Shown here in pieces: positions 1 to 64,000 of a stretch of DNA of 64,000 nt. The DNA lies in contig NZ_MRCD01000005.1 in NCBI RefSeq assembly GCF_001904745.1, positions 124,001-188,000 on the forward strand, given 5' to 3'. The stretch is from Calothrix sp. HK-06. GTDB lineage: Bacteria > Cyanobacteriota > Cyanobacteriia > Cyanobacteriales > Nostocaceae. The number at the start of each line of letters is the position of its first letter. The first letter of the stretch is position 1. A model generated the notes under the pieces. The model was not told the origin of the DNA. It did no database searches and saw only the letters and a list, made by a program, of their open reading frames with translations. The position numbers were made by a program, and so were the translations under genes.

Positions 1-39
1 GCTAGCTAGAGCAATGCAAGTCCCGGTGAATGTTTAAGG

Positions 40-108
40 AGGAGTGTGGGAGTGTAGGAGTGTATTTCTCACTCTCTCACTCTCTCACCCTGCCTTTACC
101 CCTTCCCC
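40..108. repeat. Short tandem GGGAGTGT / CTCTCACT repeats
   Basis: Near-heptamer and octamer units (GGGAGTGTAGGAGTGT, then CTCACTCTCTCACTCTCTCAC) lie upstream of the orthocaspase-like gene. They resemble the short tandemly repeated repetitive (STRR) sequences known from heterocystous cyanobacteria. The rest of 1-212 shows no gene. Confidence 0.6.
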
Positions 109-212
109 GTATACAGTATTTATTTTTAAAAAACAGTATTTGCTGAAGCTTTACAATCAGGATTTTAGCCCTTTAATCTGTTATCTGATATAAAATGGGG
201 CTGAGGTATCGA

Positions 213-2381
213 ATGATGAAACGGCGAACTTTTTTGCAGCGTATTGGCTCAATACTCGCAGTATTGGAAATAACTGAAGCTTTCGGGCTAAGTTTGGGAA
301 ATAATTACTATCAAGCTTTGGCTCAAACAAGTTCGCGTAAGTTGGCTTTGCTTGTAGGCATTAATAACTACTCTCAGTTTCCCACTTTGAATGGCTGCTT
401 GACAGATGTCGAATTACAAAAGCAACTCTTAATTCATCGCTTTGGTTTTCAACTGTCTGATATTATATGTTTAACTAATGAGCAAGCTAGTAAGAGTTTA
501 ATTCAGAAAGCTTTTAATGATTTGAACACTCAAGTTAAACCTGGTGATGTAGTTTATTTTCACTTCAGTGGTTACTCTAGTTATGTTAAGTCACAAAAAG
601 CACTAGTATTGTTTGACGATAGTCTTGAAAAGAAAGGTGAAGCTAATTACTTATTAGAAGAAACTCTGCAACTAATTTTACACGCACTCAAAACAGAAAA
701 TGTAATTGCTGTACTTGATACTGGTTATAATATTAATCACAGCAAAAATTGTGGTTTAAAAGTTCGCGCGGTTCAAATACCTGATAATATTAATATCGCT
801 GACGATGAATTAGAGTATCAAAAACAACTTAAAAATCGAGCAATTACCACACCTCCTGCTTTAATATTATCTGCAACCTCAAACCCTAATCAGTCAGCTA
901 GGGAATTACAAATGTCAGGATTTAGTACTGGTTTATTTACTTATGCTTTGACGCAATACCTTTGGGAAAATAGCCTAACAACTACAGTGCAATTCGGTTT
1001 GCAAAAAGTTAATTCAACCGTACAGCAACTAGGCAGCAATCAACAGTCAACTTTAATAAACAGTAAAAAAATTCAGCAGTTAGGGACATTTGCGAGTAAT
1101 TTCGGTATAGGTGCCGATATTAATATTCAATCTCAAATTCAAGCTCAACATTCAGGTGGCGCCGAAGGTGCTATTACTACCGTAGAAGAAGATGGTAAAA
1201 CAGTACAACTTTGGTTGGGAGGTGTACCAGCGCATGTACTAGAATATATCGGTGTCAACTCTAGGTTTGCTGTTATCTCAAATTCAGCTTCATCAAATTT
1301 GGTATTGCGTGTACGCTCTGGGTTAACGGCAAAAGCTTCACTTCGTACTGACTCTAGTACAGAAACTCCAATTACTTTACAAGTTGGACAATTAATTCAA
1401 GAAGTTGTGCGCGTTATTCCAAAAAACATCCATCTTAATATAGGACTAGATAAATTAGAACGTATCGAACGTGTTGACGCAACTAGTGCTTTTGCAACAT
1501 TCAATCATATTTCGAGTACAGTCGCAGAACAACCCACAGATTATATATTTGGTAAATTGCTAGATAAACCTCAAGAAACTGGTGCAATGGTATCATCTAG
1601 TCGTTATGGTTTATTTAGCCTTAGTGGAGAATTAATTGCCAACACATCAGGTGAAGTTGGAGAAGCGGTAAAAGTTGCAGCGCAAAGACTGGCGCCAAAA
1701 TTACAAACTTTACTTGCTGCAAAATTATGGCGCATCACTGAAAACGAAGCTTCATCGCTACTAAATGTCAAAGTTACACTCGAAACAGTAGTAGCATCTC
1801 ATGATGGTGCCAGTTCGCAACCAATAATGATAAGGGAAACTCTTAGAAGTCAAGCGTTTAGCACTAAAGTGCTTACAACTATAGAATTAAACAAACTTTC
1901 TATAGGGAATCGTATTCAATATCAAGTTGAAAATAAATCGAATCAAATTCTTTATTTAATGCTGCTAGGGTTAGATAGTAGTAAAAATGCCTTTGCATTA
2001 TACGCTTGGCAAAACAAGAGTGAAGATGCACCATCTAATCCATCACTGCAAAATATCACTATTGAACCTGGCGCCACTACTACCGTTCCCCAAACCAACC
2101 CAGGCTTTGAGTGGATTATACAAGGACTTAGCGACTCGTGGGAAGTTCAGCTAATTCTTAGCACGGCGCCTTTCACTCAAACCCTTGCTGCACTATCTGT
2201 AACAAAAGTGGCAAGAGTAGAGCAACAGCGAATTGTGCCTGTATCGAATCCTAGCGAAGTTGCAGTTGCGCTTTTGCAAGATTTACATGATGCATATAAA
2301 GACAAAAAAGATATGAGTGATGCTTACGTATGGAATGTTAATAATTGGGCAAGCTTTAGTTTTGTTTTTCAGGCCCAATAG
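213..2381 (+). CDS. Tat-exported orthocaspase-like protein without catalytic dyad
   Basis: A 722-residue protein with a caspase-like (peptidase C14) p20 fold in its first third (KLALLVGINNYS onward) and a C-terminal part resembling DUF4384 (around NRIQYQVENKSNQILYLMLL). The N-terminus MKRRTFLQRIGS fits a twin-arginine signal, so export is likely. Where active orthocaspases have SGHG the protein has SGYS (Tyr121), and where they have D-x-C-H-S-G it has DTGYN (Gly171), so both catalytic residues are missing. It is probably a binding or scaffold protein rather than a protease. A start at 195 is possible, but GAGG six bases before the ATG at 213 favours 213. Confidence 0.8.
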   Translation: MMKRRTFLQRIGSILAVLEITEAFGLSLGNNYYQALAQTSSRKLALLVGINNYSQFPTLNGCLTDVELQKQLLIHRFGFQLSDIICLTNEQASKSLIQKAFNDLNTQVKPGDVVYFHFSGYSSYVKSQKALVLFDDSLEKKGEANYLLEETLQLILHALKTENVIAVLDTGYNINHSKNCGLKVRAVQIPDNINIADDELEYQKQLKNRAITTPPALILSATSNPNQSARELQMSGFSTGLFTYALTQYLWENSLTTTVQFGLQKVNSTVQQLGSNQQSTLINSKKIQQLGTFASNFGIGADINIQSQIQAQHSGGAEGAITTVEEDGKTVQLWLGGVPAHVLEYIGVNSRFAVISNSASSNLVLRVRSGLTAKASLRTDSSTETPITLQVGQLIQEVVRVIPKNIHLNIGLDKLERIERVDATSAFATFNHISSTVAEQPTDYIFGKLLDKPQETGAMVSSSRYGLFSLSGELIANTSGEVGEAVKVAAQRLAPKLQTLLAAKLWRITENEASSLLNVKVTLETVVASHDGASSQPIMIRETLRSQAFSTKVLTTIELNKLSIGNRIQYQVENKSNQILYLMLLGLDSSKNAFALYAWQNKSEDAPSNPSLQNITIEPGATTTVPQTNPGFEWIIQGLSDSWEVQLILSTAPFTQTLAALSVTKVARVEQQRIVPVSNPSEVAVALLQDLHDAYKDKKDMSDAYVWNVNNWASFSFVFQAQ

Positions 2382-2451
2382 AAAATTAATATTACATATA
2401 TTTTTTTAAAATGACTTCTAGCTTTTGCTTTGTTGCATCTGGTACTTGATC

Positions 2452-3264
2452 TTACCTCGTTAAAATTGCATATTTCAATGCTGAATGCGCTTCACTTACA
2501 GGCGCCTCCTTGCTTAGGCGCCGTACTGCTTCAGTAATAACTTTCTGTGCATTGACGGCATTGCGCTGTAAATTTGCTACCACCATTTCTACTGTTACGC
2601 TGTCGTGGTCAGGATGCCAACAATCGTAGTCTGTTACTAATGCCATTGTCGCATACGCAATTTCTGCTTCGCGCGCTAGTTTTGCCTCCTGTAAATTCGT
2701 CATTCCTATTACCGTGGCGCCCCAACTACGATAAAGATTAGATTCCGCTTTTGTTGAAAATGCTGGCCCTTCCATGCAAACATAAGTACCACCACTGTGC
2801 AAAGTTACATCAGCTAGGTTTAAGGCAGTAATCGAATCATTAACAATTTTAGCTAGATGTTGACAAACAGGGTCGCCGAATGTAATGTGTGCAACAATAC
2901 CCTCACCGAAAAATGTAGATACTCGATTTCTTGTTCTGTCTATAAACTGGTCTGGAACCACCATATCTAATGGTTTTACTTCTTCTTTCAATGAACCTAC
3001 CGCACTCGCTGAGATTATATAGTCAACACCAAGCTTTTTCATCGCGTAGATGTTGGCACGAAATGGTAATTCTGTTGGCAATAACGTGTGGTTCCGACCG
3101 TGACGTGCAAGAAATGCAACTTGTGTACCATCTAGCTTTCCTAAAATCAATGCGTCTGATGGTAAACCGAATGGTGTATCAATTTGTACCTCTTCAACTT
3201 CTTTTAATGCGTCCATTTTGTATAGACCGCTACCACCTATTATGCCAATTTTAGTTTCTGCCAT
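2452..3264 (-). CDS. mtnP: S-methyl-5'-thioadenosine phosphorylase
   Basis: A 270-residue protein of the purine phosphorylase family, MTAP branch. It phosphorolyses methylthioadenosine from polyamine synthesis to adenine and methylthioribose 1-phosphate, the first step of methionine salvage in the cytoplasm. Visible family motifs are GIIGGSGLY at the N-terminus, the phosphate-site segment [13 protein letters not shown], the base and ribose region [17 protein letters not shown], and [17 protein letters not shown] followed by TDYDCWH. Length is normal. It stands alone on the minus strand, tail to tail with the orthocaspase-like gene; no operon partner is visible. Confidence 0.93.
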
Positions 3265-3755
3265 TGTTTTTACTCACTTAACCAAAAATATTAGCTTGCT
3301 GTTTGCCAAGTATTGTACCCCGCAGTACCTCCATCACACCTAATATTATTTCTACTTATTCTTCATCGAATTTTTATAAGAACTACTATTAGTTAAAAAT
3401 TCATCATTCCTTGGCAATTGATACCAACTCTTTTAAGCGCATCCAATTATCCGAAACACTATTGTTCATACAGTGTAAGTATGATTCCCTAGGTGGCACC
3501 TCAAAACGTTAAGTAGTTTCAACCTATACATGTGTATAAGTTTTTGTTAGTCTCATGTTAGTGTTAATAAAAAAGGTGTTTCGCTTACTTGACTCTGTGA
3601 TCTCGGTTTCTATTCTCATTCTCCTTAATTAGTTTAACCAAAATTATTGTGGGAAGGTGACATGATTAGGGAGTATTAAGTATTAAAGAACCAAAAAATG
3701 ATTTAAATAACGCCAAAATATCAAAACCTAATGTTTTACTACAGTAGCGGCTACC
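3265..3755. other. Intergenic region, divergent mtnP / GGDEF-EAL
   Basis: AT-rich sequence between two divergent genes, so it should hold both promoters. No remnant reading frame, strong hairpin or repeat was recognised. Confidence 0.6.
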
Positions 3756-5702
3756 ATGATGTGCTTAATGGTTGGTTTACTTGCTCACTTAAAAACAAAA
3801 ATAGTCTCGCTCTTGTTTCCATTATTGCTGTTGCCAAGGTCAAAAAGCTTGCAACCACAAGGCATAGCTTTTGCAAGTTTTGCCAATAACGACAAAGAAT
3901 CAGAAACTCACGAGACTTTTTCACCTTTAACAACGTTGCCTATTAATTCTGTGTATGATAATCGTTTTAATCAGATACAGATCGAGTTAGAGAAATCACG
4001 TTCGTTACACCAAGCAACTTTGGAGTCAACGGCAGATGGTATCTTGGTTGTAGATAATGAGGGGCAAATCACAGGGTTCAATCAGAAGTTTGTGCAAATG
4101 TGGGGAATTTCTGAAGCTCTCCTGACTTCTGGTTCAGATCGAGAAGTTTTGAAAGCTGCACTTAGTCAGTTAGAAGACCCGAAAGATTATATTGCGACAA
4201 TCCGAAAATTGTGTACACTTCCAGATGCACAGGTTTATGACACGATTACCTTCAAAGACGGTAGAATTTTTGAGCGGTATTCACAACCTCAGTATGTAGG
4301 TGGCAAGATTGTTGGTAGAGTATGGAGTTTCCGTGACATTACTGCACAAAAAACTGCGGAAGCAAAAATTCGTCATCAATCTTTACACGATTTATTAACT
4401 GATTTACCGAATCGCGTCTTATTTAATGAGTTATTAGTCTTGGCTTTGAAACAAGCTAGTGAGAATGAAGAAAAGCTTGCTGTATGTTTTTTAGATTTAG
4501 ACCGTTTTAAAACTATTAACGATACATTAGGTCATGCAGTTGGTGACCAGTTACTCAAAAGCGTCACTCAACGTTTAACGCAGTGTTTACGAGAAGGAGA
4601 CATTATTGCTCGTTGGGGGGGTGATGAGTTTACCATACTTTTGCCTAAAATTCGTGATGTCAAGGATGCTGTGAATATACAAGAGCGGATATTAGCAGCT
4701 TTAAACCCTACATTTGATATACAAGGTAATCAACTACACGTTAGTGCCAGTATTGGGACTGCGCTTTATCCTTTACACGGTGATGATGCAGAAACTTTAA
4801 TTAAACATGCTGATGCTGCATTGAATCGTGCAAAATCACAGGGTAGAAATAAATATCAGTTTTACAATTCTGGTATTACTACGCAAACTACAGAGCTATT
4901 TATATTAGAGAATAGTTTATATTATGCGTTAGAGAAGGAAGAATTTACTGTTTATTATCAACCGCAAGTAAATATTACTACTGGTAAAATTACTAAGATG
5001 GAAGCTTTGCTACGTTGGGAGCATAGTGGTTTAGGAGCTATTTCTCCAGCCAAGTTTATTCCATTAGCTGAGGAAACAGGACAAATTATACCAATTGGCG
5101 AATGGGTGCTTCGGACTGCTTGTATTCAAACTAAGTATTGGCAGAAAGTTTTGGCAATACCATCGCTTTCGGTAGCAGTAAATTTATCTGCACGTCAATT
5201 TCAGCAACCAAATTTAGTAGATATGGTGCAGCAAATACTTATAGAAACCGAATTGGCGCCGGAGTGTTTAGAATTAGAAATAACCGAAGGTATTGCTATG
5301 CAAAATATGGATTTAACGAAAGACATATTAAATGATTTGCATCGCATGGGTGTGTCTATATCTATAGATGATTTTGGGACTGGGTATTGTTCGCTAGCGT
5401 ATCTTAAAAATTTTCCAATACATACTCTAAAAATAGACAAGTCTTTTGTGCGTGATTTGGCAACAAACACGCATGATGCTGCAATTACCACTGCTATAAT
5501 TGCTTTAGCACATGGTTTAAATATGAATGTAGTTGCTGAAGGAGTTGAAACTGAGGAACAGCGAAGACTATTACAAATTCTTGACTGCAAATTAATGCAG
5601 GGATTTTTATTTAGTAGTGCTATTTCCGCAGAAGATGCAACTAAATTACTACGTAAGTATAAACGCCGAAAAGTTAATAATCAACCTTTTTTAGTTGCTT
5701 AG
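3756..5702 (+). CDS. PAS-GGDEF-EAL cyclic-di-GMP protein
   Basis: A 648-residue protein for cyclic-di-GMP turnover. Residues about 5-28 are hydrophobic and may anchor it. A PAS domain spans about 85-195, ending in the usual SFRDITAQKTAEAKI linker. The GGDEF domain (about 205-370) has LDLDRFKTINDTLGH and an intact RWGGDEF near 287-292, so cyclase activity is plausible. The EAL domain (about 385-630) keeps EALLRWEH, NLSARQF, EITEG, IDDFGTG and VAEGVET, so phosphodiesterase activity is plausible too. The start is uncertain: no Shine-Dalgarno sequence precedes 3756 and the first 40 residues are not typical of the family. The 3' end overlaps the convergent pentapeptide gene by 12 bases. Confidence 0.9.
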   Translation: MMCLMVGLLAHLKTKIVSLLFPLLLLPRSKSLQPQGIAFASFANNDKESETHETFSPLTTLPINSVYDNRFNQIQIELEKSRSLHQATLESTADGILVVDNEGQITGFNQKFVQMWGISEALLTSGSDREVLKAALSQLEDPKDYIATIRKLCTLPDAQVYDTITFKDGRIFERYSQPQYVGGKIVGRVWSFRDITAQKTAEAKIRHQSLHDLLTDLPNRVLFNELLVLALKQASENEEKLAVCFLDLDRFKTINDTLGHAVGDQLLKSVTQRLTQCLREGDIIARWGGDEFTILLPKIRDVKDAVNIQERILAALNPTFDIQGNQLHVSASIGTALYPLHGDDAETLIKHADAALNRAKSQGRNKYQFYNSGITTQTTELFILENSLYYALEKEEFTVYYQPQVNITTGKITKMEALLRWEHSGLGAISPAKFIPLAEETGQIIPIGEWVLRTACIQTKYWQKVLAIPSLSVAVNLSARQFQQPNLVDMVQQILIETELAPECLELEITEGIAMQNMDLTKDILNDLHRMGVSISIDDFGTGYCSLAYLKNFPIHTLKIDKSFVRDLATNTHDAAITTAIIALAHGLNMNVVAEGVETEEQRRLLQILDCKLMQGFLFSSAISAEDATKLLRKYKRRKVNNQPFLVA

Positions 5703-6470
5703 TAATTGAGTTATCAATTCTTTATCATATTCTGCCTTTTCCCAGTTCAGCGCGGATTTAATTTGCTGAATAGATAAATTCATGGCGAGTTTCAAGTTTG
5801 CACCTTTCAGGTTTGTGTTAACTAAATTTGCCCCTTGAAAATTAACTCCTTTCAAATTTGCATTATTTAAGTTAGCTTTTTCAAGGTTCGAGAAAGCTAA
5901 ATTCGCTCCACTTAGATTTGTTCGTCTTAGATCAGCGCTGTTCAAGTTTGCTGCGCTAAAATTTGCGCGCGATAATAAAGCGTGACCGAGGTGAGCATTT
6001 TGGAGATTGGCTTTATAAAAATTAGCTTTGTAAAAATATACTCCTATTGCTTCTGCTTCATACAAGTTGGCTTCACTTAAATCTGCTGAAATACAGTTAG
6101 CTAAAATTAAATCGGCATTCATCAAATTAGCGCGTTTTAAATTTGCTTCGCTTAAATCAGCATCTCTAAGATTAGCGTTTTGTAAGTTTGTGGCTATTAA
6201 GTTTGTATTTAACATTAAAGTATTTCTCAAGTTTGAGTTGCTTAAGTCGGCGCCAATGAGGTTTGCATAGCTTAAGTTGGAATTTGGAAGTTGGGCGCCA
6301 TTTAGGTTCGCTAGACTTAAGTTAGCATGGCTGAGGTTGGTATCTATTAATTTTGCTTGATGTAAGTCTGTGCTGCTTAAGTCTGGTTCTATATCAGGAT
6401 TTTGTTGTCTCCATTTTACCCAGGTTAATGCACCTGCTCTTAGTAAAGTCAGATGCTCGAAATTTGCCAT
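5691..6470 (-). CDS. Pentapeptide-repeat protein
   Basis: A 259-residue protein. Residues about 30-235 are almost continuous pentapeptide repeats of A(N/D)LxxA type (ANLSLANLNGAQL, ADLSEANLKRANL and so on), which fold as a right-handed quadrilateral beta helix. The first 28 residues (MANFEHLTLLRAGALTWVKW) form a short cap, common in cyanobacterial members, and a helical tail follows the helix. No enzyme motif is present. Proteins of this type are numerous in filamentous cyanobacteria and mostly of unknown function. The stop codon lies inside the 3' end of the convergent GGDEF-EAL gene. Confidence 0.9.
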   Translation of the reverse strand: MANFEHLTLLRAGALTWVKWRQQNPDIEPDLSSTDLHQAKLIDTNLSHANLSLANLNGAQLPNSNLSYANLIGADLSNSNLRNTLMLNTNLIATNLQNANLRDADLSEANLKRANLMNADLILANCISADLSEANLYEAEAIGVYFYKANFYKANLQNAHLGHALLSRANFSAANLNSADLRRTNLSGANLAFSNLEKANLNNANLKGVNFQGANLVNTNLKGANLKLAMNLSIQQIKSALNWEKAEYDKELITQLLSN

Positions 6471-6499
6471 AGTTGAATAGTCCTAATTGCCTTATGTGC

Positions 6500-6585
6500 T
6501 TTTGTGGGTTTGGGTTGGGTTTGGGGGTTATGGTTTGGGAGGTTATGGTTTTGGGGGTTATGGTTTTGGGGGCGGGTTTAGGATA
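6500..6585. repeat. G-rich tandem tract (GGGTTT / GGGGGTTATGGTTTT)
   Basis: The plus strand carries runs of three to five G separated by TT, TTT or TTAT, including two near-copies of GGGGGTTATGGTTTT. It lies directly upstream of the minus-strand pentapeptide gene, so the G-rich strand is its template strand. The pattern would allow G-quadruplex folding. Confidence 0.65.
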
Positions 6586-6602
6586 TCTTTATGAATAATG
6601 GA

Positions 6603-6630
6603 GGTTATGGGTTAACCCGCCCCTACGGTA
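6603..6630. repeat. GGTTATGGGTTAACCCGC element, copy 1
   Basis: GGTTATGGGTTAACCCGC followed by CCCTAC lies just beyond the ccmP stop codon. The same string occurs at 22534-22552, just beyond another minus-strand gene. The core GGGTTAACCC is a perfect palindrome. Confidence 0.6.
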
Positions 6631-6633
6631 TCA

Positions 6634-7272
6634 TCATTCTTGACGACCAATGGTTTGGGTTCTACCTGCTACACTTTCGATGGCAGCTTTGGCGCCTGCT
6701 GCTCCTGCTAGAATATCGCGTTCTTGGCCTCCTAGGTATAGGCGCCCAAAACTACCTACTGCTTGGACTTCTAAAATATTGATGGATGCTGCTTTCTCTG
6801 CTTCGTTTGCTGCTAGTGCTGCGTAAGCTGCTGGTTCGACTTCGAGAACATACAGTGTTTCCCCTGCTAATAGTAATTGTCCTCTACGGGTACGGTTAAT
6901 AAGCTGGGTTTGGTAAGCATCGATGTTACGGATAATTTGGCTGGAGACTACGCGCGGTTTGATGCATTCTTCACGCTTAACTCCTAAAAAGGCTAAAATA
7001 GCTTGACCCGCAGCACGTGTTTCACCCTGCGAACCCGAATGAACTTCGAGTAAACCATATAATCTTTCAACAACTTGCACCCCAGGACGCACTGAAGCAG
7101 ATTTTAATGCGACATCGGTAATGCGATTAATTTCTATGCCAGGAGAAATTTCAATCCATAGCGATGTGTCCCCTGGTAATGGCAAGAAACCTTGGGCAAC
7201 AGTTCCTATGTATGCTGCATGTTGCGGTTGTAAGTTGTCGAGAAATACAAAACTGCGTAGTTCGATACCCAA
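6634..7272 (-). CDS. ccmP: Carboxysome shell protein CcmP (tandem BMC)
   Basis: A 212-residue protein with two fused bacterial microcompartment domains. It matches the CcmP family in length and sequence: start [20 protein letters not shown], and [21 protein letters not shown] in the second half. CcmP forms pseudohexameric trimers that stack into a double layer with a gated central pore in the beta-carboxysome shell, and is thought to pass larger metabolites. It usually lies away from the main ccm cluster, as here; no other ccm gene is visible. It is divergent from the AAA+ gene at 7447, with 174 bases between the two starts. Confidence 0.87.
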
Positions 7273-7446
7273 GGATGTTCTCCAGTCGTAATGTTAATCA
7301 AAAAGTGCGTGCGTAAATCCAACGTATCACAAGCGCGGGATCCTGAAATTCCTTCTTTGGGTTCTTTTCCGAAAAATCTTACTCCCGTTGTGTATGTATA
7401 TGTCTATATATATATTGTGCGATGCTGTGCTTGTAGGTAAACTGGT

Positions 7447-8925
7447 ATGCTGATTTTTGAAGAACACTTTCAAGATAACTGCCGTAACTGGGTTACACGC
7501 TCCGGTGTTGATTGTAGTCTTGAGATTAAAGCGAGTCACTATTCGTTTGACCACAAGCGCACAGGGGATGATACATATTGGTTAAGTTGGAATTCTTGTG
7601 AGTTTTTTTACGAGTTAAGTAATTTTCATATTTCTATCGTTTTCGAGAAAGTTAGCGGAGTTGATAGTTTCGGGTATGGTTTTAGCTGGGGACTTCTTGA
7701 CAGCAGCAATTTTTTCGAGTTTATTATTTCTGCAAACGGGTTATATCGTATCGCTCAATGTAAAAATGGTACATTTGAATATTTCACTAACTGGAAACGC
7801 TGTACTTCGATACAGTTGGGTAATGCAGTAAACCTGGTAGAGGTTCGACGCATTGAAGATAATGTTGAGTTTTATATAAATAGTACGCTGGTTGAGACGT
7901 TTGCAACTGAGCAAATCATGGATGTGTTAGGGAAAAGCTTTGGGTTTGTGATTCATGACCAGATTAATATAAAAGTTCATAGCTTGATTATTACTGGGGT
8001 TGAGGATGAGAAAGAAACAACCAACTATGATATAGATGTAAAAGATTCAAAACCCGAAACCAGAGCAGCTTTTATTGAACATGAGGCACCGATTGGAGAT
8101 ACGCTAGAAAAAATAATGGCCGACTTGAATGAGTTAGTAGGACACTCAAGAACCAAACAAGAGCTATTTTCGCTCTTTAATTTCTTGAAAGTGCAAACCG
8201 AACGTAAACAACGAGGGATGAAAACAGTAGACACCTCACTTCACCTAATGTTGTATGGCCCACCAGGAACAGGTAAAACCACAATTGCCAGATTAGTTGG
8301 ACGTTTATACAAACAGCTAGGATTTTTAGAACGTGGACATGTCATTGAAACCGACCGTGCAGGAATAATTGGTGGATACATCGGTCAAACAGCACTACGT
8401 GTAGAAAATGCAGTACAACATGCACTAGACGGAGTGTTATTTATAGATGAAGCTCATGCTCTAGTGCCAGAAGATACACCTAATGATTACGGTAAAGAAG
8501 CCTTGCAAGTATTACTCAAAAGAATGGAGGACCAACGTGCGCGATTTGCCGTAGTAGTTGCGGGTTATCCATCGGAAATGGAAAAATTTATCGAATCCAA
8601 CCCAGGTTTAAAATCGCGTATCAACCGTTTGTTTTATATTGACCACTATATGCCAAACGAGTTGTTATCAATTTTCAAGAAATTTTGTATTGAGAATGGT
8701 TACTCAATTGATTTATCTGCATGTATAGTTTTGCAAAGAACTTTTGAACTAGCTTATAATCAACGTAGCAATAACTTTGGCAACGGGCGCTTTGTGCGTA
8801 CAATATTTGAGCGTAGTATAGAGCAGCAAGCAAATCGCATTGTAAATAATTTGGAAGAATTGGATGATAAGGAGATTTGTATAATTACAGGAGAAGATTT
8901 GCGTTTCACGCATCAATTCAATTAA
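7447..8925 (+). CDS. Jelly-roll domain fused to CbbX/SpoVK-type AAA+ ATPase
   Basis: A 492-residue fusion. Residues about 1-185 look like a concanavalin/LamG-type beta sandwich (alternating aromatic strands, FGYGFSWGLLDSSNFFEF, then VEFYINSTLVETF). Residues about 215-490 are an AAA+ ATPase of the CbbX/CfxQ/SpoVK group: Walker A GPPGTGKTT (271-279), Walker B LFIDEAHAL (331-339), a pore-loop-like segment GGYIGQTA (309-316), and the VVVAGYPSEMEKF and NPGLKSR segments of the family. It should be an ATP-driven remodeller with its own recognition domain. The partner is unknown. Facing ccmP across a shared promoter region suggests, but does not show, a link to carboxysomes. Confidence 0.8.
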   Translation: MLIFEEHFQDNCRNWVTRSGVDCSLEIKASHYSFDHKRTGDDTYWLSWNSCEFFYELSNFHISIVFEKVSGVDSFGYGFSWGLLDSSNFFEFIISANGLYRIAQCKNGTFEYFTNWKRCTSIQLGNAVNLVEVRRIEDNVEFYINSTLVETFATEQIMDVLGKSFGFVIHDQINIKVHSLIITGVEDEKETTNYDIDVKDSKPETRAAFIEHEAPIGDTLEKIMADLNELVGHSRTKQELFSLFNFLKVQTERKQRGMKTVDTSLHLMLYGPPGTGKTTIARLVGRLYKQLGFLERGHVIETDRAGIIGGYIGQTALRVENAVQHALDGVLFIDEAHALVPEDTPNDYGKEALQVLLKRMEDQRARFAVVVAGYPSEMEKFIESNPGLKSRINRLFYIDHYMPNELLSIFKKFCIENGYSIDLSACIVLQRTFELAYNQRSNNFGNGRFVRTIFERSIEQQANRIVNNLEELDDKEICIITGEDLRFTHQFN

Positions 8926-9036
8926 TTGTAACTTTTGACATGAAAATGGGAATCATAAGTTAAAAAATTGAAATTTAGAATTTACGAAAGTCTATTTACA
9001 GTTACTTCCCTTAACCGCCGAAATTAAAGAAGTAGT

Positions 9037-9624
9037 CTATTCCACCTCAAAAACTTCAGGTTCTGTAACAACTACTTGTTTAAGGTTTTCTTGTAAAATA
9101 TCTAAAACAACTTGGGGATCGGTTCTTTGCTGCATTACCTCAGCTTCGGGGTCGTGACGGTCTTGCACGTTAGGTAAGTCACTTCGTAACTCTTCTACTA
9201 ATGCAATTAGTTTGGCAACTTTTTGCTCTGTGAGTAGATTAAGTTGTAACATTAAATGAGAGTTTTTAGTACTCATTTCTTCTTGACGAGCTTGGTAAAT
9301 TAATACACCCGTAGAAATTAAGAGTGAAGCAACATCAATTCCTTGTTCGTGTAAATCGAATCTAGGAAATTCCCATGTTAAAGCACCTATATCTGCCAGA
9401 CGACTACAAATACCCCAAACAGTAAAAAAAAGAATTTCGGCATAGAGAAACCACGCTTTACCAAAAGTAGCAGCGATTTTTTCTAAAATACGTTGATGAG
9501 TTGGAACACTTTCTTCGTAATGAGCATGGAGAGCGATAATTGCCTCTATATTTTTTAATAAATGTTCTGGTGCTTCTGTATCTTGAACGCTCAAATCAAT
9601 TTGTTGTTTAGTTTTAATGTTCAT
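9037..9624 (-). CDS. DUF1003 membrane protein
   Basis: A 195-residue protein with two transmembrane helices near residues 58-77 (AWFLYAEILFFTVWGICSRL) and 97-113 (DVASLLISTGVLIYQAR), followed by QEEMSTKN. The arrangement of a helix with a Trp, a short loop containing FDL, and a second helix ending in Q-A/N-R is typical of DUF1003. The N- and C-terminal parts are charged and probably cytoplasmic, the latter with coiled-coil character. Function is unknown. It stands alone. Confidence 0.8.
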   Translation of the reverse strand: MNIKTKQQIDLSVQDTEAPEHLLKNIEAIIALHAHYEESVPTHQRILEKIAATFGKAWFLYAEILFFTVWGICSRLADIGALTWEFPRFDLHEQGIDVASLLISTGVLIYQARQEEMSTKNSHLMLQLNLLTEQKVAKLIALVEELRSDLPNVQDRHDPEAEVMQQRTDPQVVLDILQENLKQVVVTEPEVFEVE

Positions 9625-9716
9625 ATTATAAAAGTGTATTTTAATTCAAGTCGTCATTCAAAATAAGCAAATACAGTTGGCGATAATAATAAATTCATAT
9701 ATTAGCTCTGGAGCAA

Positions 9717-9782
9717 AGAAACCCGGTTTCTAGGCAAAATTGCCGTTTTTATTACATATCTCAATGAAGAAACCTGGTTTCT
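9717..9782. repeat. Two AGAAACCNGGTTTCT palindromes
   Basis: AGAAACCCGGTTTCT at 9717-9731 and AGAAACCTGGTTTCT at 9768-9782, in the gap upstream of the COP23 gene. Members of a dispersed family also seen near 36.5, 49.1 and 51.3 kb. Confidence 0.75.
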
Positions 9783-9994
9783 AGGATTCTATTGTTTCAT
9801 TAACATTATTAAACGCAATGCTGCAAATGTACCTATACCGCGCGGTAGAAATAAATTAACTTCTGAGCGTAAAATAGACGTTTTAGGGGGTTTCAGGTTC
9901 CTTCATGAAAATTTGACACTTCTCAGAATCAAAATCAGAAATCATGCGTCAGTTAATTTATCAATCTAGTAATATTCCTTTTATAAGGTGACTT

Positions 9995-10789
9995 ATGTCT
10001 AAGCATCGTATTAAATTTTTGGTGTTTGGAGCTTTTGGTTTATCTTTGTTTGCAGGAAGTTTACCTGCATTAGCTCAGTATAGTGGTGGCAATGGTGATG
10101 TCGTAGTACCCACAACAGGTAGTGGTGGTAGTGTTGGTGGTTCGACTGATTCCTCTGTTTACTCTGGCGATAGATATCCATCCGGAGGTTCTGTAAATAC
10201 GAGTGCGCGGTTTGTTTGTCAACAGTTTAATGGTCAAAATACTGTGATGTATCAACCGCAAAGCCAACCTGGACAATATTTTGCTTGGGCAACTCCCCGC
10301 ACTTTGGGTGGTGGTTGGGATACCGCACGTCGCTGCCAAACTATAGCTCAACGTTTAGAATCATACCGTAATGATGGTCTGCTTGAACTCCAAACAAGTG
10401 TAATGAATGGAGAAAATGTTGTATGTGTTACTACTGAAGCAAACCCATCTTGCCGTATTGTTTTCACCGTACCACGCGATAAAGACCCCTATATTGTTCG
10501 TAACAGCGTATTTGAAAACTTAGCATCTGCCGACGACGGACAACAAACAACCGCTATCAATACATACCGTGATAGAAATGGTAATCAAGTCGAACAGATT
10601 TATCGTACTATCGTAGGTGGAAATAATAATAGAACCAGTTCTGCAAAATCTCCAATTGCTTTAAAACCATTTTTAGACAGAGCAGATGGTGGTACTGGAC
10701 AAGGATTGAGAAACGGCGCCAGAATTGGGCGTCAACCAAACAGACAACAACCAGGCGCCCGTCTTAACCCAAATAGATTCAAAAGATAG
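9995..10789 (+). CDS. Secreted COP23-domain protein
   Basis: A 264-residue protein with a clear Sec signal peptide (MSKHRIKFLVFGAFGLSLFA, cleavage after ALA near residue 27). A Gly/Ser-rich stretch is followed by a domain at about 70-190 matching COP23 (circadian oscillating protein 23, first described in unicellular nitrogen-fixing cyanobacteria). It has four Cys (RFVCQQF, RRCQTIAQR, NVVCVTT, PSCRIVFTV) that could form two disulfides. The C-terminus is basic, rich in Asn, Arg and Gln, and disordered. The start is supported by AAGGTG five bases upstream. Probably periplasmic or extracellular; the biochemical role is unknown. Confidence 0.82.
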   Translation: MSKHRIKFLVFGAFGLSLFAGSLPALAQYSGGNGDVVVPTTGSGGSVGGSTDSSVYSGDRYPSGGSVNTSARFVCQQFNGQNTVMYQPQSQPGQYFAWATPRTLGGGWDTARRCQTIAQRLESYRNDGLLELQTSVMNGENVVCVTTEANPSCRIVFTVPRDKDPYIVRNSVFENLASADDGQQTTAINTYRDRNGNQVEQIYRTIVGGNNNRTSSAKSPIALKPFLDRADGGTGQGLRNGARIGRQPNRQQPGARLNPNRFKR

Positions 10790-10842
10790 GCTCAACAAAC
10801 AATTGAGAGAAGAAACTTCTATCTTCTGCTCAAATATAAATT

Positions 10843-10884
10843 GTAGAGGCGCCTTCTGAACGGTTACATTAATTGCGTCTCTAC
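10843..10884. repeat. GTAGAGGCG ... CGTCTCTAC hairpin
   Basis: Imperfect inverted repeat of the dispersed GTAGAGACG family. Its right arm overlaps the last codons of the minus-strand acetyltransferase, so it may act as a terminator for both converging genes. Confidence 0.6.
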
Positions 10885-11553
10885 ATTTTTCAACAGCCGC
10901 TTTTTAATTACACGCGCAGGAACACCTACTGCAACCGAGTAGGGAGCAATATCTTTTGTAACAACTGAACCAGCACCAATAACACTACCCTTACCGATAG
11001 TAACCCCATCTAATACTCTCACTCCAGTCCCTAGCCAGCAATCATCTTCAATTACAATCCCTTTGGTAGTTACACCTTGTTCTTTAAAGGGAATATTTGG
11101 GTCTGAAAAAATATGATTGTTGGCATAGAGTGAAGAATGAGAGGCAATCATACAATCTCTGCCAATTTTGATAAAACCAGGCCCAGCCATACATACATAT
11201 GGGCCGATATAAGTAGATTCTCCAATAATAATATGACCATTTTCTTGGTCATAAGCTCTAATATCTACACCGTGGTCAATAGATACATCATTTCCAAAAC
11301 AAATTTTGTTTCCTTTATTACTAATATAACTACTGTTATATATACGGACATTATTGCCAATTTCAATTGTGGGTGTACCAATAAAGCGAACATTTGGTTG
11401 AATATAAACTGATTTTCCAACCCTTGCAAAAATCAACCTATAAAAAAATTCTCACAGTATTTTTCCAACGGGAGTAGGGATGCTTCCAAACACTCCCGTA
11501 ATTATATATTCTTTTAAGTAACGCTGTATTAGCTTAAGAGTCAGATTATCCAT
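10864..11553 (-). pseudogene. Hexapeptide O-acetyltransferase with in-frame TGA stop
   Basis: A left-handed beta-helix (hexapeptide repeat) acyltransferase of the WcaF/LacA type. The open part from 11436, which has only a TTG to start on, gives 190 residues and keeps the catalytic region ANNHIFSD and the tail APYSVAVGVPARVI. In the same frame upstream, an ATG at 11553 starts 33 codons (MDNLTLKLIQRYLKEY and on) matching the N-terminus of the paralogue at 15596, then a TGA at 11452-11454. Downstream of it EFFYRLIFARVGKSVYI aligns with RNLVYRLIFSKIGQKVYI, so the TGA stands where the paralogue has Arg (a CGA to TGA change would do it). Probably inactivated recently, unless translation restarts or the stop is a sequencing error. 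Confidence 0.8.
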
Positions 11554-11618
11554 GTTTTATACCTATTATTTTTAAATAAATAAAGGAAAATTTTTCATAA
11601 GTATTAATTAGCTATATG

Positions 11619-12485
11619 TTATATAGGTAAGTAGCCAAATTTGACACATCCGATTAATTGTCCTGCGCGCCAAGCTAATGTAAGCATCCATTTGGCGATT
11701 GCGTGTTTACCACGGACTTTAAAAGATATTACTTCTAGCATGAACTCAAGCGGCGCCTTAATAAAGCTTTTCCATGACATAAGCATTTTGGGTATACCGT
11801 AATTTTTATGTTTTTTATACAGTAATGCTTCGTATACACCTACACCCCATGCACGCTGGCAAACCATCTTGAAGTTTTTTCGCAGTCTGTAATGAACTAC
11901 AGCTTCCGATACTTGCTGTATCTTAATTCCTTGTTCTTGAATACACCAAGAATAGTCAATATCTTCAATCATTGCAAAAGTTTCGTCAAATCCACCAACT
12001 ACTTGATGAACTGCACGCTTAACACCCATATTACAGCTAATCGCAAAGGGTAAATACGGGTTTTCTATAATACAAAAACCGTCTGATGAGCCATTATTTG
12101 CAATTACCCAAGGCTCATTTAATTTATCGTATAAACTACGACCAGTAACAAAATCATATTTAGCCAACGCTTCACCCATTGCTGCAACCCATCCGGGCGC
12201 CACTTCGTCGTCCGCATCGCAAAATGCTAGTGCTTCAGAAGTCGCAACACTGGCGCCTACGTTACGAGCATACGCAGCACCTTTTTTAGCAGATGCATCA
12301 ACTATTCGCAAAGAAGGTATTTTCTGTTTGAATAATTCAGCAATCGCAATAGTGTTATCTGTTGACCCGTTGTCGGCAACTATTACTTCCCAAGGTTGCG
12401 ACCATTTTTGATTTGCAAGCGCTTCGAGTTGGATAGCGATTGTACTTGCTGCATTGTAACAGGGAATAATTACACTTAATTTCAT
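11619..12485 (-). CDS. Family 2 glycosyltransferase
   Basis: A 288-residue GT2 enzyme (GT-A fold) that should transfer a sugar from a nucleotide sugar onto a glycan or lipid carrier. It starts with MKLSVIIPCYNAASTI, has the nucleotide-binding segment VIVADNGSTDNT, the metal-binding motif CDADDE (about 89-94) and an acceptor-side GGFDETFAMIEDIDYSW segment. The C-terminus is basic and amphipathic, suggesting membrane contact. It lies in the minus-strand acetyltransferase/acyltransferase cluster, so synthesis of a decorated exopolysaccharide or O-antigen is likely. Donor and acceptor cannot be read from sequence. Confidence 0.87.
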   Translation of the reverse strand: MKLSVIIPCYNAASTIAIQLEALANQKWSQPWEVIVADNGSTDNTIAIAELFKQKIPSLRIVDASAKKGAAYARNVGASVATSEALAFCDADDEVAPGWVAAMGEALAKYDFVTGRSLYDKLNEPWVIANNGSSDGFCIIENPYLPFAISCNMGVKRAVHQVVGGFDETFAMIEDIDYSWCIQEQGIKIQQVSEAVVHYRLRKNFKMVCQRAWGVGVYEALLYKKHKNYGIPKMLMSWKSFIKAPLEFMLEVISFKVRGKHAIAKWMLTLAWRAGQLIGCVKFGYLPI

Positions 12486-12599
12486 AATGTGAGTGAGTTG
12501 GTAATGTTTTAAATGAGTTAATAATTAGTGCGCGTTGTCCAAAGACTCTTTTTTGTCGTGAATAGCCAATTTGTCTAGCAATGTCGCACTTGCTTCATT

Positions 12600-12777
12600 T
12601 AGATAAAAATTATTAAATTGGGTATGATGTTTTTGGTTATCTCTAAACCTACTTGAGCATTGATTTGAAAAATAATATCAAATTCACTTTACAGAGATTT
12701 TTTAATCAAGGTTTGATAATCAGGATTATCTTCAATAATTAAATTTTTACCTAAACTCGTTTTCTTGTTTAAGTATT
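12600..12777 (-). pseudogene. Remnant of a response-regulator receiver domain
   Basis: On the minus strand, directly downstream of the acyltransferase stop, the frame reads GKNLIIEDNPDYQTLIKKSL, a stop, EFDIIFQINAQVGLEITK, NIIPNLIIFI, then another stop. This follows the start of a receiver domain (hydrophobic strand, acidic EDN, helix 1, then the strand leading to the phosphorylated Asp, here lost). At least two in-frame stops interrupt it. A further short open stretch in another frame (NEASATLLDKLAIHDKK) follows down to about 12525; I do not recognise it. Confidence 0.6.
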
Positions 12778-13959
12778 TCAATTAGCTGCTAGTTTTTTAC
12801 GACTTTTCAGTAATAACATAAAAGGTCGCTCAATTGTTAAATAAAATACATGTGCGAAAGCTAACGATACTGTTATACCTACTGTGTAAAGGGTGATTGC
12901 AAATGCAGTAGGAGACATATTAACATTGGTAAGTAATTGCCTTAATATTGTGATTACTGGGGCGTGAGTCAGGTATAAGCTATAAGAAAAAGCTCCTAAT
13001 TTTATTACCCAGGTACTCTCAAGTATTTGCAAAATTATATGTCTTTTTTTATCCCTCAGAATAATTTTAGTACAATCAATTATCAAACAAGCGGCAGCAA
13101 TACCAGCAATAGACTCATATATCCAAGCTGGTATTCCTAGCTTATTCCACTCAGTTACAATTGCAATAGCTGCAAAAAGAATACTAAGCTGGCGCCAAGG
13201 TAAAGAGCCTCTTAAGTTAATTAAAAAAGGTGCCTGTGAGAATGTTATTTCTGCTGCCAGCATTCCGAAAGTAAATGAACCCATTAACCAAGGATGGCTT
13301 ACATCCATATAACCATTAAAAAAATAGTGAGGTATTAGTCCAAGAAAAAAAGCAATTGCTATAGTTGATATCCAACCATAGCGGCGCCTGATTGGTAAAA
13401 ATAACAGAGGAAACAAAAAATAAATTTGCCATTCTAGCGACACACTCCATAATGGAATGTTAAGCATGTACGTTTGGGTATTAGTAGCGAAGTTTTGAAT
13501 CAAAAGGCTATGTAGAAATACGTCTACTATAGAAAAGTGAGGATAAAACATATCTCTATCTATCGTCTGCCATTGGAAAGTTGTGAATTTCTCCAAAGCT
13601 AATATGCCTAAACTAAGCGAGCAGCAAAATAAAATTACTGCGTAATAAGCTGGTATGATTCTTCTAGCTCTACGCTTAAAATAATCTGAAAGAGTCCCAG
13701 GAATATAACCTGCCTGAGACCTTGCCACTGGTAGCATTAGGCAGTATCCAGAGAGAACAATAAAAACTACAACGCAAAAAGAACCATATCTTACGAACTT
13801 TGTCGGTATAGTTATCCACTGAGGTAAATTTTCTCCTTGATATAACCACAAGTGAGTAAGTAGCACATAAAAAGCAGCGATACCACGCATTCCATCTAAA
13901 AAATGAAGACGAAATTTTCGTTCATCATAAATTTTTGTCTGAATAGAATTTTCAGTCAT
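12778..13959 (-). CDS. Membrane acyltransferase 3 family protein
   Basis: A 393-residue integral membrane protein of the acyltransferase 3 (OafA/YrhL, NodX) family. It starts with the family signature HFLDGMRGIAAFYVLLTHLW, where the His is the expected catalytic residue, and has about ten hydrophobic helices plus conserved PLWSVSLEWQIYFLFPLL. Such enzymes move an acyl group, usually acetyl, across the membrane to a surface glycan. It is a paralogue of the next gene upstream (13985-15178), 25 bases away, probably cotranscribed. A good Shine-Dalgarno (GAGGAG) precedes the ATG. Confidence 0.9.
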   Translation of the reverse strand: MTENSIQTKIYDERKFRLHFLDGMRGIAAFYVLLTHLWLYQGENLPQWITIPTKFVRYGSFCVVVFIVLSGYCLMLPVARSQAGYIPGTLSDYFKRRARRIIPAYYAVILFCCSLSLGILALEKFTTFQWQTIDRDMFYPHFSIVDVFLHSLLIQNFATNTQTYMLNIPLWSVSLEWQIYFLFPLLFLPIRRRYGWISTIAIAFFLGLIPHYFFNGYMDVSHPWLMGSFTFGMLAAEITFSQAPFLINLRGSLPWRQLSILFAAIAIVTEWNKLGIPAWIYESIAGIAAACLIIDCTKIILRDKKRHIILQILESTWVIKLGAFSYSLYLTHAPVITILRQLLTNVNMSPTAFAITLYTVGITVSLAFAHVFYLTIERPFMLLLKSRKKLAAN

Positions 13960-13984
13960 AATTTACACTCCTCAAAAAGCATAG

Positions 13985-15178
13985 TTATTTTGTATTAGTG
14001 GGGTGTTGAAAATTGGTATCTTGTAATTTCCGTTTTTGGAGGAAATTTGACATAAAGGGTCTTTCAAACAATAGGTAGAAAAGATAAGCAAAAATTAGTG
14101 ATGCAATTGTACCTAATAGATAAGATGCAGTAGCAAATGCACCAGCAGGTAATTGTAAGTTGAACAAACTATAACGGACTAATGAAAGTATTGGTCCATG
14201 AGTTAGATATAAACTGTAAGAAATGGTTCCCAAATCTACTGCTAAAGGATGCTCGAATATCTTTAAAATTAGAGGCGCTTTTTTACCATCAGTGATAAAC
14301 TTTGTACAGTAAATAAATAAGCAAGCACTTGCTATACCAAAAAAGCTATGACCTATCCATATATGTAATCCTAGCTTCCTCCACTCAGTGATAAAAGCTA
14401 CAATAGTAAACACAATGCTGAGGGCGCCCCAAGGTAGAGAATTTCTCATTTCTACTAATTTTGGTTTAGTCGAAAACCCAATTTCTGCCGCTGCCATTCC
14501 CAAAGCGAACACTCCAAGATACCAAGGTGAAGCTGACTCAAACAACCCATTTAATAGATATATGGGTAAGAGACTAATCACAAAGGCTGTGATTACAGAT
14601 GCAAGCAAACCAAAACGGCGCCAAACTGGTAGTAATATTAAAGGAAATATAAAGTAAATTTGCCACTCTGTTGCAACACTCCACATTGGTGGGTTTATAG
14701 TCATGTGAGTGACAGGACTAAGATTATGAACCAATAGTAAATGAGACAATACATCAATGAATGTAAATCTTGGAGAGAATGCCCCTTCTCCGGCAATCTC
14801 ATTCCACCGAAATTCACTAAACCTCTCCAGCAAAAATACTGCAAAAGCTAGTAGCAAACTAAACAATAAAGCAGCGTAGTAAGGTGGTAAAATTCGACGA
14901 GATCGACGTTTAATATAGTCAACCAAAGTACTTGAAATATAACCACTCTGAGAACGCGATACAGGAAGCATTAAGACATAACCAGATAAAGCTATAAAAA
15001 TTGCTACCGCAAATCCACCGTATCTCAGAGTCTTTCCAAACAGTGACCAGAATAGAGGTAATGTTGCTCCCAGTTTTGGCTCAATATGGACAAGTACTAC
15101 ATATAAGGCAGCAAGTCCACGTAAACCATCTAAATAATGAAGACGCAACCGAGATGATTTTTCTATAGGTTTATTCAT
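13985..15178 (-). CDS. Membrane acyltransferase 3 family protein (paralogue)
   Basis: A 397-residue acyltransferase 3 protein with the signature HYLDGLRGLAALYVVLVHIE and the matching PMWSVATEWQIYFIFPLIL. It is clearly homologous along its full length to the neighbour at 12778-13959, which points to local duplication followed by divergence. The two may acylate different sugars or positions of the same polymer. About ten transmembrane helices, short cytoplasmic tail. No strong Shine-Dalgarno was seen before the ATG. Confidence 0.9.
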   Translation of the reverse strand: MNKPIEKSSRLRLHYLDGLRGLAALYVVLVHIEPKLGATLPLFWSLFGKTLRYGGFAVAIFIALSGYVLMLPVSRSQSGYISSTLVDYIKRRSRRILPPYYAALLFSLLLAFAVFLLERFSEFRWNEIAGEGAFSPRFTFIDVLSHLLLVHNLSPVTHMTINPPMWSVATEWQIYFIFPLILLPVWRRFGLLASVITAFVISLLPIYLLNGLFESASPWYLGVFALGMAAAEIGFSTKPKLVEMRNSLPWGALSIVFTIVAFITEWRKLGLHIWIGHSFFGIASACLFIYCTKFITDGKKAPLILKIFEHPLAVDLGTISYSLYLTHGPILSLVRYSLFNLQLPAGAFATASYLLGTIASLIFAYLFYLLFERPFMSNFLQKRKLQDTNFQHPTNTK

Positions 15179-15253
15179 TGATTAATTTTCTAACGAATTG
15201 GTAGGTAATCAGGTAGATGCAACATACATCTTTACGCTCGTTTAAGAATTTTA

Positions 15254-15535
15254 TTAAAGGCTTTCTGGGCAACCAGCAAACTTTTCTAACAGTTCATCAA
15301 TTATTTTGCAGCCTGAGTCTCTCCAAATCTCAATAATGTGCTTTTGTAACCAAGTCGAATTAATGGTTATATTTTCATGATATCGACATGTCAATACTCT
15401 ATTTTCTGGTGGTTCTACTTCTATTAATTGGGGGTTCCCTTCACGCGAAAAAGTGCCTTTTTCCCATCCGTTAGGAGTTAGGTGCCACTCAGTCCATTCA
15501 TTTATACTATTTGAATTTGGGAAGTAGATATTCAT
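15254..15535 (-). CDS. Small conserved hypothetical protein
   Basis: A 93-residue protein of unknown function, rich in Trp (WTEWHLTPNGWEKGTF) with a central PPENRVLTCRYHE segment. GAGGAAA precedes the ATG, so it is probably translated. It sits between a hexapeptide acetyltransferase and two acyltransferase genes in the same orientation. I recognise the general pattern as a small family recurring in filamentous cyanobacteria but cannot name it. Confidence 0.6.
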   Translation of the reverse strand: MNIYFPNSNSINEWTEWHLTPNGWEKGTFSREGNPQLIEVEPPENRVLTCRYHENITINSTWLQKHIIEIWRDSGCKIIDELLEKFAGCPESL

Positions 15536-15595
15536 ATATTTTCCTCGCTAAAAAACTTATACAGTAATCTTTAAGATGAATTTATTGTGATTAAT

Positions 15596-16315
15596 TCATA
15601 ATGTTGTAGTTCCATTTGTACTTGATAAAGTTAATTTTTGATTTGCTGTTCTACTTTTAATTACTTTTGCTGGTACACCTACTGCAACTGAGTAAGGAGG
15701 AATGTCTTTAGTGACTACTGAACCGGCGCCAATAACACTTCCTCTCCCAATGGTCACTCCATCAAGAACCGTTACTGCATGTCCGAGCCAACAATCATCT
15801 TCAATGACAATTCCTTTACGTGTAACACCTTGCAATGCAATATCTGTAGTTAGGTCTGAAAAAATATGATTGTTAGCATATATACCTGACTTTGCGGCAA
15901 TCATGCAGGATTTACCAATTCTGATATTTCCAGGCCCTGCGATAGATACATAAGGTCCGAGAAGTACACCTCTATCAATAAATATTTCCGTATTATTTAA
16001 TGCTTGAAAAGTTACACCTTGCTTAACTTGTACTTCCGCACCGAGAGAAATACGATTATTATCGTGTCCAGATGCATCAATATGCGCTCCTCTGTGTATT
16101 CCAGCATAACTGCCTATTTCTATATTTTGCGCTCCTATAAATTCAACACCGTCTTGAATATAAACTTTTTGCCCAATCTTGCTAAAAATTAAACGATATA
16201 CTAAGTTTCTCAGGTTTGAGCCGATAATCCGTAATGGAACACCAGCAATTAAAGTTATTATTAAAATCTCTAAGTAATGCTTTAATTTACTTTTGACCTT
16301 ATTTTTAACTTTCAT
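15596..16315 (-). CDS. Hexapeptide-repeat O-acetyltransferase, apparently intact
   Basis: A 239-residue left-handed beta-helix acetyltransferase (WcaF/LacA/maltose acetyltransferase group), acetyl-CoA dependent and cytoplasmic or membrane-associated. An N-terminal basic and hydrophobic stretch (about 1-45) precedes the hexapeptide coils (IGAQNIEIGSYAGIHRGAHI). The catalytic His is present in YANNHIFSD, and the end VAVGVPAKVI is typical. It is the only one of the three homologues here that keeps both reading frame and catalytic His. AAGAGGTAG precedes the ATG. Confidence 0.88.
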   Translation of the reverse strand: MKVKNKVKSKLKHYLEILIITLIAGVPLRIIGSNLRNLVYRLIFSKIGQKVYIQDGVEFIGAQNIEIGSYAGIHRGAHIDASGHDNNRISLGAEVQVKQGVTFQALNNTEIFIDRGVLLGPYVSIAGPGNIRIGKSCMIAAKSGIYANNHIFSDLTTDIALQGVTRKGIVIEDDCWLGHAVTVLDGVTIGRGSVIGAGSVVTKDIPPYSVAVGVPAKVIKSRTANQKLTLSSTNGTTTL

Positions 16316-16369
16316 AGTAGACTACCTCTTAAAATGCATTTAAATAACTTATTTTTCCGAAAATTTATC

Positions 16370-17038
16370 TTAATCTTTTCGTTTGCTTTTAATCACTCTT
16401 GCTGGTATACCTGCTACATTCGAGTAAGGTGGAATATCTTTGGTAACAACTGAATTGGCACCTATAATGCTACCTTTCCCAATAGTAACTCCGTTTAGAA
16501 CCGTTACTCCGTGACCAAGCCAACAATTATCTTCAATCACAATTCCTTTACGGGTTATATCATTATATGGAATACTTTGATTGATATCGCTAAAAATATT
16601 TCTGGAAGCAAATATTCCGGAATTATCTCCTATAACACAATCTTGACCAATTTTGATATTTCCTAGCCCAATTATATAAACATCATTACCAATAAATGTA
16701 CGTTCATCAATGTAAACATCAGTAGCATTTAGTGCCTTAATATTAACTCCTTTATTCAAAATAACTCCATCTTTTATATCAATATGGTTATCTATGCCCC
16801 TGCCATCAATACAAACTCCTTTAAAAATATGTACTAACTTACCAATTTCAATACATTTAGCACCAAAAAAATAGGCACCTTCTTCAATGTAAACTGAATT
16901 ATCGATTCGTTGAAAAAGACTCTTGTAAATAAAATTCCGTATTTCTAAACCTAAGCAGGCAGTTGGAATTTTACCAAAAATAGTAGTTAATGCTAGCTCT
17001 TTCAATCGTTCAATGATTGTTTGATTTTGATATATCAT
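16370..17038 (-). CDS. Hexapeptide-repeat acetyltransferase homologue lacking the catalytic His
   Basis: A 222-residue homologue of the previous gene with the same coil pattern and the same GIVIEDNCWLGHGVTVL and YSNVAGIPARVIKS segments. Where its two paralogues have ANNHIFSD it has ASRNIFSD, so the expected catalytic His is Asn. It may be inactive, structural, or part of a mixed trimer with the intact paralogue. A GTG at 17047 would add three residues; the ATG at 17038 is my choice, without a strong Shine-Dalgarno to decide. First gene of the minus-strand run that continues down to 10864. Confidence 0.8.
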   Translation of the reverse strand: MIYQNQTIIERLKELALTTIFGKIPTACLGLEIRNFIYKSLFQRIDNSVYIEEGAYFFGAKCIEIGKLVHIFKGVCIDGRGIDNHIDIKDGVILNKGVNIKALNATDVYIDERTFIGNDVYIIGLGNIKIGQDCVIGDNSGIFASRNIFSDINQSIPYNDITRKGIVIEDNCWLGHGVTVLNGVTIGKGSIIGANSVVTKDIPPYSNVAGIPARVIKSKRKD

Positions 17039-17047
17039 AAGACCCAC

Positions 17048-18084
17048 TTTTACTAAACCTTATTTGCAAATATATAACTTTTTTGTTCTTAATTATTTGA
17101 TTTATTTTTACTACTCTTGGCAAATCTCCGTCAAGTTGGAAATTTGCCACATCAGCACTAGATACTTATATAAAAATTGCCAGTATCTATATATATTTGA
17201 TTTGCAATAAACTCATTGAGTAGTAAAAAAATCACTTATAAGTGTACTTAACTTAATTATTAAGTTAGTCACACACTGAAGAATACTGATGTGATTTTGA
17301 CAACTTACTAACAAATAACTATCCGCTAATCCTTAATAGCACTAATGCTATCACTAGTTAGTTGCGTGATTTTAGTTATGGCATAGTAATTTAATACCAG
17401 CCAGATTATTATATGCAAGCACAAAAAACAAACTTATACAAAAGTGTCATCAGTATCAGGAAAATTCGTAAATTTGAATACAAGTATATCTATATAGACC
17501 CGTTAGATACACATTTTTCAATTACAAATCACTTTCAGTGTCAACCTTCCTAATTATTAAGTCAGATATTTCAAGTAGCGATTAGCAACTTGAGTAATAA
17601 TCATGTCAAAAAAGCTACATTTGAATGAGTATCTGAGAACTTTACTTATGTCAAAATTACTAAGGTGGAGTTTCGCCTACTTCAGCCAGTTCGTTGAAGT
17701 TTACCATTGGCGCAAATATGTAAGCACTCCCCCTATTTCGATGGCGCCTTTGCTGTATGTAGTTTTCAGAGGCTGTTAGTGTAATCATAGCAATCACGGT
17801 GGGTCAGACCTTTGAGCTACCTTTAGGCCCTTGAATCTGAAGAGTTTACATTTATTCCTGTAGTTAACACTAACACAGACTTTTTAAAGTAAGTGTGAAT
17901 TATACAAAATATTTATGAAGCTTGTATGAAATTACATTATACTGATTATGGTAATCTTTGATTGTCTAGTTTAATTCTATCTGCTGCAACTTGCCAAATT
18001 ACGCGGAATGACTGGTTTTTCAATTGCGTTGATAACTTTCCGTAAGGTTAATAAGTTAAGTCGTATAAGTTAAGAATTTAATAA
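17048..18084. other. Long AT-rich intergenic region
   Basis: About 1 kb without a supportable gene, between the acetyltransferase run and the acyltransferase at 18085. Part of it must hold the promoter of the minus-strand cluster. One GGCGCC occurs near 17742. I saw no remnant, tandem array or strong terminator. Confidence 0.6.
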
Positions 18085-19227
18085 TTAAACTTTAAATCTC
18101 ATACCAAACAAGAAGCGCATTAAATTAAAACGTTTGATGATTGATTCATAAAAAATCAAAATGCTCAAAAATGACGCGAAAGTAACAAGCATAAACTTAA
18201 ATATTATATTTATATCCCATTGAACCGCGTAAAAACCAATAGGGATAATAAAGTTCATATGGACTATATAAACTGGATAAGACGCTTGATTGAAATAAAC
18301 AACAAATGGATTACTCCAATTCAAGTATTGTTTAGCGAAATTTAATAAAACAATTAACCAACAAAAACTATTTAAGCTCAAAAGCAGTTGAATTAACACA
18401 TTTATAAAAGTAAATTTATAAACCAAGTGAAACTCGCTAATATCTAAAAATGATAAAAATATCGTTAATGTTAAAACAAAAATCAATGCGATTGTATTAC
18501 TTTTCTCAATTATGATTTTAATCTGCGGACTAAATATAAATAAATAGCCGAGTATAAAAAACAAAAAATAGTAGATAGGATTGTAATATACTAAGCAAGT
18601 CATTCTTGCCAAAGTTAATGAAATTATATATAAAAATATTATGATTATAGGTTGTTGTGATAAAGATGTCATGGCTTTTATCAAATTCTGACCGTTGCTT
18701 GTCTTTAAATAGTCAGAGAAAGGTAGAAGAATCAAAGAAAAGCCAATTAGATACAGAATAAACCAGAAGTGTCCAGGTGTAAATGTACCTGTAAAACCAT
18801 TAATATGTTTATAATCTATCTTGAAGAAAAGCGGGTAATACTGCAAAAATGATATCTTGACATTCTGATGGTGATTAAGGAATGTAAAATAACCAATAGG
18901 TGGAAGTAATACAAAAATACCGAAGATAAACGGAATTAATAATCGCTTTAACCGTTCAAAACAATATTCTTGTTTACTTCTACTATCTAAAGAATACTTT
19001 GCTGCGGCGCCTGCGATAAAAAAGAATAGTGGCATAAACCACTGATTAACAAATCTGATAAAAAGCTCAAAGCCAGGATGAGTAGTATTATTCTCAAGAT
19101 AATAAGAATATATAAGATGAGGTTTAAAAATAAGCGCGCTATGGTAAGGAATCAGTAATAAAGTTGCTACAATTCTTAACCAGTCTAAATAGTAGCGTCT
19201 TTCCTTATCTTCTTTGAGCGTATACAC
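18085..19227 (-). CDS. Acyltransferase 3 family protein (OpgC-like branch)
   Basis: A 380-residue membrane protein with about ten helices. Its start RRYYLDWLRIVATLLLIPYHSALIF carries the R-x10-H pattern of acyltransferase 3 proteins, and WFMPLFFFIAGAAAKYSL resembles the glucan succinyltransferase/OpgC branch more than the two OafA-like proteins nearby. It probably acylates an exported glycan. It uses GTG as start codon. It is separated from the rest of the polysaccharide cluster by a 1 kb gap. Base composition is more AT-rich than in the neighbours. Confidence 0.82.
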   Translation of the reverse strand: MYTLKEDKERRYYLDWLRIVATLLLIPYHSALIFKPHLIYSYYLENNTTHPGFELFIRFVNQWFMPLFFFIAGAAAKYSLDSRSKQEYCFERLKRLLIPFIFGIFVLLPPIGYFTFLNHHQNVKISFLQYYPLFFKIDYKHINGFTGTFTPGHFWFILYLIGFSLILLPFSDYLKTSNGQNLIKAMTSLSQQPIIIIFLYIISLTLARMTCLVYYNPIYYFLFFILGYLFIFSPQIKIIIEKSNTIALIFVLTLTIFLSFLDISEFHLVYKFTFINVLIQLLLSLNSFCWLIVLLNFAKQYLNWSNPFVVYFNQASYPVYIVHMNFIIPIGFYAVQWDINIIFKFMLVTFASFLSILIFYESIIKRFNLMRFLFGMRFKV

Positions 19228-19357
19228 AAATTTTACCCTGCTGCAACAATATATTTTGTTGCTTTATTTTACGCGCGTCAAAGAGTAACACACGGCATTT
19301 GATTAATCTTTTGTAATAATTAGGTTAAGAAAATTAAATTTCCTAACCTAAAAGAGG

Positions 19358-21364
19358 TTAATTTTTACCTTGGTAGCTGGCAAATTCCATTGTGAAGGTT
19401 GCCATACCGGAGGTGATTGACCTGAGTGCGGTTGAGTAGCCAAACATTTTGAAGAGTGGAACTTCTGCTTGAATGACTGAGTACCCCTGCATTGTTTGTG
19501 ACCCTAATAGCAAACCTCTTCGTGATGATAAGTCACCTTGTACTCTTCCTACATATTCGTTGGGTGTTTCTACCTCAACATGCATGATAGGTTCGAGTAA
19601 GTGAGGGTCTGCTTGGGTAAATGCTGTCTCAAATGCTTGTTTTGCTGCCATTCGGAATGCAAACTCATTTGAGTCTACTTGGTGATATGAACCACCATTT
19701 AGCACTACTTTGGCGCCAACTACAGGATAACCATCTATTTTTCCAGCTTGCATGGCTTCGATGAAACCTTTTTCACAAGCTGTAATATATGTACTAGGAA
19801 TGGCGCCTCCAACTACACGATTAATAAATACGAATGGTTCATCACACGGTTCAATCCAACCAGTAACGTGAGCATATTGACCTGGTCCACCTGATTGTTT
19901 CTTTAATCGATAGTCAAAGGTAACTTTTTTGCCAATAGTTTCGCGATAAGCAACAGCAGGTTTACCAACATACATCTCAGCGTTGTACTCACGCTTGATG
20001 CGCTCAATATAAATTTCTAAGTGCAATTCACCCATTCCTGATATCAAAGTTTCACCTGTTTCTGCATCAACACTGACGCGGAAAGTCGGGTCTTCTTTTT
20101 GAAAACGGTTGAGCGCTTTAGATAATTTATCGCTGTCTTCTTGTTTCTTGGGTACTACCGAAAGCGAAATTACAGGTTCTGGAACAAACATTGCTTCTAA
20201 AGAAACAGGCGCCTCTCCGGTATAGAAAGTATCACCGCTTGCACACTCAACTCCTAAAAGTGCAACAATATCTCCAGCTACAGCAATCTTTACTTCCTCA
20301 CGTTTGTTCGCGTGCATTCGTAGTAATCTACCAATTTGCACCCGCTGTTTTGTACGAGCGTTGTATACTATATCACCAGCCTTCAAGGTGCCAGAATAAA
20401 TACGTATGTAAGTTAATTGCCCAAATGATTCTAGTGCCAGCTTAAATGCTAACGCCACTAAAGGTGCCTCAATATCAGGGTATACACTAACTTGCTCAGA
20501 TGACTTTACTACCTCACGCTCAACAGGAGACGGAAGATAGTGTGCGACAGCATCAAGCAAGTTTTGCACACCTTTATTCTTAAACGCAGAACCAAGTAGT
20601 ACAGGAACTAATTCAAGATTCTTAGTAGCATTACCAATAGTCTCCCATATCAATTCATTCTCAACTTCTTCACCAGCTAATAACTTTTCAGTCATTGGTT
20701 CAGAAAACAGCGACAACGCATCAAGCATTTTCTCACGCGCTTCTAACGCTTCCTGCATAAGTGACTCAGGAATTTCTGTTTTCACCCAGTTTTCACCAGC
20801 TTCACCTTCATAGAAATTTGCAGTCATCTCTACAAGGTCAATAACTCCCTGGAATTCGTTTTCTTTACCAATTGGATATTGAACGAGTAACGGATTCAGT
20901 TGTAATTTATCGCGTATTGCTTGCACTACTCTAAAAGGATTGGCGCCAGTTCTATCCATCTTGTTAATAAACGCAATTCTCGGTACACGATAGCGCTTCA
21001 TTTGCCTATCTACCGTTATTGACTGCGACTGCACCCCCGCAACCGCACATAACACCATTACCGCACCATCTAATACACGCAGCGCACGCTCAACTTCGAT
21101 AGTAAAGTCAACGTGTCCAGGTGTATCTATCAGATTAATTTGAGTATTGTGCCACATACAAGTAGTTGCAGCAGATGTAATTGTAATACCGTGCGCTTTT
21201 TCTTCTGGCATGTAATCCATAGTGGCGCCTTTTCCACCACCACGGACTTCTTCTATCGCGTGAATTCTACCCGTGTAATACAAAATTCGCTCGCTAATTG
21301 TAGTTTTACCAGAATCGATATGTGCAGAAATACCGATGTTACGGACACGGGTTCGCGGAATCAT
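19358..21364 (-). CDS. Elongation factor G-type GTPase (second EF-G)
   Basis: A 668-residue translational GTPase. G1 AHIDSGKT (14-21), G2 in the ITITSAAT region, G3 DTPGH and G4 NKMD are all present, then domain II, and domains III-V with EDPTFRVSVDAETGETLISG and SGGPGQYAHV. Switch I reads EVRGGGKGATMDYM, closer to mitochondrial-type and spd-type EF-G than to the main bacterial FusA. Several cyanobacteria carry such an extra EF-G beside the one in the str operon. It could act in translocation or ribosome recycling. The gene stands alone, far from ribosomal protein genes. Confidence 0.88.
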   Translation of the reverse strand: MIPRTRVRNIGISAHIDSGKTTISERILYYTGRIHAIEEVRGGGKGATMDYMPEEKAHGITITSAATTCMWHNTQINLIDTPGHVDFTIEVERALRVLDGAVMVLCAVAGVQSQSITVDRQMKRYRVPRIAFINKMDRTGANPFRVVQAIRDKLQLNPLLVQYPIGKENEFQGVIDLVEMTANFYEGEAGENWVKTEIPESLMQEALEAREKMLDALSLFSEPMTEKLLAGEEVENELIWETIGNATKNLELVPVLLGSAFKNKGVQNLLDAVAHYLPSPVEREVVKSSEQVSVYPDIEAPLVALAFKLALESFGQLTYIRIYSGTLKAGDIVYNARTKQRVQIGRLLRMHANKREEVKIAVAGDIVALLGVECASGDTFYTGEAPVSLEAMFVPEPVISLSVVPKKQEDSDKLSKALNRFQKEDPTFRVSVDAETGETLISGMGELHLEIYIERIKREYNAEMYVGKPAVAYRETIGKKVTFDYRLKKQSGGPGQYAHVTGWIEPCDEPFVFINRVVGGAIPSTYITACEKGFIEAMQAGKIDGYPVVGAKVVLNGGSYHQVDSNEFAFRMAAKQAFETAFTQADPHLLEPIMHVEVETPNEYVGRVQGDLSSRRGLLLGSQTMQGYSVIQAEVPLFKMFGYSTALRSITSGMATFTMEFASYQGKN

Positions 21365-21753
21365 AACAACTTGACCTTATTTTTTAATTTTCTGAATTGT
21401 TGACAATCTTATGGAACAGACAATCTTGTAGAACAGGCAATCTTGTGGAACAGGCATCCCTGCCTGTTTCTATATAATTTCTGGGCAAGCAAGGATGCTC
21501 ACTCTACAAGATGGTGCTATTAAATTGGGGTAATAGCTATATAGAGAGGGGATGTAATTTTTACTTGTGGACGGGCATTGTGCCTCACAATCATCCTTTT
21601 CTTCAGGTACTCTCTATTTAATTTTTATGCCCGCGTACTAAACTCATGACTTTAGACTCCTCGTAGAGCTATGATATCGCCTCTGCGCTCGTCAGTTTTT
21701 TCATTATATGCTACAAATCATAATACAGCAAGGGGTATTTTTGCAAGGCGCCT
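21365..21753. other. Intergenic region with GGAACAGGCA hairpin
   Basis: Holds three near-repeats of CAATCTTGTGGAACAGGCA around 21402-21452, the last ending in the hairpin CAGGCATCCCTGCCTG. It is related to the GCGGGCATCCCTGCCCGC hairpins at 40594 and 60276. Nothing else was recognised. Confidence 0.6.
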
Positions 21754-22266
21754 CTACACAACAGCATGTTTCCAAAATTGGTAGCTGCGCGGGTCAATAC
21801 TACCTCTCTCAAGATTATAGATTTGCTCCAAACATCTAAAAAACGCTTGGGCATATTGTTCTAACCCTAACAACTTCAAACTTTTTAAAATTCTAGTGAT
21901 TCGCAAATGGTTATGGTCTCCCCAGTATAACCACTCTTGTTTGCGTACTTCAAACGTATCTGCTAATTTAATTTCTATATTATTATCATCCTCAAGGGAT
22001 TGTAAGCCATAAAAACCAAGCATGATTTTAAATGAAGTGAGTAATTGACCCTTGAGTTTATCACTTGCTCGAAATTGAGCAATATCCGACTCTGTTAAAA
22101 TTGGCGCCTTACTATTAAAGTTACTTGCTTCGGTCAAAGGAAATAACCATTGAATATAATCATGGACATATTCGAGTTCCGAATAGTCCCAAGACCAGAT
22201 TTGTTCGATTTTACGTCCTTCTGAGTCAGGAGCGGCGCCTAAATAAAAATCTATTATCCTTGACAT
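21754..22266 (-). CDS. OGFr-domain protein
   Basis: A 170-residue protein matching the conserved region of opioid growth factor receptor proteins: DFYLGAAPDSEGRKIEQIW, then LEYVHDYIQWLFPLTEASNF and APILTESDIAQF. In bacteria this domain occurs alone and its role is unknown; the name comes from animal proteins and says nothing of function here. GGAGAT lies just before the ATG. The preceding fragment gene ends 14 bases upstream, so the two are probably transcribed together. Confidence 0.8.
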   Translation of the reverse strand: MSRIIDFYLGAAPDSEGRKIEQIWSWDYSELEYVHDYIQWLFPLTEASNFNSKAPILTESDIAQFRASDKLKGQLLTSFKIMLGFYGLQSLEDDNNIEIKLADTFEVRKQEWLYWGDHNHLRITRILKSLKLLGLEQYAQAFFRCLEQIYNLERGSIDPRSYQFWKHAVV

Positions 22267-22280
22267 AGCTTTATCTCCAA

Positions 22281-22493
22281 TTATGCGGCGCCAAACTTAA
22301 AATCAGCACCTTTATTTAATTCACTTACAATTGTAATAATTCCTTCAATATCCTTACTCCATCTATATTCATCAAAATCTAAAGTAAGAATGGTTCCACC
22401 TCCAAAGTAAGCAGAACCATTTTCAAGCACATTACAATTTAAAGATTGTAATATTGTCAAAATTTTATTATGGTAGTCAAATCTAAAATTCAT
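22281..22493 (-). pseudogene. N-terminal fragment of a nucleotidyltransferase-like protein
   Basis: A 70-residue frame whose first 50 residues (NKILTILQSLNCNVLENGS, AYFGGGTILTLDFDEYRWSK) resemble the start of nucleotidyltransferase proteins of the AbiEii/AbiGii type, where an FGGGT-xxL...R-x-SKDID pattern forms the active-site region. The second Asp of the usual SKDID is Glu here (SKDIE), and the chain ends 20 residues later, far short of the family length. Either a decayed remnant or a short protein with a new role. Confidence 0.5.
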
Positions 22494-22533
22494 AAATCAT
22501 CTATCAACCATGATTTATAATGTCTGGCGAGTA

Positions 22534-22600
22534 GGTTATGGGTTAACCCGCACGCCAGTCCCCTCAACGGGGGCAACCCCCGCACGGGGCTGGCTCCCCT
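22534..22600. repeat. GGTTATGGGTTAACCCGC element, copy 2, with GC-rich hairpin
   Basis: Second copy of the string at 6603, followed by a GC-rich inverted repeat (CGGGGGCAACCCCCG and GCCAGTCCCC ... GGGGCTGGC). It lies at the 3' end of the minus-strand methyltransferase gene and would form a strong hairpin in its transcript. Confidence 0.65.
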
Positions 22601-23498
22601 ACAGGTTCGTCGTATACGCGCTGTATCCGTATGCCATTGGTTCGCGCATTGATTCTACGGGTTTGATGCTCCGGTTGATGGATTGGGCAAATGGTATTTT
22701 TATGCCTTTGATGGTTTCTGGTACGATGGAATATTCGTTTGTTGGTTCTACGCTGTATTGGGGGCATTTGGCTTTCATTCCCGCTTCAAACAACATTTCG
22801 TCAATTTCTGCTGCGGTAAATTGTCTCAAATAAATTTCGTTTTTACCTGCTGGGTTTAATCGACGTATCCAGTTGTGAATAATGTGGGAAGGACAAACTT
22901 TATTGTGGAATGAATGGTTGAATATAAAGGTTCCACCTGGTTTGAGTACGCGCGCCATTTCTGCCATCAGTTTACGCAGTTGCGCTTCGGGGATGTGCAT
23001 GAATACACAGTTAGAAATTAGTAAATCTATTGAGTTGTCTTCTAATGGTAGAATTTCGGCTGAGTTACAAATTACGTTAAATTCAGCGCCTGGAAAGAAA
23101 TTATACTCTTGCTTACACTTGAGTAGGCGCCGTAATAAAGGTTCAGATATATCTAGACCGTAATATTTTTGACAGTTAAGATTTTTATCTAACGAGAGAA
23201 ATAAAGGAATGCGTCCGTAGCCGCAGCCAATTTCTAATATACTGTCAACAGTCTTATTTTCAGGAAACTTGCTCCAAACACCCGAAGGGATGCCAGTTAA
23301 AAGTTTATAATCTTTTTTGATAGCGGCACCAGCTTCAGCTTGTTCGATTTTTTGCGAACCATAGTACGTCTTACCGATTTCATCCCACAATTGCTTGTGT
23401 CCGGTACTATTTAAATTTTCATAATCTTTAGGCAAGTAAACACCATCCCGAAGCTGATACTCATTCAGGTTGGGCTTTACGCTCATTGCTTGACTCAT
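22599..23498 (-). CDS. Class I SAM-dependent methyltransferase
   Basis: A 299-residue protein with a Rossmann-type methyltransferase domain at about 80-215. Motif I is ILEIGCGYGR, followed by YYGLDISEPLL, the motif II region SIDLLISNCVFMHIP, and ARVLKPGGTFIFNHSFH. The N-terminal 80 residues and the C-terminal tail are not assigned. The substrate cannot be read from sequence; members of this group often act on glycans or lipids. It stands alone, divergent from the FAD oxidoreductase at 23708. Confidence 0.83.
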   Translation of the reverse strand: MSQAMSVKPNLNEYQLRDGVYLPKDYENLNSTGHKQLWDEIGKTYYGSQKIEQAEAGAAIKKDYKLLTGIPSGVWSKFPENKTVDSILEIGCGYGRIPLFLSLDKNLNCQKYYGLDISEPLLRRLLKCKQEYNFFPGAEFNVICNSAEILPLEDNSIDLLISNCVFMHIPEAQLRKLMAEMARVLKPGGTFIFNHSFHNKVCPSHIIHNWIRRLNPAGKNEIYLRQFTAAEIDEMLFEAGMKAKCPQYSVEPTNEYSIVPETIKGIKIPFAQSINRSIKPVESMREPMAYGYSAYTTNL

Positions 23499-23707
23499 AA
23501 AAGTAATTGCTCTTGAGTATTATTATGTTATTAGTTATACGCGCAATCAACAGTAAACCGCAATTGTTGGATTTGCGGGTATATATAGACATTTATTAAT
23601 TTTATCGGTATTTTCTCCGATACTCTATCCAATTTTTACGCTCATTACCGAAAATATTGAATATAAAGTTGTTTAATATAGTTATAGCTGTAGAATCTGA
23701 GGCTACT

Positions 23708-25216
23708 ATGTCAATTGCGTCACATCATAAAAAAGTAGTCGTTGTCGGCGCCGGTTGGGCAGGGTTAGGTGCCACGTATCATCTTGCCAAGCAAGGGTAT
23801 GATGTGACACTGTTGGAAGCAGGCGCCTATCCAGGAGGGTTAGTAGCAGGTTGGAAAACTCCGGGTGGACGTTCAGTAGAAGCAGGTATTCACGGGTTTT
23901 GGTATCCTTACCGCAATATATTTTCCCTCACCAACGAATTAGAAATAAACCCTTTTACTCATTGGACACGTTCATCGCAATATTCCCCCAACGGTTTAGA
24001 AGTAGAATCTCCAATATTCCAAGATTTGCCCAGACTGCCAACTCCATTGGGGACATTTGTTTACACTCAGTTTAAACGCTTACCATTAATCGACCGCATC
24101 AGCGCTTTACCTTTATTGTATGCTGTCGTTGATTTTGATAACTCCGATGAAGCTTGGCGCCGCTACGACTCAGTAACAGCACGCGAGTTGTTCAAACAAT
24201 TCGGAGTTTCTGCGCGTCTTTACCGCGAATCATTTGAACCAATGTTACTAGTGGGATTATTTGCCCCAGGTGAACAATGTTCTGCAGCTGCAACGTTGGG
24301 AATGTTATATTATTTCATTCTTGCTCATCAACCTGATTTTGATGTAGTTTGGTGTCGAGGAACAGTAGGAGAAAAAATCTTCCGTCCTTGGGTAGAACAT
24401 ATCGAAAAACTAGGCGCCAAGGTCTTAGCCAATCGTCGCGTTACTGATGTAATTACTCAAAATAACAAAGCTACTGGTGTCGTTTGTGGTGACGAGGTAT
24501 TCGATGCTGATGCCGTAATTTTTGCTGTTGGCATTACGGGAATGAAAAAGATTGTCGCAAATAGTCCCACTTTGCAAAGTCGTAGCGAATTTAGAAATTT
24601 GACAAACTTAGGCGCCGTTGATGTAGTCGCCGTGCGTTTGTGGTTTGATAGAAAAATAAATATTCCGCTTCCTTCTAACGCTTGCTTTGGTTTTGATGCC
24701 ACAACCGGATGGACGTTCTTTGATTTAAATGCTTTACACGACGAATACCGTGACGAACCAGGAACAGTTCTAGAAGTAGATTTTTATCACGCTAATCAAT
24801 TTATACCGCTTCAGGACGAAGAAATTATCCCAATTGTCCAAAAGTATTTACAATCATGTGTGCCTGCATTCGGTGGCGCCAAAGTCATTGATAGCAGCGT
24901 AATACGATTACCACAAGCTGTTTCACATTTTGCACCTGGTAGTTATCGACACATGTTACCAGCTACTACAAGTTTTTCCAATATATTTATGAGTGGTGAC
25001 TGGATAATTACCCGTCATGGTTCATGGTCACAAGAAAAAGCATACGTAACAGGTTTAGAAGCAGCTAATTTGGTGATTTCTCAATTAGGTGAAGGTACAT
25101 ATGCAAATGTACTATCTATTGAACAAGACGAAGCGCATATTCAAACCTTTAGACAACTTAATCGGAGTTGGCGCCAGTTCAGCAAATCTATTTTGCCCAA
25201 CTTTTGGTTGCCTTAA
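23708..25216 (+). CDS. FAD-dependent amine oxidase/desaturase-like oxidoreductase
   Basis: A 502-residue flavoprotein of the amine oxidase/phytoene desaturase group. The N-terminal ADP-binding fold reads VVVVGAGWAGLGATYHLAKQ with the acidic ribose-binding residue in TLLEAG, followed by YPGGLVAGW. The C-terminal FAD segment is FSNIFMSGDWI ... SQEKAYVTGLEAA. Carotenoid- or hopanoid-type oxidations are the usual roles. The substrate is unknown. The frame opens at 23657, but GAGG six bases before the ATG at 23708 and the alignment with the family favour the later start. Confidence 0.83.
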   Translation: MSIASHHKKVVVVGAGWAGLGATYHLAKQGYDVTLLEAGAYPGGLVAGWKTPGGRSVEAGIHGFWYPYRNIFSLTNELEINPFTHWTRSSQYSPNGLEVESPIFQDLPRLPTPLGTFVYTQFKRLPLIDRISALPLLYAVVDFDNSDEAWRRYDSVTARELFKQFGVSARLYRESFEPMLLVGLFAPGEQCSAAATLGMLYYFILAHQPDFDVVWCRGTVGEKIFRPWVEHIEKLGAKVLANRRVTDVITQNNKATGVVCGDEVFDADAVIFAVGITGMKKIVANSPTLQSRSEFRNLTNLGAVDVVAVRLWFDRKINIPLPSNACFGFDATTGWTFFDLNALHDEYRDEPGTVLEVDFYHANQFIPLQDEEIIPIVQKYLQSCVPAFGGAKVIDSSVIRLPQAVSHFAPGSYRHMLPATTSFSNIFMSGDWIITRHGSWSQEKAYVTGLEAANLVISQLGEGTYANVLSIEQDEAHIQTFRQLNRSWRQFSKSILPNFWLP

Positions 25217-25223
25217 AATTCCC

Positions 25224-25255
25224 TTGGCAACGGATACAACGGATGTAACGGATGG
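25224..25255. repeat. ACGGATGTA short tandem repeats
   Basis: GGCAACGGATACAACGGATGTAACGGATGG lies just after the oxidoreductase stop. The same array occurs in reverse orientation at 63471-63498, just upstream of narM. Confidence 0.65.
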
Positions 25256-25264
25256 TTGATATAA

Positions 25265-25722
25265 AAGGCTGTGTCATTCTGAGCGCAGCGAATAATTTAA
25301 AATTACTATATAGTATTTAAATATTAAATTAATTAAATGGCTTTAAATAAAAAAATGATTTTGCAGCAACTTTTAATGCTGGAAAATTGAACATCGACAT
25401 CCAAGTGTTCCAAATTAACTTATCATCGCAACCTGGCGCCAAAATCTCCGTCATAGCTACCAATTTTTATTTAAATAAATTTAATAAATAATACTATGGA
25501 TAGGCACCTTTTAATATCACGCCTGGTAGAGACGTTACATGTAACGTCTCTACAGACGAATATTTTGTAAAATGCATAAGTTTTATCCCACCAGGAATAG
25601 TAAGTAAGTGTAGCCTGATGTGGCAGGTTACTGATTTAATTGTTAATTTTGAGTAATTTCGACGATTTTCGTTATGTAATTACTTTATTCCGGTTTTTTT
25701 GTGCATAAACGGGGAATCTCAA
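25265..25722. other. Intergenic region with GTAGAGACG palindrome
   Basis: Contains a GTCATTCTGAGCGCAGCGAA element (25274-25293) and a perfect 28-base palindrome GTAGAGACGTTACA/TGTAACGTCTCTAC at 25526-25553. The same palindrome occurs base for base at 42614-42641. The promoter of the CAP gene should lie at the end of the region. Confidence 0.75.
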
Positions 25723-26388
25723 ATGGCTACTGATAATAAAACTGGTATCTGGTGGAGATATATACTTTTACTTGCAATAATCATATTTGCTGGACCTGCA
25801 ACGCATTTTACTAATCAGGCACTGCGTGGACATCCCCTTGACCCGAACTATTTTTGGACGAAGTGGTCGCCATTTGGGCTGTTTGGTGGGGGACTTTATA
25901 ATGGTGAAGGTGGCACCAACTGGAAAATAGGCAAACCAAAAGCTAATATTCTCAATGCCGACGAACTGCGTAAACTCCCCGAAGTGCGACAATTTGCATT
26001 AGAGTTAGTCAACCGTGACCGCAATATTAATACGCTAGGTTCAGTAGTTATCAACCCAGTATTAAATGATGCTGCACAACGTCACGCAGAAGATATGGCA
26101 CGACGTAACTACTTTGACCACAAGTCACCTGAAGGAAAAACTCCGCGTGACCGTTTTATTAATGCTGGTGGTAGTCAGTATAACGGTGTTGGTGAAAATA
26201 TCGCTTTTCAAGGTGCAAATAACAGTCTCGGTTTAACTTATGGTGTTGCTGAAGAATTACAACGTGGTTGGATGTACAGTAATGGACACCGTGAAAACCT
26301 TCTAACTGCTGAATATAAAAAATTTGGTTACGGCATCGCTGTTAGTCCTGATGGGCGCCTTTATGCAGTACAAATGTTTTCAGATTAA
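25723..26388 (+). CDS. Membrane-anchored CAP (SCP/PR-1) domain protein
   Basis: A 221-residue protein with one N-terminal transmembrane helix ([17 protein letters not shown]) and a CAP domain at about 85-218. Visible motifs are [41 protein letters not shown] and the signature SNGHRENLL ... FGYGIAV. Bacterial CAP proteins are outside the cytoplasm and their function is mostly unknown. The ATG at 25699 is in frame, but GGGGAA eight bases before 25723 favours the later start. Confidence 0.87.
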
Positions 26389-26452
26389 GAGAAGGGAGAA
26401 AAAGAGATATGCTGGAAAAGATTGGAAATATGCCAAATACAAGAAAGTAACG

Positions 26453-27619
26453 ATGAAACTGGCACAAAGAGTTAGTCAGGTAACGCCTTCGATTACCTTG
26501 GCTATCGCAGCGAAAGCTAAGGCGATGAAGGCAGAAGGTATTGACGTTTGTAGTTTTAGCGCTGGCGAACCGGACTTTGATACTCCAGCACATATTAAAG
26601 CCGCAGCAGCTAAAGCCTTAGAAGATGGTAAGACTAAATATGGCGCCGCATCGGGTGAGCCAGGTTTGCGTGATGCTATAGCTCGCAAGTTGAGCTTTGA
26701 AAATAAGCTCGACTTTAAAGCTGAAAACATCATCGTTACCAATGGTGGTAAGCATTCGCTATATAACTTGATACTTGCTTTGATTGAACCAGGTGATGAA
26801 GTTATTATTCCGGCGCCATATTGGTTAAGTTATCCAGAAATGGTTACTTTAGCTGGTGGTAAATCAGTTATTGTACATACCGATGCTGCAAACGGCTATA
26901 AAATAACATCCCAACAGCTGAGCGCATCAATAACCCCCAATACTAAATTATTCATCCTCAATTCACCATCCAACCCTACCGGGATGGTATATACTCCTGA
27001 AGAAATCAAAGCAATTGCTGATGTCATCGTCGAAAAAGACATTTTAGTTGTCTCTGATGAAATTTACGAAAAAATTCTCTACGACGGCGCCAAACATGTC
27101 AGCATCGGTTCATTAGGAGCAGAAATTTTTGCGCGCACTATTGTTAGTAACGGTTTTGCTAAAGGTTACTCAATGACAGGTTGGCGTATTGGTTATCTCG
27201 CTGGCCCATTAGATTTAATCAAAGCTACAATTACCATTCAAAGCCACAGCACATCAAACGTTTGTACCTTCGCTCAATATGGCGCCATTGCAGCATTAGA
27301 TGGTGAGCAAGATTGTGTCGAAGAAATGCGTCTCGCTTTTGCAAAACGTCGCGAAGTCATGTACGACCGTCTCAATGCTATCCCAGGTCTAAGCTGTCCC
27401 AAACCTGATGGCGCTTTTTATTTATTACCCGATATCAAAAAAACCGGGTTAAAATCCTTAGATTTTTGTAACAAACTTCTTGAAGAACATCAAGTAGCTG
27501 TTATTCCTGGTATCGCATTTGGCGCCGATGATACAGTACGTTTATCTTACGCTACTGATATGGCAACAATTGAAAAAGGAATGGACAGGTTAGAAAACTT
27601 TGTTAAATCTCAAATCTAA
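26453..27619 (+). CDS. aspC: Aspartate aminotransferase
   Basis: A 388-residue fold-type I PLP enzyme, class I aminotransferase, interconverting aspartate and 2-oxoglutarate with oxaloacetate and glutamate; related enzymes also act on prephenate. Key segments are [39 protein letters not shown] and the PLP lysine in [17 protein letters not shown] (Lys237). The frame extends upstream into the CAP gene, but homology starts at [19 protein letters not shown], so 26453 is the start. No good Shine-Dalgarno is seen before it. Confidence 0.92.
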
Positions 27620-27620
27620 T

Positions 27621-27722
27621 TGTCATGCTGAACGTAGTGAAGCATCTGATAACCTCCAAGCTTTAAAGAGATTCTTCCCTGCGGGAAAAGTCCGTTTACG
27701 CTACGCTCAGAATCACAGTTTT
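27621..27722. repeat. Inverted repeat of TGTCATGCTGAACG type
   Basis: TGTCATGCTGAACGTAGTGAAGCATC at the left and ACGCTACGCTCAGAATCACAG at the right are imperfect inverted copies about 100 bases apart, between aspC and the convergent glycosyltransferase. MITE-like in size and layout; a single arm also occurs at 25274. Confidence 0.6.
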
Positions 27723-27746
27723 ATACCTCTTCCTAACTCCTAATAC

Positions 27747-28940
27747 CTAACTTAAAATTAATCCCATTTCTTGTAGGCCTTGTCGGAGTCTAGCTGCTTC
27801 GATGGGGTTATCTTGTTCGTGGAGGGAAATTGCTTTGTTAAATGCTGCTAAACTGGCTTTTTGATTTCCCACTTTTAACCATACGACGCCCAAATTTTGA
27901 TATGCCGATGCGTATTTTGGGTCTAGTTGTACCGCACGCTGGTATGATGATATTGCTTCTGTAAATTTACCCATTGCTTTTAGCGTCATTCCTAAGTTGT
28001 AGTGTCCGACAGCAAAATTTGGGTCGATACGAGTTGTCATTTCATAGGCACTTTTAGCGCTTTGCAAGTCTCCTAAGCTTTTAAGTAAACTTCCTAAGTT
28101 ATTATAGGCGCCTAATTTTAATATCGGAATCACGACTTGTTTAATGGCTGCTTGATAATGCGATACTGCTTTTCTTATGTCTCCAGCACGGGTATATCCA
28201 ATACCTAAATGGTAGTGCAATTCATACATCAAGTCTATATTGGCTTGTTTCGATGCTATTCCACGCTGCAATAATTCTATTCCTTCTTCAAGTTTTCCGT
28301 TCTCAATATACAAACCCCCAAGCTTGCTACATACATAAGGGTCATTAGGATGATGTACTATAAACCCTTCCATTGCAGCTTGTGCTTTTGTTGTTTTGTT
28401 TTCTTGTTTAATAGCTGATAAAGTATATCCTTCGTGCAATATTGCAACTTCACTCAAATGTCCAATTTGCCAATCTGGCTCTTTTTGTAATATCTCAATT
28501 ACGCTGTCGTCTATTATTGCATGATATGGACGCGAAAATTTGATATCCGGATGCTTGCGGAATAACCTTGACACCATTGAATATGGTGACTGAGCGGCGC
28601 CTATTTCATGACGCAGCAAGTTTACCATAATATATTCTTGCATGGAAATTGTCTGCCGAATATGCAATTTTATTTTCGGTGTCAACCTCTCGTCTGCGTC
28701 TAATACTAATACCCAATCTCCTGTTACATATCTTAATGCTTCATTACGTGCGGCACTAAAATCATTATTCCACTCATATCTATAAACTTTTGCCCCTAAT
28801 CCCTCAGCAATTACTACCGTTTTATCTATAGAACCTGTATCTAATACTACAACTTCATCAACAATGCTTGTGGCACTTCTAATGCATTTAGCCAGTGTAG
28901 ACTCTTCGTTTTTGGCAATTATGCAGAGACTGAGTTTCAT
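27747..28940 (-). CDS. Glycosyltransferase 2 with C-terminal TPR repeats
   Basis: A 397-residue protein. Residues 1 to about 190 are a family 2 glycosyltransferase (MKLSLCIIAKNEESTLAKCI, VVVLDTGSIDKT, metal motif LDADERL). Residues about 200-390 hold at least five tetratricopeptide repeats (AYNNLGSLLKSLGDLQSAKS, GHYNLGMTLKAMGKFTEAIS, AYQNLGVVWLKVGNQKAS). The arrangement is common in filamentous cyanobacteria, where the TPR part is thought to bind a protein partner or acceptor. Divergent from the PsbP-like gene at 28998. Confidence 0.9.
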   Translation of the reverse strand: MKLSLCIIAKNEESTLAKCIRSATSIVDEVVVLDTGSIDKTVVIAEGLGAKVYRYEWNNDFSAARNEALRYVTGDWVLVLDADERLTPKIKLHIRQTISMQEYIMVNLLRHEIGAAQSPYSMVSRLFRKHPDIKFSRPYHAIIDDSVIEILQKEPDWQIGHLSEVAILHEGYTLSAIKQENKTTKAQAAMEGFIVHHPNDPYVCSKLGGLYIENGKLEEGIELLQRGIASKQANIDLMYELHYHLGIGYTRAGDIRKAVSHYQAAIKQVVIPILKLGAYNNLGSLLKSLGDLQSAKSAYEMTTRIDPNFAVGHYNLGMTLKAMGKFTEAISSYQRAVQLDPKYASAYQNLGVVWLKVGNQKASLAAFNKAISLHEQDNPIEAARLRQGLQEMGLILS

Positions 28941-28997
28941 AAATTACTTGTATAATAAAATATAGACCAAAATTTTAAGGTATTTTCTAAAATCAGA

Positions 28998-29726
28998 ATG
29001 GTAGGCTCAGAACAACACCATGATGGTGCAAACAAGTTAGATGATGTACAAAATCTTGATAGCATACCATCACTAGAGACGCAAGTTCCCTGGAAAGTCA
29101 TTATAATTGGGTTAACGGTAGGAAGTGTTTTCGCTTCGGCACCTTTTGGTGTATCGTATTTACTCACCTTGCTAACCTCACCCCATAGGTTAATACCTTA
29201 CGTGGATACTAACAATGGTATCGAAATACAACGACCTCTAGATTGGGAAGTCCGTAAAATTAACAATAATTTTATTGGTGATGTGGTGCAGTTTATATCG
29301 CCAAAAGTCGAACGTGATAGTTTTCGCGAAGTAGTAACAATAAGCGTCGAAAAATTTCCTGGCACTTTCAAACAGTATACACAATCAGAAGTTCAGGATA
29401 TTAAACTCCACATCAAATCGGCAAGCATTACTATTAATCGTTATAGTACGCTTGCAGACAATAAAGCATTTGAGTTGGAATATACGGCAAAAGAGAGAAA
29501 TAAACTCACCAAGTACTGGAAGAAATCAACTTTGTATGATAAAAAAGTTTACAAAATAACTTATGCCGCCAATGTCGCTGATTACAAGAAGTATTTGCCG
29601 ACAGTGGAGCTTATGGCACAATCATTTGAAATTAAATCCACTGTTGTTGGCCCCTTTATTGTACTAACCCCGCACGCAAAGCACGCACAGCAGCTTGAGT
29701 ACGGTCGGCAACACAAAGTTTACTAA
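28998..29726 (+). CDS. PsbP-like membrane-anchored protein
   Basis: A 242-residue protein with one transmembrane helix near residues 33-58 (KVIIIGLTVGSVFASAPFG) and a lumenal or periplasmic domain resembling PsbP: VDTNNGIEIQRPLDWEVRKI, VVTISVEKFPGTFKQYT, ELEYTAKER, KVYKITYAA. PsbP relatives assist photosystem II or have other thylakoid roles; the exact role here is unknown. The last 24 codons lie antisense to the response-regulator gene (71-base overlap), and that tail (PHAKHAQQLEYGRQ) is probably not part of the ancestral protein. Confidence 0.7.
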   Translation: MVGSEQHHDGANKLDDVQNLDSIPSLETQVPWKVIIIGLTVGSVFASAPFGVSYLLTLLTSPHRLIPYVDTNNGIEIQRPLDWEVRKINNNFIGDVVQFISPKVERDSFREVVTISVEKFPGTFKQYTQSEVQDIKLHIKSASITINRYSTLADNKAFELEYTAKERNKLTKYWKKSTLYDKKVYKITYAANVADYKKYLPTVELMAQSFEIKSTVVGPFIVLTPHAKHAQQLEYGRQHKVY

Positions 29727-30369
29727 GAATACCGCGAACGTGAGTTTTGACGGTACCGACGGTTAGGTAAAGCTTGCCAGCAATTTCTGCATTATCGCAT
29801 CCTGCAACAATCAACTCTAGTACTTCTTTTTCCCTTTGAGTTAATGGGTAAGCTACTATTGTTTTCTCAATATCTGGGTCAATACCCTGAATTACAACTC
29901 GTTTACCGCTGTCGGAACTGCCATCTACATCTTGTCGTAATTGACGCAGCACAATATCAGCTATTACCGAGTCTATCCACGAAGTCCCATTAGCTGTAGT
30001 TTTTACTGCTTTGATTAAATTCTCGCTTTCAATATCCTTCATACAGTAAGAATCTGCTCCTGCTGCAAAAGCAGCCAAAACAGTATCCTCATTGTCCTGC
30101 ATCGTCAACATCAGTACTTTTGTATGATTATCGTCGTTTTCGGCTTGAAAATGTCTAAATAGACGTGTCAACTCAACACCATCCATATCAGGCAAACCGA
30201 TATCAATGGTCGCAACATCTGGCTTGAGCGTTTTCAGAAGCTGTAGCCCCTGCTTTGCATTGGCAGCTTCGCCCACTATCTCGATTTCGGTATCAGCCTT
30301 TAAAGCTGCCCTCAAACCCATTCTGGTAAGGTTGTGGTCTTCAATTATGAGAACCTTGACATCGCTCAT
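29656..30369 (-). CDS. NarL/FixJ-type response regulator
   Basis: A 237-residue two-component regulator. The receiver domain (1 to about 125) has VLIIEDHN, the phosphorylation Asp in ATIDIGLPDMDG and the conserved Lys in YCMKD. The C-terminal LuxR-type helix-turn-helix (about 175-235) reads LTQREKEVLELIVAGCDNAE ... TVGTVKTHVRGILSKL. No histidine kinase gene is adjacent, so the partner is elsewhere. AAGAGAC precedes the ATG. The C-terminal codons overlap the convergent PsbP-like gene. Confidence 0.92.
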   Translation of the reverse strand: MSDVKVLIIEDHNLTRMGLRAALKADTEIEIVGEAANAKQGLQLLKTLKPDVATIDIGLPDMDGVELTRLFRHFQAENDDNHTKVLMLTMQDNEDTVLAAFAAGADSYCMKDIESENLIKAVKTTANGTSWIDSVIADIVLRQLRQDVDGSSDSGKRVVIQGIDPDIEKTIVAYPLTQREKEVLELIVAGCDNAEIAGKLYLTVGTVKTHVRGILSKLCVADRTQAAVRALRAGLVQ

Positions 30370-30650
30370 GGCTGTCTCTTCTTTACCTAACTTTTTCTAA
30401 TGTAATTTAATTTAGCTATTTTAATCAAATCCTTATGTAAATAGAAAGGTGACAAATAACTTCATCTATCGCAAGCTGCAATATAAGCTGGCACACGAAT
30501 TTCCTGAGAGAGGTCTGAATACACATCTCACACTATAAAGCTAATTTTTACATCTTTCCGCAGAGAGATTATAGCAGCTAAATCGATTATTACATATAAG
30601 TATTTGTAATGTCTCATTATACGCCATGCCGATAGTCAAAAACAAAAAAT

Positions 30651-30673
30651 CCCGATATCTATCAGATATCGGG
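30651..30673 (-). terminator. Rho-independent terminator downstream of csbD-like gene
   Basis: Perfect 10-base stem CCCGATATCT/AGATATCGGG with a three-base loop. On the minus strand it is followed by ATTTTTTGTTTTT. It lies 71 bases beyond the CsbD stop. The rest of 30370-30744 shows nothing else. Confidence 0.85.
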
Positions 30674-30744
30674 ACTATATTACCTCACAAAACCTATGAC
30701 AACTAGAGGTGTAAAACTTAAAAGACTGAAAATTTGCTTGAAAA

Positions 30745-30927
30745 TTAGTTAAGAGTTTTCTTTACTTCATCCTTAAGGTTTTCTGCGGTGTGACGAACTT
30801 GCGCTTCGGCTTGTTTCGCTTTACCTTCAGCTTTATCATTAGGGTTGCCAGTAACTTCACCAACTACTTCTTGAATTTTGCCTTCGATATTTTTAGCTAC
30901 TGCTTCTACACGATTTTCAATGCTCAT
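30745..30927 (-). CDS. CsbD-family stress protein
   Basis: A 60-residue hydrophilic, highly charged protein of the CsbD family: MSIENRVEAVAKNIEGKIQE, VVGEVTGNPNDKAEGKAKQ, then AENLKDEVKK. These are small, helical general stress proteins of unclear mechanism. GGAG seven bases upstream supports the ATG at 30927 over a frame start at 30939. It is divergent from the GlsB gene across about 600 bases and grouped with two other stress-type genes. Confidence 0.85.
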   Translation of the reverse strand: MSIENRVEAVAKNIEGKIQEVVGEVTGNPNDKAEGKAKQAEAQVRHTAENLKDEVKKTLN

Positions 30928-30939
30928 AATTTTCTCCAA

Positions 30940-31534
30940 CTAAATAATACTAATTTTTTTGACTTAACTTTTTCATAGTTTGTTAACCAAACTTATATAT
31001 TTAGATTAATCGTTTTTATATTGTGGCACTTCTACCTTTAGGATATTATTAAACTTTTAACCTTTGTCCATCGTGTATAGTTTTAGTCATAATGTATTCA
31101 ACTTTAAGATGTTATTACTAAATCTTTGGTTATAGCAATTTAAGTTAATTCTTACTACACACGGCTAATTTTTTTATATCCAATGGTGGATAATTTTCAT
31201 TTGAAGAATATGGTATGTTAAGAAATATTGTCATTACTTATACACTTTATTTCTTTAGACATATATATTTTGACTTCATCCAGATTAACTCCCCTAACGC
31301 TTTTAATGTAAGAAAGCAAGATTAAAGTTCCTTCAAAAAGAATAAATTTAACATTTCTTTACAGCCTATTAAATGCTCATAGGCTATACGTCTGTAAGTA
31401 AATGATTAAACACAAGAAAGTATCGCAAGATTTTTGATATTATTTCGTTAGATAGAACAACATATTTTCAGTTTGGTTTTTAATGAGTATTAACAGAAAC
31501 ACTTAAAACTTTATTTCAAAAAGGAGACATTCAA
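30940..31534. other. Divergent intergenic region of the stress genes
   Basis: About 600 bases of AT-rich sequence between csbD-like and glsB-like genes, so it should contain both promoters. No specific operator, repeat or remnant could be recognised. Confidence 0.55.
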
Positions 31535-31813
31535 ATGGGCGGTATTATTGCATGGTTAGTATTAGGTTTAATTGCAGGCGCCTTAGCTAAAGCTTTTTAT
31601 CCAGGAAACCAAGGTGGCGGTATTTTCTCTACAATCGCATTAGGTATTTTAGGCGCCATGCTTGGTGGTTACTTAGGTCAAACATTGTTGGGAAGTAGTG
31701 GAGCAGCAGCAGCGTCAGTAGGAGCATTATCAATAGGAAGCATCATTTTTGCTGTAATTGGTGCAATGCTATTAATTTTCATATGGGGTTTGTTAACTCG
31801 CAGAACTGTCTAA
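31535..31813 (+). CDS. GlsB/YeaQ/YmgE-family stress membrane protein
   Basis: A 92-residue, very hydrophobic protein with three transmembrane segments and many small residues: IIAWLVLGLIAGALAKAF, GIFSTIALGILGAMLGGYLG and IIFAVIGAMLLIFIWGLL. This is the transglycosylase-associated (GlsB) family, induced by envelope or salt stress in other bacteria. AAAGGAGA nine bases upstream is a strong ribosome-binding site. Followed by the glycine-zipper stress protein. Confidence 0.88.
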   Translation: MGGIIAWLVLGLIAGALAKAFYPGNQGGGIFSTIALGILGAMLGGYLGQTLLGSSGAAAASVGALSIGSIIFAVIGAMLLIFIWGLLTRRTV

Positions 31814-31830
31814 ATAGTGCAGAGTAGAAA

Positions 31831-31880
31831 GTGCTGAGTGCTGAGTATAAGTTCAAAGTTAGCCACTCAGCACTCAACAC
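31831..31880. repeat. GTGCTGA heptamer repeats with hairpin
   Basis: GTGCTGAGTGCTGAGT and its inverse ACTCAGCACTCA form a hairpin between the two stress genes. Same heptamer family as at 41771 and inside recJ at 44528. Confidence 0.7.
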
Positions 31881-31901
31881 ATATTTGGAGGTATATAAAA
31901 T

Positions 31902-32825
31902 ATGCTATCTGGATTATCTGGAGAACAAAGAGCAGTAGGTGTATTTGCTCAACGTTCAGATGTAGAGCTTGCGGTTCGCGAATTAAAAAATGCCAACTTC
32001 CCAATGGATAAAGTATCTGTTATCACGCGCGATGCAGAACACATAGAAGAAATAGCAGGTATTGAAGTTAAAGAACATACCGATAATAAAGCAGAAGAAG
32101 GTGCCGTTACCGGAGCATTAACTGGTGGAGCATTAGGTGGTTTAACAGGTTTGCTCGTTGGTCTCGGTCTACTCGCAATTCCTGGTATTGGGCCAGTGAT
32201 GCTTGCAGGAGCAGGAGCAACAGCACTTGCTAGTACATTTGCTGGTGGAGCAATTGGTGCTGCTGCTGGGACTTTAGGTGGTGCCTTAGTAGGAATAGGA
32301 ATTCCTAAAGAACGGGCAGATGCCTATAGTGACTTGGTTTCTAAAGGTTATTATTTAATCATGATTAACGGCACACCAGAAGAAATGCATTTAGCTGAGA
32401 GAATTCTTTGTAACCGTGGTGTGCAAGAATGGGGAATTTATAACTTACCAACACCTCCAACCACTCGCAGCAAGTATGCTGTTGGTATTTTTAGAATGCG
32501 TCAAGAAGTAGAAGCAGCATTTGATGAACTCAAAGAAAATGGCTACGATATGAATCAAGTTTCTCTCGTTGCCAAAAATACAGGTCCTATCCAAGACATT
32601 TCTGGAATTAGTATTTGCACTCCCAAAGACGATTTCTCAGCATTAGAAATTCCTCGTAATGTCGCAAAAGAATATGAGTACAAAGTTACGCTTGGTGATT
32701 TTTTAGTATTCTTAGGTGGTACAGATATTCAACTTGCAGGCGCCAGAGACATATTAGAGCGCAACGGAATGCAAGATTTTGGTATTTACAGCCCGTCAGT
32801 TGTAAGTTTAACCAACAGCCATTAA
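31902..32825 (+). CDS. General stress protein with two YflT-like domains and glycine zipper
   Basis: A 307-residue protein. Two related alpha/beta domains (AVGVFAQRSDVELAVRELKN and AVGIFRMRQEVEAAFDELKE) flank a long Gly/Ala hydrophobic region (about 70-135: GALTGGALGGLTGLLVGLGL and on) that looks like a glycine-zipper membrane segment. The domain resembles the heat-induced YflT/GSP17M family. The layout recalls the low-temperature-induced Lti46 proteins of Anabaena, from memory. Role in membrane stress is likely, mechanism unknown. TTGGAGG precedes the ATG. Confidence 0.72.
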   Translation: MLSGLSGEQRAVGVFAQRSDVELAVRELKNANFPMDKVSVITRDAEHIEEIAGIEVKEHTDNKAEEGAVTGALTGGALGGLTGLLVGLGLLAIPGIGPVMLAGAGATALASTFAGGAIGAAAGTLGGALVGIGIPKERADAYSDLVSKGYYLIMINGTPEEMHLAERILCNRGVQEWGIYNLPTPPTTRSKYAVGIFRMRQEVEAAFDELKENGYDMNQVSLVAKNTGPIQDISGISICTPKDDFSALEIPRNVAKEYEYKVTLGDFLVFLGGTDIQLAGARDILERNGMQDFGIYSPSVVSLTNSH

Positions 32826-32965
32826 CAATCTGCTTCTAATAAGATCTAAATGCTCTAATCAAATAAAAAACTGTAGGGTTGCTTCAGCCATCTGGCTTTC
32901 TCTTGCCCCGTCCCAATCTTACAATAATATATATAGATAAACTAATTATTTTATACAAAACCCCT

Positions 32966-33376
32966 ATGACTGCTGACCCTAAATACAACGTCATCTATGA
33001 CGGCAACTGCAACCTGTGCGTCACCTTAGTACAACTATTAGAAAACCTAGACCAAGGAAAACTATTTAGTTACACCCCCATGCAAGACAGTCAAACCCTT
33101 ACACAATGGGAAATTACACCTCAAGACTGTGAAATGGGAATGATTTTAATAGACGCAAATACACCCACACGACGCTGGCAAGGTACGGGAGCAGCAGAAG
33201 AAATAGGGCGCCTTATGCCAATGGGCAGTATATTCGTAGATGCATACCGTGCGTTACCTGGTGTGAAATGGGCAGGAGATAAATTTTACGAACAAATCCG
33301 CGATAACCGCTATACAATTTTTGGCAAGCGCGATAGTACCTATAAATCTCAGTTTTGTACAGAATGCGGAAATTAA
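32966..33376 (+). CDS. DCC-family thiol-disulfide oxidoreductase-like protein (DUF393)
   Basis: A 136-residue DUF393 protein with the motif YDGNCNLCV near the N-terminus, the DxxCxxC thioredoxin-like pattern that names the family, and the usual GTGAAEEIGRLMP and YRALPGVKWAGDKFYEQIRD. A second pair of Cys lies at the C-terminus (CTECGN), which could bind metal or form a disulfide. The frame opens earlier at 32879, but homology starts at MTADPKYNVIYDG. Substrate unknown. Confidence 0.85.
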   Translation: MTADPKYNVIYDGNCNLCVTLVQLLENLDQGKLFSYTPMQDSQTLTQWEITPQDCEMGMILIDANTPTRRWQGTGAAEEIGRLMPMGSIFVDAYRALPGVKWAGDKFYEQIRDNRYTIFGKRDSTYKSQFCTECGN

Positions 33377-33591
33377 ATCACTTGTAAAAAAATTCAAAAT
33401 CATTCAGAGCTTTCAAGCGTGCAAAGTTAAGACGAGAATGGTAAGTCAACCGTAATTTCCATGTATCCCAAGAGCTTAATGGTGAATTTTTTATGAGTTT
33501 ACACGCGAATATAGGTGTAAGCACTGTGGCAAAATACTGTTACTTACATGTATATAAAGGTTTTGGTGGGCGGCGCCCACCTTACAGATTC

Positions 33592-35049
33592 CTAGATTTT
33601 TTCAAATGTAGCAATTTGGGTTTGCCAATTTTGAATTAACTTAGCTTTTGTAGTCTCATCAACAAAAGCATATTCTAAACTATTGCGCGCTAACTGCTTG
33701 GCCTCATCCCAAGTTATATCAGGATGTGATAATACAGCGCGTGTAAATTCTTCTGTGATATCACTGCCAAATATTCCCGCATCATCTGTATTTAACGAAA
33801 CGGGGATTCCCATCCGCATCCATTTTAAAAATGGGTGTTTTTCTAAAGGTAATTTTAACAGTAAATAATTACTAATAGGGCAAGCTTCTATCAATATTTT
33901 ACGGCGCCGCATTAAAGTAACTTCAGGGGCGTTGGGTTGCGGAGAAGCTTCTAAGTTAACACCATGTCCAATACGTTCGGCGCCCATTAATATAGAATCA
34001 CGAATATGCCAATCCCATTTGGTACGTTCACCTGAATGTATTGATAAGCGTACAGTTGGATATAGGCGCCGTAAAGTCGAAATATAATCTTCAACTGCTG
34101 ATGGTGCAGCTATTTCTTGACCTACTTGCACATCTTCGGAATATTCGTTACCAACTAAATTTATTCCAGCGATGGCATTTCCCACAGCATCGTTTGCTGC
34201 TGCTAGTTCAAACGCTATAGGTAATTGAGTAAATAATTTTTCGCTAGTGCGTCGAAACGACAGCATAAACCGCAATTCCACCCTTTCGTTTTCTGGTCGC
34301 TGTTGGTTTACACTTTGCACTGCTGCAAGTAAATTACTCATATGCTCGCGTGCTGCCGTTAAGTTTAATACTTTATATTCATCTGCTTTACTTGCACCAA
34401 CAGGAGTATTGGGAAACGGTGATAGCATAACTTCAACGTAACTCAAATTGTGGCGCCGTGCATTATTTACTGTTTCAGCCAACATTTCACGAATGATTTC
34501 TGGGTTTCCCGTTAGCGCATCACCACGAGCAAACACCGCGTTGAAAAATACGTTATTAGGGTTTGGCTCGTTGACTCCTATCATTTGAGAACTTAGATAC
34601 ATTGCGCGCTGTTTACGCTCAATTTCTGTACGTGGGTTAACAAGATTTGCAACAGCTACAGAAGTCGCGTTATTGTCTGGGTCTGGAGCAGTTTTTTCTA
34701 AAGGTACAGCGATAAATTTATATGCGTTTGCATCATCACTCTTCCAGCTTTGTTTTGGTACGCGAATAAAATAACGATATTGTTTTGACTGTGCAGCAAG
34801 TTCAAGTAAACGTTCGGGAGCGATGCTGCCACTTAGGTGTGTGTGTAGTTCTCCACCTTTGGGCATTTTTTGCAGGAACGTGCGTAGTTGTTTTGTATCA
34901 CGTTTTATATTGGCAAACTGTTTACTATATTCAGTTGAAACAGGTTGTTTACTCGTGGCAGTTTGTAATAAACTTCCGCCAAAGGCAATGCTACCAAATA
35001 TTCCTAACCCAAGTGCAAAAGCAATCAGGCGCCTGCAAAATTTTTTCAT
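33592..35049 (-). CDS. Exported adenosine deaminase-like protein
   Basis: A 485-residue amidohydrolase of the adenosine deaminase family. A signal peptide or anchor (MKKFCRRLIAFALGLGIFGS) suggests a place outside the cytoplasm, and the length is closer to secreted ADGF-type enzymes than to cytoplasmic Add. Metal and active-site motifs are all present: GGELHTHLSGS (HxH), LSIHSGE, RIGHGVNL, EACPISN and SLNTDDAGIF. It would deaminate adenosine or a related nucleoside, perhaps for purine scavenging. Two GTG codons lie upstream in frame (35061); the ATG at 35049 gives the better signal peptide. Confidence 0.88.
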   Translation of the reverse strand: MKKFCRRLIAFALGLGIFGSIAFGGSLLQTATSKQPVSTEYSKQFANIKRDTKQLRTFLQKMPKGGELHTHLSGSIAPERLLELAAQSKQYRYFIRVPKQSWKSDDANAYKFIAVPLEKTAPDPDNNATSVAVANLVNPRTEIERKQRAMYLSSQMIGVNEPNPNNVFFNAVFARGDALTGNPEIIREMLAETVNNARRHNLSYVEVMLSPFPNTPVGASKADEYKVLNLTAAREHMSNLLAAVQSVNQQRPENERVELRFMLSFRRTSEKLFTQLPIAFELAAANDAVGNAIAGINLVGNEYSEDVQVGQEIAAPSAVEDYISTLRRLYPTVRLSIHSGERTKWDWHIRDSILMGAERIGHGVNLEASPQPNAPEVTLMRRRKILIEACPISNYLLLKLPLEKHPFLKWMRMGIPVSLNTDDAGIFGSDITEEFTRAVLSHPDITWDEAKQLARNSLEYAFVDETTKAKLIQNWQTQIATFEKI

Positions 35050-35104
35050 TCCGCGCACCACTTCAAAATTGTCACATTAATCATACGTGATTATAACCAT
35101 AGTT

Positions 35105-35156
35105 GTAGAGATGTTATACGTAACGTCTCTATCCATAGGCAATGCAACGTCTCTAC
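35105..35156. repeat. GTAGAGATG / CGTCTCTAC repeat cluster
   Basis: Imperfect palindrome GTAGAGATGTTATACGTAACGTCTCTAT (35105-35132) with an additional GCAACGTCTCTAC arm (35144-35156). Member of the dispersed family at 25526, 42614, 47905 and 51836. Confidence 0.65.
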
Positions 35157-35375
35157 TCATGGGCGATGTTTGTCTGGCGCCGAACAAGTACACTTTTAAT
35201 ATTTACATTTGGCGAGGATTATTCGAGTCACAAATCTTATGTAAATTCTAATTTAAATATTGAAGCTAAAAGTATCTTAGTTGACAGTAATTTTATGTCA
35301 GTCTGCCAAAATCCGTAAAAATATACCTACAAACTGTAGCTATATATTACAGTTATTAACCTATTGGAGACATTT

Positions 35376-35535
35376 ATGAGTGAAAATTTGAGTGGTCAAA
35401 TGACCTGGAAAGTACCTGGTACTACCGATTGCTGTTTGCACCTTCGTTACAATGATACCGAAAGAAGGCGCCCTTACTGTTCCGTATCAAGCTGATTCAT
35501 CCACACAAACTGCAAATTCCGCTAAAAGCGTATAG
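35376..35535 (+). pseudogene. Possible frameshifted small gene
   Basis: An ATG preceded by TTGGAGA starts MSENLSGQMTWKVPGTTDCC and stops after 39 codons at 35495. The +1 frame is open from 35404 to 35535 and reads like protein: VCTFVTMIPKEGALTVPYQ, then ADSSTQTANSAKSV. A single frameshift near 35420-35460 would join the two into a peptide of about 53 residues. I do not recognise the family. It could also be chance. Confidence 0.35.
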
Positions 35536-35658
35536 TTCTTCACTAGCAATGTATACGGAATTAAACATTTTTTAATGTTAAGATATGTAAACGACTTTGG
35601 GAAGAGCTTGACCAAATGTCAAGGATATGATGGTGTAATCGTGAAAGAGGTATTAACT

Positions 35659-36195
35659 ATGACAACATCCGTACAGACCGCGCAGTATACGTTAGAGGCA
35701 TTAGCACAGCAATTTTTTGAGCAATCAGAAGGTAACTGGCACTCAGAGCGTCGTTACTACACCCTAAAGAGTGGACAAATAGAAGAAGTCGTTAGTCACA
35801 TAACAGTTAAATATTTAGAACGGGGCAACGAAGAATTGTTAGAGCTTGCCCAAATGCACGAATTAGAAGACCCAAACGCAATAATTTGTGGCAGCAGAAT
35901 TACATGGGAAAGTAACTACTCAGAACCAGGACGTAAACCCACCACAGGTTCAACAATATTTGGTATTCAAGGAAATATTTTGTATCGTGACCGTGGTTTT
36001 GCTACACCAAAGCCAGTCACAGCTATATACACTTTACGTGACCCCAAAACGCTGCATTTACGAACCGAGTACAACGGTTCTGCATTCGAGGAAGAAATTA
36101 AACTTATTGGTGCAAGCCATCGCACCCGCCAAACTATTATCTCGCGTGCAGGCGAAGAAATCATGATTGGACAGTATTTAGAAAGAAGAATTTAA
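35659..36195 (+). CDS. CpcS/CpeS-type phycobiliprotein lyase
   Basis: A 178-residue lipocalin-fold bilin lyase: LAQQFFEQSEGNWHSERRYY, ITVKYLERGNEEL, GSRITWESNY, TGSTIFGIQG, YRDRGFATPKPVTAIYTL and TEYNGSAFEEEIKL follow the CpcS/CpeS pattern. Members attach phycocyanobilin or related bilins to Cys82-type sites of phycobiliproteins, including the beta subunit encoded downstream. The frame opens at 35575, but AAAGAGG eight bases before 35659 and homology favour 35659. It is the nearest gene upstream of the cpc operon, with over 1 kb between, so it likely has its own promoter. The CpcS, CpcU or CpeS subtype is not resolved. Confidence 0.8.
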   Translation: MTTSVQTAQYTLEALAQQFFEQSEGNWHSERRYYTLKSGQIEEVVSHITVKYLERGNEELLELAQMHELEDPNAIICGSRITWESNYSEPGRKPTTGSTIFGIQGNILYRDRGFATPKPVTAIYTLRDPKTLHLRTEYNGSAFEEEIKLIGASHRTRQTIISRAGEEIMIGQYLERRI

Positions 36196-36198
36196 AAA

Positions 36199-36262
36199 AG
36201 TTAGGAGTTACGAGTTATGAGTTAGGAGTTATGAATTGTAATTCCTAGCTCTTAACTATTTA
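36199..36262. repeat. TTAGGAGTTA heptamer-type repeats
   Basis: Degenerate units such as TTAGGAGTTACGAGTTATGAG, with the inverse ATTCCTAGCTCTTAAC, just after the lyase gene. Related to the CTAACTC array at 41811. Confidence 0.6.
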
Positions 36263-36516
36263 AAGTTTTGTGCGGCGCCTGAATAAATTGTATCAATAAC
36301 TTCAGTATTAATCATATTTTTATTGCAAATAATAAATTTTTCCTTCTTCCTTTGCGACGAGCGTGTTCTTTATTTTTAAATTCAAAATTTTCTTTAATAA
36401 ACTTTTCAAACTAATAAACTGCCTCAAATTTGCACTGCGATAGTTCAAAGTAGATATCCCTCTTCTGTCACTCTCCGGTTTCTCCTATTATTCATATTTT
36501 CCTAACAGAAGGTATC

Positions 36517-36632
36517 AGGACTTACGCATGAAAACTTAGAAACCTGGAATATACGTTGATAGCATGTAATAAAAATGAAGATTTGTCTGCGACAATGAAT
36601 GCGTAGAAACCAGGTTTTTTAGCGTAAGTCCT
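36517..36632. mobile_element. MITE-like element with AGGACTTACGC inverted termini
   Basis: A 116-base element bounded by AGGACTTACGC at 36517 and GCGTAAGTCCT ending at 36632, with inner AGAAACCTGG and AGAAACCAGG arms also inverted. Such ends are, from memory, common on small non-autonomous elements of cyanobacteria. No open reading frame inside and no clear target duplication. Confidence 0.6.
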
Positions 36633-36836
36633 AAGTATATTAGGCAATGAGCGCGTTTGCTCATCTAATTTTTGACAAATTCCATGCTCTAAGCGAGTTT
36701 ATATGAAGAAAAAAGCCTGTAATCGCCTACTGTATAATAACTCTAGAATTCAGAAATGATAAAACTTTTCGGAGAGTGACACAAGAGGGATATACGGCGC
36801 CAATATTAGGACTGATAAAAATTAAATAACCATATA

Positions 36837-36970
36837 GAGTCAGATGGGCATCCTCGTCCTTCCTGATATAGGGATGCGTGTTCGACCTGGAGAGAAAACT
36901 GGCAACATTAACTCTTTGGAGCATAGGTGTGACTCCTCCATAAGGCTGAAACCCAAGCCTAGACTGACTA
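36837..36970 (+). ncRNA. Candidate structured RNA upstream of cpcB
   Basis: Within the 1.1 kb gap before cpcB, AGTCAG (36837-36842) can pair with CTGACT (36965-36970) to close a region with local stems GCATCC/GGATGC, GGAG/CTCC and AGGCT/AGCCT. The base composition is more GC-rich than the surroundings. It matches no riboswitch or RNA consensus I know. It could be part of a long cpc leader or a separate small RNA. The strand is inferred from the cpc operon. Confidence 0.35.
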
Positions 36971-37333
36971 TGAGCATTTACATGAAGTTATGTAACGGTT
37001 TGACTCGACATCATAATAATTTGTAACGAAATTTAGGGCAAAGGCATTGTATAAATTAAATTTGGAAGGGTAAAAAGCAGAACGAGGTTGACCAAAGTCT
37101 TGCTTATTCGTGCTTTTATGCTTTTCAGCCAAAGATAAAGTTTTGTTAAAAAGTTTTAATCTTTTGGCACAAGGACTACTAAACTGTATAACAGATGTCC
37201 TTTTTACCTTTCCGTGCTGCTATTGCAGCCTGACATCAGCCAAAAACTGAGTTTCTCAAGAGTGAGTGCTTAAGTTATTTCAGTTTTGAAGCAAAGTTAA
37301 AGTCGAAAATCAAGCAGATAGGAGATTGAATCG

Positions 37334-37852
37334 ATGTTAGATGCGTTTGCTAAAGTAGTATCCCAAGCTGATGCTCGCGGTGAGTACCTGAGCGGCTCAC
37401 AATTAGACGCTTTAATGAACATGGTTCGTGATGGCAACAAGCGCATGGACACTGTAAACCGTATCACCAGCAACGGTTCAGCAATTGTTGCTAACGCGGC
37501 TCGTGCATTGTTTGCAGAACAGCCTCAGCTAATCGCACCTGGTGGAAACGCTTACACCAACCGTCGTATGGCTGCTTGCTTACGCGACATGGAAATCATT
37601 TTGCGCTATGTAACCTACGCAATTTTCTCTGGCGACGCTAGTGTTCTCGATGACCGTTGTTTGAACGGTTTACGCGAAACCTACTTGGCTTTAGGAACCC
37701 CCGGAGCTTCAGTAGCAGTTGGCGTTCAAAAGATGAAAGAAGCAGCATTAGCAATTGCTGGCGACCCCAACAATATCACCAAAGGTGATTGCAGCGCATT
37801 GATGTCTGAAGTATCTAGCTACTTCGACCGTGCAGCATCTGCTGTATCATAA
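37334..37852 (+). CDS. cpcB: Phycocyanin beta subunit
   Basis: A 172-residue phycobiliprotein, the light-harvesting beta subunit of phycobilisome rods. Chromophore cysteines are Cys82 ([11 protein letters not shown]) and Cys153 (TKGDCSALM), so two bilins are expected. Asn72 in [10 protein letters not shown] is the residue methylated in beta subunits. [20 protein letters not shown] is typical of CpcB rather than PecB or CpeB. GGAGATTGAATCG precedes the ATG. First gene of a plus-strand operon running to cpcF; codon use is that of a highly expressed gene. Confidence 0.97.
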
Positions 37853-37948
37853 GCTGTAGTTCAACTACCGCACCGCAATCGCTGACATATAGTCAGTTCG
37901 ACATAAACTACTTTAAACAAAATTTTGTAAAAGGGAGATACTGGACCG

Positions 37949-38437
37949 ATGAAAACTCCTCTTACCGAAGCAGTAGCATCTGCTGACTCACAAGGACGTT
38001 TCCTAAGCAGCACCGAAATGCAAACCGCTTTTGGTCGTTATCGTCAAGCAACAGCAAGCTTAGAAGCTGCTAAAGCATTGACCAGCAACGCACAACGTTT
38101 GGCAGATGGTGCAGCAAATGCTGTATACCAAAAGTTCCCTTACACCACTCAAATGCAAGGGCCAAACTACGCTTCTACCCAAACAGGTAGAGAAAAGTGT
38201 GTACGTGACATCGGTTACTACTTGCGAATGGTTACCTACTGCTTAGTTGTTGGTGGAACTGGTCCAATGGATGATTACCTCATTGCTGGTTTGGCAGAAA
38301 TCAACAAAACATTTGATTTATCTCCCAGCTGGTACGTAGAAGCTCTCAAGTACATCAAGAGCAACCACGGTTTAAGTGGTGACCCTGCTGTAGAAGCTAA
38401 TTCATACATCGATTACGCAATTAACGTCCTAAGCTAA
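37949..38437 (+). CDS. cpcA: Phycocyanin alpha subunit
   Basis: A 162-residue alpha subunit, which pairs with CpcB and forms trimers and hexamers in the rods. A single bilin-binding Cys84 lies in [34 protein letters not shown] is the standard CpcA start. Strong GGGAGA Shine-Dalgarno. The bilin is expected to be attached by the CpcE/CpcF lyase encoded at the end of the same operon. Followed by an attenuator-like hairpin. Confidence 0.97.
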
Positions 38438-38451
38438 GACGCGGGACTCTT

Positions 38452-38520
38452 TGCCCGGAAGGTTGAGCGGCTCAACTGGCCATAAAGCTAGGAGTTGTTT
38501 AGCTTTCCGGGCAGTTTTAA
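38452..38520 (+). terminator. Hairpin attenuator between cpcA and linker genes
   Basis: TGCCCGGAAG pairs with CTTTCCGGGCA about 40 bases later, enclosing the inner hairpins GTTGAGC/GCTCAAC and AGCTA.../...TAGCT, and is followed by TTTTAATTTT. Such a leaky terminator would let most transcripts stop after cpcBA and fewer continue into the linkers, matching the stoichiometry of the rods. The rest of the gap to 38861 may also contain a second promoter. Confidence 0.85.
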
Positions 38521-38861
38521 TTTTAAAAAGATTTGTAAAAACGAAACGACTTCAACAAGAGCGCGTTAGCTTTCTAGATAATATTCGCGCTCATGGGAAA
38601 TAGAAAAGAAGGGTATTTCAAGAAAAAAATCTTGCTTTTTCCCATGAATAGTAAATTCAAGACTCTAATTCACTTAACTTCACTCAAGTGATTCTGAATT
38701 TTAGTTTTTGATAAAATTGAATACGATATTATAGAAAGCTTTGCCGATAGTGTGTACTCTCAGGCATTCTTTGGCGTATATAAGCGCGTGTTGATTTGAT
38801 TTAGTCGGTCGTTACTTACATAGGTGAATACAACACTATAGTGTAAGGGAGGCTAGGTAAT

Positions 38862-39644
38862 ATGACTGCGATAGTTGCAGAAACTCCAATCATTGAGTTA
38901 CGTTCTGACCGAAGTGACGAGGATATCGAAATAGTAATTCGGGCAGTTTATCGTCAAATATTGGGTAATTCTTATTTGATGGATAGCGACCGTCTTCTCA
39001 CTTCTGAGTCATTATTACGTAACGGTAGCATTACAGTCAAAAAATTTGTACGTGCTGTTGCAGTTTCAGAACTGTACCGCGATAAATACTTTCATAGCAA
39101 CTCGCAAGTCAGATTCATCGAACTCAACTACAAACATTTACTTGGACGGGCACCAGAAGATGAATCTGAAATAGCTTACCATGTAGACCTATATAATACA
39201 GAAGGCTACGAAGCGGATATTGATTCATACATCGACTCACCAGAGTACGAAAATAATTTTGGCGAAAATATCGTTCCATACCATCGAGGTTTCAAAAGCC
39301 AAGTTGGTCAAAAGAACATTGGATATAGCCGAATGTTCCAATTGTATCGAGGCTACGCTTCTAGTGACCTCGCCCAAGGATACAAGAACGGACGGTTAAC
39401 TTGGGAAGTCGCGAAAAATCTTGCCTCACCAATACACCCAGCATCAACTAACGCATTAGCAGGAGCAGCAAGTGGTTCTAGAGGTGAAGTTTACCGAATT
39501 CGTTTAATGAGTTCTGCTTCACTCAAATCAACGGTAGTACGTAAAGTAACCACTGAAATACTAGTACCCTACGAACAACTCTCCTCGAAATTGCAGCAGT
39601 TGAACCGCAAGGGCAATAAAGTGATGAGCATAACAAGAGCGTAA
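38862..39644 (+). CDS. Phycocyanin rod linker (CpcC/CpcH type)
   Basis: A 260-residue linker polypeptide. The N-terminal linker domain (about 15-150) includes [36 protein letters not shown] and [17 protein letters not shown], followed by [13 protein letters not shown]-terminal CpcD-like domain (about 207-260) ends in [11 protein letters not shown]. It sits in the cavity of a phycocyanin hexamer and joins hexamers along the rod. It lacks the longer [13 protein letters not shown]-type start of its neighbour. Position directly after cpcBA and before a second linker recalls cpcH of inducible phycocyanin operons. Strong GGGAGG Shine-Dalgarno. Confidence 0.9.
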
Positions 39645-39707
39645 ATTGCTTTTTTTGAATCAAATTCAACTTGTTCAAAATCTATAAAGTCTAAAAAGGT
39701 CTAATAC

Positions 39708-40580
39708 ATGGCAGTCACAACCGCAGCATCACGTCTAGGAACCGAAGCTTATACTAATGTAACTCCAGTTGAGATACGTCAATACGCAACAAAAGATGAA
39801 ATTGAATTCGCAATTTCAGCAGTTTACCGTCAACTCTTAGGTAACGACTACCTAATGAAGTCACAGCGTTTAATTAGTGCTGAATCACTCTTACGTGATG
39901 GTAAAATTACAGTTCGTGACTTTGTACGTCAAGTTGCAAAATCCGAGCTATACAAAGAAAAATTCTTTTACAACAACTTCCAAACTCGTACCATCGAGTT
40001 AAATTACAAACACCTACTAGGACGCGCACCTTACGACGAGTCCGAAGTTGTTTTTCACTTAGACATGTATCAAAACCAAGGTTACGATGCTGACATCGAT
40101 TCATTCGTAGATTCAGAAGAATATGAAGAAAACTTCGGTGAAAACATCGTTCCTTACTACCGTGGTTTCAAAACCCAAACTGGTCAAAAAACTGTCGGAT
40201 TCAACCGCATGTTCCAGTTATATCGTGGTTATGCAAACAGTGACCGCGCACAACTTAGAGGTGCCACTCCACACCTAGCAGTCGAATTAGGTCGCAATAG
40301 TGCCAGTGCAGTAGTTCCTCCTAGCGGTAATGGTAGCGAAGGATTTGCATACGTTGCACCAGGTCGTGGCATCACACCTAGCAGTACATTTGGTGGCGCC
40401 GCAACCTTTGGAAAAGAAGGTAGAATGTTCCGCGTTGAAGCCGCAAAAGTATTTGGTTCTGGTTATCCCAGCACTCGCCGTGTTAACCAAGCAGTGGTAA
40501 TTCCTTACGAAGAATTATCCACCTACATCCAAAGAGTTCTAAAACAAGGCGGCAAAATCGCCAGCGTAACCCCTCTCTAA
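39708..40580 (+). CDS. cpcC: Phycocyanin rod linker CpcC/CpcI type
   Basis: A 290-residue rod linker with start [20 protein letters not shown], linker domain (about 18-185) containing [36 protein letters not shown] and [18 protein letters not shown], and C-terminal CpcD-like domain (about 237-290) ending [12 protein letters not shown]. It is longer than the preceding linker by an Ala/Gly/Ser-rich insert before the C-terminal domain. The two linkers probably mark successive positions in the rod. Called cpcI when such a gene follows cpcH. Confidence 0.9.
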
Positions 40581-40593
40581 TCTCTCTTGTGGA

Positions 40594-40611
40594 GCGGGCA
40601 TCCCTGCCCGC
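40594..40611. repeat. GCGGGCATCCCTGCCCGC hairpin
   Basis: Within TGTGGAGCGGGCATCCCTGC..., between cpcC and cpcD. A stem of seven G/C-rich pairs. A close copy lies at 60276 and a variant at 21450, so it is a dispersed element rather than an operon-specific terminator. Confidence 0.75.
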
Positions 40612-40656
40612 CCCCTTATATCAACAAGAAAAATCATTTATTCGCAACAAAAATAT

Positions 40657-40929
40657 ATGCTTGGTCAAATCGCACCCAACAAACAATCAGCAGCACGTTA
40701 CTTTCGCTACGAAGTAACAGGAATACGCCAAAACGAAGAAACTGATAAAACCGATTATCAAATTCGTTCAAGTGCTAGCACTTTTATAACCGTTCCTTAT
40801 AACCGCATGAATTCAGAAATGCAGCGAATTACCCGTATGGGTGGCAAAATAGTAAACATTGAGCCTTTATATAGTGAAGGCGCCCAATCAGATACTAATG
40901 CCGACGCTTTTAAAAATGAATTCCAATAA
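40657..40929 (+). CDS. cpcD: Small rod-capping linker
   Basis: A 90-residue protein consisting of a single CpcD domain: SAARYFRYEVTGIRQNEET, ITVPYNRMNSEMQRITRMGG and KIVNIEPL. It caps the core-distal end of phycocyanin rods and limits their length. Its last 14 bases overlap the cpcE start at 40916, a sign of translational coupling. Confidence 0.93.
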   Translation: MLGQIAPNKQSAARYFRYEVTGIRQNEETDKTDYQIRSSASTFITVPYNRMNSEMQRITRMGGKIVNIEPLYSEGAQSDTNADAFKNEFQ

Positions 40930-41764
40930 GGATAACTTTCAACCCTCATCACCGTCAGAAACACCTGGCGGTGGTGAATCATTAACAATAGAAACCGCAA
41001 TCGCAAATCTAGAAGGTACAGATTCTGGTTTGCGATTTTATGCTGCTTGGTGGTTAGGTCGATTTAAAGTTAACGAACCACGAGCAATTACTCTTTTAAT
41101 TGAAGCACTCGCAGATGAGCTTGATAGAACACCCGAAGGTGGTTATCCACTGCGACGCAATGCAGCCCGCGCGTTAGGTAAACTAAATGATAAAAGCGCA
41201 GTACCTGCTTTAATTAAAAGTTTAGAATGTTCTGATTATTACCTGCGCGAAGCAGCCGCCGAATCATTAGGGATGTTATCAGATGCAAGCGCAATTCCTG
41301 CTTTACATAACTTATTAATTACTGGATTAACAGGTGAAGAATTAGTTATTGAATCTACCCCAAGCCAGCCGTATGATGCAATATTAGAAGCTTTAGGCAA
41401 TCTTGGCGCCAAAGAATGCGTACCACAAATTGAACTATTTTTAAAGCATCCAGTCGAACGGGTACAGTACTCAGCAGCACGTGCAATGTACCAACTAACA
41501 AAAAATTCTTCATATGGAGAACGGTTGGTAAAAGCCTTAGCAGGAAATAACCTACAACTACGACGCACCGCACTCGCAGACTTAGGTGCAATAGGATACT
41601 TTGAAGCTGCAGACGCAATTGCTCAAACTCTTGCAGAAAACAGTTTAAAATTAATCGCACTGAAAGGATTACTAGAATACCAGGTAAGAGAGTTAACACC
41701 CCCCACCCCCACTTTATCTGACGATGCTATAAAAGTCATGAAATTAATGGACTCATTACTTTAA
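40916..41764 (+). CDS. cpcE: Phycocyanobilin lyase subunit CpcE
   Basis: A 282-residue HEAT-like repeat protein (LRFYAAWWLGRFKVNEPRAI, AARALGKLNDKSAVPALI, REAAAESLGMLSDASAIPAL), larger subunit of the heterodimeric CpcE/CpcF lyase that attaches phycocyanobilin to Cys84 of CpcA. The frame opens at 40859, inside cpcD, but family homology (SLTIETAIANLEG) and the overlap with the cpcD stop fit the ATG at 40916. Confidence 0.92.
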   Translation: MNSNKDNFQPSSPSETPGGGESLTIETAIANLEGTDSGLRFYAAWWLGRFKVNEPRAITLLIEALADELDRTPEGGYPLRRNAARALGKLNDKSAVPALIKSLECSDYYLREAAAESLGMLSDASAIPALHNLLITGLTGEELVIESTPSQPYDAILEALGNLGAKECVPQIELFLKHPVERVQYSAARAMYQLTKNSSYGERLVKALAGNNLQLRRTALADLGAIGYFEAADAIAQTLAENSLKLIALKGLLEYQVRELTPPTPTLSDDAIKVMKLMDSLL

Positions 41765-41770
41765 ATAGTA

Positions 41771-41866
41771 ATGAGTGCTGAGTGCTGAGTACTGAGTGCT
41801 GAGTTTTATTCCTAACTTCTAACTCTAATTCTTAACTCATAACTCCTAACTCCTAACTCCTAACTT
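41771..41866. repeat. Heptamer repeat arrays between cpcE and cpcF
   Basis: GAGTGCT units (41771-41804) are followed by CTAACTC units ending in ACTCCTAACTCCTAACTTT right before the cpcF ATG. They fill the whole spacer, so no Shine-Dalgarno is visible for cpcF. Confidence 0.85.
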
Positions 41867-41867
41867 T

Positions 41868-42584
41868 ATGAATAGTGTTCAACAATTAATTAGTGCAGTA
41901 GAAGAAGCTGATTCCTCAGCGAAATTAGTCAAAGCTGTACAAAATCTTGCATCTTCTGGTTCAGAAGATGCCGTACCAACATTGATTGCAGCTCTAGGAT
42001 ATAATAACCCCGGCGCCGCAGTTGCAGCAGTTGATGGGTTAATCGAAATAGGGGAAAAAGCCGTAAAACCTCTATTGCAATTACTTGATAACTATAACTA
42101 TGGAGCGCGTGCTTGGGCAGTACGTGCATTAGCAGGTATTGGTGACCCCAGAGGATTTAATACTTTACTCGATGCTGCAAAAAATGACTTTGCTTTAAGT
42201 GTACGTCGAGCAGCAGCGCGGGGTTTAGGAACAATTCACTGGCAGCAAATGCCATCTGAACAGCGCTCAACCTCTCAACAGCAAGCGCTCGAAACCTTAA
42301 TTCAAGTTTGTCGTGACCCAGAATGGGTAGTGCGCTATGCAGCAGTAACTGGACTAGAAGCACTTGCAAATGCTGCGAGTGAGACTCAACCAGATAAATT
42401 ACCACAAATCACGGCGCCGCTTTTAGAAATGGCAAACAACGACGAAGAAGTCGCAATTAGAGCGCGTGCTTGGATGGCAATACATCAGCACCATAGTCAA
42501 ATAGAAATGCCCACCATGAAAACGCTCGCAGAATCTGACGACGAAAAAGAAGTACCTAGTCGCGGCAGTGGTAGAAGATCATAA
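41868..42584 (+). CDS. cpcF: Phycocyanobilin lyase subunit CpcF
   Basis: A 238-residue HEAT-like repeat protein (AVPTLIAALGYNNPGAAVAA, YGARAWAVRALAGIGDPRGF, RRAAARGLGTIHW), smaller partner of CpcE in the CpcA-Cys84 bilin lyase. It ends the cpc operon. Its start codon follows directly on an array of heptamer repeats with no ribosome-binding sequence, so its translation may be weak or leaderless-like compared with CpcE. Confidence 0.9.
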   Translation: MNSVQQLISAVEEADSSAKLVKAVQNLASSGSEDAVPTLIAALGYNNPGAAVAAVDGLIEIGEKAVKPLLQLLDNYNYGARAWAVRALAGIGDPRGFNTLLDAAKNDFALSVRRAAARGLGTIHWQQMPSEQRSTSQQQALETLIQVCRDPEWVVRYAAVTGLEALANAASETQPDKLPQITAPLLEMANNDEEVAIRARAWMAIHQHHSQIEMPTMKTLAESDDEKEVPSRGSGRRS

Positions 42585-42613
42585 AATTCTCTCAGAACGT
42601 GTGTATTATTAAT

Positions 42614-42641
42614 GTAGAGACGTTACATGTAACGTCTCTAC
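42614..42641. repeat. Perfect 28-base GTAGAGACG palindrome
   Basis: GTAGAGACGTTACA/TGTAACGTCTCTAC between cpcF and recJ, identical to the copy at 25526. Could end the cpc transcript. Confidence 0.8.
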
Positions 42642-42684
42642 GATTACATAATTCAACAATCAAATTCCAAAAAACCCTCCTGCA

Positions 42685-45012
42685 ATGCAACCTCAACCGC
42701 ATTGGAATTTAATCACAACCGAACAACCACCGCAGTGGTTCACCGAAGCAGTCAAACGCTACACACCAAATTCGAGCGGTAAATTTGCCGCAAGCTTATT
42801 ATGGCAGCGAGGAATTAATCAAGTCGAACAACTAGAAGCATTTATTAACCCAAAAATATATAAATCAGCAAGTCCATTTGAATTTGGTCAAGAAATGCAG
42901 TTAGCCATAGCACGGTTACAAGCAGCGCGTGCCAACCATGAAAAAGTCGCAATTTGGGGAGATTTCGATGCCGATGGTATTACATCAACAGCAGTATTAT
43001 GGGATGGGCTAGGACAATTTTTTACCCAGGACACCAAATTAATTTATTACATTCCCAATCGCATTAGCGAATCGCATGGACTTAATATAAAAGGCATTGA
43101 AACGCTTATTAAACAAGGATGCAAGCTGATAGTTACTTGTGACACAGGTAGCACAAACATCCAAGAAATTACTTACGCAAACAAGTATGATGTAGATGTC
43201 ATAGTTACAGACCATCATACTTTACCAACCGAACGCCCAAATGTCACAGCAATAATTAACCCACGTTATTTACCGTCATTACATCCCTTATATAATTTAT
43301 CTGGAGTTGCAGTAGCTTATAAATTAGTCGAGGCACTTTATACAGCTTTACCGAATGTAGCACAGCAACCACTCGAAGATTTACTAGATTTAGTTGCAGT
43401 TGGACTTATTGCTGACTTAGTACAACTTAGCGGAGACTGTCGTTATTTAGCGCAGCGAGGAATTCAGCGTTTACAAACCGATTTTCAACAACCACCCGCA
43501 CTACGTCGGCGCCCAGGAGTAGGTAGACTATTAGAACTGTGTCAAAAAAGTGGCGATAGGCCAACTGATATATCCTTTGGTTTGGGACCACGCATCAACG
43601 CAGTTAGTCGTATTCAAGGTGACGCGAGATTCTGCGTAGAATTACTAACAAGTCGCGACCAAACGCGCGTTAGTCAGCTTGCAGAAGAAACCGAACTAGC
43701 AAACGCGCGTCGTAAATCTCTGCAAAAAGATATCACACAACAAGTCAATCAAAAGCTTTCCCAAACAGATTTATCGACAACAAACGTTATAGTTCTCTCA
43801 GACCCACAGTGGTCAGCAGGAGTATTAGGACTCGTAGCAGGGCAAGTAGCACAAGAAACAGGGCGCCCAACTATTCTACTAAGTACAGAACATTCTCCTA
43901 GCAACCTTGCTCGTGGTTCTGCACGTTCGATAAATTCCGTAGACTTATACCAATTAGTCAAAGACCAAGCACACTTACTACATAAATTTGGTGGACATCC
44001 ATTTGCAGCTGGGTTAAGTTTACCTGTAGAAAATATTCCTTTATTTAGCGAAGCAATAAATCAGCAACTACGACTTTCAATAGGTACCGCAATATTGGCG
44101 CCAACGATACAAGCTGATATAAAAGTTCAAGTAGCAGACTTAAGCAAAGAATTATTTTTAGAGTTTAAACTACTAGAACCCTGCGGAATGGGCAACCCAG
44201 TTCCCAAACTGTTGATTCAAAATTGCTGGTTTAAAAATGCTTGGCATCGTAACCAACAAGACACGCAAGGTAAAAAAATACAATATATCAAAACCGAGTT
44301 TGATATTCTTGATAACTCTACAATAAATCCATTCCCAGGTATATGGTGGGGACATTATAAAGAAGAACTACCAGAGGGTAAATGTGATTGTATCGCCGAA
44401 CTCGACTATAACAGCTTTAAAAAACGCTACGAAATTCGTCTCATAGCAGTACGGCCTAGTACTAATTCACTACCAAATACTCAAAAAATCTCAAATCCAA
44501 TACTAGACTGGCGCCATTCTTTAGAAAACTCAGCACTCGGCACTCAGCACTCAGCACTCTTACTAGAAGAATGTCCAGCGAGTTGGGATGAAATCCGCGC
44601 ATGGATTAAAAAGTCATACCATCTTAATCAACCTTTAGCACTAGCTTGGTCAAAACCCCGTTGGGAATCACCACAAGATACTTGGTATAAATTAGCAGGA
44701 CTTGCTAAATACCTCGCGCGCACGACTCAACCAGTTACGCGCGTCCAACTACGAGAAAAACTTGGTATTGGAGACCAACCTTTACATTTAGGATTAAAAG
44801 CTTTACGAAATTTAGGTATCAAAAGTACTTTCAATGACCGTAATTTAATATTCGTCGAAAGCAACCAACATCAATCAAATTTATCATCAGCACAATCTGC
44901 ACTCGAACAATTTTTAGCAGCAGTTCAAGAAGAACAGTTTCAACGCGCGTATTTTGCTGATGTTCCACTTTCTGCGGTAAATGCAATGGCAGGAAGAATT
45001 TTTGATTCGTGA
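42685..45012 (+). CDS. recJ: Single-stranded-DNA-specific exonuclease RecJ
   Basis: A 775-residue 5'-3' exonuclease used in recombination and mismatch or base excision repair. The DHH domain carries WGDFDADGITST (Asp93, Asp95, Asp97) and VIVTDHHTLP. The DHHA1 part carries GGHPFAAGLSLP, and an OB-like region follows. The C-terminal 180 residues are an extension seen in cyanobacterial RecJ. Near residues 615-625 the coding sequence contains a heptamer array (ACTCAGC, 44528-44558) translated in frame as NSALGTQHSAL, apparently a repeat inserted into a linker between domains. Confidence 0.93.
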   Translation: MQPQPHWNLITTEQPPQWFTEAVKRYTPNSSGKFAASLLWQRGINQVEQLEAFINPKIYKSASPFEFGQEMQLAIARLQAARANHEKVAIWGDFDADGITSTAVLWDGLGQFFTQDTKLIYYIPNRISESHGLNIKGIETLIKQGCKLIVTCDTGSTNIQEITYANKYDVDVIVTDHHTLPTERPNVTAIINPRYLPSLHPLYNLSGVAVAYKLVEALYTALPNVAQQPLEDLLDLVAVGLIADLVQLSGDCRYLAQRGIQRLQTDFQQPPALRRRPGVGRLLELCQKSGDRPTDISFGLGPRINAVSRIQGDARFCVELLTSRDQTRVSQLAEETELANARRKSLQKDITQQVNQKLSQTDLSTTNVIVLSDPQWSAGVLGLVAGQVAQETGRPTILLSTEHSPSNLARGSARSINSVDLYQLVKDQAHLLHKFGGHPFAAGLSLPVENIPLFSEAINQQLRLSIGTAILAPTIQADIKVQVADLSKELFLEFKLLEPCGMGNPVPKLLIQNCWFKNAWHRNQQDTQGKKIQYIKTEFDILDNSTINPFPGIWWGHYKEELPEGKCDCIAELDYNSFKKRYEIRLIAVRPSTNSLPNTQKISNPILDWRHSLENSALGTQHSALLLEECPASWDEIRAWIKKSYHLNQPLALAWSKPRWESPQDTWYKLAGLAKYLARTTQPVTRVQLREKLGIGDQPLHLGLKALRNLGIKSTFNDRNLIFVESNQHQSNLSSAQSALEQFLAAVQEEQFQRAYFADVPLSAVNAMAGRIFDS
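44528..44558 (+). repeat. ACTCAGC heptamer array inside recJ
   Basis: Four units (ACTCAGC, ACTCGGC, ACTCAGC, ACTCAGC) and a partial one, inside the coding frame. The same heptamer (as TGAGTGC on the other strand) forms intergenic arrays at 31831 and 41771. Confidence 0.85.
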
Positions 45013-45067
45013 TTTCAAGAGTTGTAGCACAGATAAGACAGCCTCGGTAATTTGAATTTGGTATACT

Positions 45068-45226
45068 AAACTCGTTCCACCACTCGTAACTTTGGTGGTT
45101 TAGGACTTGGGGAACGCAATTGTGCGTCAATTAGTCGAACTGCATGGAAGAACGATTTGGGTAGAAAGTCCCGGCGAAAATCAAAGCGCCACCTTTACAG
45201 TGAAATTACCAATAATAAAGAATTAA
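45068..45226 (+). pseudogene. C-terminal remnant of a sensor histidine kinase
   Basis: TRSTTRNFGGLGLG in one frame and, after a shift near 45113, AIVRQLVELHGRTIWVESPG then ATFTVKLP to a stop at 45226. Together they are the G2 box and end of a HATPase domain. A stop precedes TRSTT, and everything upstream of the G box is missing. The remaining gap (45227-45525) shows nothing. Confidence 0.85.
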
Positions 45227-45525
45227 ATTTTACTGAATAATTCATTTTATTAAAACATCGGTTCTCCGTATCTGATTCATTTTTATATCTTACAGGCTAT
45301 AGAGCTTGTAAAAATAAAAACATACCAAATGTTATACTCAAGATTTCTTCATCAAATGTACTATTATATTTAACTTATCAGAGAATATTATTTAGTTTTT
45401 ATTCCTCTTAACTGTTCTCTCTGTGTCTAGTAAGGAAAAAAAACATGACTAAAGTCATGGTAACAAAATGACTTTTGCCACAATTTTTCAATAACACTAG
45501 TTGTGTATAGTGAGTGGTGTAAACT

Positions 45526-46248
45526 TTACTTCTGCTCGTCTATACTCTCAATACCCATTTGTCGTTCGCATTTATAGCCAGTTTGGCGCCAAGCGTCTAA
45601 ATTTACATCTTTAAGATTTATTACATTTGCACATTGTGGATGTTGAAAATGGCTCCATAGTGCCCAAGCAAAGCTGCGAATAATATCCAACGCAGTTTTG
45701 AAGGATGATTCTTGGTTACCGGGAACACCTTGTTCTTGCACAACGTCAAACTCTACCCAGATGCCATGCGCTCCAAAAATAATTTGTGCCATCCATTTGG
45801 CCCGGGGTAAATGACTGTGCGAGGTAATCAACTTGATTTTACGAGCCTTCCAACTCTCCAAAATAGGCAAACTGTAAAAAAAATTATCAAAAGTTGAATT
45901 TGCACACTTTTCTAGCCAAATATTACCCAAAATGGCTCTTTTGCGCTTAAAAATCGAAAAAATACATGGTTCTTGGGAACCTTGTGAGATGAGAACCGGG
46001 ATTTTAGCGTTTTTAGATGCAAAATCAGCGGCATAAACTTCGCGTGCAATGCTTCCACCTAACACAAAAGTGGCACTAACTGGCTTGGAAGATGAATTAA
46101 TTAAGGTTATAGTGTTAAAAACCAGCCAAATACAAAGGAGAAAGCATAAACCCAAGCTGAGTTTTTGTAAAAATTGCCACCTTAACAACCGAAGTCTACG
46201 GTTCGGGCGGGTGAATAGTGTGTAACTTTTTGTCTTATTGTTTATCAT
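45526..46248 (-). CDS. YdcF-family (DUF218) membrane protein
   Basis: A 240-residue protein with one N-terminal transmembrane helix (about 29-50, LSLGLCFLLCIWLVFNTITL) and a DUF218/YdcF domain: ATFVLGGSIAREVYAADFAS, IPVLISQGSQ, STFDNFFYSLPILES, KIKLITSHSHLPRAKWMAQI. In other members this domain is linked to envelope metabolism (ElyC/SanA). The glycine- and Ser-rich segments form the presumed active site. No operon partner. Confidence 0.82.
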   Translation of the reverse strand: MINNKTKSYTLFTRPNRRLRLLRWQFLQKLSLGLCFLLCIWLVFNTITLINSSSKPVSATFVLGGSIAREVYAADFASKNAKIPVLISQGSQEPCIFSIFKRKRAILGNIWLEKCANSTFDNFFYSLPILESWKARKIKLITSHSHLPRAKWMAQIIFGAHGIWVEFDVVQEQGVPGNQESSFKTALDIIRSFAWALWSHFQHPQCANVINLKDVNLDAWRQTGYKCERQMGIESIDEQK

Positions 46249-46552
46249 AGAATTTAATGGAGTAATCTTTCTTAAAATTCCTACATTTCAAAGATTCAAG
46301 TGCTATCTTAGTAGACACAAGATTAGGTGCTTTGTACGTATATAAGGGTGTCATTTGATTCTAAGTTGCGTAGGGAGAGAATCGGCTCTATTAAAAAAAG
46401 GATGTATCAACAGTTACATATGTTTTCCAAAATAAATTTCCGGTAAATTTCCTTTTTTTGAGGAAGCAAAAACAGTATAAAGACTTTAATCGCTTCTTTA
46501 AAAAGCTAATTGCTAAACTGTCAACAACACATAATTATTCCAGCTAATATAC
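46249..46552. other. Intergenic region, divergent YdcF / Ctp
   Basis: About 300 bases between divergent genes; should contain both promoters. No repeat or remnant recognised. Confidence 0.5.
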
Positions 46553-47899
46553 ATGAACCAATCTGCGAAACGTTACTCGCCGCTGCAAGTCGCTGTGATT
46601 GGTGGAGCGATTGCCTCCACAGCTATGCTCTCTGTGTTTGGTCCGGCATGGTGTCGGTCGGTTAAAGCTGCGCTACAAGATAGTCCAAAAGCGATTGTGG
46701 ACCAAGTGTGGCAGCTAGTAAACCGTGAATATGTAGATGGCAAATTTAATCAACAAAATTGGGTGGCTGTTCGCCAGGACTTGTTGAGTAAAAACTACTC
46801 TTCACGTGACGAAGCATATGTTGCCATTCGCGGTGCTTTACAAAAGTTGGGTGACCCCTACACTCGATTTATGGATCCTAAGCAATATGAAGCCCTGACT
46901 AGTCAGACTTCGGGTGAAGTATCTGGGATTGGTATCCGGATGGAGGTTAATACTAAAACTAAGCGCTTGACGGTTGTTGAAGCCATAGAAAACTCACCAG
47001 CTTTGAGGGCAGGTGTTAAACCCGGTGACCAAATTGTCGCAATTGACGGCAAACTTACGCAAAACATGAAGGTTGACGATGCCTCGAAGTTGATTCGTGG
47101 TAAAGCTGGAACACCAGTCACCTTAAGATTATTACGTGACGGCAGAGGCGATTTTAATTTAAATTTAACACGAGCTACTATCGAAGTTCCAACTGTTCGC
47201 TACGCTTTACGTAATGAAGGTACTAAGCGCGTTGGTTATATTCGTCTACGTGAATTTAGTGCCCATGCTGGCGACCAAATGCGAAAAGCTATTCGTGACC
47301 TAGGCACTAAAGGCGCCGATAGTTACGTATTAGATTTACGTGGCAACCCAGGTGGTTTACTACAAGCGAGTATCGAAATCGCGCGCATGTGGATGGACAA
47401 TGGTTCAATTGTTCGCACAGTAGACCGTGAAGGTGTAAGCGATGAAACCTTTAAAGCTAACCGTACAGCATTGACAAATTTACCTTTGGCTGTATTAATC
47501 GATGGTAATTCTGCTAGTGCTAGTGAAATTCTTACAGGCGCCCTTAAAGATAATAAGCGTGCAGTTGTAATTGGTTCTCAAAGTTTCGGTAAAGCTCTAG
47601 TACAATCTGTACACGAACTAGCAGATGGTTCGGGTGTAGCAATTACAATTGCCCACTACTACACACCACAAGGAACCGATATTAACCACAAAGGTATTAC
47701 CCCAGATGTCAAAATTGACCTGAGTGAGTCACAGCAGCGCTACCTAGCATCAAATCCAGATTTATTAGGTACACCAAATGACCCTCAGTACGCTCGCGCG
47801 CTATCAGTACTAACCAGCAATAACTTTGCAAAACCGTCTCCACCAAATCAAACCTCACAAAGACCCGTCAACGGACGTGCAGTTGATTTGAAACTGTAA
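46553..47899 (+). CDS. C-terminal processing protease (S41)
   Basis: A 448-residue exported serine protease with N-terminal hydrophobic signal (VAVIGGAIASTAMLSVFG), a PDZ domain at about 115-205 (GEVSGIGIRM ... GVKPGDQIVAIDG) and the S41 core. The Ser-Lys dyad is Ser322 in DGNSASASEI and Lys347 in SQSFGKALVQ, 25 residues apart as usual. Family members process the D1 protein of photosystem II (CtpA) or other periplasmic substrates (CtpB, CtpC); which one this is cannot be decided here. Confidence 0.92.
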   Translation: MNQSAKRYSPLQVAVIGGAIASTAMLSVFGPAWCRSVKAALQDSPKAIVDQVWQLVNREYVDGKFNQQNWVAVRQDLLSKNYSSRDEAYVAIRGALQKLGDPYTRFMDPKQYEALTSQTSGEVSGIGIRMEVNTKTKRLTVVEAIENSPALRAGVKPGDQIVAIDGKLTQNMKVDDASKLIRGKAGTPVTLRLLRDGRGDFNLNLTRATIEVPTVRYALRNEGTKRVGYIRLREFSAHAGDQMRKAIRDLGTKGADSYVLDLRGNPGGLLQASIEIARMWMDNGSIVRTVDREGVSDETFKANRTALTNLPLAVLIDGNSASASEILTGALKDNKRAVVIGSQSFGKALVQSVHELADGSGVAITIAHYYTPQGTDINHKGITPDVKIDLSESQQRYLASNPDLLGTPNDPQYARALSVLTSNNFAKPSPPNQTSQRPVNGRAVDLKL

Positions 47900-47904
47900 T
47901 CAAT

Positions 47905-47980
47905 GTAGAGACGCGCAAACCGGAGGTTTTGCCGTTATCCGAAGGATATCCCGAAGGGTAGGGATATATCGCGTCTCTAC
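47905..47980. repeat. GTAGAGACGCG ... CGCGTCTCTAC inverted repeat
   Basis: Long imperfect hairpin with GTAGAGACGCG and CGCGTCTCTAC arms around a loop with ATCCCGAAGG-type inner repeats, immediately after the protease stop. Larger member of the dispersed GTAGAGACG family; could terminate transcription. Confidence 0.75.
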
Positions 47981-48067
47981 ACAAATATTAATTCAGGATT
48001 TTGGATTGGGAATACTATAAAACGTAAGTAGTAAGTAGTAAATCCCATTATTCAAAATCCTTATTTT

Positions 48068-49042
48068 ATGACTACAAAATCAAACGATACATCAAATAAC
48101 AAACACATAAACTATTTGCCCAAAGTTTCTGTAGTGGTACCGATATATAATGGTGAAGAAGATTTACGCGAGCTAATACCTTGCTTACTGGCACAAACTT
48201 ATCCATCAGAACTCGTAGAATATTTACTTGTAGACAATAACAGCAGCGACAATACCCTACAATATCTACAAACAGCGGCAGAACAGTGTCCAATTACAAT
48301 ACATCCATTAAGCGAAAATAAAATACAAAGCTCTTACGCAGCTAGAAATACAGGAATTCGTGCGGCAACAGGAGAAATTGTTGCATTTACAGATGCTGAC
48401 TGTCGTCCACAACCGCAATGGTTAGAGTTATTAGTACAACCCTTTGTTAATGTTGATGTTGCCATAGTCGCGGGTGAAGTAGCTTCACTTCCTGGCAAGA
48501 CAATATTGGAAAGATTCGCCGACCGTGAAGAGACGTTATCACAGAAACATACTTTAGCACATAAGTTTCGTCCTTACGGTCAAACGGCTAATTTAGCAAT
48601 TCGACGTATCGCGTTGCAAAAAGTTGGCTTATTCCGTCCTTATTTGACGACAGGGGGTGACGCCGATATTTGCTGGCGAATTCAACAAGAGTATATTGGT
48701 AAATTAGAATTTGCGCCTCTTGCTATCGTTCAACACCGTCATCGTACTACTTTGAAAGAACTTGCTTCCCAATGGCGCCGTTATGGACGTTCTAATCGCT
48801 ACCTGCACGAATTGTACGGTATTGATTTAATGCGGGCAATAACGCTCTCTGAATGTGGCTACGGTTTGGTTCGTTGGATTGTTAAAGAAGTGCCCAAACT
48901 TACTTTAAAAGCTGCTTTGGGTAAAGGAAGTGTGATTGATATATTAAGTACTCCAATTGGATTATTTACTGCAAGAGCGCGCTATTACGGTCAAATGTCA
49001 GCGACTATGCCAGAAAATGCCTCTGATATTCATTGGTTGTAG
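48068..49042 (+). CDS. Family 2 glycosyltransferase
   Basis: A 324-residue GT2 enzyme: VSVVVPIYNGEEDLRELIPC, the nucleotide-binding LLVDNNSSDNT, metal motif FTDADCRPQPQWLE, and GGDADICWRIQ with the downstream W-R-R segment LASQWRRYGRSNRYLHEL. No clear transmembrane helix. It probably builds a glycan or glycolipid. It is preceded by the Ctp protease and followed by a response regulator but no obvious operon links them. Confidence 0.87.
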   Translation: MTTKSNDTSNNKHINYLPKVSVVVPIYNGEEDLRELIPCLLAQTYPSELVEYLLVDNNSSDNTLQYLQTAAEQCPITIHPLSENKIQSSYAARNTGIRAATGEIVAFTDADCRPQPQWLELLVQPFVNVDVAIVAGEVASLPGKTILERFADREETLSQKHTLAHKFRPYGQTANLAIRRIALQKVGLFRPYLTTGGDADICWRIQQEYIGKLEFAPLAIVQHRHRTTLKELASQWRRYGRSNRYLHELYGIDLMRAITLSECGYGLVRWIVKEVPKLTLKAALGKGSVIDILSTPIGLFTARARYYGQMSATMPENASDIHWL

Positions 49043-49049
49043 AAACTCA

Positions 49050-49116
49050 AGAAACCGGGTTTCTATGTGAAATCTTTGTTTCTATTGCAAGATACCGATA
49101 AAGAGACCCGGTTTCT
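49050..49116. repeat. Two AGAAACCGGGTTTCT palindromes
   Basis: AGAAACCGGGTTTCT at 49050-49064 and AGAGACCCGGTTTCT at 49102-49116, between the glycosyltransferase and the regulator. Confidence 0.75.
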
Positions 49117-49174
49117 GCACTGGCGCCATAAAATCGCGTTAAATTGAAGAAAAGTATGGGACAAGGATGAGTCA

Positions 49175-49870
49175 ATGTCAGCACAATTGTTACTGGTAGA
49201 TGATGAACCAGGATTGCGCGAAGCCGTAAAAGATTACTTAGAAGATAGTGGTTTCAGCGTTCAAGTTGCCAGTAATGCCCGTGAAGGGTGGGATTTGATG
49301 CAACAAAATACACCAGATTTGCTAATCTCGGACATTATGATGCCACAAGTAGATGGCTATCAATTTCTGAAGCAAGTACGTGAAGACGCTCGTTTTAAAT
49401 CATTACCCGTAGTATTTTTAACAGCAAAGGGTATGACTGGTGACCGTATTCAAGGATACCAGGCAGGAGTAGATGCCTATTTACCCAAGCCGTTTGACCC
49501 AGATGAATTGGTTGCTATTGTCGAAAATTTATTGATACGACGTACTCCTAGTACGCAGCAATCAGGTGATGATGGTGAAACGCCAGATATTGCCGAACTG
49601 GCGAAACAAATTGCTCAAATCAAAGCACTGTTAACCCAGAAAAATGCAATAGCGCAATCACCAGCACCATTTACTATCGATTTGACACCTAGAGAACAAA
49701 GTGTTTTAAATCTGGTTGCCGAAGGATTAATGAATAAAGAAATAGCTCGTCGTTTAGAAACAAGCGTTCGCAACGTCGAAAAATACGTTAGTCGTCTATT
49801 TAGTAAAACTGGTACAAATAGCCGTACTGAATTAGTACGTTTTGCACTCGAACACGGATTGGCAAAGTAG
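49175..49870 (+). CDS. Response regulator with LuxR-type DNA-binding domain
   Basis: A 231-residue regulator. The receiver (1 to about 120) has LLLVDDEPGLREAVKDYLE, phosphorylation Asp in LLISDIMMPQVDG, and the Lys in YLPKPFDPDEL. The C-terminal helix-turn-helix (about 170-228) reads LTPREQSVLNLVAEGLMNKE ... SVRNVEKYVSRLFSKTG. The receiver resembles OmpR-like ones while the output domain is NarL/LuxR-like, an arrangement seen in cyanobacterial and plastid Ycf29-like regulators. No adjacent kinase. Confidence 0.9.
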   Translation: MSAQLLLVDDEPGLREAVKDYLEDSGFSVQVASNAREGWDLMQQNTPDLLISDIMMPQVDGYQFLKQVREDARFKSLPVVFLTAKGMTGDRIQGYQAGVDAYLPKPFDPDELVAIVENLLIRRTPSTQQSGDDGETPDIAELAKQIAQIKALLTQKNAIAQSPAPFTIDLTPREQSVLNLVAEGLMNKEIARRLETSVRNVEKYVSRLFSKTGTNSRTELVRFALEHGLAK

Positions 49871-49907
49871 GAGTTACGGGGGGTGTCTAAAAGTCCCCCT
49901 GTCTCCT
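49870..49907 (+). terminator. Hairpin after response regulator
   Basis: GGAGTTACGGGGGG and CCCCCTGTCTCC arms separated by a short loop, directly after the regulator stop codon. No long T-run follows, so efficiency is uncertain. Confidence 0.55.
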
Positions 49908-50413
49908 AATGCAAAAATTTATGAAAATGTATTGCTCCGCGCGAAAAATTACCCTGGAATAATTTGGTTGTCAATCTGACCTTGCTATAAGCAAGGAATG
50001 ATTGGTTTAGTAGGCACCCAAGTATCTTGTGTAGTGCAATGGGTGAGGGCTACTGTAAACGTGACGACTTTCCTCCCGTTAAGAGCTTGTTAGGCAATCT
50101 ACAATTAAGGCTGTTACTTAATCAAAGTGAAGTGCATCGGCCGCTTGTTTATCCTTAGAAAACACCTAAAAATAAAATCCATTTAATTAAAGGTTGTTCC
50201 TGCTGACCAATCGACGTGCCTAATAGAATTATGGGACTGCCTTTGAAAGCCTATACAGCATCGGGATAGAAGTTGTAGGGTTTTCGTTACATAAGCCGAC
50301 TTGTACGTGCATGTTGTGTACAGACTGTGAACATAGAGTATTGCTGGCAAACTTAAAAATTTACCTTTTTATCTATTCTATGAACGGTCTACTTAGATTA
50401 AATTATTTAAGTA
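49908..50413. other. Intergenic region before the small regulator-like gene
   Basis: About 500 bases without a supportable gene. The middle is less AT-rich than most gaps and might encode a small RNA, but no consensus was recognised. Confidence 0.4.
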
Positions 50414-50695
50414 TTATTGATTTGTTTCAGTAGAGTTACGTAAACGCATTAATTGACGACGCATTTGCGGAGAAGCCTTAAACTCGCTAACCTCATGCGC
50501 TTTGACGGCTGTTTGCAAAGTCTGAATGAAATCATCTGAGCCATCTACTAATGCTTCTAAAAGCACTTGTAGTAATTGGTCACGGTCGGAAAATAAACTT
50601 TTTTCCTCAACCAAACGAAACTTGAGATGGATTTCACATTCGTATACGCCAACTTCTACACTATTAATTGCACGTGGTAACGGTTTCGAGTTCAT
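50414..50695 (-). CDS. Small conserved protein, possible heterocyst-differentiation regulator
   Basis: A 93-residue protein (MNSKPLPRAINSVEVGVYEC, then EIHLKFRLVEEKSLFSDRDQ and VSEFKASPQMRRQLMRLRN). From memory it resembles the small Npun_R1517-type family annotated as a heterocyst differentiation regulator in Nostocales. No classical DNA-binding motif is evident; the basic C-terminus could contact nucleic acid or protein. It stands alone between two large gaps. The sequence looks strongly constrained and certainly coding; the functional name is tentative. Confidence 0.6.
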   Translation of the reverse strand: MNSKPLPRAINSVEVGVYECEIHLKFRLVEEKSLFSDRDQLLQVLLEALVDGSDDFIQTLQTAVKAHEVSEFKASPQMRRQLMRLRNSTETNQ

Positions 50696-51492
50696 AATTT
50701 TCAGGATTCCTTCGGTTGTTGGGTCAGTCGTTACTGGGGAGCAGCAGTTTAAATCGCTGCTATTAGCTATATCTTTTTTAAATCTCTCTAGTTTGAATTA
50801 AGAATTCTTGTTAGTCAATGCAATTTGTATCCCATGTTGCTCCTTTGTTTACTTTTTTTTGTACCTATACTCTTTTTTGTCTCTCAATTTACCCAGCTAC
50901 CCCCACCAGCTGCAATTTAGGTAAACCATAACTATTATTCAATTTTTATGATTCTATACAATAAAGTTTCTGTAAGAACTTGCTGGTGCTTTTTAAAGGT
51001 TTTTACATCAACTTGATATTAACGTCAACAACAGTTTTTCTTTTTACCTTTAATATGGTGTTTATACGTAAGTGATAACGCGGAATTTTTTTTGAGAATG
51101 TCACGCTAGAGCCAACTGCATCATTGCTACGTAAAAATACTAAATGTATGATTTGTTCATTTGAACGAAAATTGATAAGAATTGGGTAAAGAAACTAAGT
51201 GTTTTTTGACAATAAATAACTGCATCGGTATGAACGAAACTTTTTGTAGTCAGAAACCGGGTTTCCATAGAAACCCGGTTTGTTGTAAATACTATTGCCG
51301 AATGACCGCAACTAAAATAGTCTAGTTCCCAAAAAAATAAAGAAATCAACATAAATCTATTCTGTAGCCTCAAATACGAATGCTTTGCATCAACAAATAT
51401 AGGGGCAAAGAGTTGGGGTGAGAGAGTCTACAATTATTTAGAGTGAAATTAACCCTTACCTGAAAACATTCCTCCCTATGGAAGACAACGCA
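50696..51492. other. Intergenic region with AGAAACC palindrome pair
   Basis: About 800 bases between divergent genes. It holds AGAAACCGGGTTTCC (51252-51266) directly followed by AGAAACCCGGTTT (51269-51281). Otherwise AT-rich, with no remnant recognised. Promoters of both flanking genes should lie at its ends. Confidence 0.6.
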
Positions 51493-51831
51493 ATGCTGCT
51501 TAAGTCAACAACCCGGCACATCCGTATTTTTGCGGCAGAATTAGACGCATCTGGGGAATTGGTACCCAGCAGTCAAGTTTTAACGCTGGACGTTGACCCC
51601 GATAACGAATTTAATTGGAGCGAGGATGCCCTACAACAGGTTTATCGCAAATTCGACGAATATGTCGAAGCTTCCGCAGGTAGTGACCTTACCGACTATA
51701 ACCTCCGTCGCATCGGCTCAGATTTAGAACATTTAATCCGCTCACTTCTACAAAAGGGTGAAATTAGCTACAACCTAAATGCCCGTGTTGCTAACTACAG
51801 CATGGGTCTTCCCCGCGTTGAGGCACAATAA
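51493..51831 (+). CDS. ndhM: NAD(P)H-quinone oxidoreductase subunit M
   Basis: A 112-residue subunit specific to the photosynthetic NDH-1 complex, in the hydrophilic arm on the cytoplasmic side of thylakoids, needed for cyclic electron flow and respiration. [59 protein letters not shown] and [10 protein letters not shown] match NdhM. The frame opens at 51478, but homology starts at MLLKSTTRH and GGAAGA lies seven bases before 51493. Confidence 0.95.
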
Positions 51832-51835
51832 TTTT

Positions 51836-51863
51836 GTAGAGACGCGAAATTTCGCGTCTCTAC
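51836..51863. repeat. Perfect GTAGAGACGCGAAA palindrome after ndhM
   Basis: GTAGAGACGCGAAA/TTTCGCGTCTCTAC, a 28-base perfect palindrome five bases after the ndhM stop and 23 bases before the next start. Variant of the GTAGAGACG family. Confidence 0.8.
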
Positions 51864-51886
51864 GAAATTTATTAAAACTTTTAACT

Positions 51887-53251
51887 ATGTTCAAATTCAC
51901 CTTAATGTTAGCTGTTATTTCGCTACTAAGCGTTTCGCAAGTGCAAGCTGCCGAACTTGTTGGACGGGCAATTTTAGCGGCTGATACATTTGCTCCTGGA
52001 TCTACTAGTGGGCAGTTTAAAAAGACTCAACGTACTACCCCTTTTTTATTTGCTCAACCAGTACAAGGATTTTCGTGTGTTGAGCTTGGGCCGAAAGAGG
52101 GTACATTTTACGTGATTTCAGATAATGGGTTTGGCGCCAAAAGTAATTCTTTAGATTCTGTGCTGCGGATATACGCGGTTGAACCAGATTTTTTTACGGG
52201 CAAAGTATATCCTGTAGATTTTCAAACGGGAGAGCGACTTGTGCGGTTTAGTCGCCAAAGCTTTATTGAACTCAACGACCGTAACAAAAAAGCGAATTTT
52301 TCTACTGTCGCAGAGCAAGTAAATTACCCTTTAAGTAATATTGCTGTGTCGCAGCGAATCAAAATCAATCGCTTGCTCACAGGTGGTGACTTTGACCCAG
52401 AATCTTTTCGGCGCCTAGAAGATGGTAGTTTTTGGGTAGGAGATGAGTTTGGCCCGTTTTTACTACATTTTGATAAAACTGGTGAACTACTGGCGCCTCC
52501 CATACCACTACCAAATTTTGCACAAAAAGGTACCGAAGAATTTGTGAAATCTCCTGATAACCCAGAATTTGCATCGTTTCCAGAACCGAAGCGTACAAGT
52601 GAAGCTAACTTGGGCGGTTCTAGCGGTTTTGAAGGTTTAGCGATTAATACAAGTAAGACAAAGCTGTATGCAATGTTAGAAGGTGTACTAAAAAAAGATG
52701 TGCCTACTCGTTTGTTGATTAATGAGTTTGATATAGCCAATCAAAAATATACAGGCAGGGTTTTTGCATACAAGTTAGAAAATGCAAGTCATGCCATTGG
52801 CGAATTAACTGCGGTTAACGATAACGAATATATTGTGATTGAACGGGATAAGAATCAAGGCGACCCCAATAATCCGGCTTTTAAAACACCTGCCTCGTTC
52901 AAGCGTCTTTACAAAATTAATCTTGACAAAGTAAATAAAGCAGGTTTTGTAGAAAAAGAATTATTATTAGATTTGCTGAATATTTCTGACCCCAAGGGTA
53001 TTGGTACAAATGCCACTAAAAACGGTGTGTTCGCATTTCCCTTTGTAACGATTGAGAGTGTACTGCCACTTGATGCTAGAACGCTGCTGGTAATTAACGA
53101 TAATAACTATGCCGATAGCATTGGGCGAATACCGAAACAAGCTGATAACACCGAATTCATTAAAATCAAGCTAGACACACCTTTGAACTTAACTGTTACT
53201 AGTGGCACCACTGCCTCTATGAGACAAAATGCCTACTCCGATTCTAAATAA
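51887..53251 (+). CDS. Secreted esterase-like phytase-family protein
   Basis: A 454-residue exported protein with signal peptide MFKFTLMLAVISLLSVSQVQ (cleavage after QA near residue 21). The mature part matches the esterase-like activity of phytase domain, a beta-propeller-like fold: FSCVELGPKEGTFYVISDNG, GGDFDPESFRRLEDGSFWVG, DEFGPFLLHFDKTGE and SSGFEGLAINTSKTKLYAML, then ELTAVNDNEYIVIERD. It probably releases phosphate from organic esters in the periplasm. The frame opens at 51779 inside ndhM, but the signal peptide supports 51887. Confidence 0.85.
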   Translation: MFKFTLMLAVISLLSVSQVQAAELVGRAILAADTFAPGSTSGQFKKTQRTTPFLFAQPVQGFSCVELGPKEGTFYVISDNGFGAKSNSLDSVLRIYAVEPDFFTGKVYPVDFQTGERLVRFSRQSFIELNDRNKKANFSTVAEQVNYPLSNIAVSQRIKINRLLTGGDFDPESFRRLEDGSFWVGDEFGPFLLHFDKTGELLAPPIPLPNFAQKGTEEFVKSPDNPEFASFPEPKRTSEANLGGSSGFEGLAINTSKTKLYAMLEGVLKKDVPTRLLINEFDIANQKYTGRVFAYKLENASHAIGELTAVNDNEYIVIERDKNQGDPNNPAFKTPASFKRLYKINLDKVNKAGFVEKELLLDLLNISDPKGIGTNATKNGVFAFPFVTIESVLPLDARTLLVINDNNYADSIGRIPKQADNTEFIKIKLDTPLNLTVTSGTTASMRQNAYSDSK

Positions 53252-53498
53252 TTTTTTGGTTTAAATTAAGCTTCTTATTGCTCGTATTCTTATAAACTAT
53301 AACAATAGTTTCTTACTTTTTTACTGTTTAATCGTCAAAAAACCTGATTGTGACTGTGTTATACATAATTTGTAACCAGATTCATGTAAACGAAAGTCAA
53401 TGGTTGATATATATTAAAAAAACCATGCGCGGTATAGGGTGCCGCTGTTTATTGTTTTGATTAAAATTGCTAAGTAAGCCGATCGGTCGAAGAAAACT

Positions 53499-55802
53499 AT
53501 GGAACAAGATGCGGCAACGCTCCACTGCCCAAACGAACTTTGTCAGGCAGCCAATCCGCTTAAGCACAATTATTGTCAACAGTGTTCAACGCCTCTGCCG
53601 AAGCGTTATCTTTGGGCAGTCACAGAAGGAAAAAGTTTGGGAGTCTTGGGCAACCACATCGCCGATCGCTATTTAATTATTAGCCAGTTTGTTGTTCTAG
53701 ATACTAGACCCGGACTAGTCCCACAGGTACCAGACCAAGAATCGCTACAAAAGTTAAGACCCTATCTCCGTTTATTTCCTTACCGTTTACACGTTCCTCA
53801 AGTGTATGGAATCATTCCTAAAAGCGATTCGGAGATGCCTTCAAACATTTTGCTCTTAGAGAAACCACCGCTTCATATAAACACAGAACTCGAAGTGCAT
53901 TTGCATCAATCGTTGGACTTAGCATGGGGTGAAGCAACCTCAATGAGGCAGTTAAACTGGTTGTGGCAAATCGCACATATTTGGCAACCGTTGGCAAGTG
54001 AGGGGGTCGCGACTAGCTTGTTAGACCCTTCATTATTGCGACCCGAAGGCGGTTTAGTAAAAGTATTAGAATTACGCTCTGACCCTGAAATTGCTCCTTC
54101 TATCTCGCAATTAGGTGATTTTTGGCGCGTGAGTTTATTGCCAAACACAAAAAGTGCCATCAAAGAATTTTTTACCCAAGTTTGTGATGCTTTAATGTCG
54201 GGTGAAATTCATTCTGGTGAGCAGTTAGTTGCTGTTTTAGACCAAGGACTAATCTCACTTGGCGCCGCAAGTGGGGATATGTCTCAGTATTCAGTAAAAA
54301 TAGTTACAAACACTGATACAGGACCAAGCCGTCAGAGAAATGAAGATGCATGTTATCCGGCAGCAGGCAACATAATTAGCAAGCCACCATCACAAAAAGC
54401 TTTAGCAATTGTTTGTGATGGTATTGGTGGACATGAGGGTGGTAATGTTGCCTCGAATATTGCCATAGATGTAATTCAACAGCAAGTTAGTCAGTTAGCA
54501 TCAGTCCCTCGCGACCGTATCGACCCGACAGTTTTACTAGCTGACTTAGAAAAAGCGGCGGCAGCAGCAAACGATAAGATAGCTGTGCGAAATGATAGTG
54601 AGGGAAGACTTGGGCGCCAGCGGATGGGCACGACGTTAGTAATGGCGTTACCTATTGCCCACGAAATGTACATCACTCATGTAGGTGATAGCCGTGCGTA
54701 CTTAATTACACGCAAAGGATGCTACCAAGTCACCCTAGATGATGATGTAGCATCACGAGAAGTACGGCTCGGATATGCAGTTTACCGCGATGCCGTTATG
54801 CAAGGTGCCAGTGGTTCTTTAGTGCAAGCTTTGGGAATGGGTAGCAGTAACTCACTGCATCCAACGGCTCAAAGGTTTGTGCTAGATGAAGACTGTGTAT
54901 TTTTGTTATGTTCGGACGGTTTGAGCGACTTTGATAGAGTTGAACAATATTGGGAGACAGAAATATTACCGATTTTGACCGACGGTGTAGACATTACTGA
55001 AGCAGTCAATAATTTAATCGAAATAGCTAATAAGCAAAATGGACACGATAACGTTACAATTGCACTGGTTCAGTATCAAATAAAATACACAGAACCAGAA
55101 AAAATACAGATTCCCAATATCGCTGATTTATCCACGAATTATAAGTCAGGCAACTATTCTACCACTAGCGCGCCGACTAATTTGGTTTCAGGACACAGAA
55201 CACAAGTAATACCCGATACAGCCCAGGCAAAAAAACCGATACCTTTACATCTAATAGCACTGTTATCTGTGGTGACAGTGGGAGGTTTAATTGGGCTATT
55301 AATACAACAAATACTTTCTCGTCAAATTCAGCCAATTGGGACGACGACATCAACATCACCACCAGTTGCAACATCTCCAACTTCAGTAGAAAGAGTCGCA
55401 CCTCCCAAAGGTTCGTTAATTAGCGTCATATCCCCAATTGAATTTAGTCGCAAAAGTGAATATCAAGTAGCTGGTACTATTCCACAGAATACAACTTTAG
55501 TGGTTATAGACTCAAAACCAACAACAGACGCCTCCAAAAGCGACTTAATGCATTTGCAGGTTTGTCAAGTTCCCAAGCAAGAGGCAGAAGCACCCCCTGT
55601 TGCACAAAAAAAAGTGCCAATTATACAACGTGAAGAAATTTGGGTTCAAAGAGAAATACTTCAACCAAACAAGAACGTCTCAATATCTCAACCAGAGAAA
55701 AACGCTAATTCTCCATGTAATGCAATACTCAAGGAATCTACAAGCAGCAATATAGAAAAATCTCCCAATGCCAGAGAACGTCTTCGTCCACGCAATTTAT
55801 AA
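53499..55802 (+). CDS. PP2C-type Ser/Thr phosphatase with zinc ribbon and membrane anchor
   Basis: A 767-residue protein. Residues 10-29 form a four-Cys zinc ribbon (Cys10, Cys15, Cys26, Cys29). Residues about 50-250 are a region without catalytic motif that may derive from a kinase-like fold. A PP2C domain spans about 263-528 with all metal ligands: RNEDA (Asp283), CDGIGGHEGG (Asp307), CSDGLSD (Asp473) and GHDNVT (Asp517). One transmembrane helix follows (about 583-604), then a proline-rich tail presumably outside. It should dephosphorylate Ser/Thr proteins. It lies 85 bases upstream of the CHAT-FHA gene, probably one operon, so phosphothreonine made by a kinase would be both read (FHA) and erased (PP2C). 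Confidence 0.9.
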   Translation: MEQDAATLHCPNELCQAANPLKHNYCQQCSTPLPKRYLWAVTEGKSLGVLGNHIADRYLIISQFVVLDTRPGLVPQVPDQESLQKLRPYLRLFPYRLHVPQVYGIIPKSDSEMPSNILLLEKPPLHINTELEVHLHQSLDLAWGEATSMRQLNWLWQIAHIWQPLASEGVATSLLDPSLLRPEGGLVKVLELRSDPEIAPSISQLGDFWRVSLLPNTKSAIKEFFTQVCDALMSGEIHSGEQLVAVLDQGLISLGAASGDMSQYSVKIVTNTDTGPSRQRNEDACYPAAGNIISKPPSQKALAIVCDGIGGHEGGNVASNIAIDVIQQQVSQLASVPRDRIDPTVLLADLEKAAAAANDKIAVRNDSEGRLGRQRMGTTLVMALPIAHEMYITHVGDSRAYLITRKGCYQVTLDDDVASREVRLGYAVYRDAVMQGASGSLVQALGMGSSNSLHPTAQRFVLDEDCVFLLCSDGLSDFDRVEQYWETEILPILTDGVDITEAVNNLIEIANKQNGHDNVTIALVQYQIKYTEPEKIQIPNIADLSTNYKSGNYSTTSAPTNLVSGHRTQVIPDTAQAKKPIPLHLIALLSVVTVGGLIGLLIQQILSRQIQPIGTTTSTSPPVATSPTSVERVAPPKGSLISVISPIEFSRKSEYQVAGTIPQNTTLVVIDSKPTTDASKSDLMHLQVCQVPKQEAEAPPVAQKKVPIIQREEIWVQREILQPNKNVSISQPEKNANSPCNAILKESTSSNIEKSPNARERLRPRNL

Positions 55803-55887
55803 CCACTCCGTCATATAAACTAGTAGCAAACCTAAAATATTTTTATGGCGAATTCGGTTAAAACTATAAAGAGATAGACCCTAAAGA

Positions 55888-57483
55888 ATGCCCCTTGAAA
55901 CCATGCCATCCTTAAACCTGGCGATAGCCCGTCTAGTTCATGCTGGCACCAACAATTTCGCTATTTGGGTGGTGCGCGCTCCTTACTCTAGTGGGCACGT
56001 TTTTCACGATTGCGTTTGGACACCCAACCTGACACAAGTTTGGCAGGAATGGCAACAATTGTTTGCAGGTCACAGCAACCTTGATGTATCTCCCAACGCC
56101 AACGAATCTGATAAAATTCAATCGAATTACTCCTTACCAATCGAATTACCCCAACCCGCCACAGGACAACCAACTAATTACGCTGGGCGCCTGATGCAGT
56201 ACTTTGGTAACTGTTTATGGCAATGGGTATTCGATGGACCAATTTTAAATAGCTTAGAACACAGTCGAGGAATCGCAGCAGGACAAGAAAAAAGTCTCCG
56301 TCTGCGTCTAGAAATACGCGACCCCTATTTGGTATCGGTACCTTGGGAAATAATGCAGCGTCCCGGTCAAGCTGCAATTTCTCTAAGTCAAAACGTCATA
56401 TTTAGCCGTACCACCAGCGACGTTGACAAATTACCATCTTTACGTAGCGATGCTGGGTTAAATGTGTTGCTTGTGCTTGGCGATGACGAAAATCTCCAAC
56501 TTGAGGCTGAGGCTGAACTTTTAAAGCGAACCTTAACACAAGGTGCTGCCACTGGTAGCAACTCACGCGGTTACGCTCCATGTATCGTTACTAAACTAAT
56601 TCGCCCTACCCCTGAAGAATTAATCGCGGCATTAGAAACGCGGGCATATAACGTGTTTTTTTATGCTGGTCATGGCTTGCGTGGCCCAGATGGCGGCATA
56701 TTAAATCTACACCCCAAAGCTACACTCAACGGCATTGAGTTGGCTCAGGTATTAACGCGCACAGGTGTAAAACTAGCTGTTTTTAATTCGTGTTGGGGCG
56801 CCCAACCTTTGGCAGTTAATCATCAACCAATACCTTACAGCAGCTTGGCAGAAGTATTAATACGACATGGCGTACCAGCAGTATTGGGAATGCGCGACGA
56901 AATTGCCGACCATGAAAGTCTTAGCTTTATTCAAGCTTTCTCAGAAGCACTGCGTTCACGTCGAGCAATCGATGAAGCGGTAGCCGATGCTAGGCAAAAA
57001 CTACTATCTTTATATAAATTTAACCAACCTGGTTGGACACTACCCGTTCTTTATTTACATCCAGAGTTTGACGGGCAATTAATTCGCAGCTTAGACGAGA
57101 GCATTACCGAATTACCGACTTCTCTACCAGAATTTAGAAAAACATTTCCTGCTGCTTCACTGCGACTACTTACAGATGGAACAAAACAACTACTTCCAAC
57201 TCCCATCACCCGTATTGGTCGTACCACAGACAACAACATAATCATTCCCGATTTATCAGTTTCTAGACAACATGCTCAAATTATTTGTCGAGATAGTTTT
57301 ATTGACACAAAGTTAGAGCAAAGTTACTACTTACGTGATGATTCAACAGCAGGTACTTTAATATATCAGTCTGGAGCATGGCAACGAATTCATCATGAAG
57401 AAGTACCACTAAGGTCAGGAACGCAATTAAAATTTGGCAGTAGCCGTGGTGACATTTGGGAGTTTATGATTGAAAACTCATAG
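55888..57483 (+). CDS. CHAT protease fused to C-terminal FHA domain
   Basis: A 531-residue protein. The CHAT (caspase-like, clan CD) domain covers about 190-395 with the His in FFYAGHG (His262) and Cys in FNSCWGAQP (Cys302), so the dyad is intact. A C-terminal FHA domain (about 440-530) has ITRIGRTTDNN, SVSRQHAQ (Arg445, Ser458, His462), the residues that contact phosphothreonine. The N-terminal 190 residues are a further region with WEIMQRPG. It should be a protease recruited or activated by a phosphorylated partner. Located after the PP2C gene, same strand. Confidence 0.92.
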   Translation: MPLETMPSLNLAIARLVHAGTNNFAIWVVRAPYSSGHVFHDCVWTPNLTQVWQEWQQLFAGHSNLDVSPNANESDKIQSNYSLPIELPQPATGQPTNYAGRLMQYFGNCLWQWVFDGPILNSLEHSRGIAAGQEKSLRLRLEIRDPYLVSVPWEIMQRPGQAAISLSQNVIFSRTTSDVDKLPSLRSDAGLNVLLVLGDDENLQLEAEAELLKRTLTQGAATGSNSRGYAPCIVTKLIRPTPEELIAALETRAYNVFFYAGHGLRGPDGGILNLHPKATLNGIELAQVLTRTGVKLAVFNSCWGAQPLAVNHQPIPYSSLAEVLIRHGVPAVLGMRDEIADHESLSFIQAFSEALRSRRAIDEAVADARQKLLSLYKFNQPGWTLPVLYLHPEFDGQLIRSLDESITELPTSLPEFRKTFPAASLRLLTDGTKQLLPTPITRIGRTTDNNIIIPDLSVSRQHAQIICRDSFIDTKLEQSYYLRDDSTAGTLIYQSGAWQRIHHEEVPLRSGTQLKFGSSRGDIWEFMIENS

Positions 57484-57701
57484 ACAGTTTGTCAAAAATG
57501 CATGAAATTACTCTTGACATAATTAGATTTTTATTTAAAACATATTATTTCAACGTATTATTCTGTGAGTATCACTTAAATATTTTGTATCATACAAAAA
57601 CAATACGCGATCATTTTATTCGTTTTGCGGAAAGGCTCGCATTTATGCTGTAGCTCTTGGTACACAAACAAATTAAACCATCCAATAAGGAAAGCCTAGA
57701 A

Positions 57702-58346
57702 ATGACTCACACAAAAAACGACGCACTTAACAGATCAGAGTTTCAACCATCTGCAATTCACCTAGAGTTGCTCGAAGCATTACTCGAAACCGACGAAGCA
57801 ACATACCCCTGGAACCCAGCATCACCCGAATCAGAAGATTTCTTTCATCAATGTGACGCGCATTTTGCCATTGATGAACTTCTCGAAGTTGATGGAAACG
57901 GGCGCCAAGAAGCTTTTTATAGCCATCTTGATACTCTGTGGTCTAACACACCAACCTTGCAATCTCAATGTAGCACAACTGTAGTATCTATATCCAAACT
58001 TAAAGAAAGTTTACAATCAGCGATTTCTTCCCGGATTCCTCACGAATGGATAGAGAAGATAGCACACAAAGCAAGTGATTTATTTAATTCGCCAATGTCA
58101 ATAGCAGATCAATTAGTAGAAATTGCCGCATCTGTAGTGCCCGCTTTAGGCACCGATGATTTATCAGTACTAGCGCGTCCATATGCGTATGCAATGCGTA
58201 GTGAAGCAACCACACTAGAATCAACACTTAAAAAAGTGGGTGGACACGACTGGAATAATTTATCAGAAATCGAGCAAGCGCGGGTGAGTGTAGCAGTAGC
58301 TTACTACGCACTCCAACAACTCAAAAAATCTCAAGCAATAGACTAA
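57702..58346 (+). CDS. Unknown protein in the CHAT-FHA neighbourhood
   Basis: A 214-residue acidic, helical, soluble protein that I do not recognise. Notable segments are IHLELLEALLETDEATYPWN, FFHQCDAHFAIDELLEVDG and DDLSVLARPYAYAMRSEATT, and a stretch of alpha-helical heptads near the end. The frame opens at 57657 on a TTG; AAGGAAA ten bases before the ATG at 57702 favours that start. Same strand as the PP2C and CHAT-FHA genes, but 218 bases from the latter. It could be a substrate or adaptor of the protease; this is a guess from position. Confidence 0.6.
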   Translation: MTHTKNDALNRSEFQPSAIHLELLEALLETDEATYPWNPASPESEDFFHQCDAHFAIDELLEVDGNGRQEAFYSHLDTLWSNTPTLQSQCSTTVVSISKLKESLQSAISSRIPHEWIEKIAHKASDLFNSPMSIADQLVEIAASVVPALGTDDLSVLARPYAYAMRSEATTLESTLKKVGGHDWNNLSEIEQARVSVAVAYYALQQLKKSQAID

Positions 58347-58647
58347 GTGCTTGGTAAACAAGATGATAAAACGCGATTTAGTATCAGGTGCAGGGTGTCG
58401 CTAGATTCGATTTAATCAAATTGACGTTTGATGGGAATATATTTTAGTAATACTCCAAGAGCATCTTGCACTGATTATGTAATCAAATTCTATAATCAAG
58501 AATACACAAAGACCATTTCACTATTTTAAATCTAACTATAGACTCTTGTGCTGTAACAACTATCTATCAAAAGATAGAATTAAAGTTAAAGCAAAACAGT
58601 AAAGTAATGCAATTCAGGTTATGAGTGAGTCATATGAATATCAAAAT

Positions 58648-58680
58648 AAAAAGCAACCGGGAAAACCCAGTCGCTTTTTT
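58648..58680 (-). terminator. Terminator at the end of the FHA-PrsW gene
   Basis: AAAAAGC-AACCGGG-AAAA-CCCAGTCGCTTTTTT forms an imperfect stem flanked by A and T runs, so it can work in both directions. It overlaps the stop codon of the minus-strand gene. The gap 58347-58647 shows nothing else. Confidence 0.85.
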
Positions 58681-60055
58681 ATTTTCTTTCTAAAAAACGT
58701 GTAGCAAAATTTTGTGAACGGTTTGGAGAAAGAGCGCGTGCTTTGAGAATAGCAGCCATCAAAAATGCGTATGAAATTACACCAACAACAACTAGTAACA
58801 AAGCATTAATAGCTCCAGAAGCATTCCATAAAGCATGAAGCGCGGCCGCAGTTAAGTAACCCACAATTAAAATTCGTACCCCCCTACTTGGTTTAAGAAC
58901 AGCTAAACCAATGAAATATCCTAAATAACCGCTATAAGCCATATGGCCAGCGACTAATCCTAATATTCGGGGAATTAAAAGCTGTAACCCTACCAATTGT
59001 CCAGCATCGGCACCCGATTGTTGTGCAACACTTAATGTAATTTGTGGTACATATTGACCAAGTGTTTCCAACAGAGTAAAACCAACTGCCGAAGCAGTGC
59101 CAAGTAGAATACCATCTAGAGGTTCAGAGACACCAAGTCGTTCACGCCAAGGAGAAGGAAGCGTTCTTGATATTAAAAATATACCCAAAACAGGCAAAGC
59201 TTTGAGTAATTCCTCCATTAAGCCGGCGCCGAAAAACATCCGCACAAGTAATTCAGTTAAGGTAATTTCCTGATTTTCTCTGGGTAAATTACCTGGTAGA
59301 ACAACACGGAATATATAAATAAATAAATCTAAAATAGGGCTTTTTAAAATTATCGCCGTCCCCAAAGCAGAAGCTAGTAATATCCACCAAGGTTTGTGCT
59401 TGCCACACAAACGATAAATAAAATAATATGCAGCAGAAGCAATATAAGTACCAACAATAACTTGATTAGCTTGCGGCGAACCAACCGTAGCAAACATTAA
59501 CACTACAAATACAACAGTTAAGATACCAGGGATTAAAAAAGCTTTGCTAGTTAAATCCTTTCCGGTTGAGATAATTGGGAACAACTGTGTAAAGCTTACA
59601 GAATCTATTTGTGTTGGTGCCTCATATTTGCTTGCGGGGGTGAGTGAAGTAGCGGCAGCGGAATTAATAGCAGTTTGTTGATGAGCATTATTTTCATATT
59701 CAAACTGAAATATGGGGCCATCCTGTGCTAAAGAAATGCGGTCACCAGAATGTAACTCTTGACAACCCTCAAGACGCTGCCCATTAAGGTAAGTACCATT
59801 AGCACTACTAAGGTCACAAATCACCCAACTGCATCGACCATCAGGGGAAGGAGAAATGGAACGAACAACCGCATGGCGCCGTGATACCATCCGAAACTTA
59901 ATGGCATCCAAAGCAATTTGACAACCAGGGTCGCGTCCAATTACCACCTCTCGATTTTTGAGTAGCGCATAATTCGACTCAGACCCACTAGGTACTCCAT
60001 TACCAGACACTAGCCGTAGAAAAGCATTCGTCAACGGCACGTTTTTGCCTGTCAT
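58679..60055 (-). CDS. FHA domain fused to PrsW intramembrane protease
   Basis: A 458-residue protein. An N-terminal FHA domain (about 30-115) has VVIGRDPGCQ (Arg41), VSRRHAVVR (Ser58, His61) and SSANGTYLNG (Asn86), all pThr-binding positions. Residues about 170-440 are a multi-helix membrane domain with the PrsW (M82) motifs: EELLK (Glu281, Glu282, Lys285), LLETLGQY (Glu330), GHMAYSGYLGY (His371) and LHALWN (His407). PrsW cleaves anti-sigma factors within or near the membrane in Bacillus. Here phosphothreonine binding would gate it. It converges on the CHAT-FHA gene group. Confidence 0.9.
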   Translation of the reverse strand: MTGKNVPLTNAFLRLVSGNGVPSGSESNYALLKNREVVIGRDPGCQIALDAIKFRMVSRRHAVVRSISPSPDGRCSWVICDLSSANGTYLNGQRLEGCQELHSGDRISLAQDGPIFQFEYENNAHQQTAINSAAATSLTPASKYEAPTQIDSVSFTQLFPIISTGKDLTSKAFLIPGILTVVFVVLMFATVGSPQANQVIVGTYIASAAYYFIYRLCGKHKPWWILLASALGTAIILKSPILDLFIYIFRVVLPGNLPRENQEITLTELLVRMFFGAGLMEELLKALPVLGIFLISRTLPSPWRERLGVSEPLDGILLGTASAVGFTLLETLGQYVPQITLSVAQQSGADAGQLVGLQLLIPRILGLVAGHMAYSGYLGYFIGLAVLKPSRGVRILIVGYLTAAALHALWNASGAINALLLVVVGVISYAFLMAAILKARALSPNRSQNFATRFLERK

Positions 60056-60131
60056 TCATTTACAAGGTGGTTATTAACGATTTTACTCATTGATAAATAC
60101 AATATAGCTTCACTCTATATAAGCAGAATTA

Positions 60132-60160
60132 AAAATTAAAAATTAAAAATAAAAACACCT
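60132..60160. repeat. AAATTAA tandem repeats
   Basis: AAAATTAAAAATTAAAAATTAAAAATAAAAAC, a seven-base tandem array between two minus-strand genes. A CT-repeat (about 60249-60268) and the hairpin GAGCGGGCATCCCTGCCC (60274-60291) follow. Confidence 0.75.
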
Positions 60161-60307
60161 TTAGTAAACCATACTGAGTATTACCAAAGCGTGTCTACAC
60201 AAAAATTTACCAAAGTAAATATATTAATTCTGTATTTTTCAAATCTTTTTCTCTCTCTCTCTCTCTCTTGTGGAGCGGGCATCCCTGCCCACCCCTCCCC
60301 TACACAT

Positions 60308-60919
60308 CTAAACTTCTGCCAGTTCTAAATTTTGCTCAACATGCTCAACCCTAGTACCAAGCAACTTAAGAAACTCAGCTAACCAACGTGGATGAGCAGG
60401 CCAAGCAGGCGCCGTCACCAAGTTACCATCAACAATAGCCTCATCAACTGCAATTTCTACGTATTTTCCACCCGCCCCATTCACATCTGGGCTACAAGCC
60501 GGATACGCAGTACAAGTTTTACCTTTTAGTACATCTGCTGCCGCAAGTAACTGTAAACCGTGGCAAATAGCAGCAATAGGTTTATTTGCGTAGGCAAAGT
60601 GACGGGTAACTTCTATCACTTTTTGATTTAAACGAATATATTCAGGCGCCCGACCACCAGGAATAACCAAAGCATCATAACTCGCAGCTTGGATTTTATC
60701 AAACGTAGCATTGAGGGTAAAATTATGACCAGGTTTCTCGCTGTACGTTTGGTCTCCCTCAAAATCATGCACAGCAGTACGTATTTTCTCACCAGCCTTT
60801 TTGTTTGGGCAAACAGCGTGTACAGTGTGACCAAGCATCTGTAAAGCTTGGAAAGGAACCATCACCTCATAATCTTCTACAAAATCGCCTACAAGCATTA
60901 AAATATTCTTACTAGCCAT
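60308..60919 (-). CDS. DJ-1/PfpI family protein
   Basis: A 203-residue class I glutamine amidotransferase-like protein, close to PfpI/YhbO/DJ-1. The nucleophilic elbow is [10 protein letters not shown] with the Cys followed by His, and PSxxPGG-like [12 protein letters not shown] carries the oxyanion region. Members act as deglycases, glyoxalases or stress chaperones; the exact reaction is unsettled. Frame start at 60931 is a GTG; AGAGGTG nine bases before the ATG at 60919 favours that start. Confidence 0.9.
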
Positions 60920-61038
60920 ACTTTTCAGCACCTCTTCGTTTTAATAAAAAGATTGCAAATGATTTTCGCTTATTTACTACATTAAAGTATAATATAAGCG
61001 CAATTTTACTGAACCTAAATAAAAATAAACATTTATAA

Positions 61039-61142
61039 AATCCCCCCTAGCCCCCTTAATAAGGGGGGAAAATAGGGTTTAAAGCCCCCTTATCAAGGTG
61101 GGAAAAGAAGGTTTAAAGCCCCCCTTATTAAGGTGGGTTGGG
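61039..61142. repeat. CCCCCTTAATAAGGGGGG hairpin repeats
   Basis: Three inverted units of the form CCCCTTATTAAGGGG with AAAGCCCCC spacers. The same units border the BrxL fragment at 62868-62977. Such elements are dispersed in many cyanobacterial chromosomes. Confidence 0.85.
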
Positions 61143-61560
61143 GGGGATTGAATTCTATTTATTGTAGTATTAGAAGTCAATAATAATTTAAATTAGTTCA
61201 ACAAAGGAATAATTTGTAAAATATTAAAGAATTTATGCCTGATAAGCTACAGATAAAAAAAATTAAAAACAGAGTTATGCGTATCACTGTTACCTCTTAA
61301 CGACCTACGTAAAAGAATTAATAAATTAAGCTAATAACTAGACAATCATTTTTTAGAACAGTAAGAAGTGTTGTTAGTTAAATTGAATTCTAAAGCTCGT
61401 GCTAACATAAACTATCCTTGAAACACAGAATACAGGAGAGCTTTTAGCGCAGGTATGGCGCCATGCAAACGATATAATCAGCTTTTTGAAGTCACATTGC
61501 TCAGGTAATAGGGGCAATCTAAAGATTAGAGGAGCCAACTTCGTTTATATTTCGCTAGCA
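61143..61560. other. AT-rich intergenic segment before the 66-base repeats
   Basis: About 420 bases with no recognised gene, remnant or structure, except one GGCGCC in ATGGCGCCAT near 61460. Confidence 0.5.
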
Positions 61561-61782
61561 TCGATTAGCGATAAAACACTTTTTTGTTGATTTTACAAGG
61601 GTTTAAGGAATTGAGGGTGGCTGATCTCGATTTGCGATAAAACACTTTTTTGTTGGTTTTGCAAGGGTTTGAGGATTTGAGAGAGTCTTATCTCGATTAG
61701 CGATAAAACACTTTTTTGTTGGTTTTGCAAGGGTTTGAGGATTTGAGAAAGTCTTATCTCGATTTGCAATAAAACACTTTTA
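61561..61782. repeat. 66-base direct tandem repeat, three and a third copies
   Basis: Units start at 61561, 61627, 61693 and 61759 (partial), each with TCGATTAGCGATAAAACACT or one-base variants, then TTTTGTTGGTTTTGCAAGGG. The spacing is exactly 66. The last copy runs into the stop of the AlbA_2/RecG-like fragment. 66 bases are 22 codons, and on the minus strand a frame with repeats of QNQQKSVLSLIEIRLSQILK is open, but no start or function is apparent. Confidence 0.9.
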
Positions 61783-61971
61783 TGCCCAAAAAGGGAGATA
61801 GCGAGCATAGCGGGTAGATGTTGATTCAGATTCATCTGTCCGGATCAAGCCAGCTTCTTTTATAGCTCCTATAATTTGAGAAACTGTTGCTGCCTGTGAC
61901 TCAGCTAGACGAAACCGCTCCCGTAAAGTTTGGTTAGACATTCGTTTATTGTTTACGTACAACAGGCATAA
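61780..61971 (-). pseudogene. C-terminal fragment of AlbA_2/RecG-like ATP-binding protein
   Basis: The minus-strand frame reads NLCLLYVNNKRMSNQTLRERF, then AATVSQIIGAIKEAGLIRTD and ends TRYARYLPFWA, the typical winged-helix end of proteins annotated as transcriptional regulator or RecG-like helicase with an AlbA_2 domain. Homology stops at about 61971, where the BrxL fragment starts on the other strand. Confidence 0.8.
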
Positions 61972-62868
61972 ATTCGTTCATATTCCCGACCGCTACATCT
62001 TAGAATACAACAAACTATTAATGCGTGGTGTCTGGGCAGAAGTAGATTTACGTTACGAATTTGATGAAGAAGCATCAGGAAAAAGTAGTCCTTTCTGGAT
62101 CGATAGTATCAAACCTATACAATTAGCACGCTTTCACCTTAATGAATACCGCGAATGCCGCAGCCAATTAACTACATCAGAGTGGATAGATTTACTTATC
62201 CGTAGTATTGGCATCGAACCATTTTATTTTAACCAAAGGCAAAAATTACTGTTTTTGGTACGACTTATCCCTCTGTGCGAACAAAATTATAACTTGGTTG
62301 AATTAGGACCCTGCGGCACTGGAAAATCTTATGGCTACCAAGAACTAAGTCCTTATGGCATTTTATTAACAGGTTCCGCTACAGTTGCTAACCTTTTCTA
62401 TAATATTACCTCTGGCAAGATGGGGCTAATTGGTTTATGGGATGCAATAGCGTTTGACAAAGTAGCAGACCTACAAAAAATGCCCAAAGAAGTAATTACT
62501 ACACTTAAAACCTACTGCGAGTCAGGAACTTTCACATTTAGAAAAAGAACCACTATCAGGAAAGGACTATCGGGAAGTGCATCTATTGCGATGTTCGGCA
62601 ATACAAGCCGACCTGTAGAAATAATGGTGCGTTCTTCTCACCTATTCGCACCAATGCCAGACGTAATTCGAGAAGACATGGCTTTTCTCGACCGCCTGCA
62701 TTATTATATTCCCGGTTGGGAAATCCCCAAAATGCGGATTGAGTTTTTCACAGACCATTATGGGTTTGTCGTAGACTATTTAGCTGAAGCTTTACGCGAA
62801 CTACGGCGCCACGTGACACAAAAACTGTATGAACTTTTTTACAAGCCTTATACACAAAGTAAACACCC
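61972..62868 (+). pseudogene. Internal fragment of BrxL (BREX Lon-like ATPase)
   Basis: About 299 codons in frame match the central part of BrxL: FVHIPDRYILEYNKLLMRGVW, LARFHLNEYRECRSQLTTSE, GTGKSYGYQELSPYGILLTG (Walker A-like ELGPCGTGKS), NLFYNITSGKMGLIGLWDAI, HLFAPMPDVI and LHYYIPGWEIPKMRIEFFTD. The N-terminal third and the C-terminal Lon-type protease part are missing. An open frame from 61949 to 62959 includes flanking repeat sequence. BREX needs several other genes, none present, so this is a fossil. Confidence 0.88.
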
Positions 62869-62977
62869 TACCCCTAGCCCCCTTAATAAGGGGGGAACAA
62901 GAAAAGAAGTAATAATAATAATTTTGTCTCACAAACAAATCTTAGCCCCCCCTTATTAAGGGGGGGTTGGGGGGGAT
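62868..62977. repeat. CCCCCTTAATAAGGGGGG repeats at the BrxL fragment end
   Basis: Two inverted units border the 3' end of the BrxL fragment; the last codons of the open frame (PSPLNKGG and APPY) are translated repeat. Confidence 0.85.
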
Positions 62978-62981
62978 TTAA

Positions 62982-63434
62982 TTAAATTAATTTAAATTCT
63001 TCCAACGCTTTAGGAAAGTTTTTGTTTTCATGTCCAGAGCGGCTAAGTTTAATTAATGCAAATCTTTCTAAAGGTGATAATGCTGCCCATTGCGGCGCCG
63101 TTATATTTACATTATATTCGCTTGCTTCTTCTTGAACGCTCTCTGGTATATTATTTTCATCCATCCACGCTGGGTGTGATTCGACAGGTAATTCACTTGG
63201 ATAACTGCCTGTACGTTGATGTATAAGATTTTGTAAATTCTGTCGGTAGGTTTCTATTTCTTGCTCATTTGTACAGGGTGACTCGACTAATGCTTGACGC
63301 TCATCTTGAGTTAAGTGGCTCCAATCTGCTAATTTTAATTTGATTCCACAAGTGTCAAGGTTGTATCTTGCTTGCATGGGAATACATCGTAGGGAATCAA
63401 CAAAATCTGTTTCAAATTCAAAGAATTGTGTCAT
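62982..63434 (-). CDS. narM: Nitrate reductase-associated protein
   Basis: A 150-residue protein matching NarM, needed for nitrate reductase (NarB) activity in cyanobacteria. FFEFETDFVDSLRCIPMQAR, YNLDTCGIKLKLADWSHL, the two conserved Cys, and WAALSPLERFALIKLSRSGH followed by ENKNFPKALEEFKL are family hallmarks. No nar or nrt gene is adjacent in this window. Upstream are the ATCCGTTAC repeats. Confidence 0.92.
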   Translation of the reverse strand: MTQFFEFETDFVDSLRCIPMQARYNLDTCGIKLKLADWSHLTQDERQALVESPCTNEQEIETYRQNLQNLIHQRTGSYPSELPVESHPAWMDENNIPESVQEEASEYNVNITAPQWAALSPLERFALIKLSRSGHENKNFPKALEEFKLI

Positions 63435-63470
63435 ATGTAATGCAAAAAATTCTTATTTATAACAAGTTTA

Positions 63471-63498
63471 TCCGTTACATCCGTTACATCCGTTGCCA
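63471..63498. repeat. ATCCGTTAC short tandem repeats
   Basis: ATCCGTTACATCCGTTACATCCGTTGCC, inverse of the array at 25224-25255. It lies between the PsiE-like gene and narM. Confidence 0.7.
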
Positions 63499-63506
63499 GT
63501 AATGTT

Positions 63507-63965
63507 CTAATGTCTAGGTTTAGAGTTACTAACGCGGATAATAAAATAACTAATTGCTAAAGATAAAACAGCCAAACCTAAACCAATAATGTCTATTCCT
63601 TCAACTTTATCTAAATCAAGAATAATGATTTTTCTGGCTACCGCAATTAAAGATGTCACGATTACTAATTCTACTTGTAATACGTGCTTTTTCAGATAAC
63701 CTGTAATATTTTCTAATATTTCTAGGGCAATTAAAACGTTTAAAAACAATCCAAACACTTGGAATAATGTCTTATAAAAGCTACCATATTTCGGCGAGAC
63801 TAATTCTTTAAATGTAAAGGTGATTAAATCAGCAATTGCTACTACAATTACAAGCAACATACAGACTGAGAGAACTTTCGCGACAATCACCTCTAGATTT
63901 TCGATGATATGCATAAAGTTTTCGTCTTTGGTCATTTCACGAAAGCGTTTAATTAACCCCCTCAT
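63507..63965 (-). CDS. PsiE-family membrane protein
   Basis: A 152-residue protein with four transmembrane helices (LSVCMLLVIVVAIADLITF, FQVFGLFLNVLIALEILENI, VELVIVTSLIAVARKIIIL, IIGLGLAVLSLAISYFII). This is the phosphate-starvation-inducible PsiE family; function is unknown. TAAGG lies just before the ATG. The end of the window lies 35 bases beyond. Confidence 0.85.
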   Translation of the reverse strand: MRGLIKRFREMTKDENFMHIIENLEVIVAKVLSVCMLLVIVVAIADLITFTFKELVSPKYGSFYKTLFQVFGLFLNVLIALEILENITGYLKKHVLQVELVIVTSLIAVARKIIILDLDKVEGIDIIGLGLAVLSLAISYFIIRVSNSKPRH

Positions 63966-64000
63966 CTGCCTTACCCCCTAAAAAATATCTATTGCTTGTA

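What the first reader, a model, noticed from the sequence alone, without database searches (positions are those of the whole stretch)
53499..60055. Phosphothreonine-gated protease neighbourhood: PP2C, CHAT-FHA, unknown, FHA-PrsW
Four genes combine a membrane-anchored zinc-ribbon PP2C phosphatase, a CHAT protease with intact His262/Cys302 and a C-terminal FHA, an unknown protein, and an FHA-gated PrsW intramembrane protease. All FHA pThr-contact residues are present in both. A kinase signal could be read by both proteases and erased by the phosphatase, giving a phospho-controlled proteolytic switch. I know of no described system with this composition.
Basis: partly seen in the sequence, partly recalled or inferred. 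Interest (0 to 1): 0.75.

Follow-up and report, generated by a model that had tools for sequence, protein, structure and literature searches.

The report
Conserved phospho-reading protease gene cluster, cyanobacteria
A phosphatase, a caspase-like protease that carries a phosphothreonine-reading domain, a small helical protein of unknown function and an intramembrane protease sit together in many cyanobacteria; the caspase-like protease and the unknown protein were rarely found without each other, which suggests an undescribed signalling module.

Summary
The four genes are real and the domain calls hold, with corrections. The CHAT-linked FHA domain lacks the usual asparagine (STAGT, not NGT); the PrsW gene is convergent, so it is outside any operon of the others; the phosphatase has an extra stretch that may be a dead kinase-like domain. 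The neighbourhood is conserved: 72 of 80 loci from the CHAT-FHA scan (nearly all Nostocales) hold all four genes, 5 more lack only PrsW, and two genomes outside the window's order hold complete clusters. In 386 genomes the CHAT-FHA protease and the unclassified 214-residue helical protein co-occur (86 both, 3 and 1 alone, 296 neither), even where the genes lie apart; PP2C and PrsW-FHA are less tied. A [KR]T[QK][VIL][VIL] motif about 14 residues before the phosphatase's membrane helix is kept in 65 of 74 of those loci; outside the family, a looser form chosen after seeing the data is in 16 of 39 genomes with CHAT-FHA and 0 of 29 without. Best reading: a kinase phosphorylates this threonine, FHA brings the CHAT protease to the membrane, it processes its partner, and the attached phosphatase resets it; PrsW-FHA is a looser member. 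The CHAT-FHA/unknown association is well supported; the mechanism is inference.

The parts
53499..55802 (+). PP2C-type phosphatase, 767 aa: Cys4 zinc ribbon, possibly kinase-like (dead) domain, PP2C domain, juxtamembrane linker, one membrane helix, C-terminal part (presumably extracytoplasmic) with two conserved Cys
   Evidence: PP2C_2 44.5 bits; NCBIfam PRK14559 246 bits, below its cut-off of 374
53526..53585 (+). zinc ribbon, Cys10/15/26/29
   Evidence: the four Cys are invariant in 13 aligned orthologues; Pfam DZR only E 0.082
53616..54284 (+). putative pseudokinase-like domain, residues 40-262; no HRD, DFG or beta3-Lys equivalents by eye
   Evidence: AF2 secondary-structure order (pLDDT 50); 27 of 43 Foldseek PDB matches are kinase folds by title, none significant; hhalign in register but Prob 1.7%, and nothing with the narrower alignment
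54285..55088 (+). PP2C catalytic domain with conserved motifs (DGIGGH, GDSR, SDGL, GHDN)
55197..55211 (+). juxtamembrane motif R-T568-Q-V-I, candidate phosphothreonine docking site
55245..55319 (+). approximate membrane helix
   Evidence: hydropathy read from the sequence
55888..57483 (+). CHAT-FHA protease, 531 aa
56671..56673 (+). catalytic His262 codon
56791..56793 (+). catalytic Cys302 codon
57208..57438 (+). FHA domain of the CHAT protease; Arg445, Ser459, His462 kept, canonical Asn absent
57702..58346 (+). unclassified helical protein, 214 aa, strongly co-occurring partner of CHAT-FHA
58679..60055 (-). FHA-PrsW intramembrane protease, 458 aa, convergent
59729..59947 (-). FHA domain of PrsW, canonical (GR, SRRH, SANGT)
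58748..59395 (-). PrsW protease domain with EExxK, FTLLET, GHMAYSGY, LHALWN motifs

Best explanation
The cluster encodes a cyanobacterial phosphothreonine-controlled proteolysis module. Shown by comparison: PP2C, CHAT-FHA, the 214-residue protein and a convergent PrsW-FHA gene form a conserved neighbourhood; CHAT-FHA and the 214-residue protein are nearly always present or absent together; the phosphatase's linker carries a positioned Thr motif that, outside the family, was found only in genomes with CHAT-FHA and mostly where PrsW-FHA is present too. Inferred: one of the cell's many Hanks-type kinases phosphorylates that Thr (T568) near the membrane; the FHA domain of the CHAT protease docks there and activates or positions the protease, whose dedicated target (or adaptor/inhibitor) is the 214-residue protein, as HetF acts on PatU3 and Csx29 on Csx30; the PP2C domain of the same anchor removes the phosphate and resets the switch; PrsW-FHA acts as a looser second protease in the membrane. 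The kinase-like and C-terminal parts of the phosphatase would sense the input.
For: 72 of 80 loci hold all four in the same order and orientation; of the other 8, two are stand-alone paralogues, five lack only PrsW (three of them, L040, L041 and L045, at contig ends), one lacks PP2C. Complete clusters outside the family in G008, G058, G168 (same order) and G011, G056 (outside the order). CHAT-FHA and the unknown: 86 both, 3 unknown only, 1 CHAT only, 296 neither of 386; families f5 and f9 hold members with both and members with neither. In 19 of 43 genomes outside the family the two genes are not adjacent in the assembly, yet both are kept. CHAT dyad kept in 26 of 27 diverse sequences. Motif: strict form in 65 of 74 linkers of the scan loci (3 of 77 had no linker found) against 0.4% in shuffles, Thr 13.9 +/- 2.4 residues before the hydrophobic stretch; outside the family 10 of 39 CHAT+ and 0 of 29 CHAT-; looser form 16 of 39 and 0 of 29, and 14 of 23 where PrsW is present too. 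In G005 CHAT-FHA is reduced to a 53-residue FHA remnant between PP2C and the unknown, and the motif is absent too. Precedent: HetF, a CHAT protease, cleaves PatU3 (PMC12288457, passages).
Against: No binding, phosphorylation or cleavage data. The CHAT FHA domain lacks the canonical Asn. The unknown protein has no invariant Thr and no known fold; substrate, adaptor or inhibitor cannot be told apart. The motif association is not corrected for phylogeny; the looser pattern was chosen after seeing the sequences; contrasts inside families are weak (f9: G207 with CHAT lacks the motif like G054/G079 without; f12: G107 and G119 both lack it); CHAT- genomes G066, G292 and G342 have KTE or KTQ variants and G033 a QTE one; 23 of 39 CHAT+ genomes outside the family fail even the looser pattern. 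Much of the flank is syntenic as well in the scan loci (an ndhM match in 73 and a response-regulator match in 68 of 80). Kinase-likeness of the phosphatase N-terminus is unproven.
Confidence: 0.37

Rival explanations
1. Tight two-gene system only: CHAT-FHA plus the 214-residue protein work together (protease and substrate, inhibitor or adaptor), and PP2C and PrsW-FHA are old neighbours with jobs of their own.
For: Jaccard 0.956 for the pair against 0.69 (CHAT with PP2C) and 0.66 (CHAT with PrsW); 37 PP2C genomes and 14 PrsW genomes lack CHAT-FHA; the pair stays adjacent in genomes where PP2C is elsewhere (G002, G039, G062, G095, G191, G199, G294, G316, G332, G350).
Against: PP2C and CHAT-FHA are adjacent in 14 of the 43 genomes outside the family that hold both, and PrsW lies convergent next to the unknown in G005, G008, G011, G056, G058, G168, G209 and G225 (read by eye from the tables); the linker motif tracks CHAT-FHA and PrsW.
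Confidence: 0.35
2. Inherited synteny without shared function: slow rearrangement next to ndhM keeps the genes together.
For: In the 80 scan loci ndhM matches in 73, the response regulator in 68 and PfpI in 43 (several loci are cut by contig ends); ndhM also lies beside the cluster in some distant genomes.
Against: The near-perfect co-occurrence of CHAT-FHA and the unknown, with retention when unlinked, is not explained by synteny; complete clusters recur outside the order.
Confidence: 0.13
3. A regulated cell-death or conflict module: CHAT-FHA is a caspase-like effector released on stress or infection, held by the 214-residue protein as inhibitor.
For: In Calothrix NIES-4105 and FI2-JRJ7 a CHAT-FHA paralogue with an extra N-terminal part sits beside another CHAT gene (L012) and, in L013, a Trypco1 and an AAA+ gene, a setting that recalls the MoxR-vWA ternary conflict systems of PMC7159879 (passages); membership was not tested.
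Against: The core gene gives one strong match per genome, is conserved beyond the family and changes slowly (81% mean pairwise identity in the scan loci); none of the four window proteins has a PADLOC match at E 0.01. Conflict effectors are usually more variable (recalled).
Confidence: 0.1

Closest known systems
HetF-PatU3 (Anabaena CHAT protease and its target)
   Same: CHAT protease in the same kind of organism; the CHAT parts are related (HetF model 161 bits); protease with a smaller partner
   Different: far below the HetF cut-off of 1200 bits; FHA instead of TPR and membrane parts; a true HetF is encoded elsewhere in the same genome (G000:C58, 1413 bits)
Craspase / Csx29-Csx30 (type III-E CRISPR)
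   Same: CHAT protease gated by a sensor, with a dedicated target protein that inhibits a sigma factor (PMC10028731, abstract, introduction and section list)
   Different: RNA-guided gating, no FHA or PP2C; the unknown here is not known to hold a sigma factor
PrsW (anti-sigma protease) and PrsW-FHA fusions
   Same: PrsW domain 128 bits; fusion of PrsW to FHA was noted in 2012 (PMC3482391, passages)
   Different: below the curated PrsW equivalog cut-off (22.2 of 225 bits); the unknown protein matched no Pfam or NCBIfam model, so no anti-sigma factor was recognised among the four
PRK14559-type cyanobacterial PP2C phosphatases
   Same: 246 bits, best stretch residues 264-531
   Different: below cut-off 374; longer than the 642-position model, with a membrane helix and C-terminal part; most genomes with the gene hold a second PP2C match that was not compared with PRK14559
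StkP juxtamembrane phosphothreonine signalling
   Same: phosphorylated juxtamembrane Thr proposed as protein docking site, reset by a PP2C-type phosphatase (PMC12077195, passages)
   Different: there the anchor is the kinase and FHA domains are absent; here the anchor would be the phosphatase

Membership tests
CHAT (caspase-like) protease | CHAT domain over the Pfam cut-off with His/Cys dyad | tested here: met
   70.4 bits against 24; H262 and C302
CHAT (caspase-like) protease | proteolytic activity | not testable with these tools
   no assay
HetF | NCBIfam HetF equivalog score | tested here: not met
   161 bits against 1200; another gene of this genome meets it with 1413
phosphothreonine-binding FHA (CHAT protein) | Arg, Ser, His and NGT contact residues (residue roles recalled) | tested here: inconclusive
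   Arg445, Ser459, His462 present; Asn absent here and in 25 of 27 aligned sequences
phosphothreonine-binding FHA (PrsW protein) | Arg, Ser, His and NGT contact residues (residue roles recalled) | tested here: met
   GR, SR.H and NGT in the 18 of 19 aligned sequences that cover the region
PrsW intramembrane protease | PrsW domain and four conserved motifs | tested here: met
   128 bits against 23.5; EExxK, FTLxET, GHxAYSGY, LHxLWN conserved
PrsW equivalog (anti-sigma protease) | NCBIfam NF033739 cut-off | tested here: not met
   22.2 bits against 225
PP2C phosphatase | PP2C domain with metal-ligand motifs | tested here: met
   44.5 bits against 24; motifs conserved
pseudokinase | kinase fold without catalytic residues | tested here: inconclusive
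   AF2 pLDDT 50 and 27 of 43 Foldseek matches kinase folds, none significant; hhalign Prob 1.7% with a broad alignment, 0.2% with the narrow one, no better than controls of 0.1-0.5%
known defence systems (PADLOC) | PADLOC model match for any of the four proteins | tested here: not met
   0 families at E 0.01

The most novel reading that the evidence does not exclude
A new class of bacterial proteolytic switch: a membrane-anchored pseudokinase-phosphatase carries its own phosphothreonine docking site, an FHA-guided caspase-like protease reads it and cleaves one dedicated helical partner of an unclassified family, and a second FHA-guided intramembrane protease takes part in the same circuit, conserved in cyanobacteria beyond a single order.
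Probability: 0.2. Interest if true: 0.85.

Novelty: new variant of a known kind. Interest (0 to 1): 0.6.

Why it matters
This genome has 68 CHAT-domain matches, and I recall inputs or targets for few CHAT proteases. A strongly co-occurring, unclassified partner gives a direct candidate target for one of them, and a conserved Thr near the membrane gives a direct test of how Hanks-type kinases (93 matches here) could control proteolysis.

Tried and rejected
Single operon of all four: rejected, PrsW is convergent. Linked kinase: none of the 93 kinase matches of the genome lies in the window. Known fold for the unknown protein: AF2 pLDDT 70.9, pTM 0.50; Foldseek best E 0.42, none at 0.001; PDB sequence search only Rab GTPases at E 0.17 or worse, taken as chance. 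Extra recurrent partner: of the ten neighbours scanned, seven lie beside unlinked copies (pol III delta, CorA, LysR-type regulator, DUF1800, histidine kinase, porphobilinogen deaminase, histidine-biosynthesis gene) and three beside linked ones; no family recurred. Conserved Thr in the unknown protein as FHA ligand: none invariant. A [TS]QLFP stretch before the first PrsW membrane helix resembles the phosphatase motif, but Thr alternates with Ser (L100, L101); not followed. Mean pairwise identity (120 sampled locus pairs): PP2C 70.2, CHAT-FHA 81.0, unknown 61.7, PrsW 85.1; distance correlations 0.85-0.93, which shared phylogeny would give too, were not used as evidence. hhalign against kinases failed with the narrow alignment and in global mode.

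Rows left out or choices made: L001-L007 were not in the synteny script; L023, L082 and loci without all four genes were not in the identity sample; 3 of 77 loci with PP2C had no linker found; G089 and G237 had no membrane helix found, leaving 68 sequences outside the family for the motif count (58 of the 60 fetched, nine CHAT+ cluster loci and the CHAT- locus L110), not all 123 genomes with a PP2C match. CHAT-only matches at E 1e-40 to 1e-52 in long frames were not counted as CHAT-FHA; I took them as HetF-like from frame length and tested only the window genome's one, which is a true HetF. G033, G044 and G203 have only such matches and were counted as CHAT-. Handles and adjacency lists were copied by hand from the tables into the scripts. 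PP2C presence rests on E 1e-45 with two candidates scored per genome, so orthologue and paralogue may be mixed in genomes without the cluster. Contig breaks may hide adjacency. Literature: searches listed, by title and start of abstract, no paper on this four-part system; passages of PMC4389566 and PMC8406250 were also seen.

The odds did not need changing.
Full report
What is there. The window lies in a ~10 Mb cyanobacterial genome (G000); the nearest named relatives by CHAT-FHA identity are Calothrix sp. PCC 7716 and Dulcicalothrix desertica PCC 7102 (99%). The four genes are at the stated coordinates with the stated domains. The third gene is 57702-58346, 214 aa. PrsW is convergent with a terminator-like hairpin just after its stop, so it is not in an operon with the other three. 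Gaps: PP2C to CHAT 85 bp, CHAT to unknown 218 bp (coordinates); in the scan loci the medians are 148 and 151 bp, and 298 bp between the convergent stops. Whether the first three are co-transcribed was not shown; the promoter scan found no more sites than shuffles.

Domain corrections. The CHAT His262/Cys302 dyad is present in 26 of 27 diverse sequences and in 79 of the 80 scan loci, lost only in paralogue L013. The CHAT FHA domain keeps Arg445, Ser459 and His462, but the residue that is Asn in canonical NGT motifs is Ala here and Tyr, Phe or other in most relatives, Asn only in L104 and L106; Arg is lost in L100 and His in L101. The contact roles are recalled from Rad53-type FHA domains. PDB profile matches place it near Rv1747, EmbR and Dun1 FHA domains. 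The PrsW FHA domain is canonical. The phosphatase has a Cys4 ribbon, a PP2C domain with the expected motifs, one membrane helix and a C-terminal part with two invariant Cys. Its residues 40-262 may be a degenerate kinase: AF2 gives a kinase-like order of strands and helices at low confidence (pLDDT 50); by my reading of the titles, 27 of the 43 Foldseek matches are kinase folds, none significant, against 0 of the 50 listed for the unknown protein. hhalign against 28 kinases of the same genome gave nothing with the narrow alignment (Prob 0.2%; controls 0.1-0.5%), and with a broader one aligned in register but weakly (Prob 1.7%). I call it suggestive.

Conservation. The CHAT-FHA scan found 119 relatives and kept the best 80; by title nearly all are Nostocales, L077 is an unclassified cyanobacterium. 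Of these 80 loci, 72 hold PP2C, CHAT-FHA, unknown and PrsW together, five lack only PrsW (three at contig ends), one lacks PP2C, two are stand-alone paralogues; PrsW is convergent in all 73 loci that have it with the unknown. ndhM (73 of 80) and a response regulator (68 of 80) match in the same loci, so depth matters. In 386 genomes drawn from the phylum: unknown 89, CHAT-FHA 87, PrsW-FHA 81, PP2C 123 genomes. CHAT-FHA and unknown: 86 both, 3 unknown only (G005, G119, G203), 1 CHAT only (G233, on a 14 kb contig), 296 neither; outside the window's family 43, 3, 1. The other five pairs have Jaccard 0.66-0.71. Families f5 and f9 contain members with both and members with neither, which fits joint loss (no tree was built). 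Complete clusters occur outside the family in G008, G058, G168, and outside the order in G011 and G056 (families f18, f22); PP2C-CHAT-unknown triples in G027, G181, G193, G211, G285, G304, G356. CHAT and the unknown are adjacent in 24 of 43 genomes outside the family and not in 19. In G209 the cluster is split into PP2C-CHAT and unknown-PrsW pairs. In G005 only a 53-residue remnant of the end of CHAT-FHA lies between PP2C and the unknown. G203 lacks CHAT-FHA where its genus-mate G002 has it next to the unknown.

A candidate phospho-site. In the poorly conserved linker between PP2C domain and membrane helix, the scan loci keep [KR]T[QK][VIL][VIL] (65 of 74 linkers; shuffled linkers 0.4%), Thr 13.9 +/- 2.4 residues before the hydrophobic stretch. 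In 68 orthologues from outside the family the strict form occurs in 10 of 39 with CHAT-FHA and 0 of 29 without; a looser form, defined after seeing the sequences, in 16 of 39 and 0 of 29 (Fisher 2.8e-5 by genome, 0.0012 with one vote per genus and CHAT state), and in 14 of 23 with both CHAT-FHA and PrsW, 2 of 16 with CHAT-FHA only, 0 of 11 with PrsW only, 0 of 18 with neither. A still looser form, T[QKE][VIL] followed by one of eight residues, gives 19 of 39 and 6 of 29. Against: no phylogenetic correction; contrasts within families f9 and f12 show no difference; 23 of 39 CHAT+ genomes outside the family fail the looser pattern. It is a testable lead, not proof.

The unknown protein. It has no family over cut-off, is all-helical by AF2 (pLDDT 70.9, pTM 0.50) with a low-confidence stretch at 84-92, no similar fold found, recurrent motifs around YPWNP, LARPxAxAMR and LSEIEQA, and has the lowest mean pairwise identity of the four (61.7% against 70-85%). 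It gives one match per genome in the 386-genome survey apart from hits split into two adjacent pieces.

Mechanism. Step by step: co-retention of protease and partner (shown by distribution); proteolytic activity (family knowledge, intact dyad); partner as target (inferred by analogy with HetF-PatU3, PMC12288457, and Csx29-Csx30, PMC10028731); phosphorylation of T568, FHA docking, reset by the attached PP2C (inferred); PrsW-FHA as member (weak: convergent, different distribution). The cognate kinase is unknown; the genome has 93 kinase-domain matches and 22 FHA matches.

Known or new. The domain families PP2C, CHAT, FHA and PrsW are known, and PrsW-FHA fusions were noted in 2012 (PMC3482391). 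A true HetF is encoded elsewhere in the genome (1413 bits), so CHAT-FHA is a different CHAT protein. None of my library searches listed a paper on the combination. I rate it a new variant of a known kind, with the CHAT-FHA/unknown pair as the strongest finding.

Noticed in passing
L012:9446-11575, L013:9363-11590: In Calothrix sp. NIES-4105 (L012) and FI2-JRJ7 (L013) a CHAT-FHA paralogue has an extra N-terminal part (fused in L012, in a separate frame in L013) and lies beside another CHAT gene (L012) and Trypco1 and AAA+ genes (L013); the L013 copy has lost both catalytic residues.
   Followed up: partly
G000:C45:123255-124415: A second PrsW-like frame (447 aa) with an FHA match exists elsewhere in the same genome.
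   Followed up: no
G000:C178:34116-36015 and G000:C111:49643-54759: PP2C, FHA and kinase-domain matches lie within a few kb of each other, possible other phospho-signalling clusters.
   Followed up: no
window 51779-53251: A phytase/esterase-like gene lies between ndhM and the phosphatase in the four nearest loci (L008-L011) and had no match in the other 76 loci; the listed ORF start overlaps the end of ndhM.
   Followed up: no
L103:6211-6774: A peptide deformylase gene lies beyond PrsW in G168; genes of like size, not identified, sit beyond PrsW in L105, L109, L110 and L119.
   Followed up: no
window PrsW residues 152-165 (minus strand): A stretch SVSFTQLFPIISTG, nearly invariant in 13 aligned orthologues, precedes the first PrsW membrane helix and resembles the phosphatase Thr motif; Thr is Ser in L100 and L101.
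   Followed up: partly
L110:9184-9342: Remnant of the FHA end of a lost CHAT-FHA gene between PP2C and the unknown gene in G005.
   Followed up: yes
G000:C58 (L230:1360-3903): A HetF of 847 aa, 1413 bits against the cut-off of 1200, in the window's genome.
   Followed up: yes
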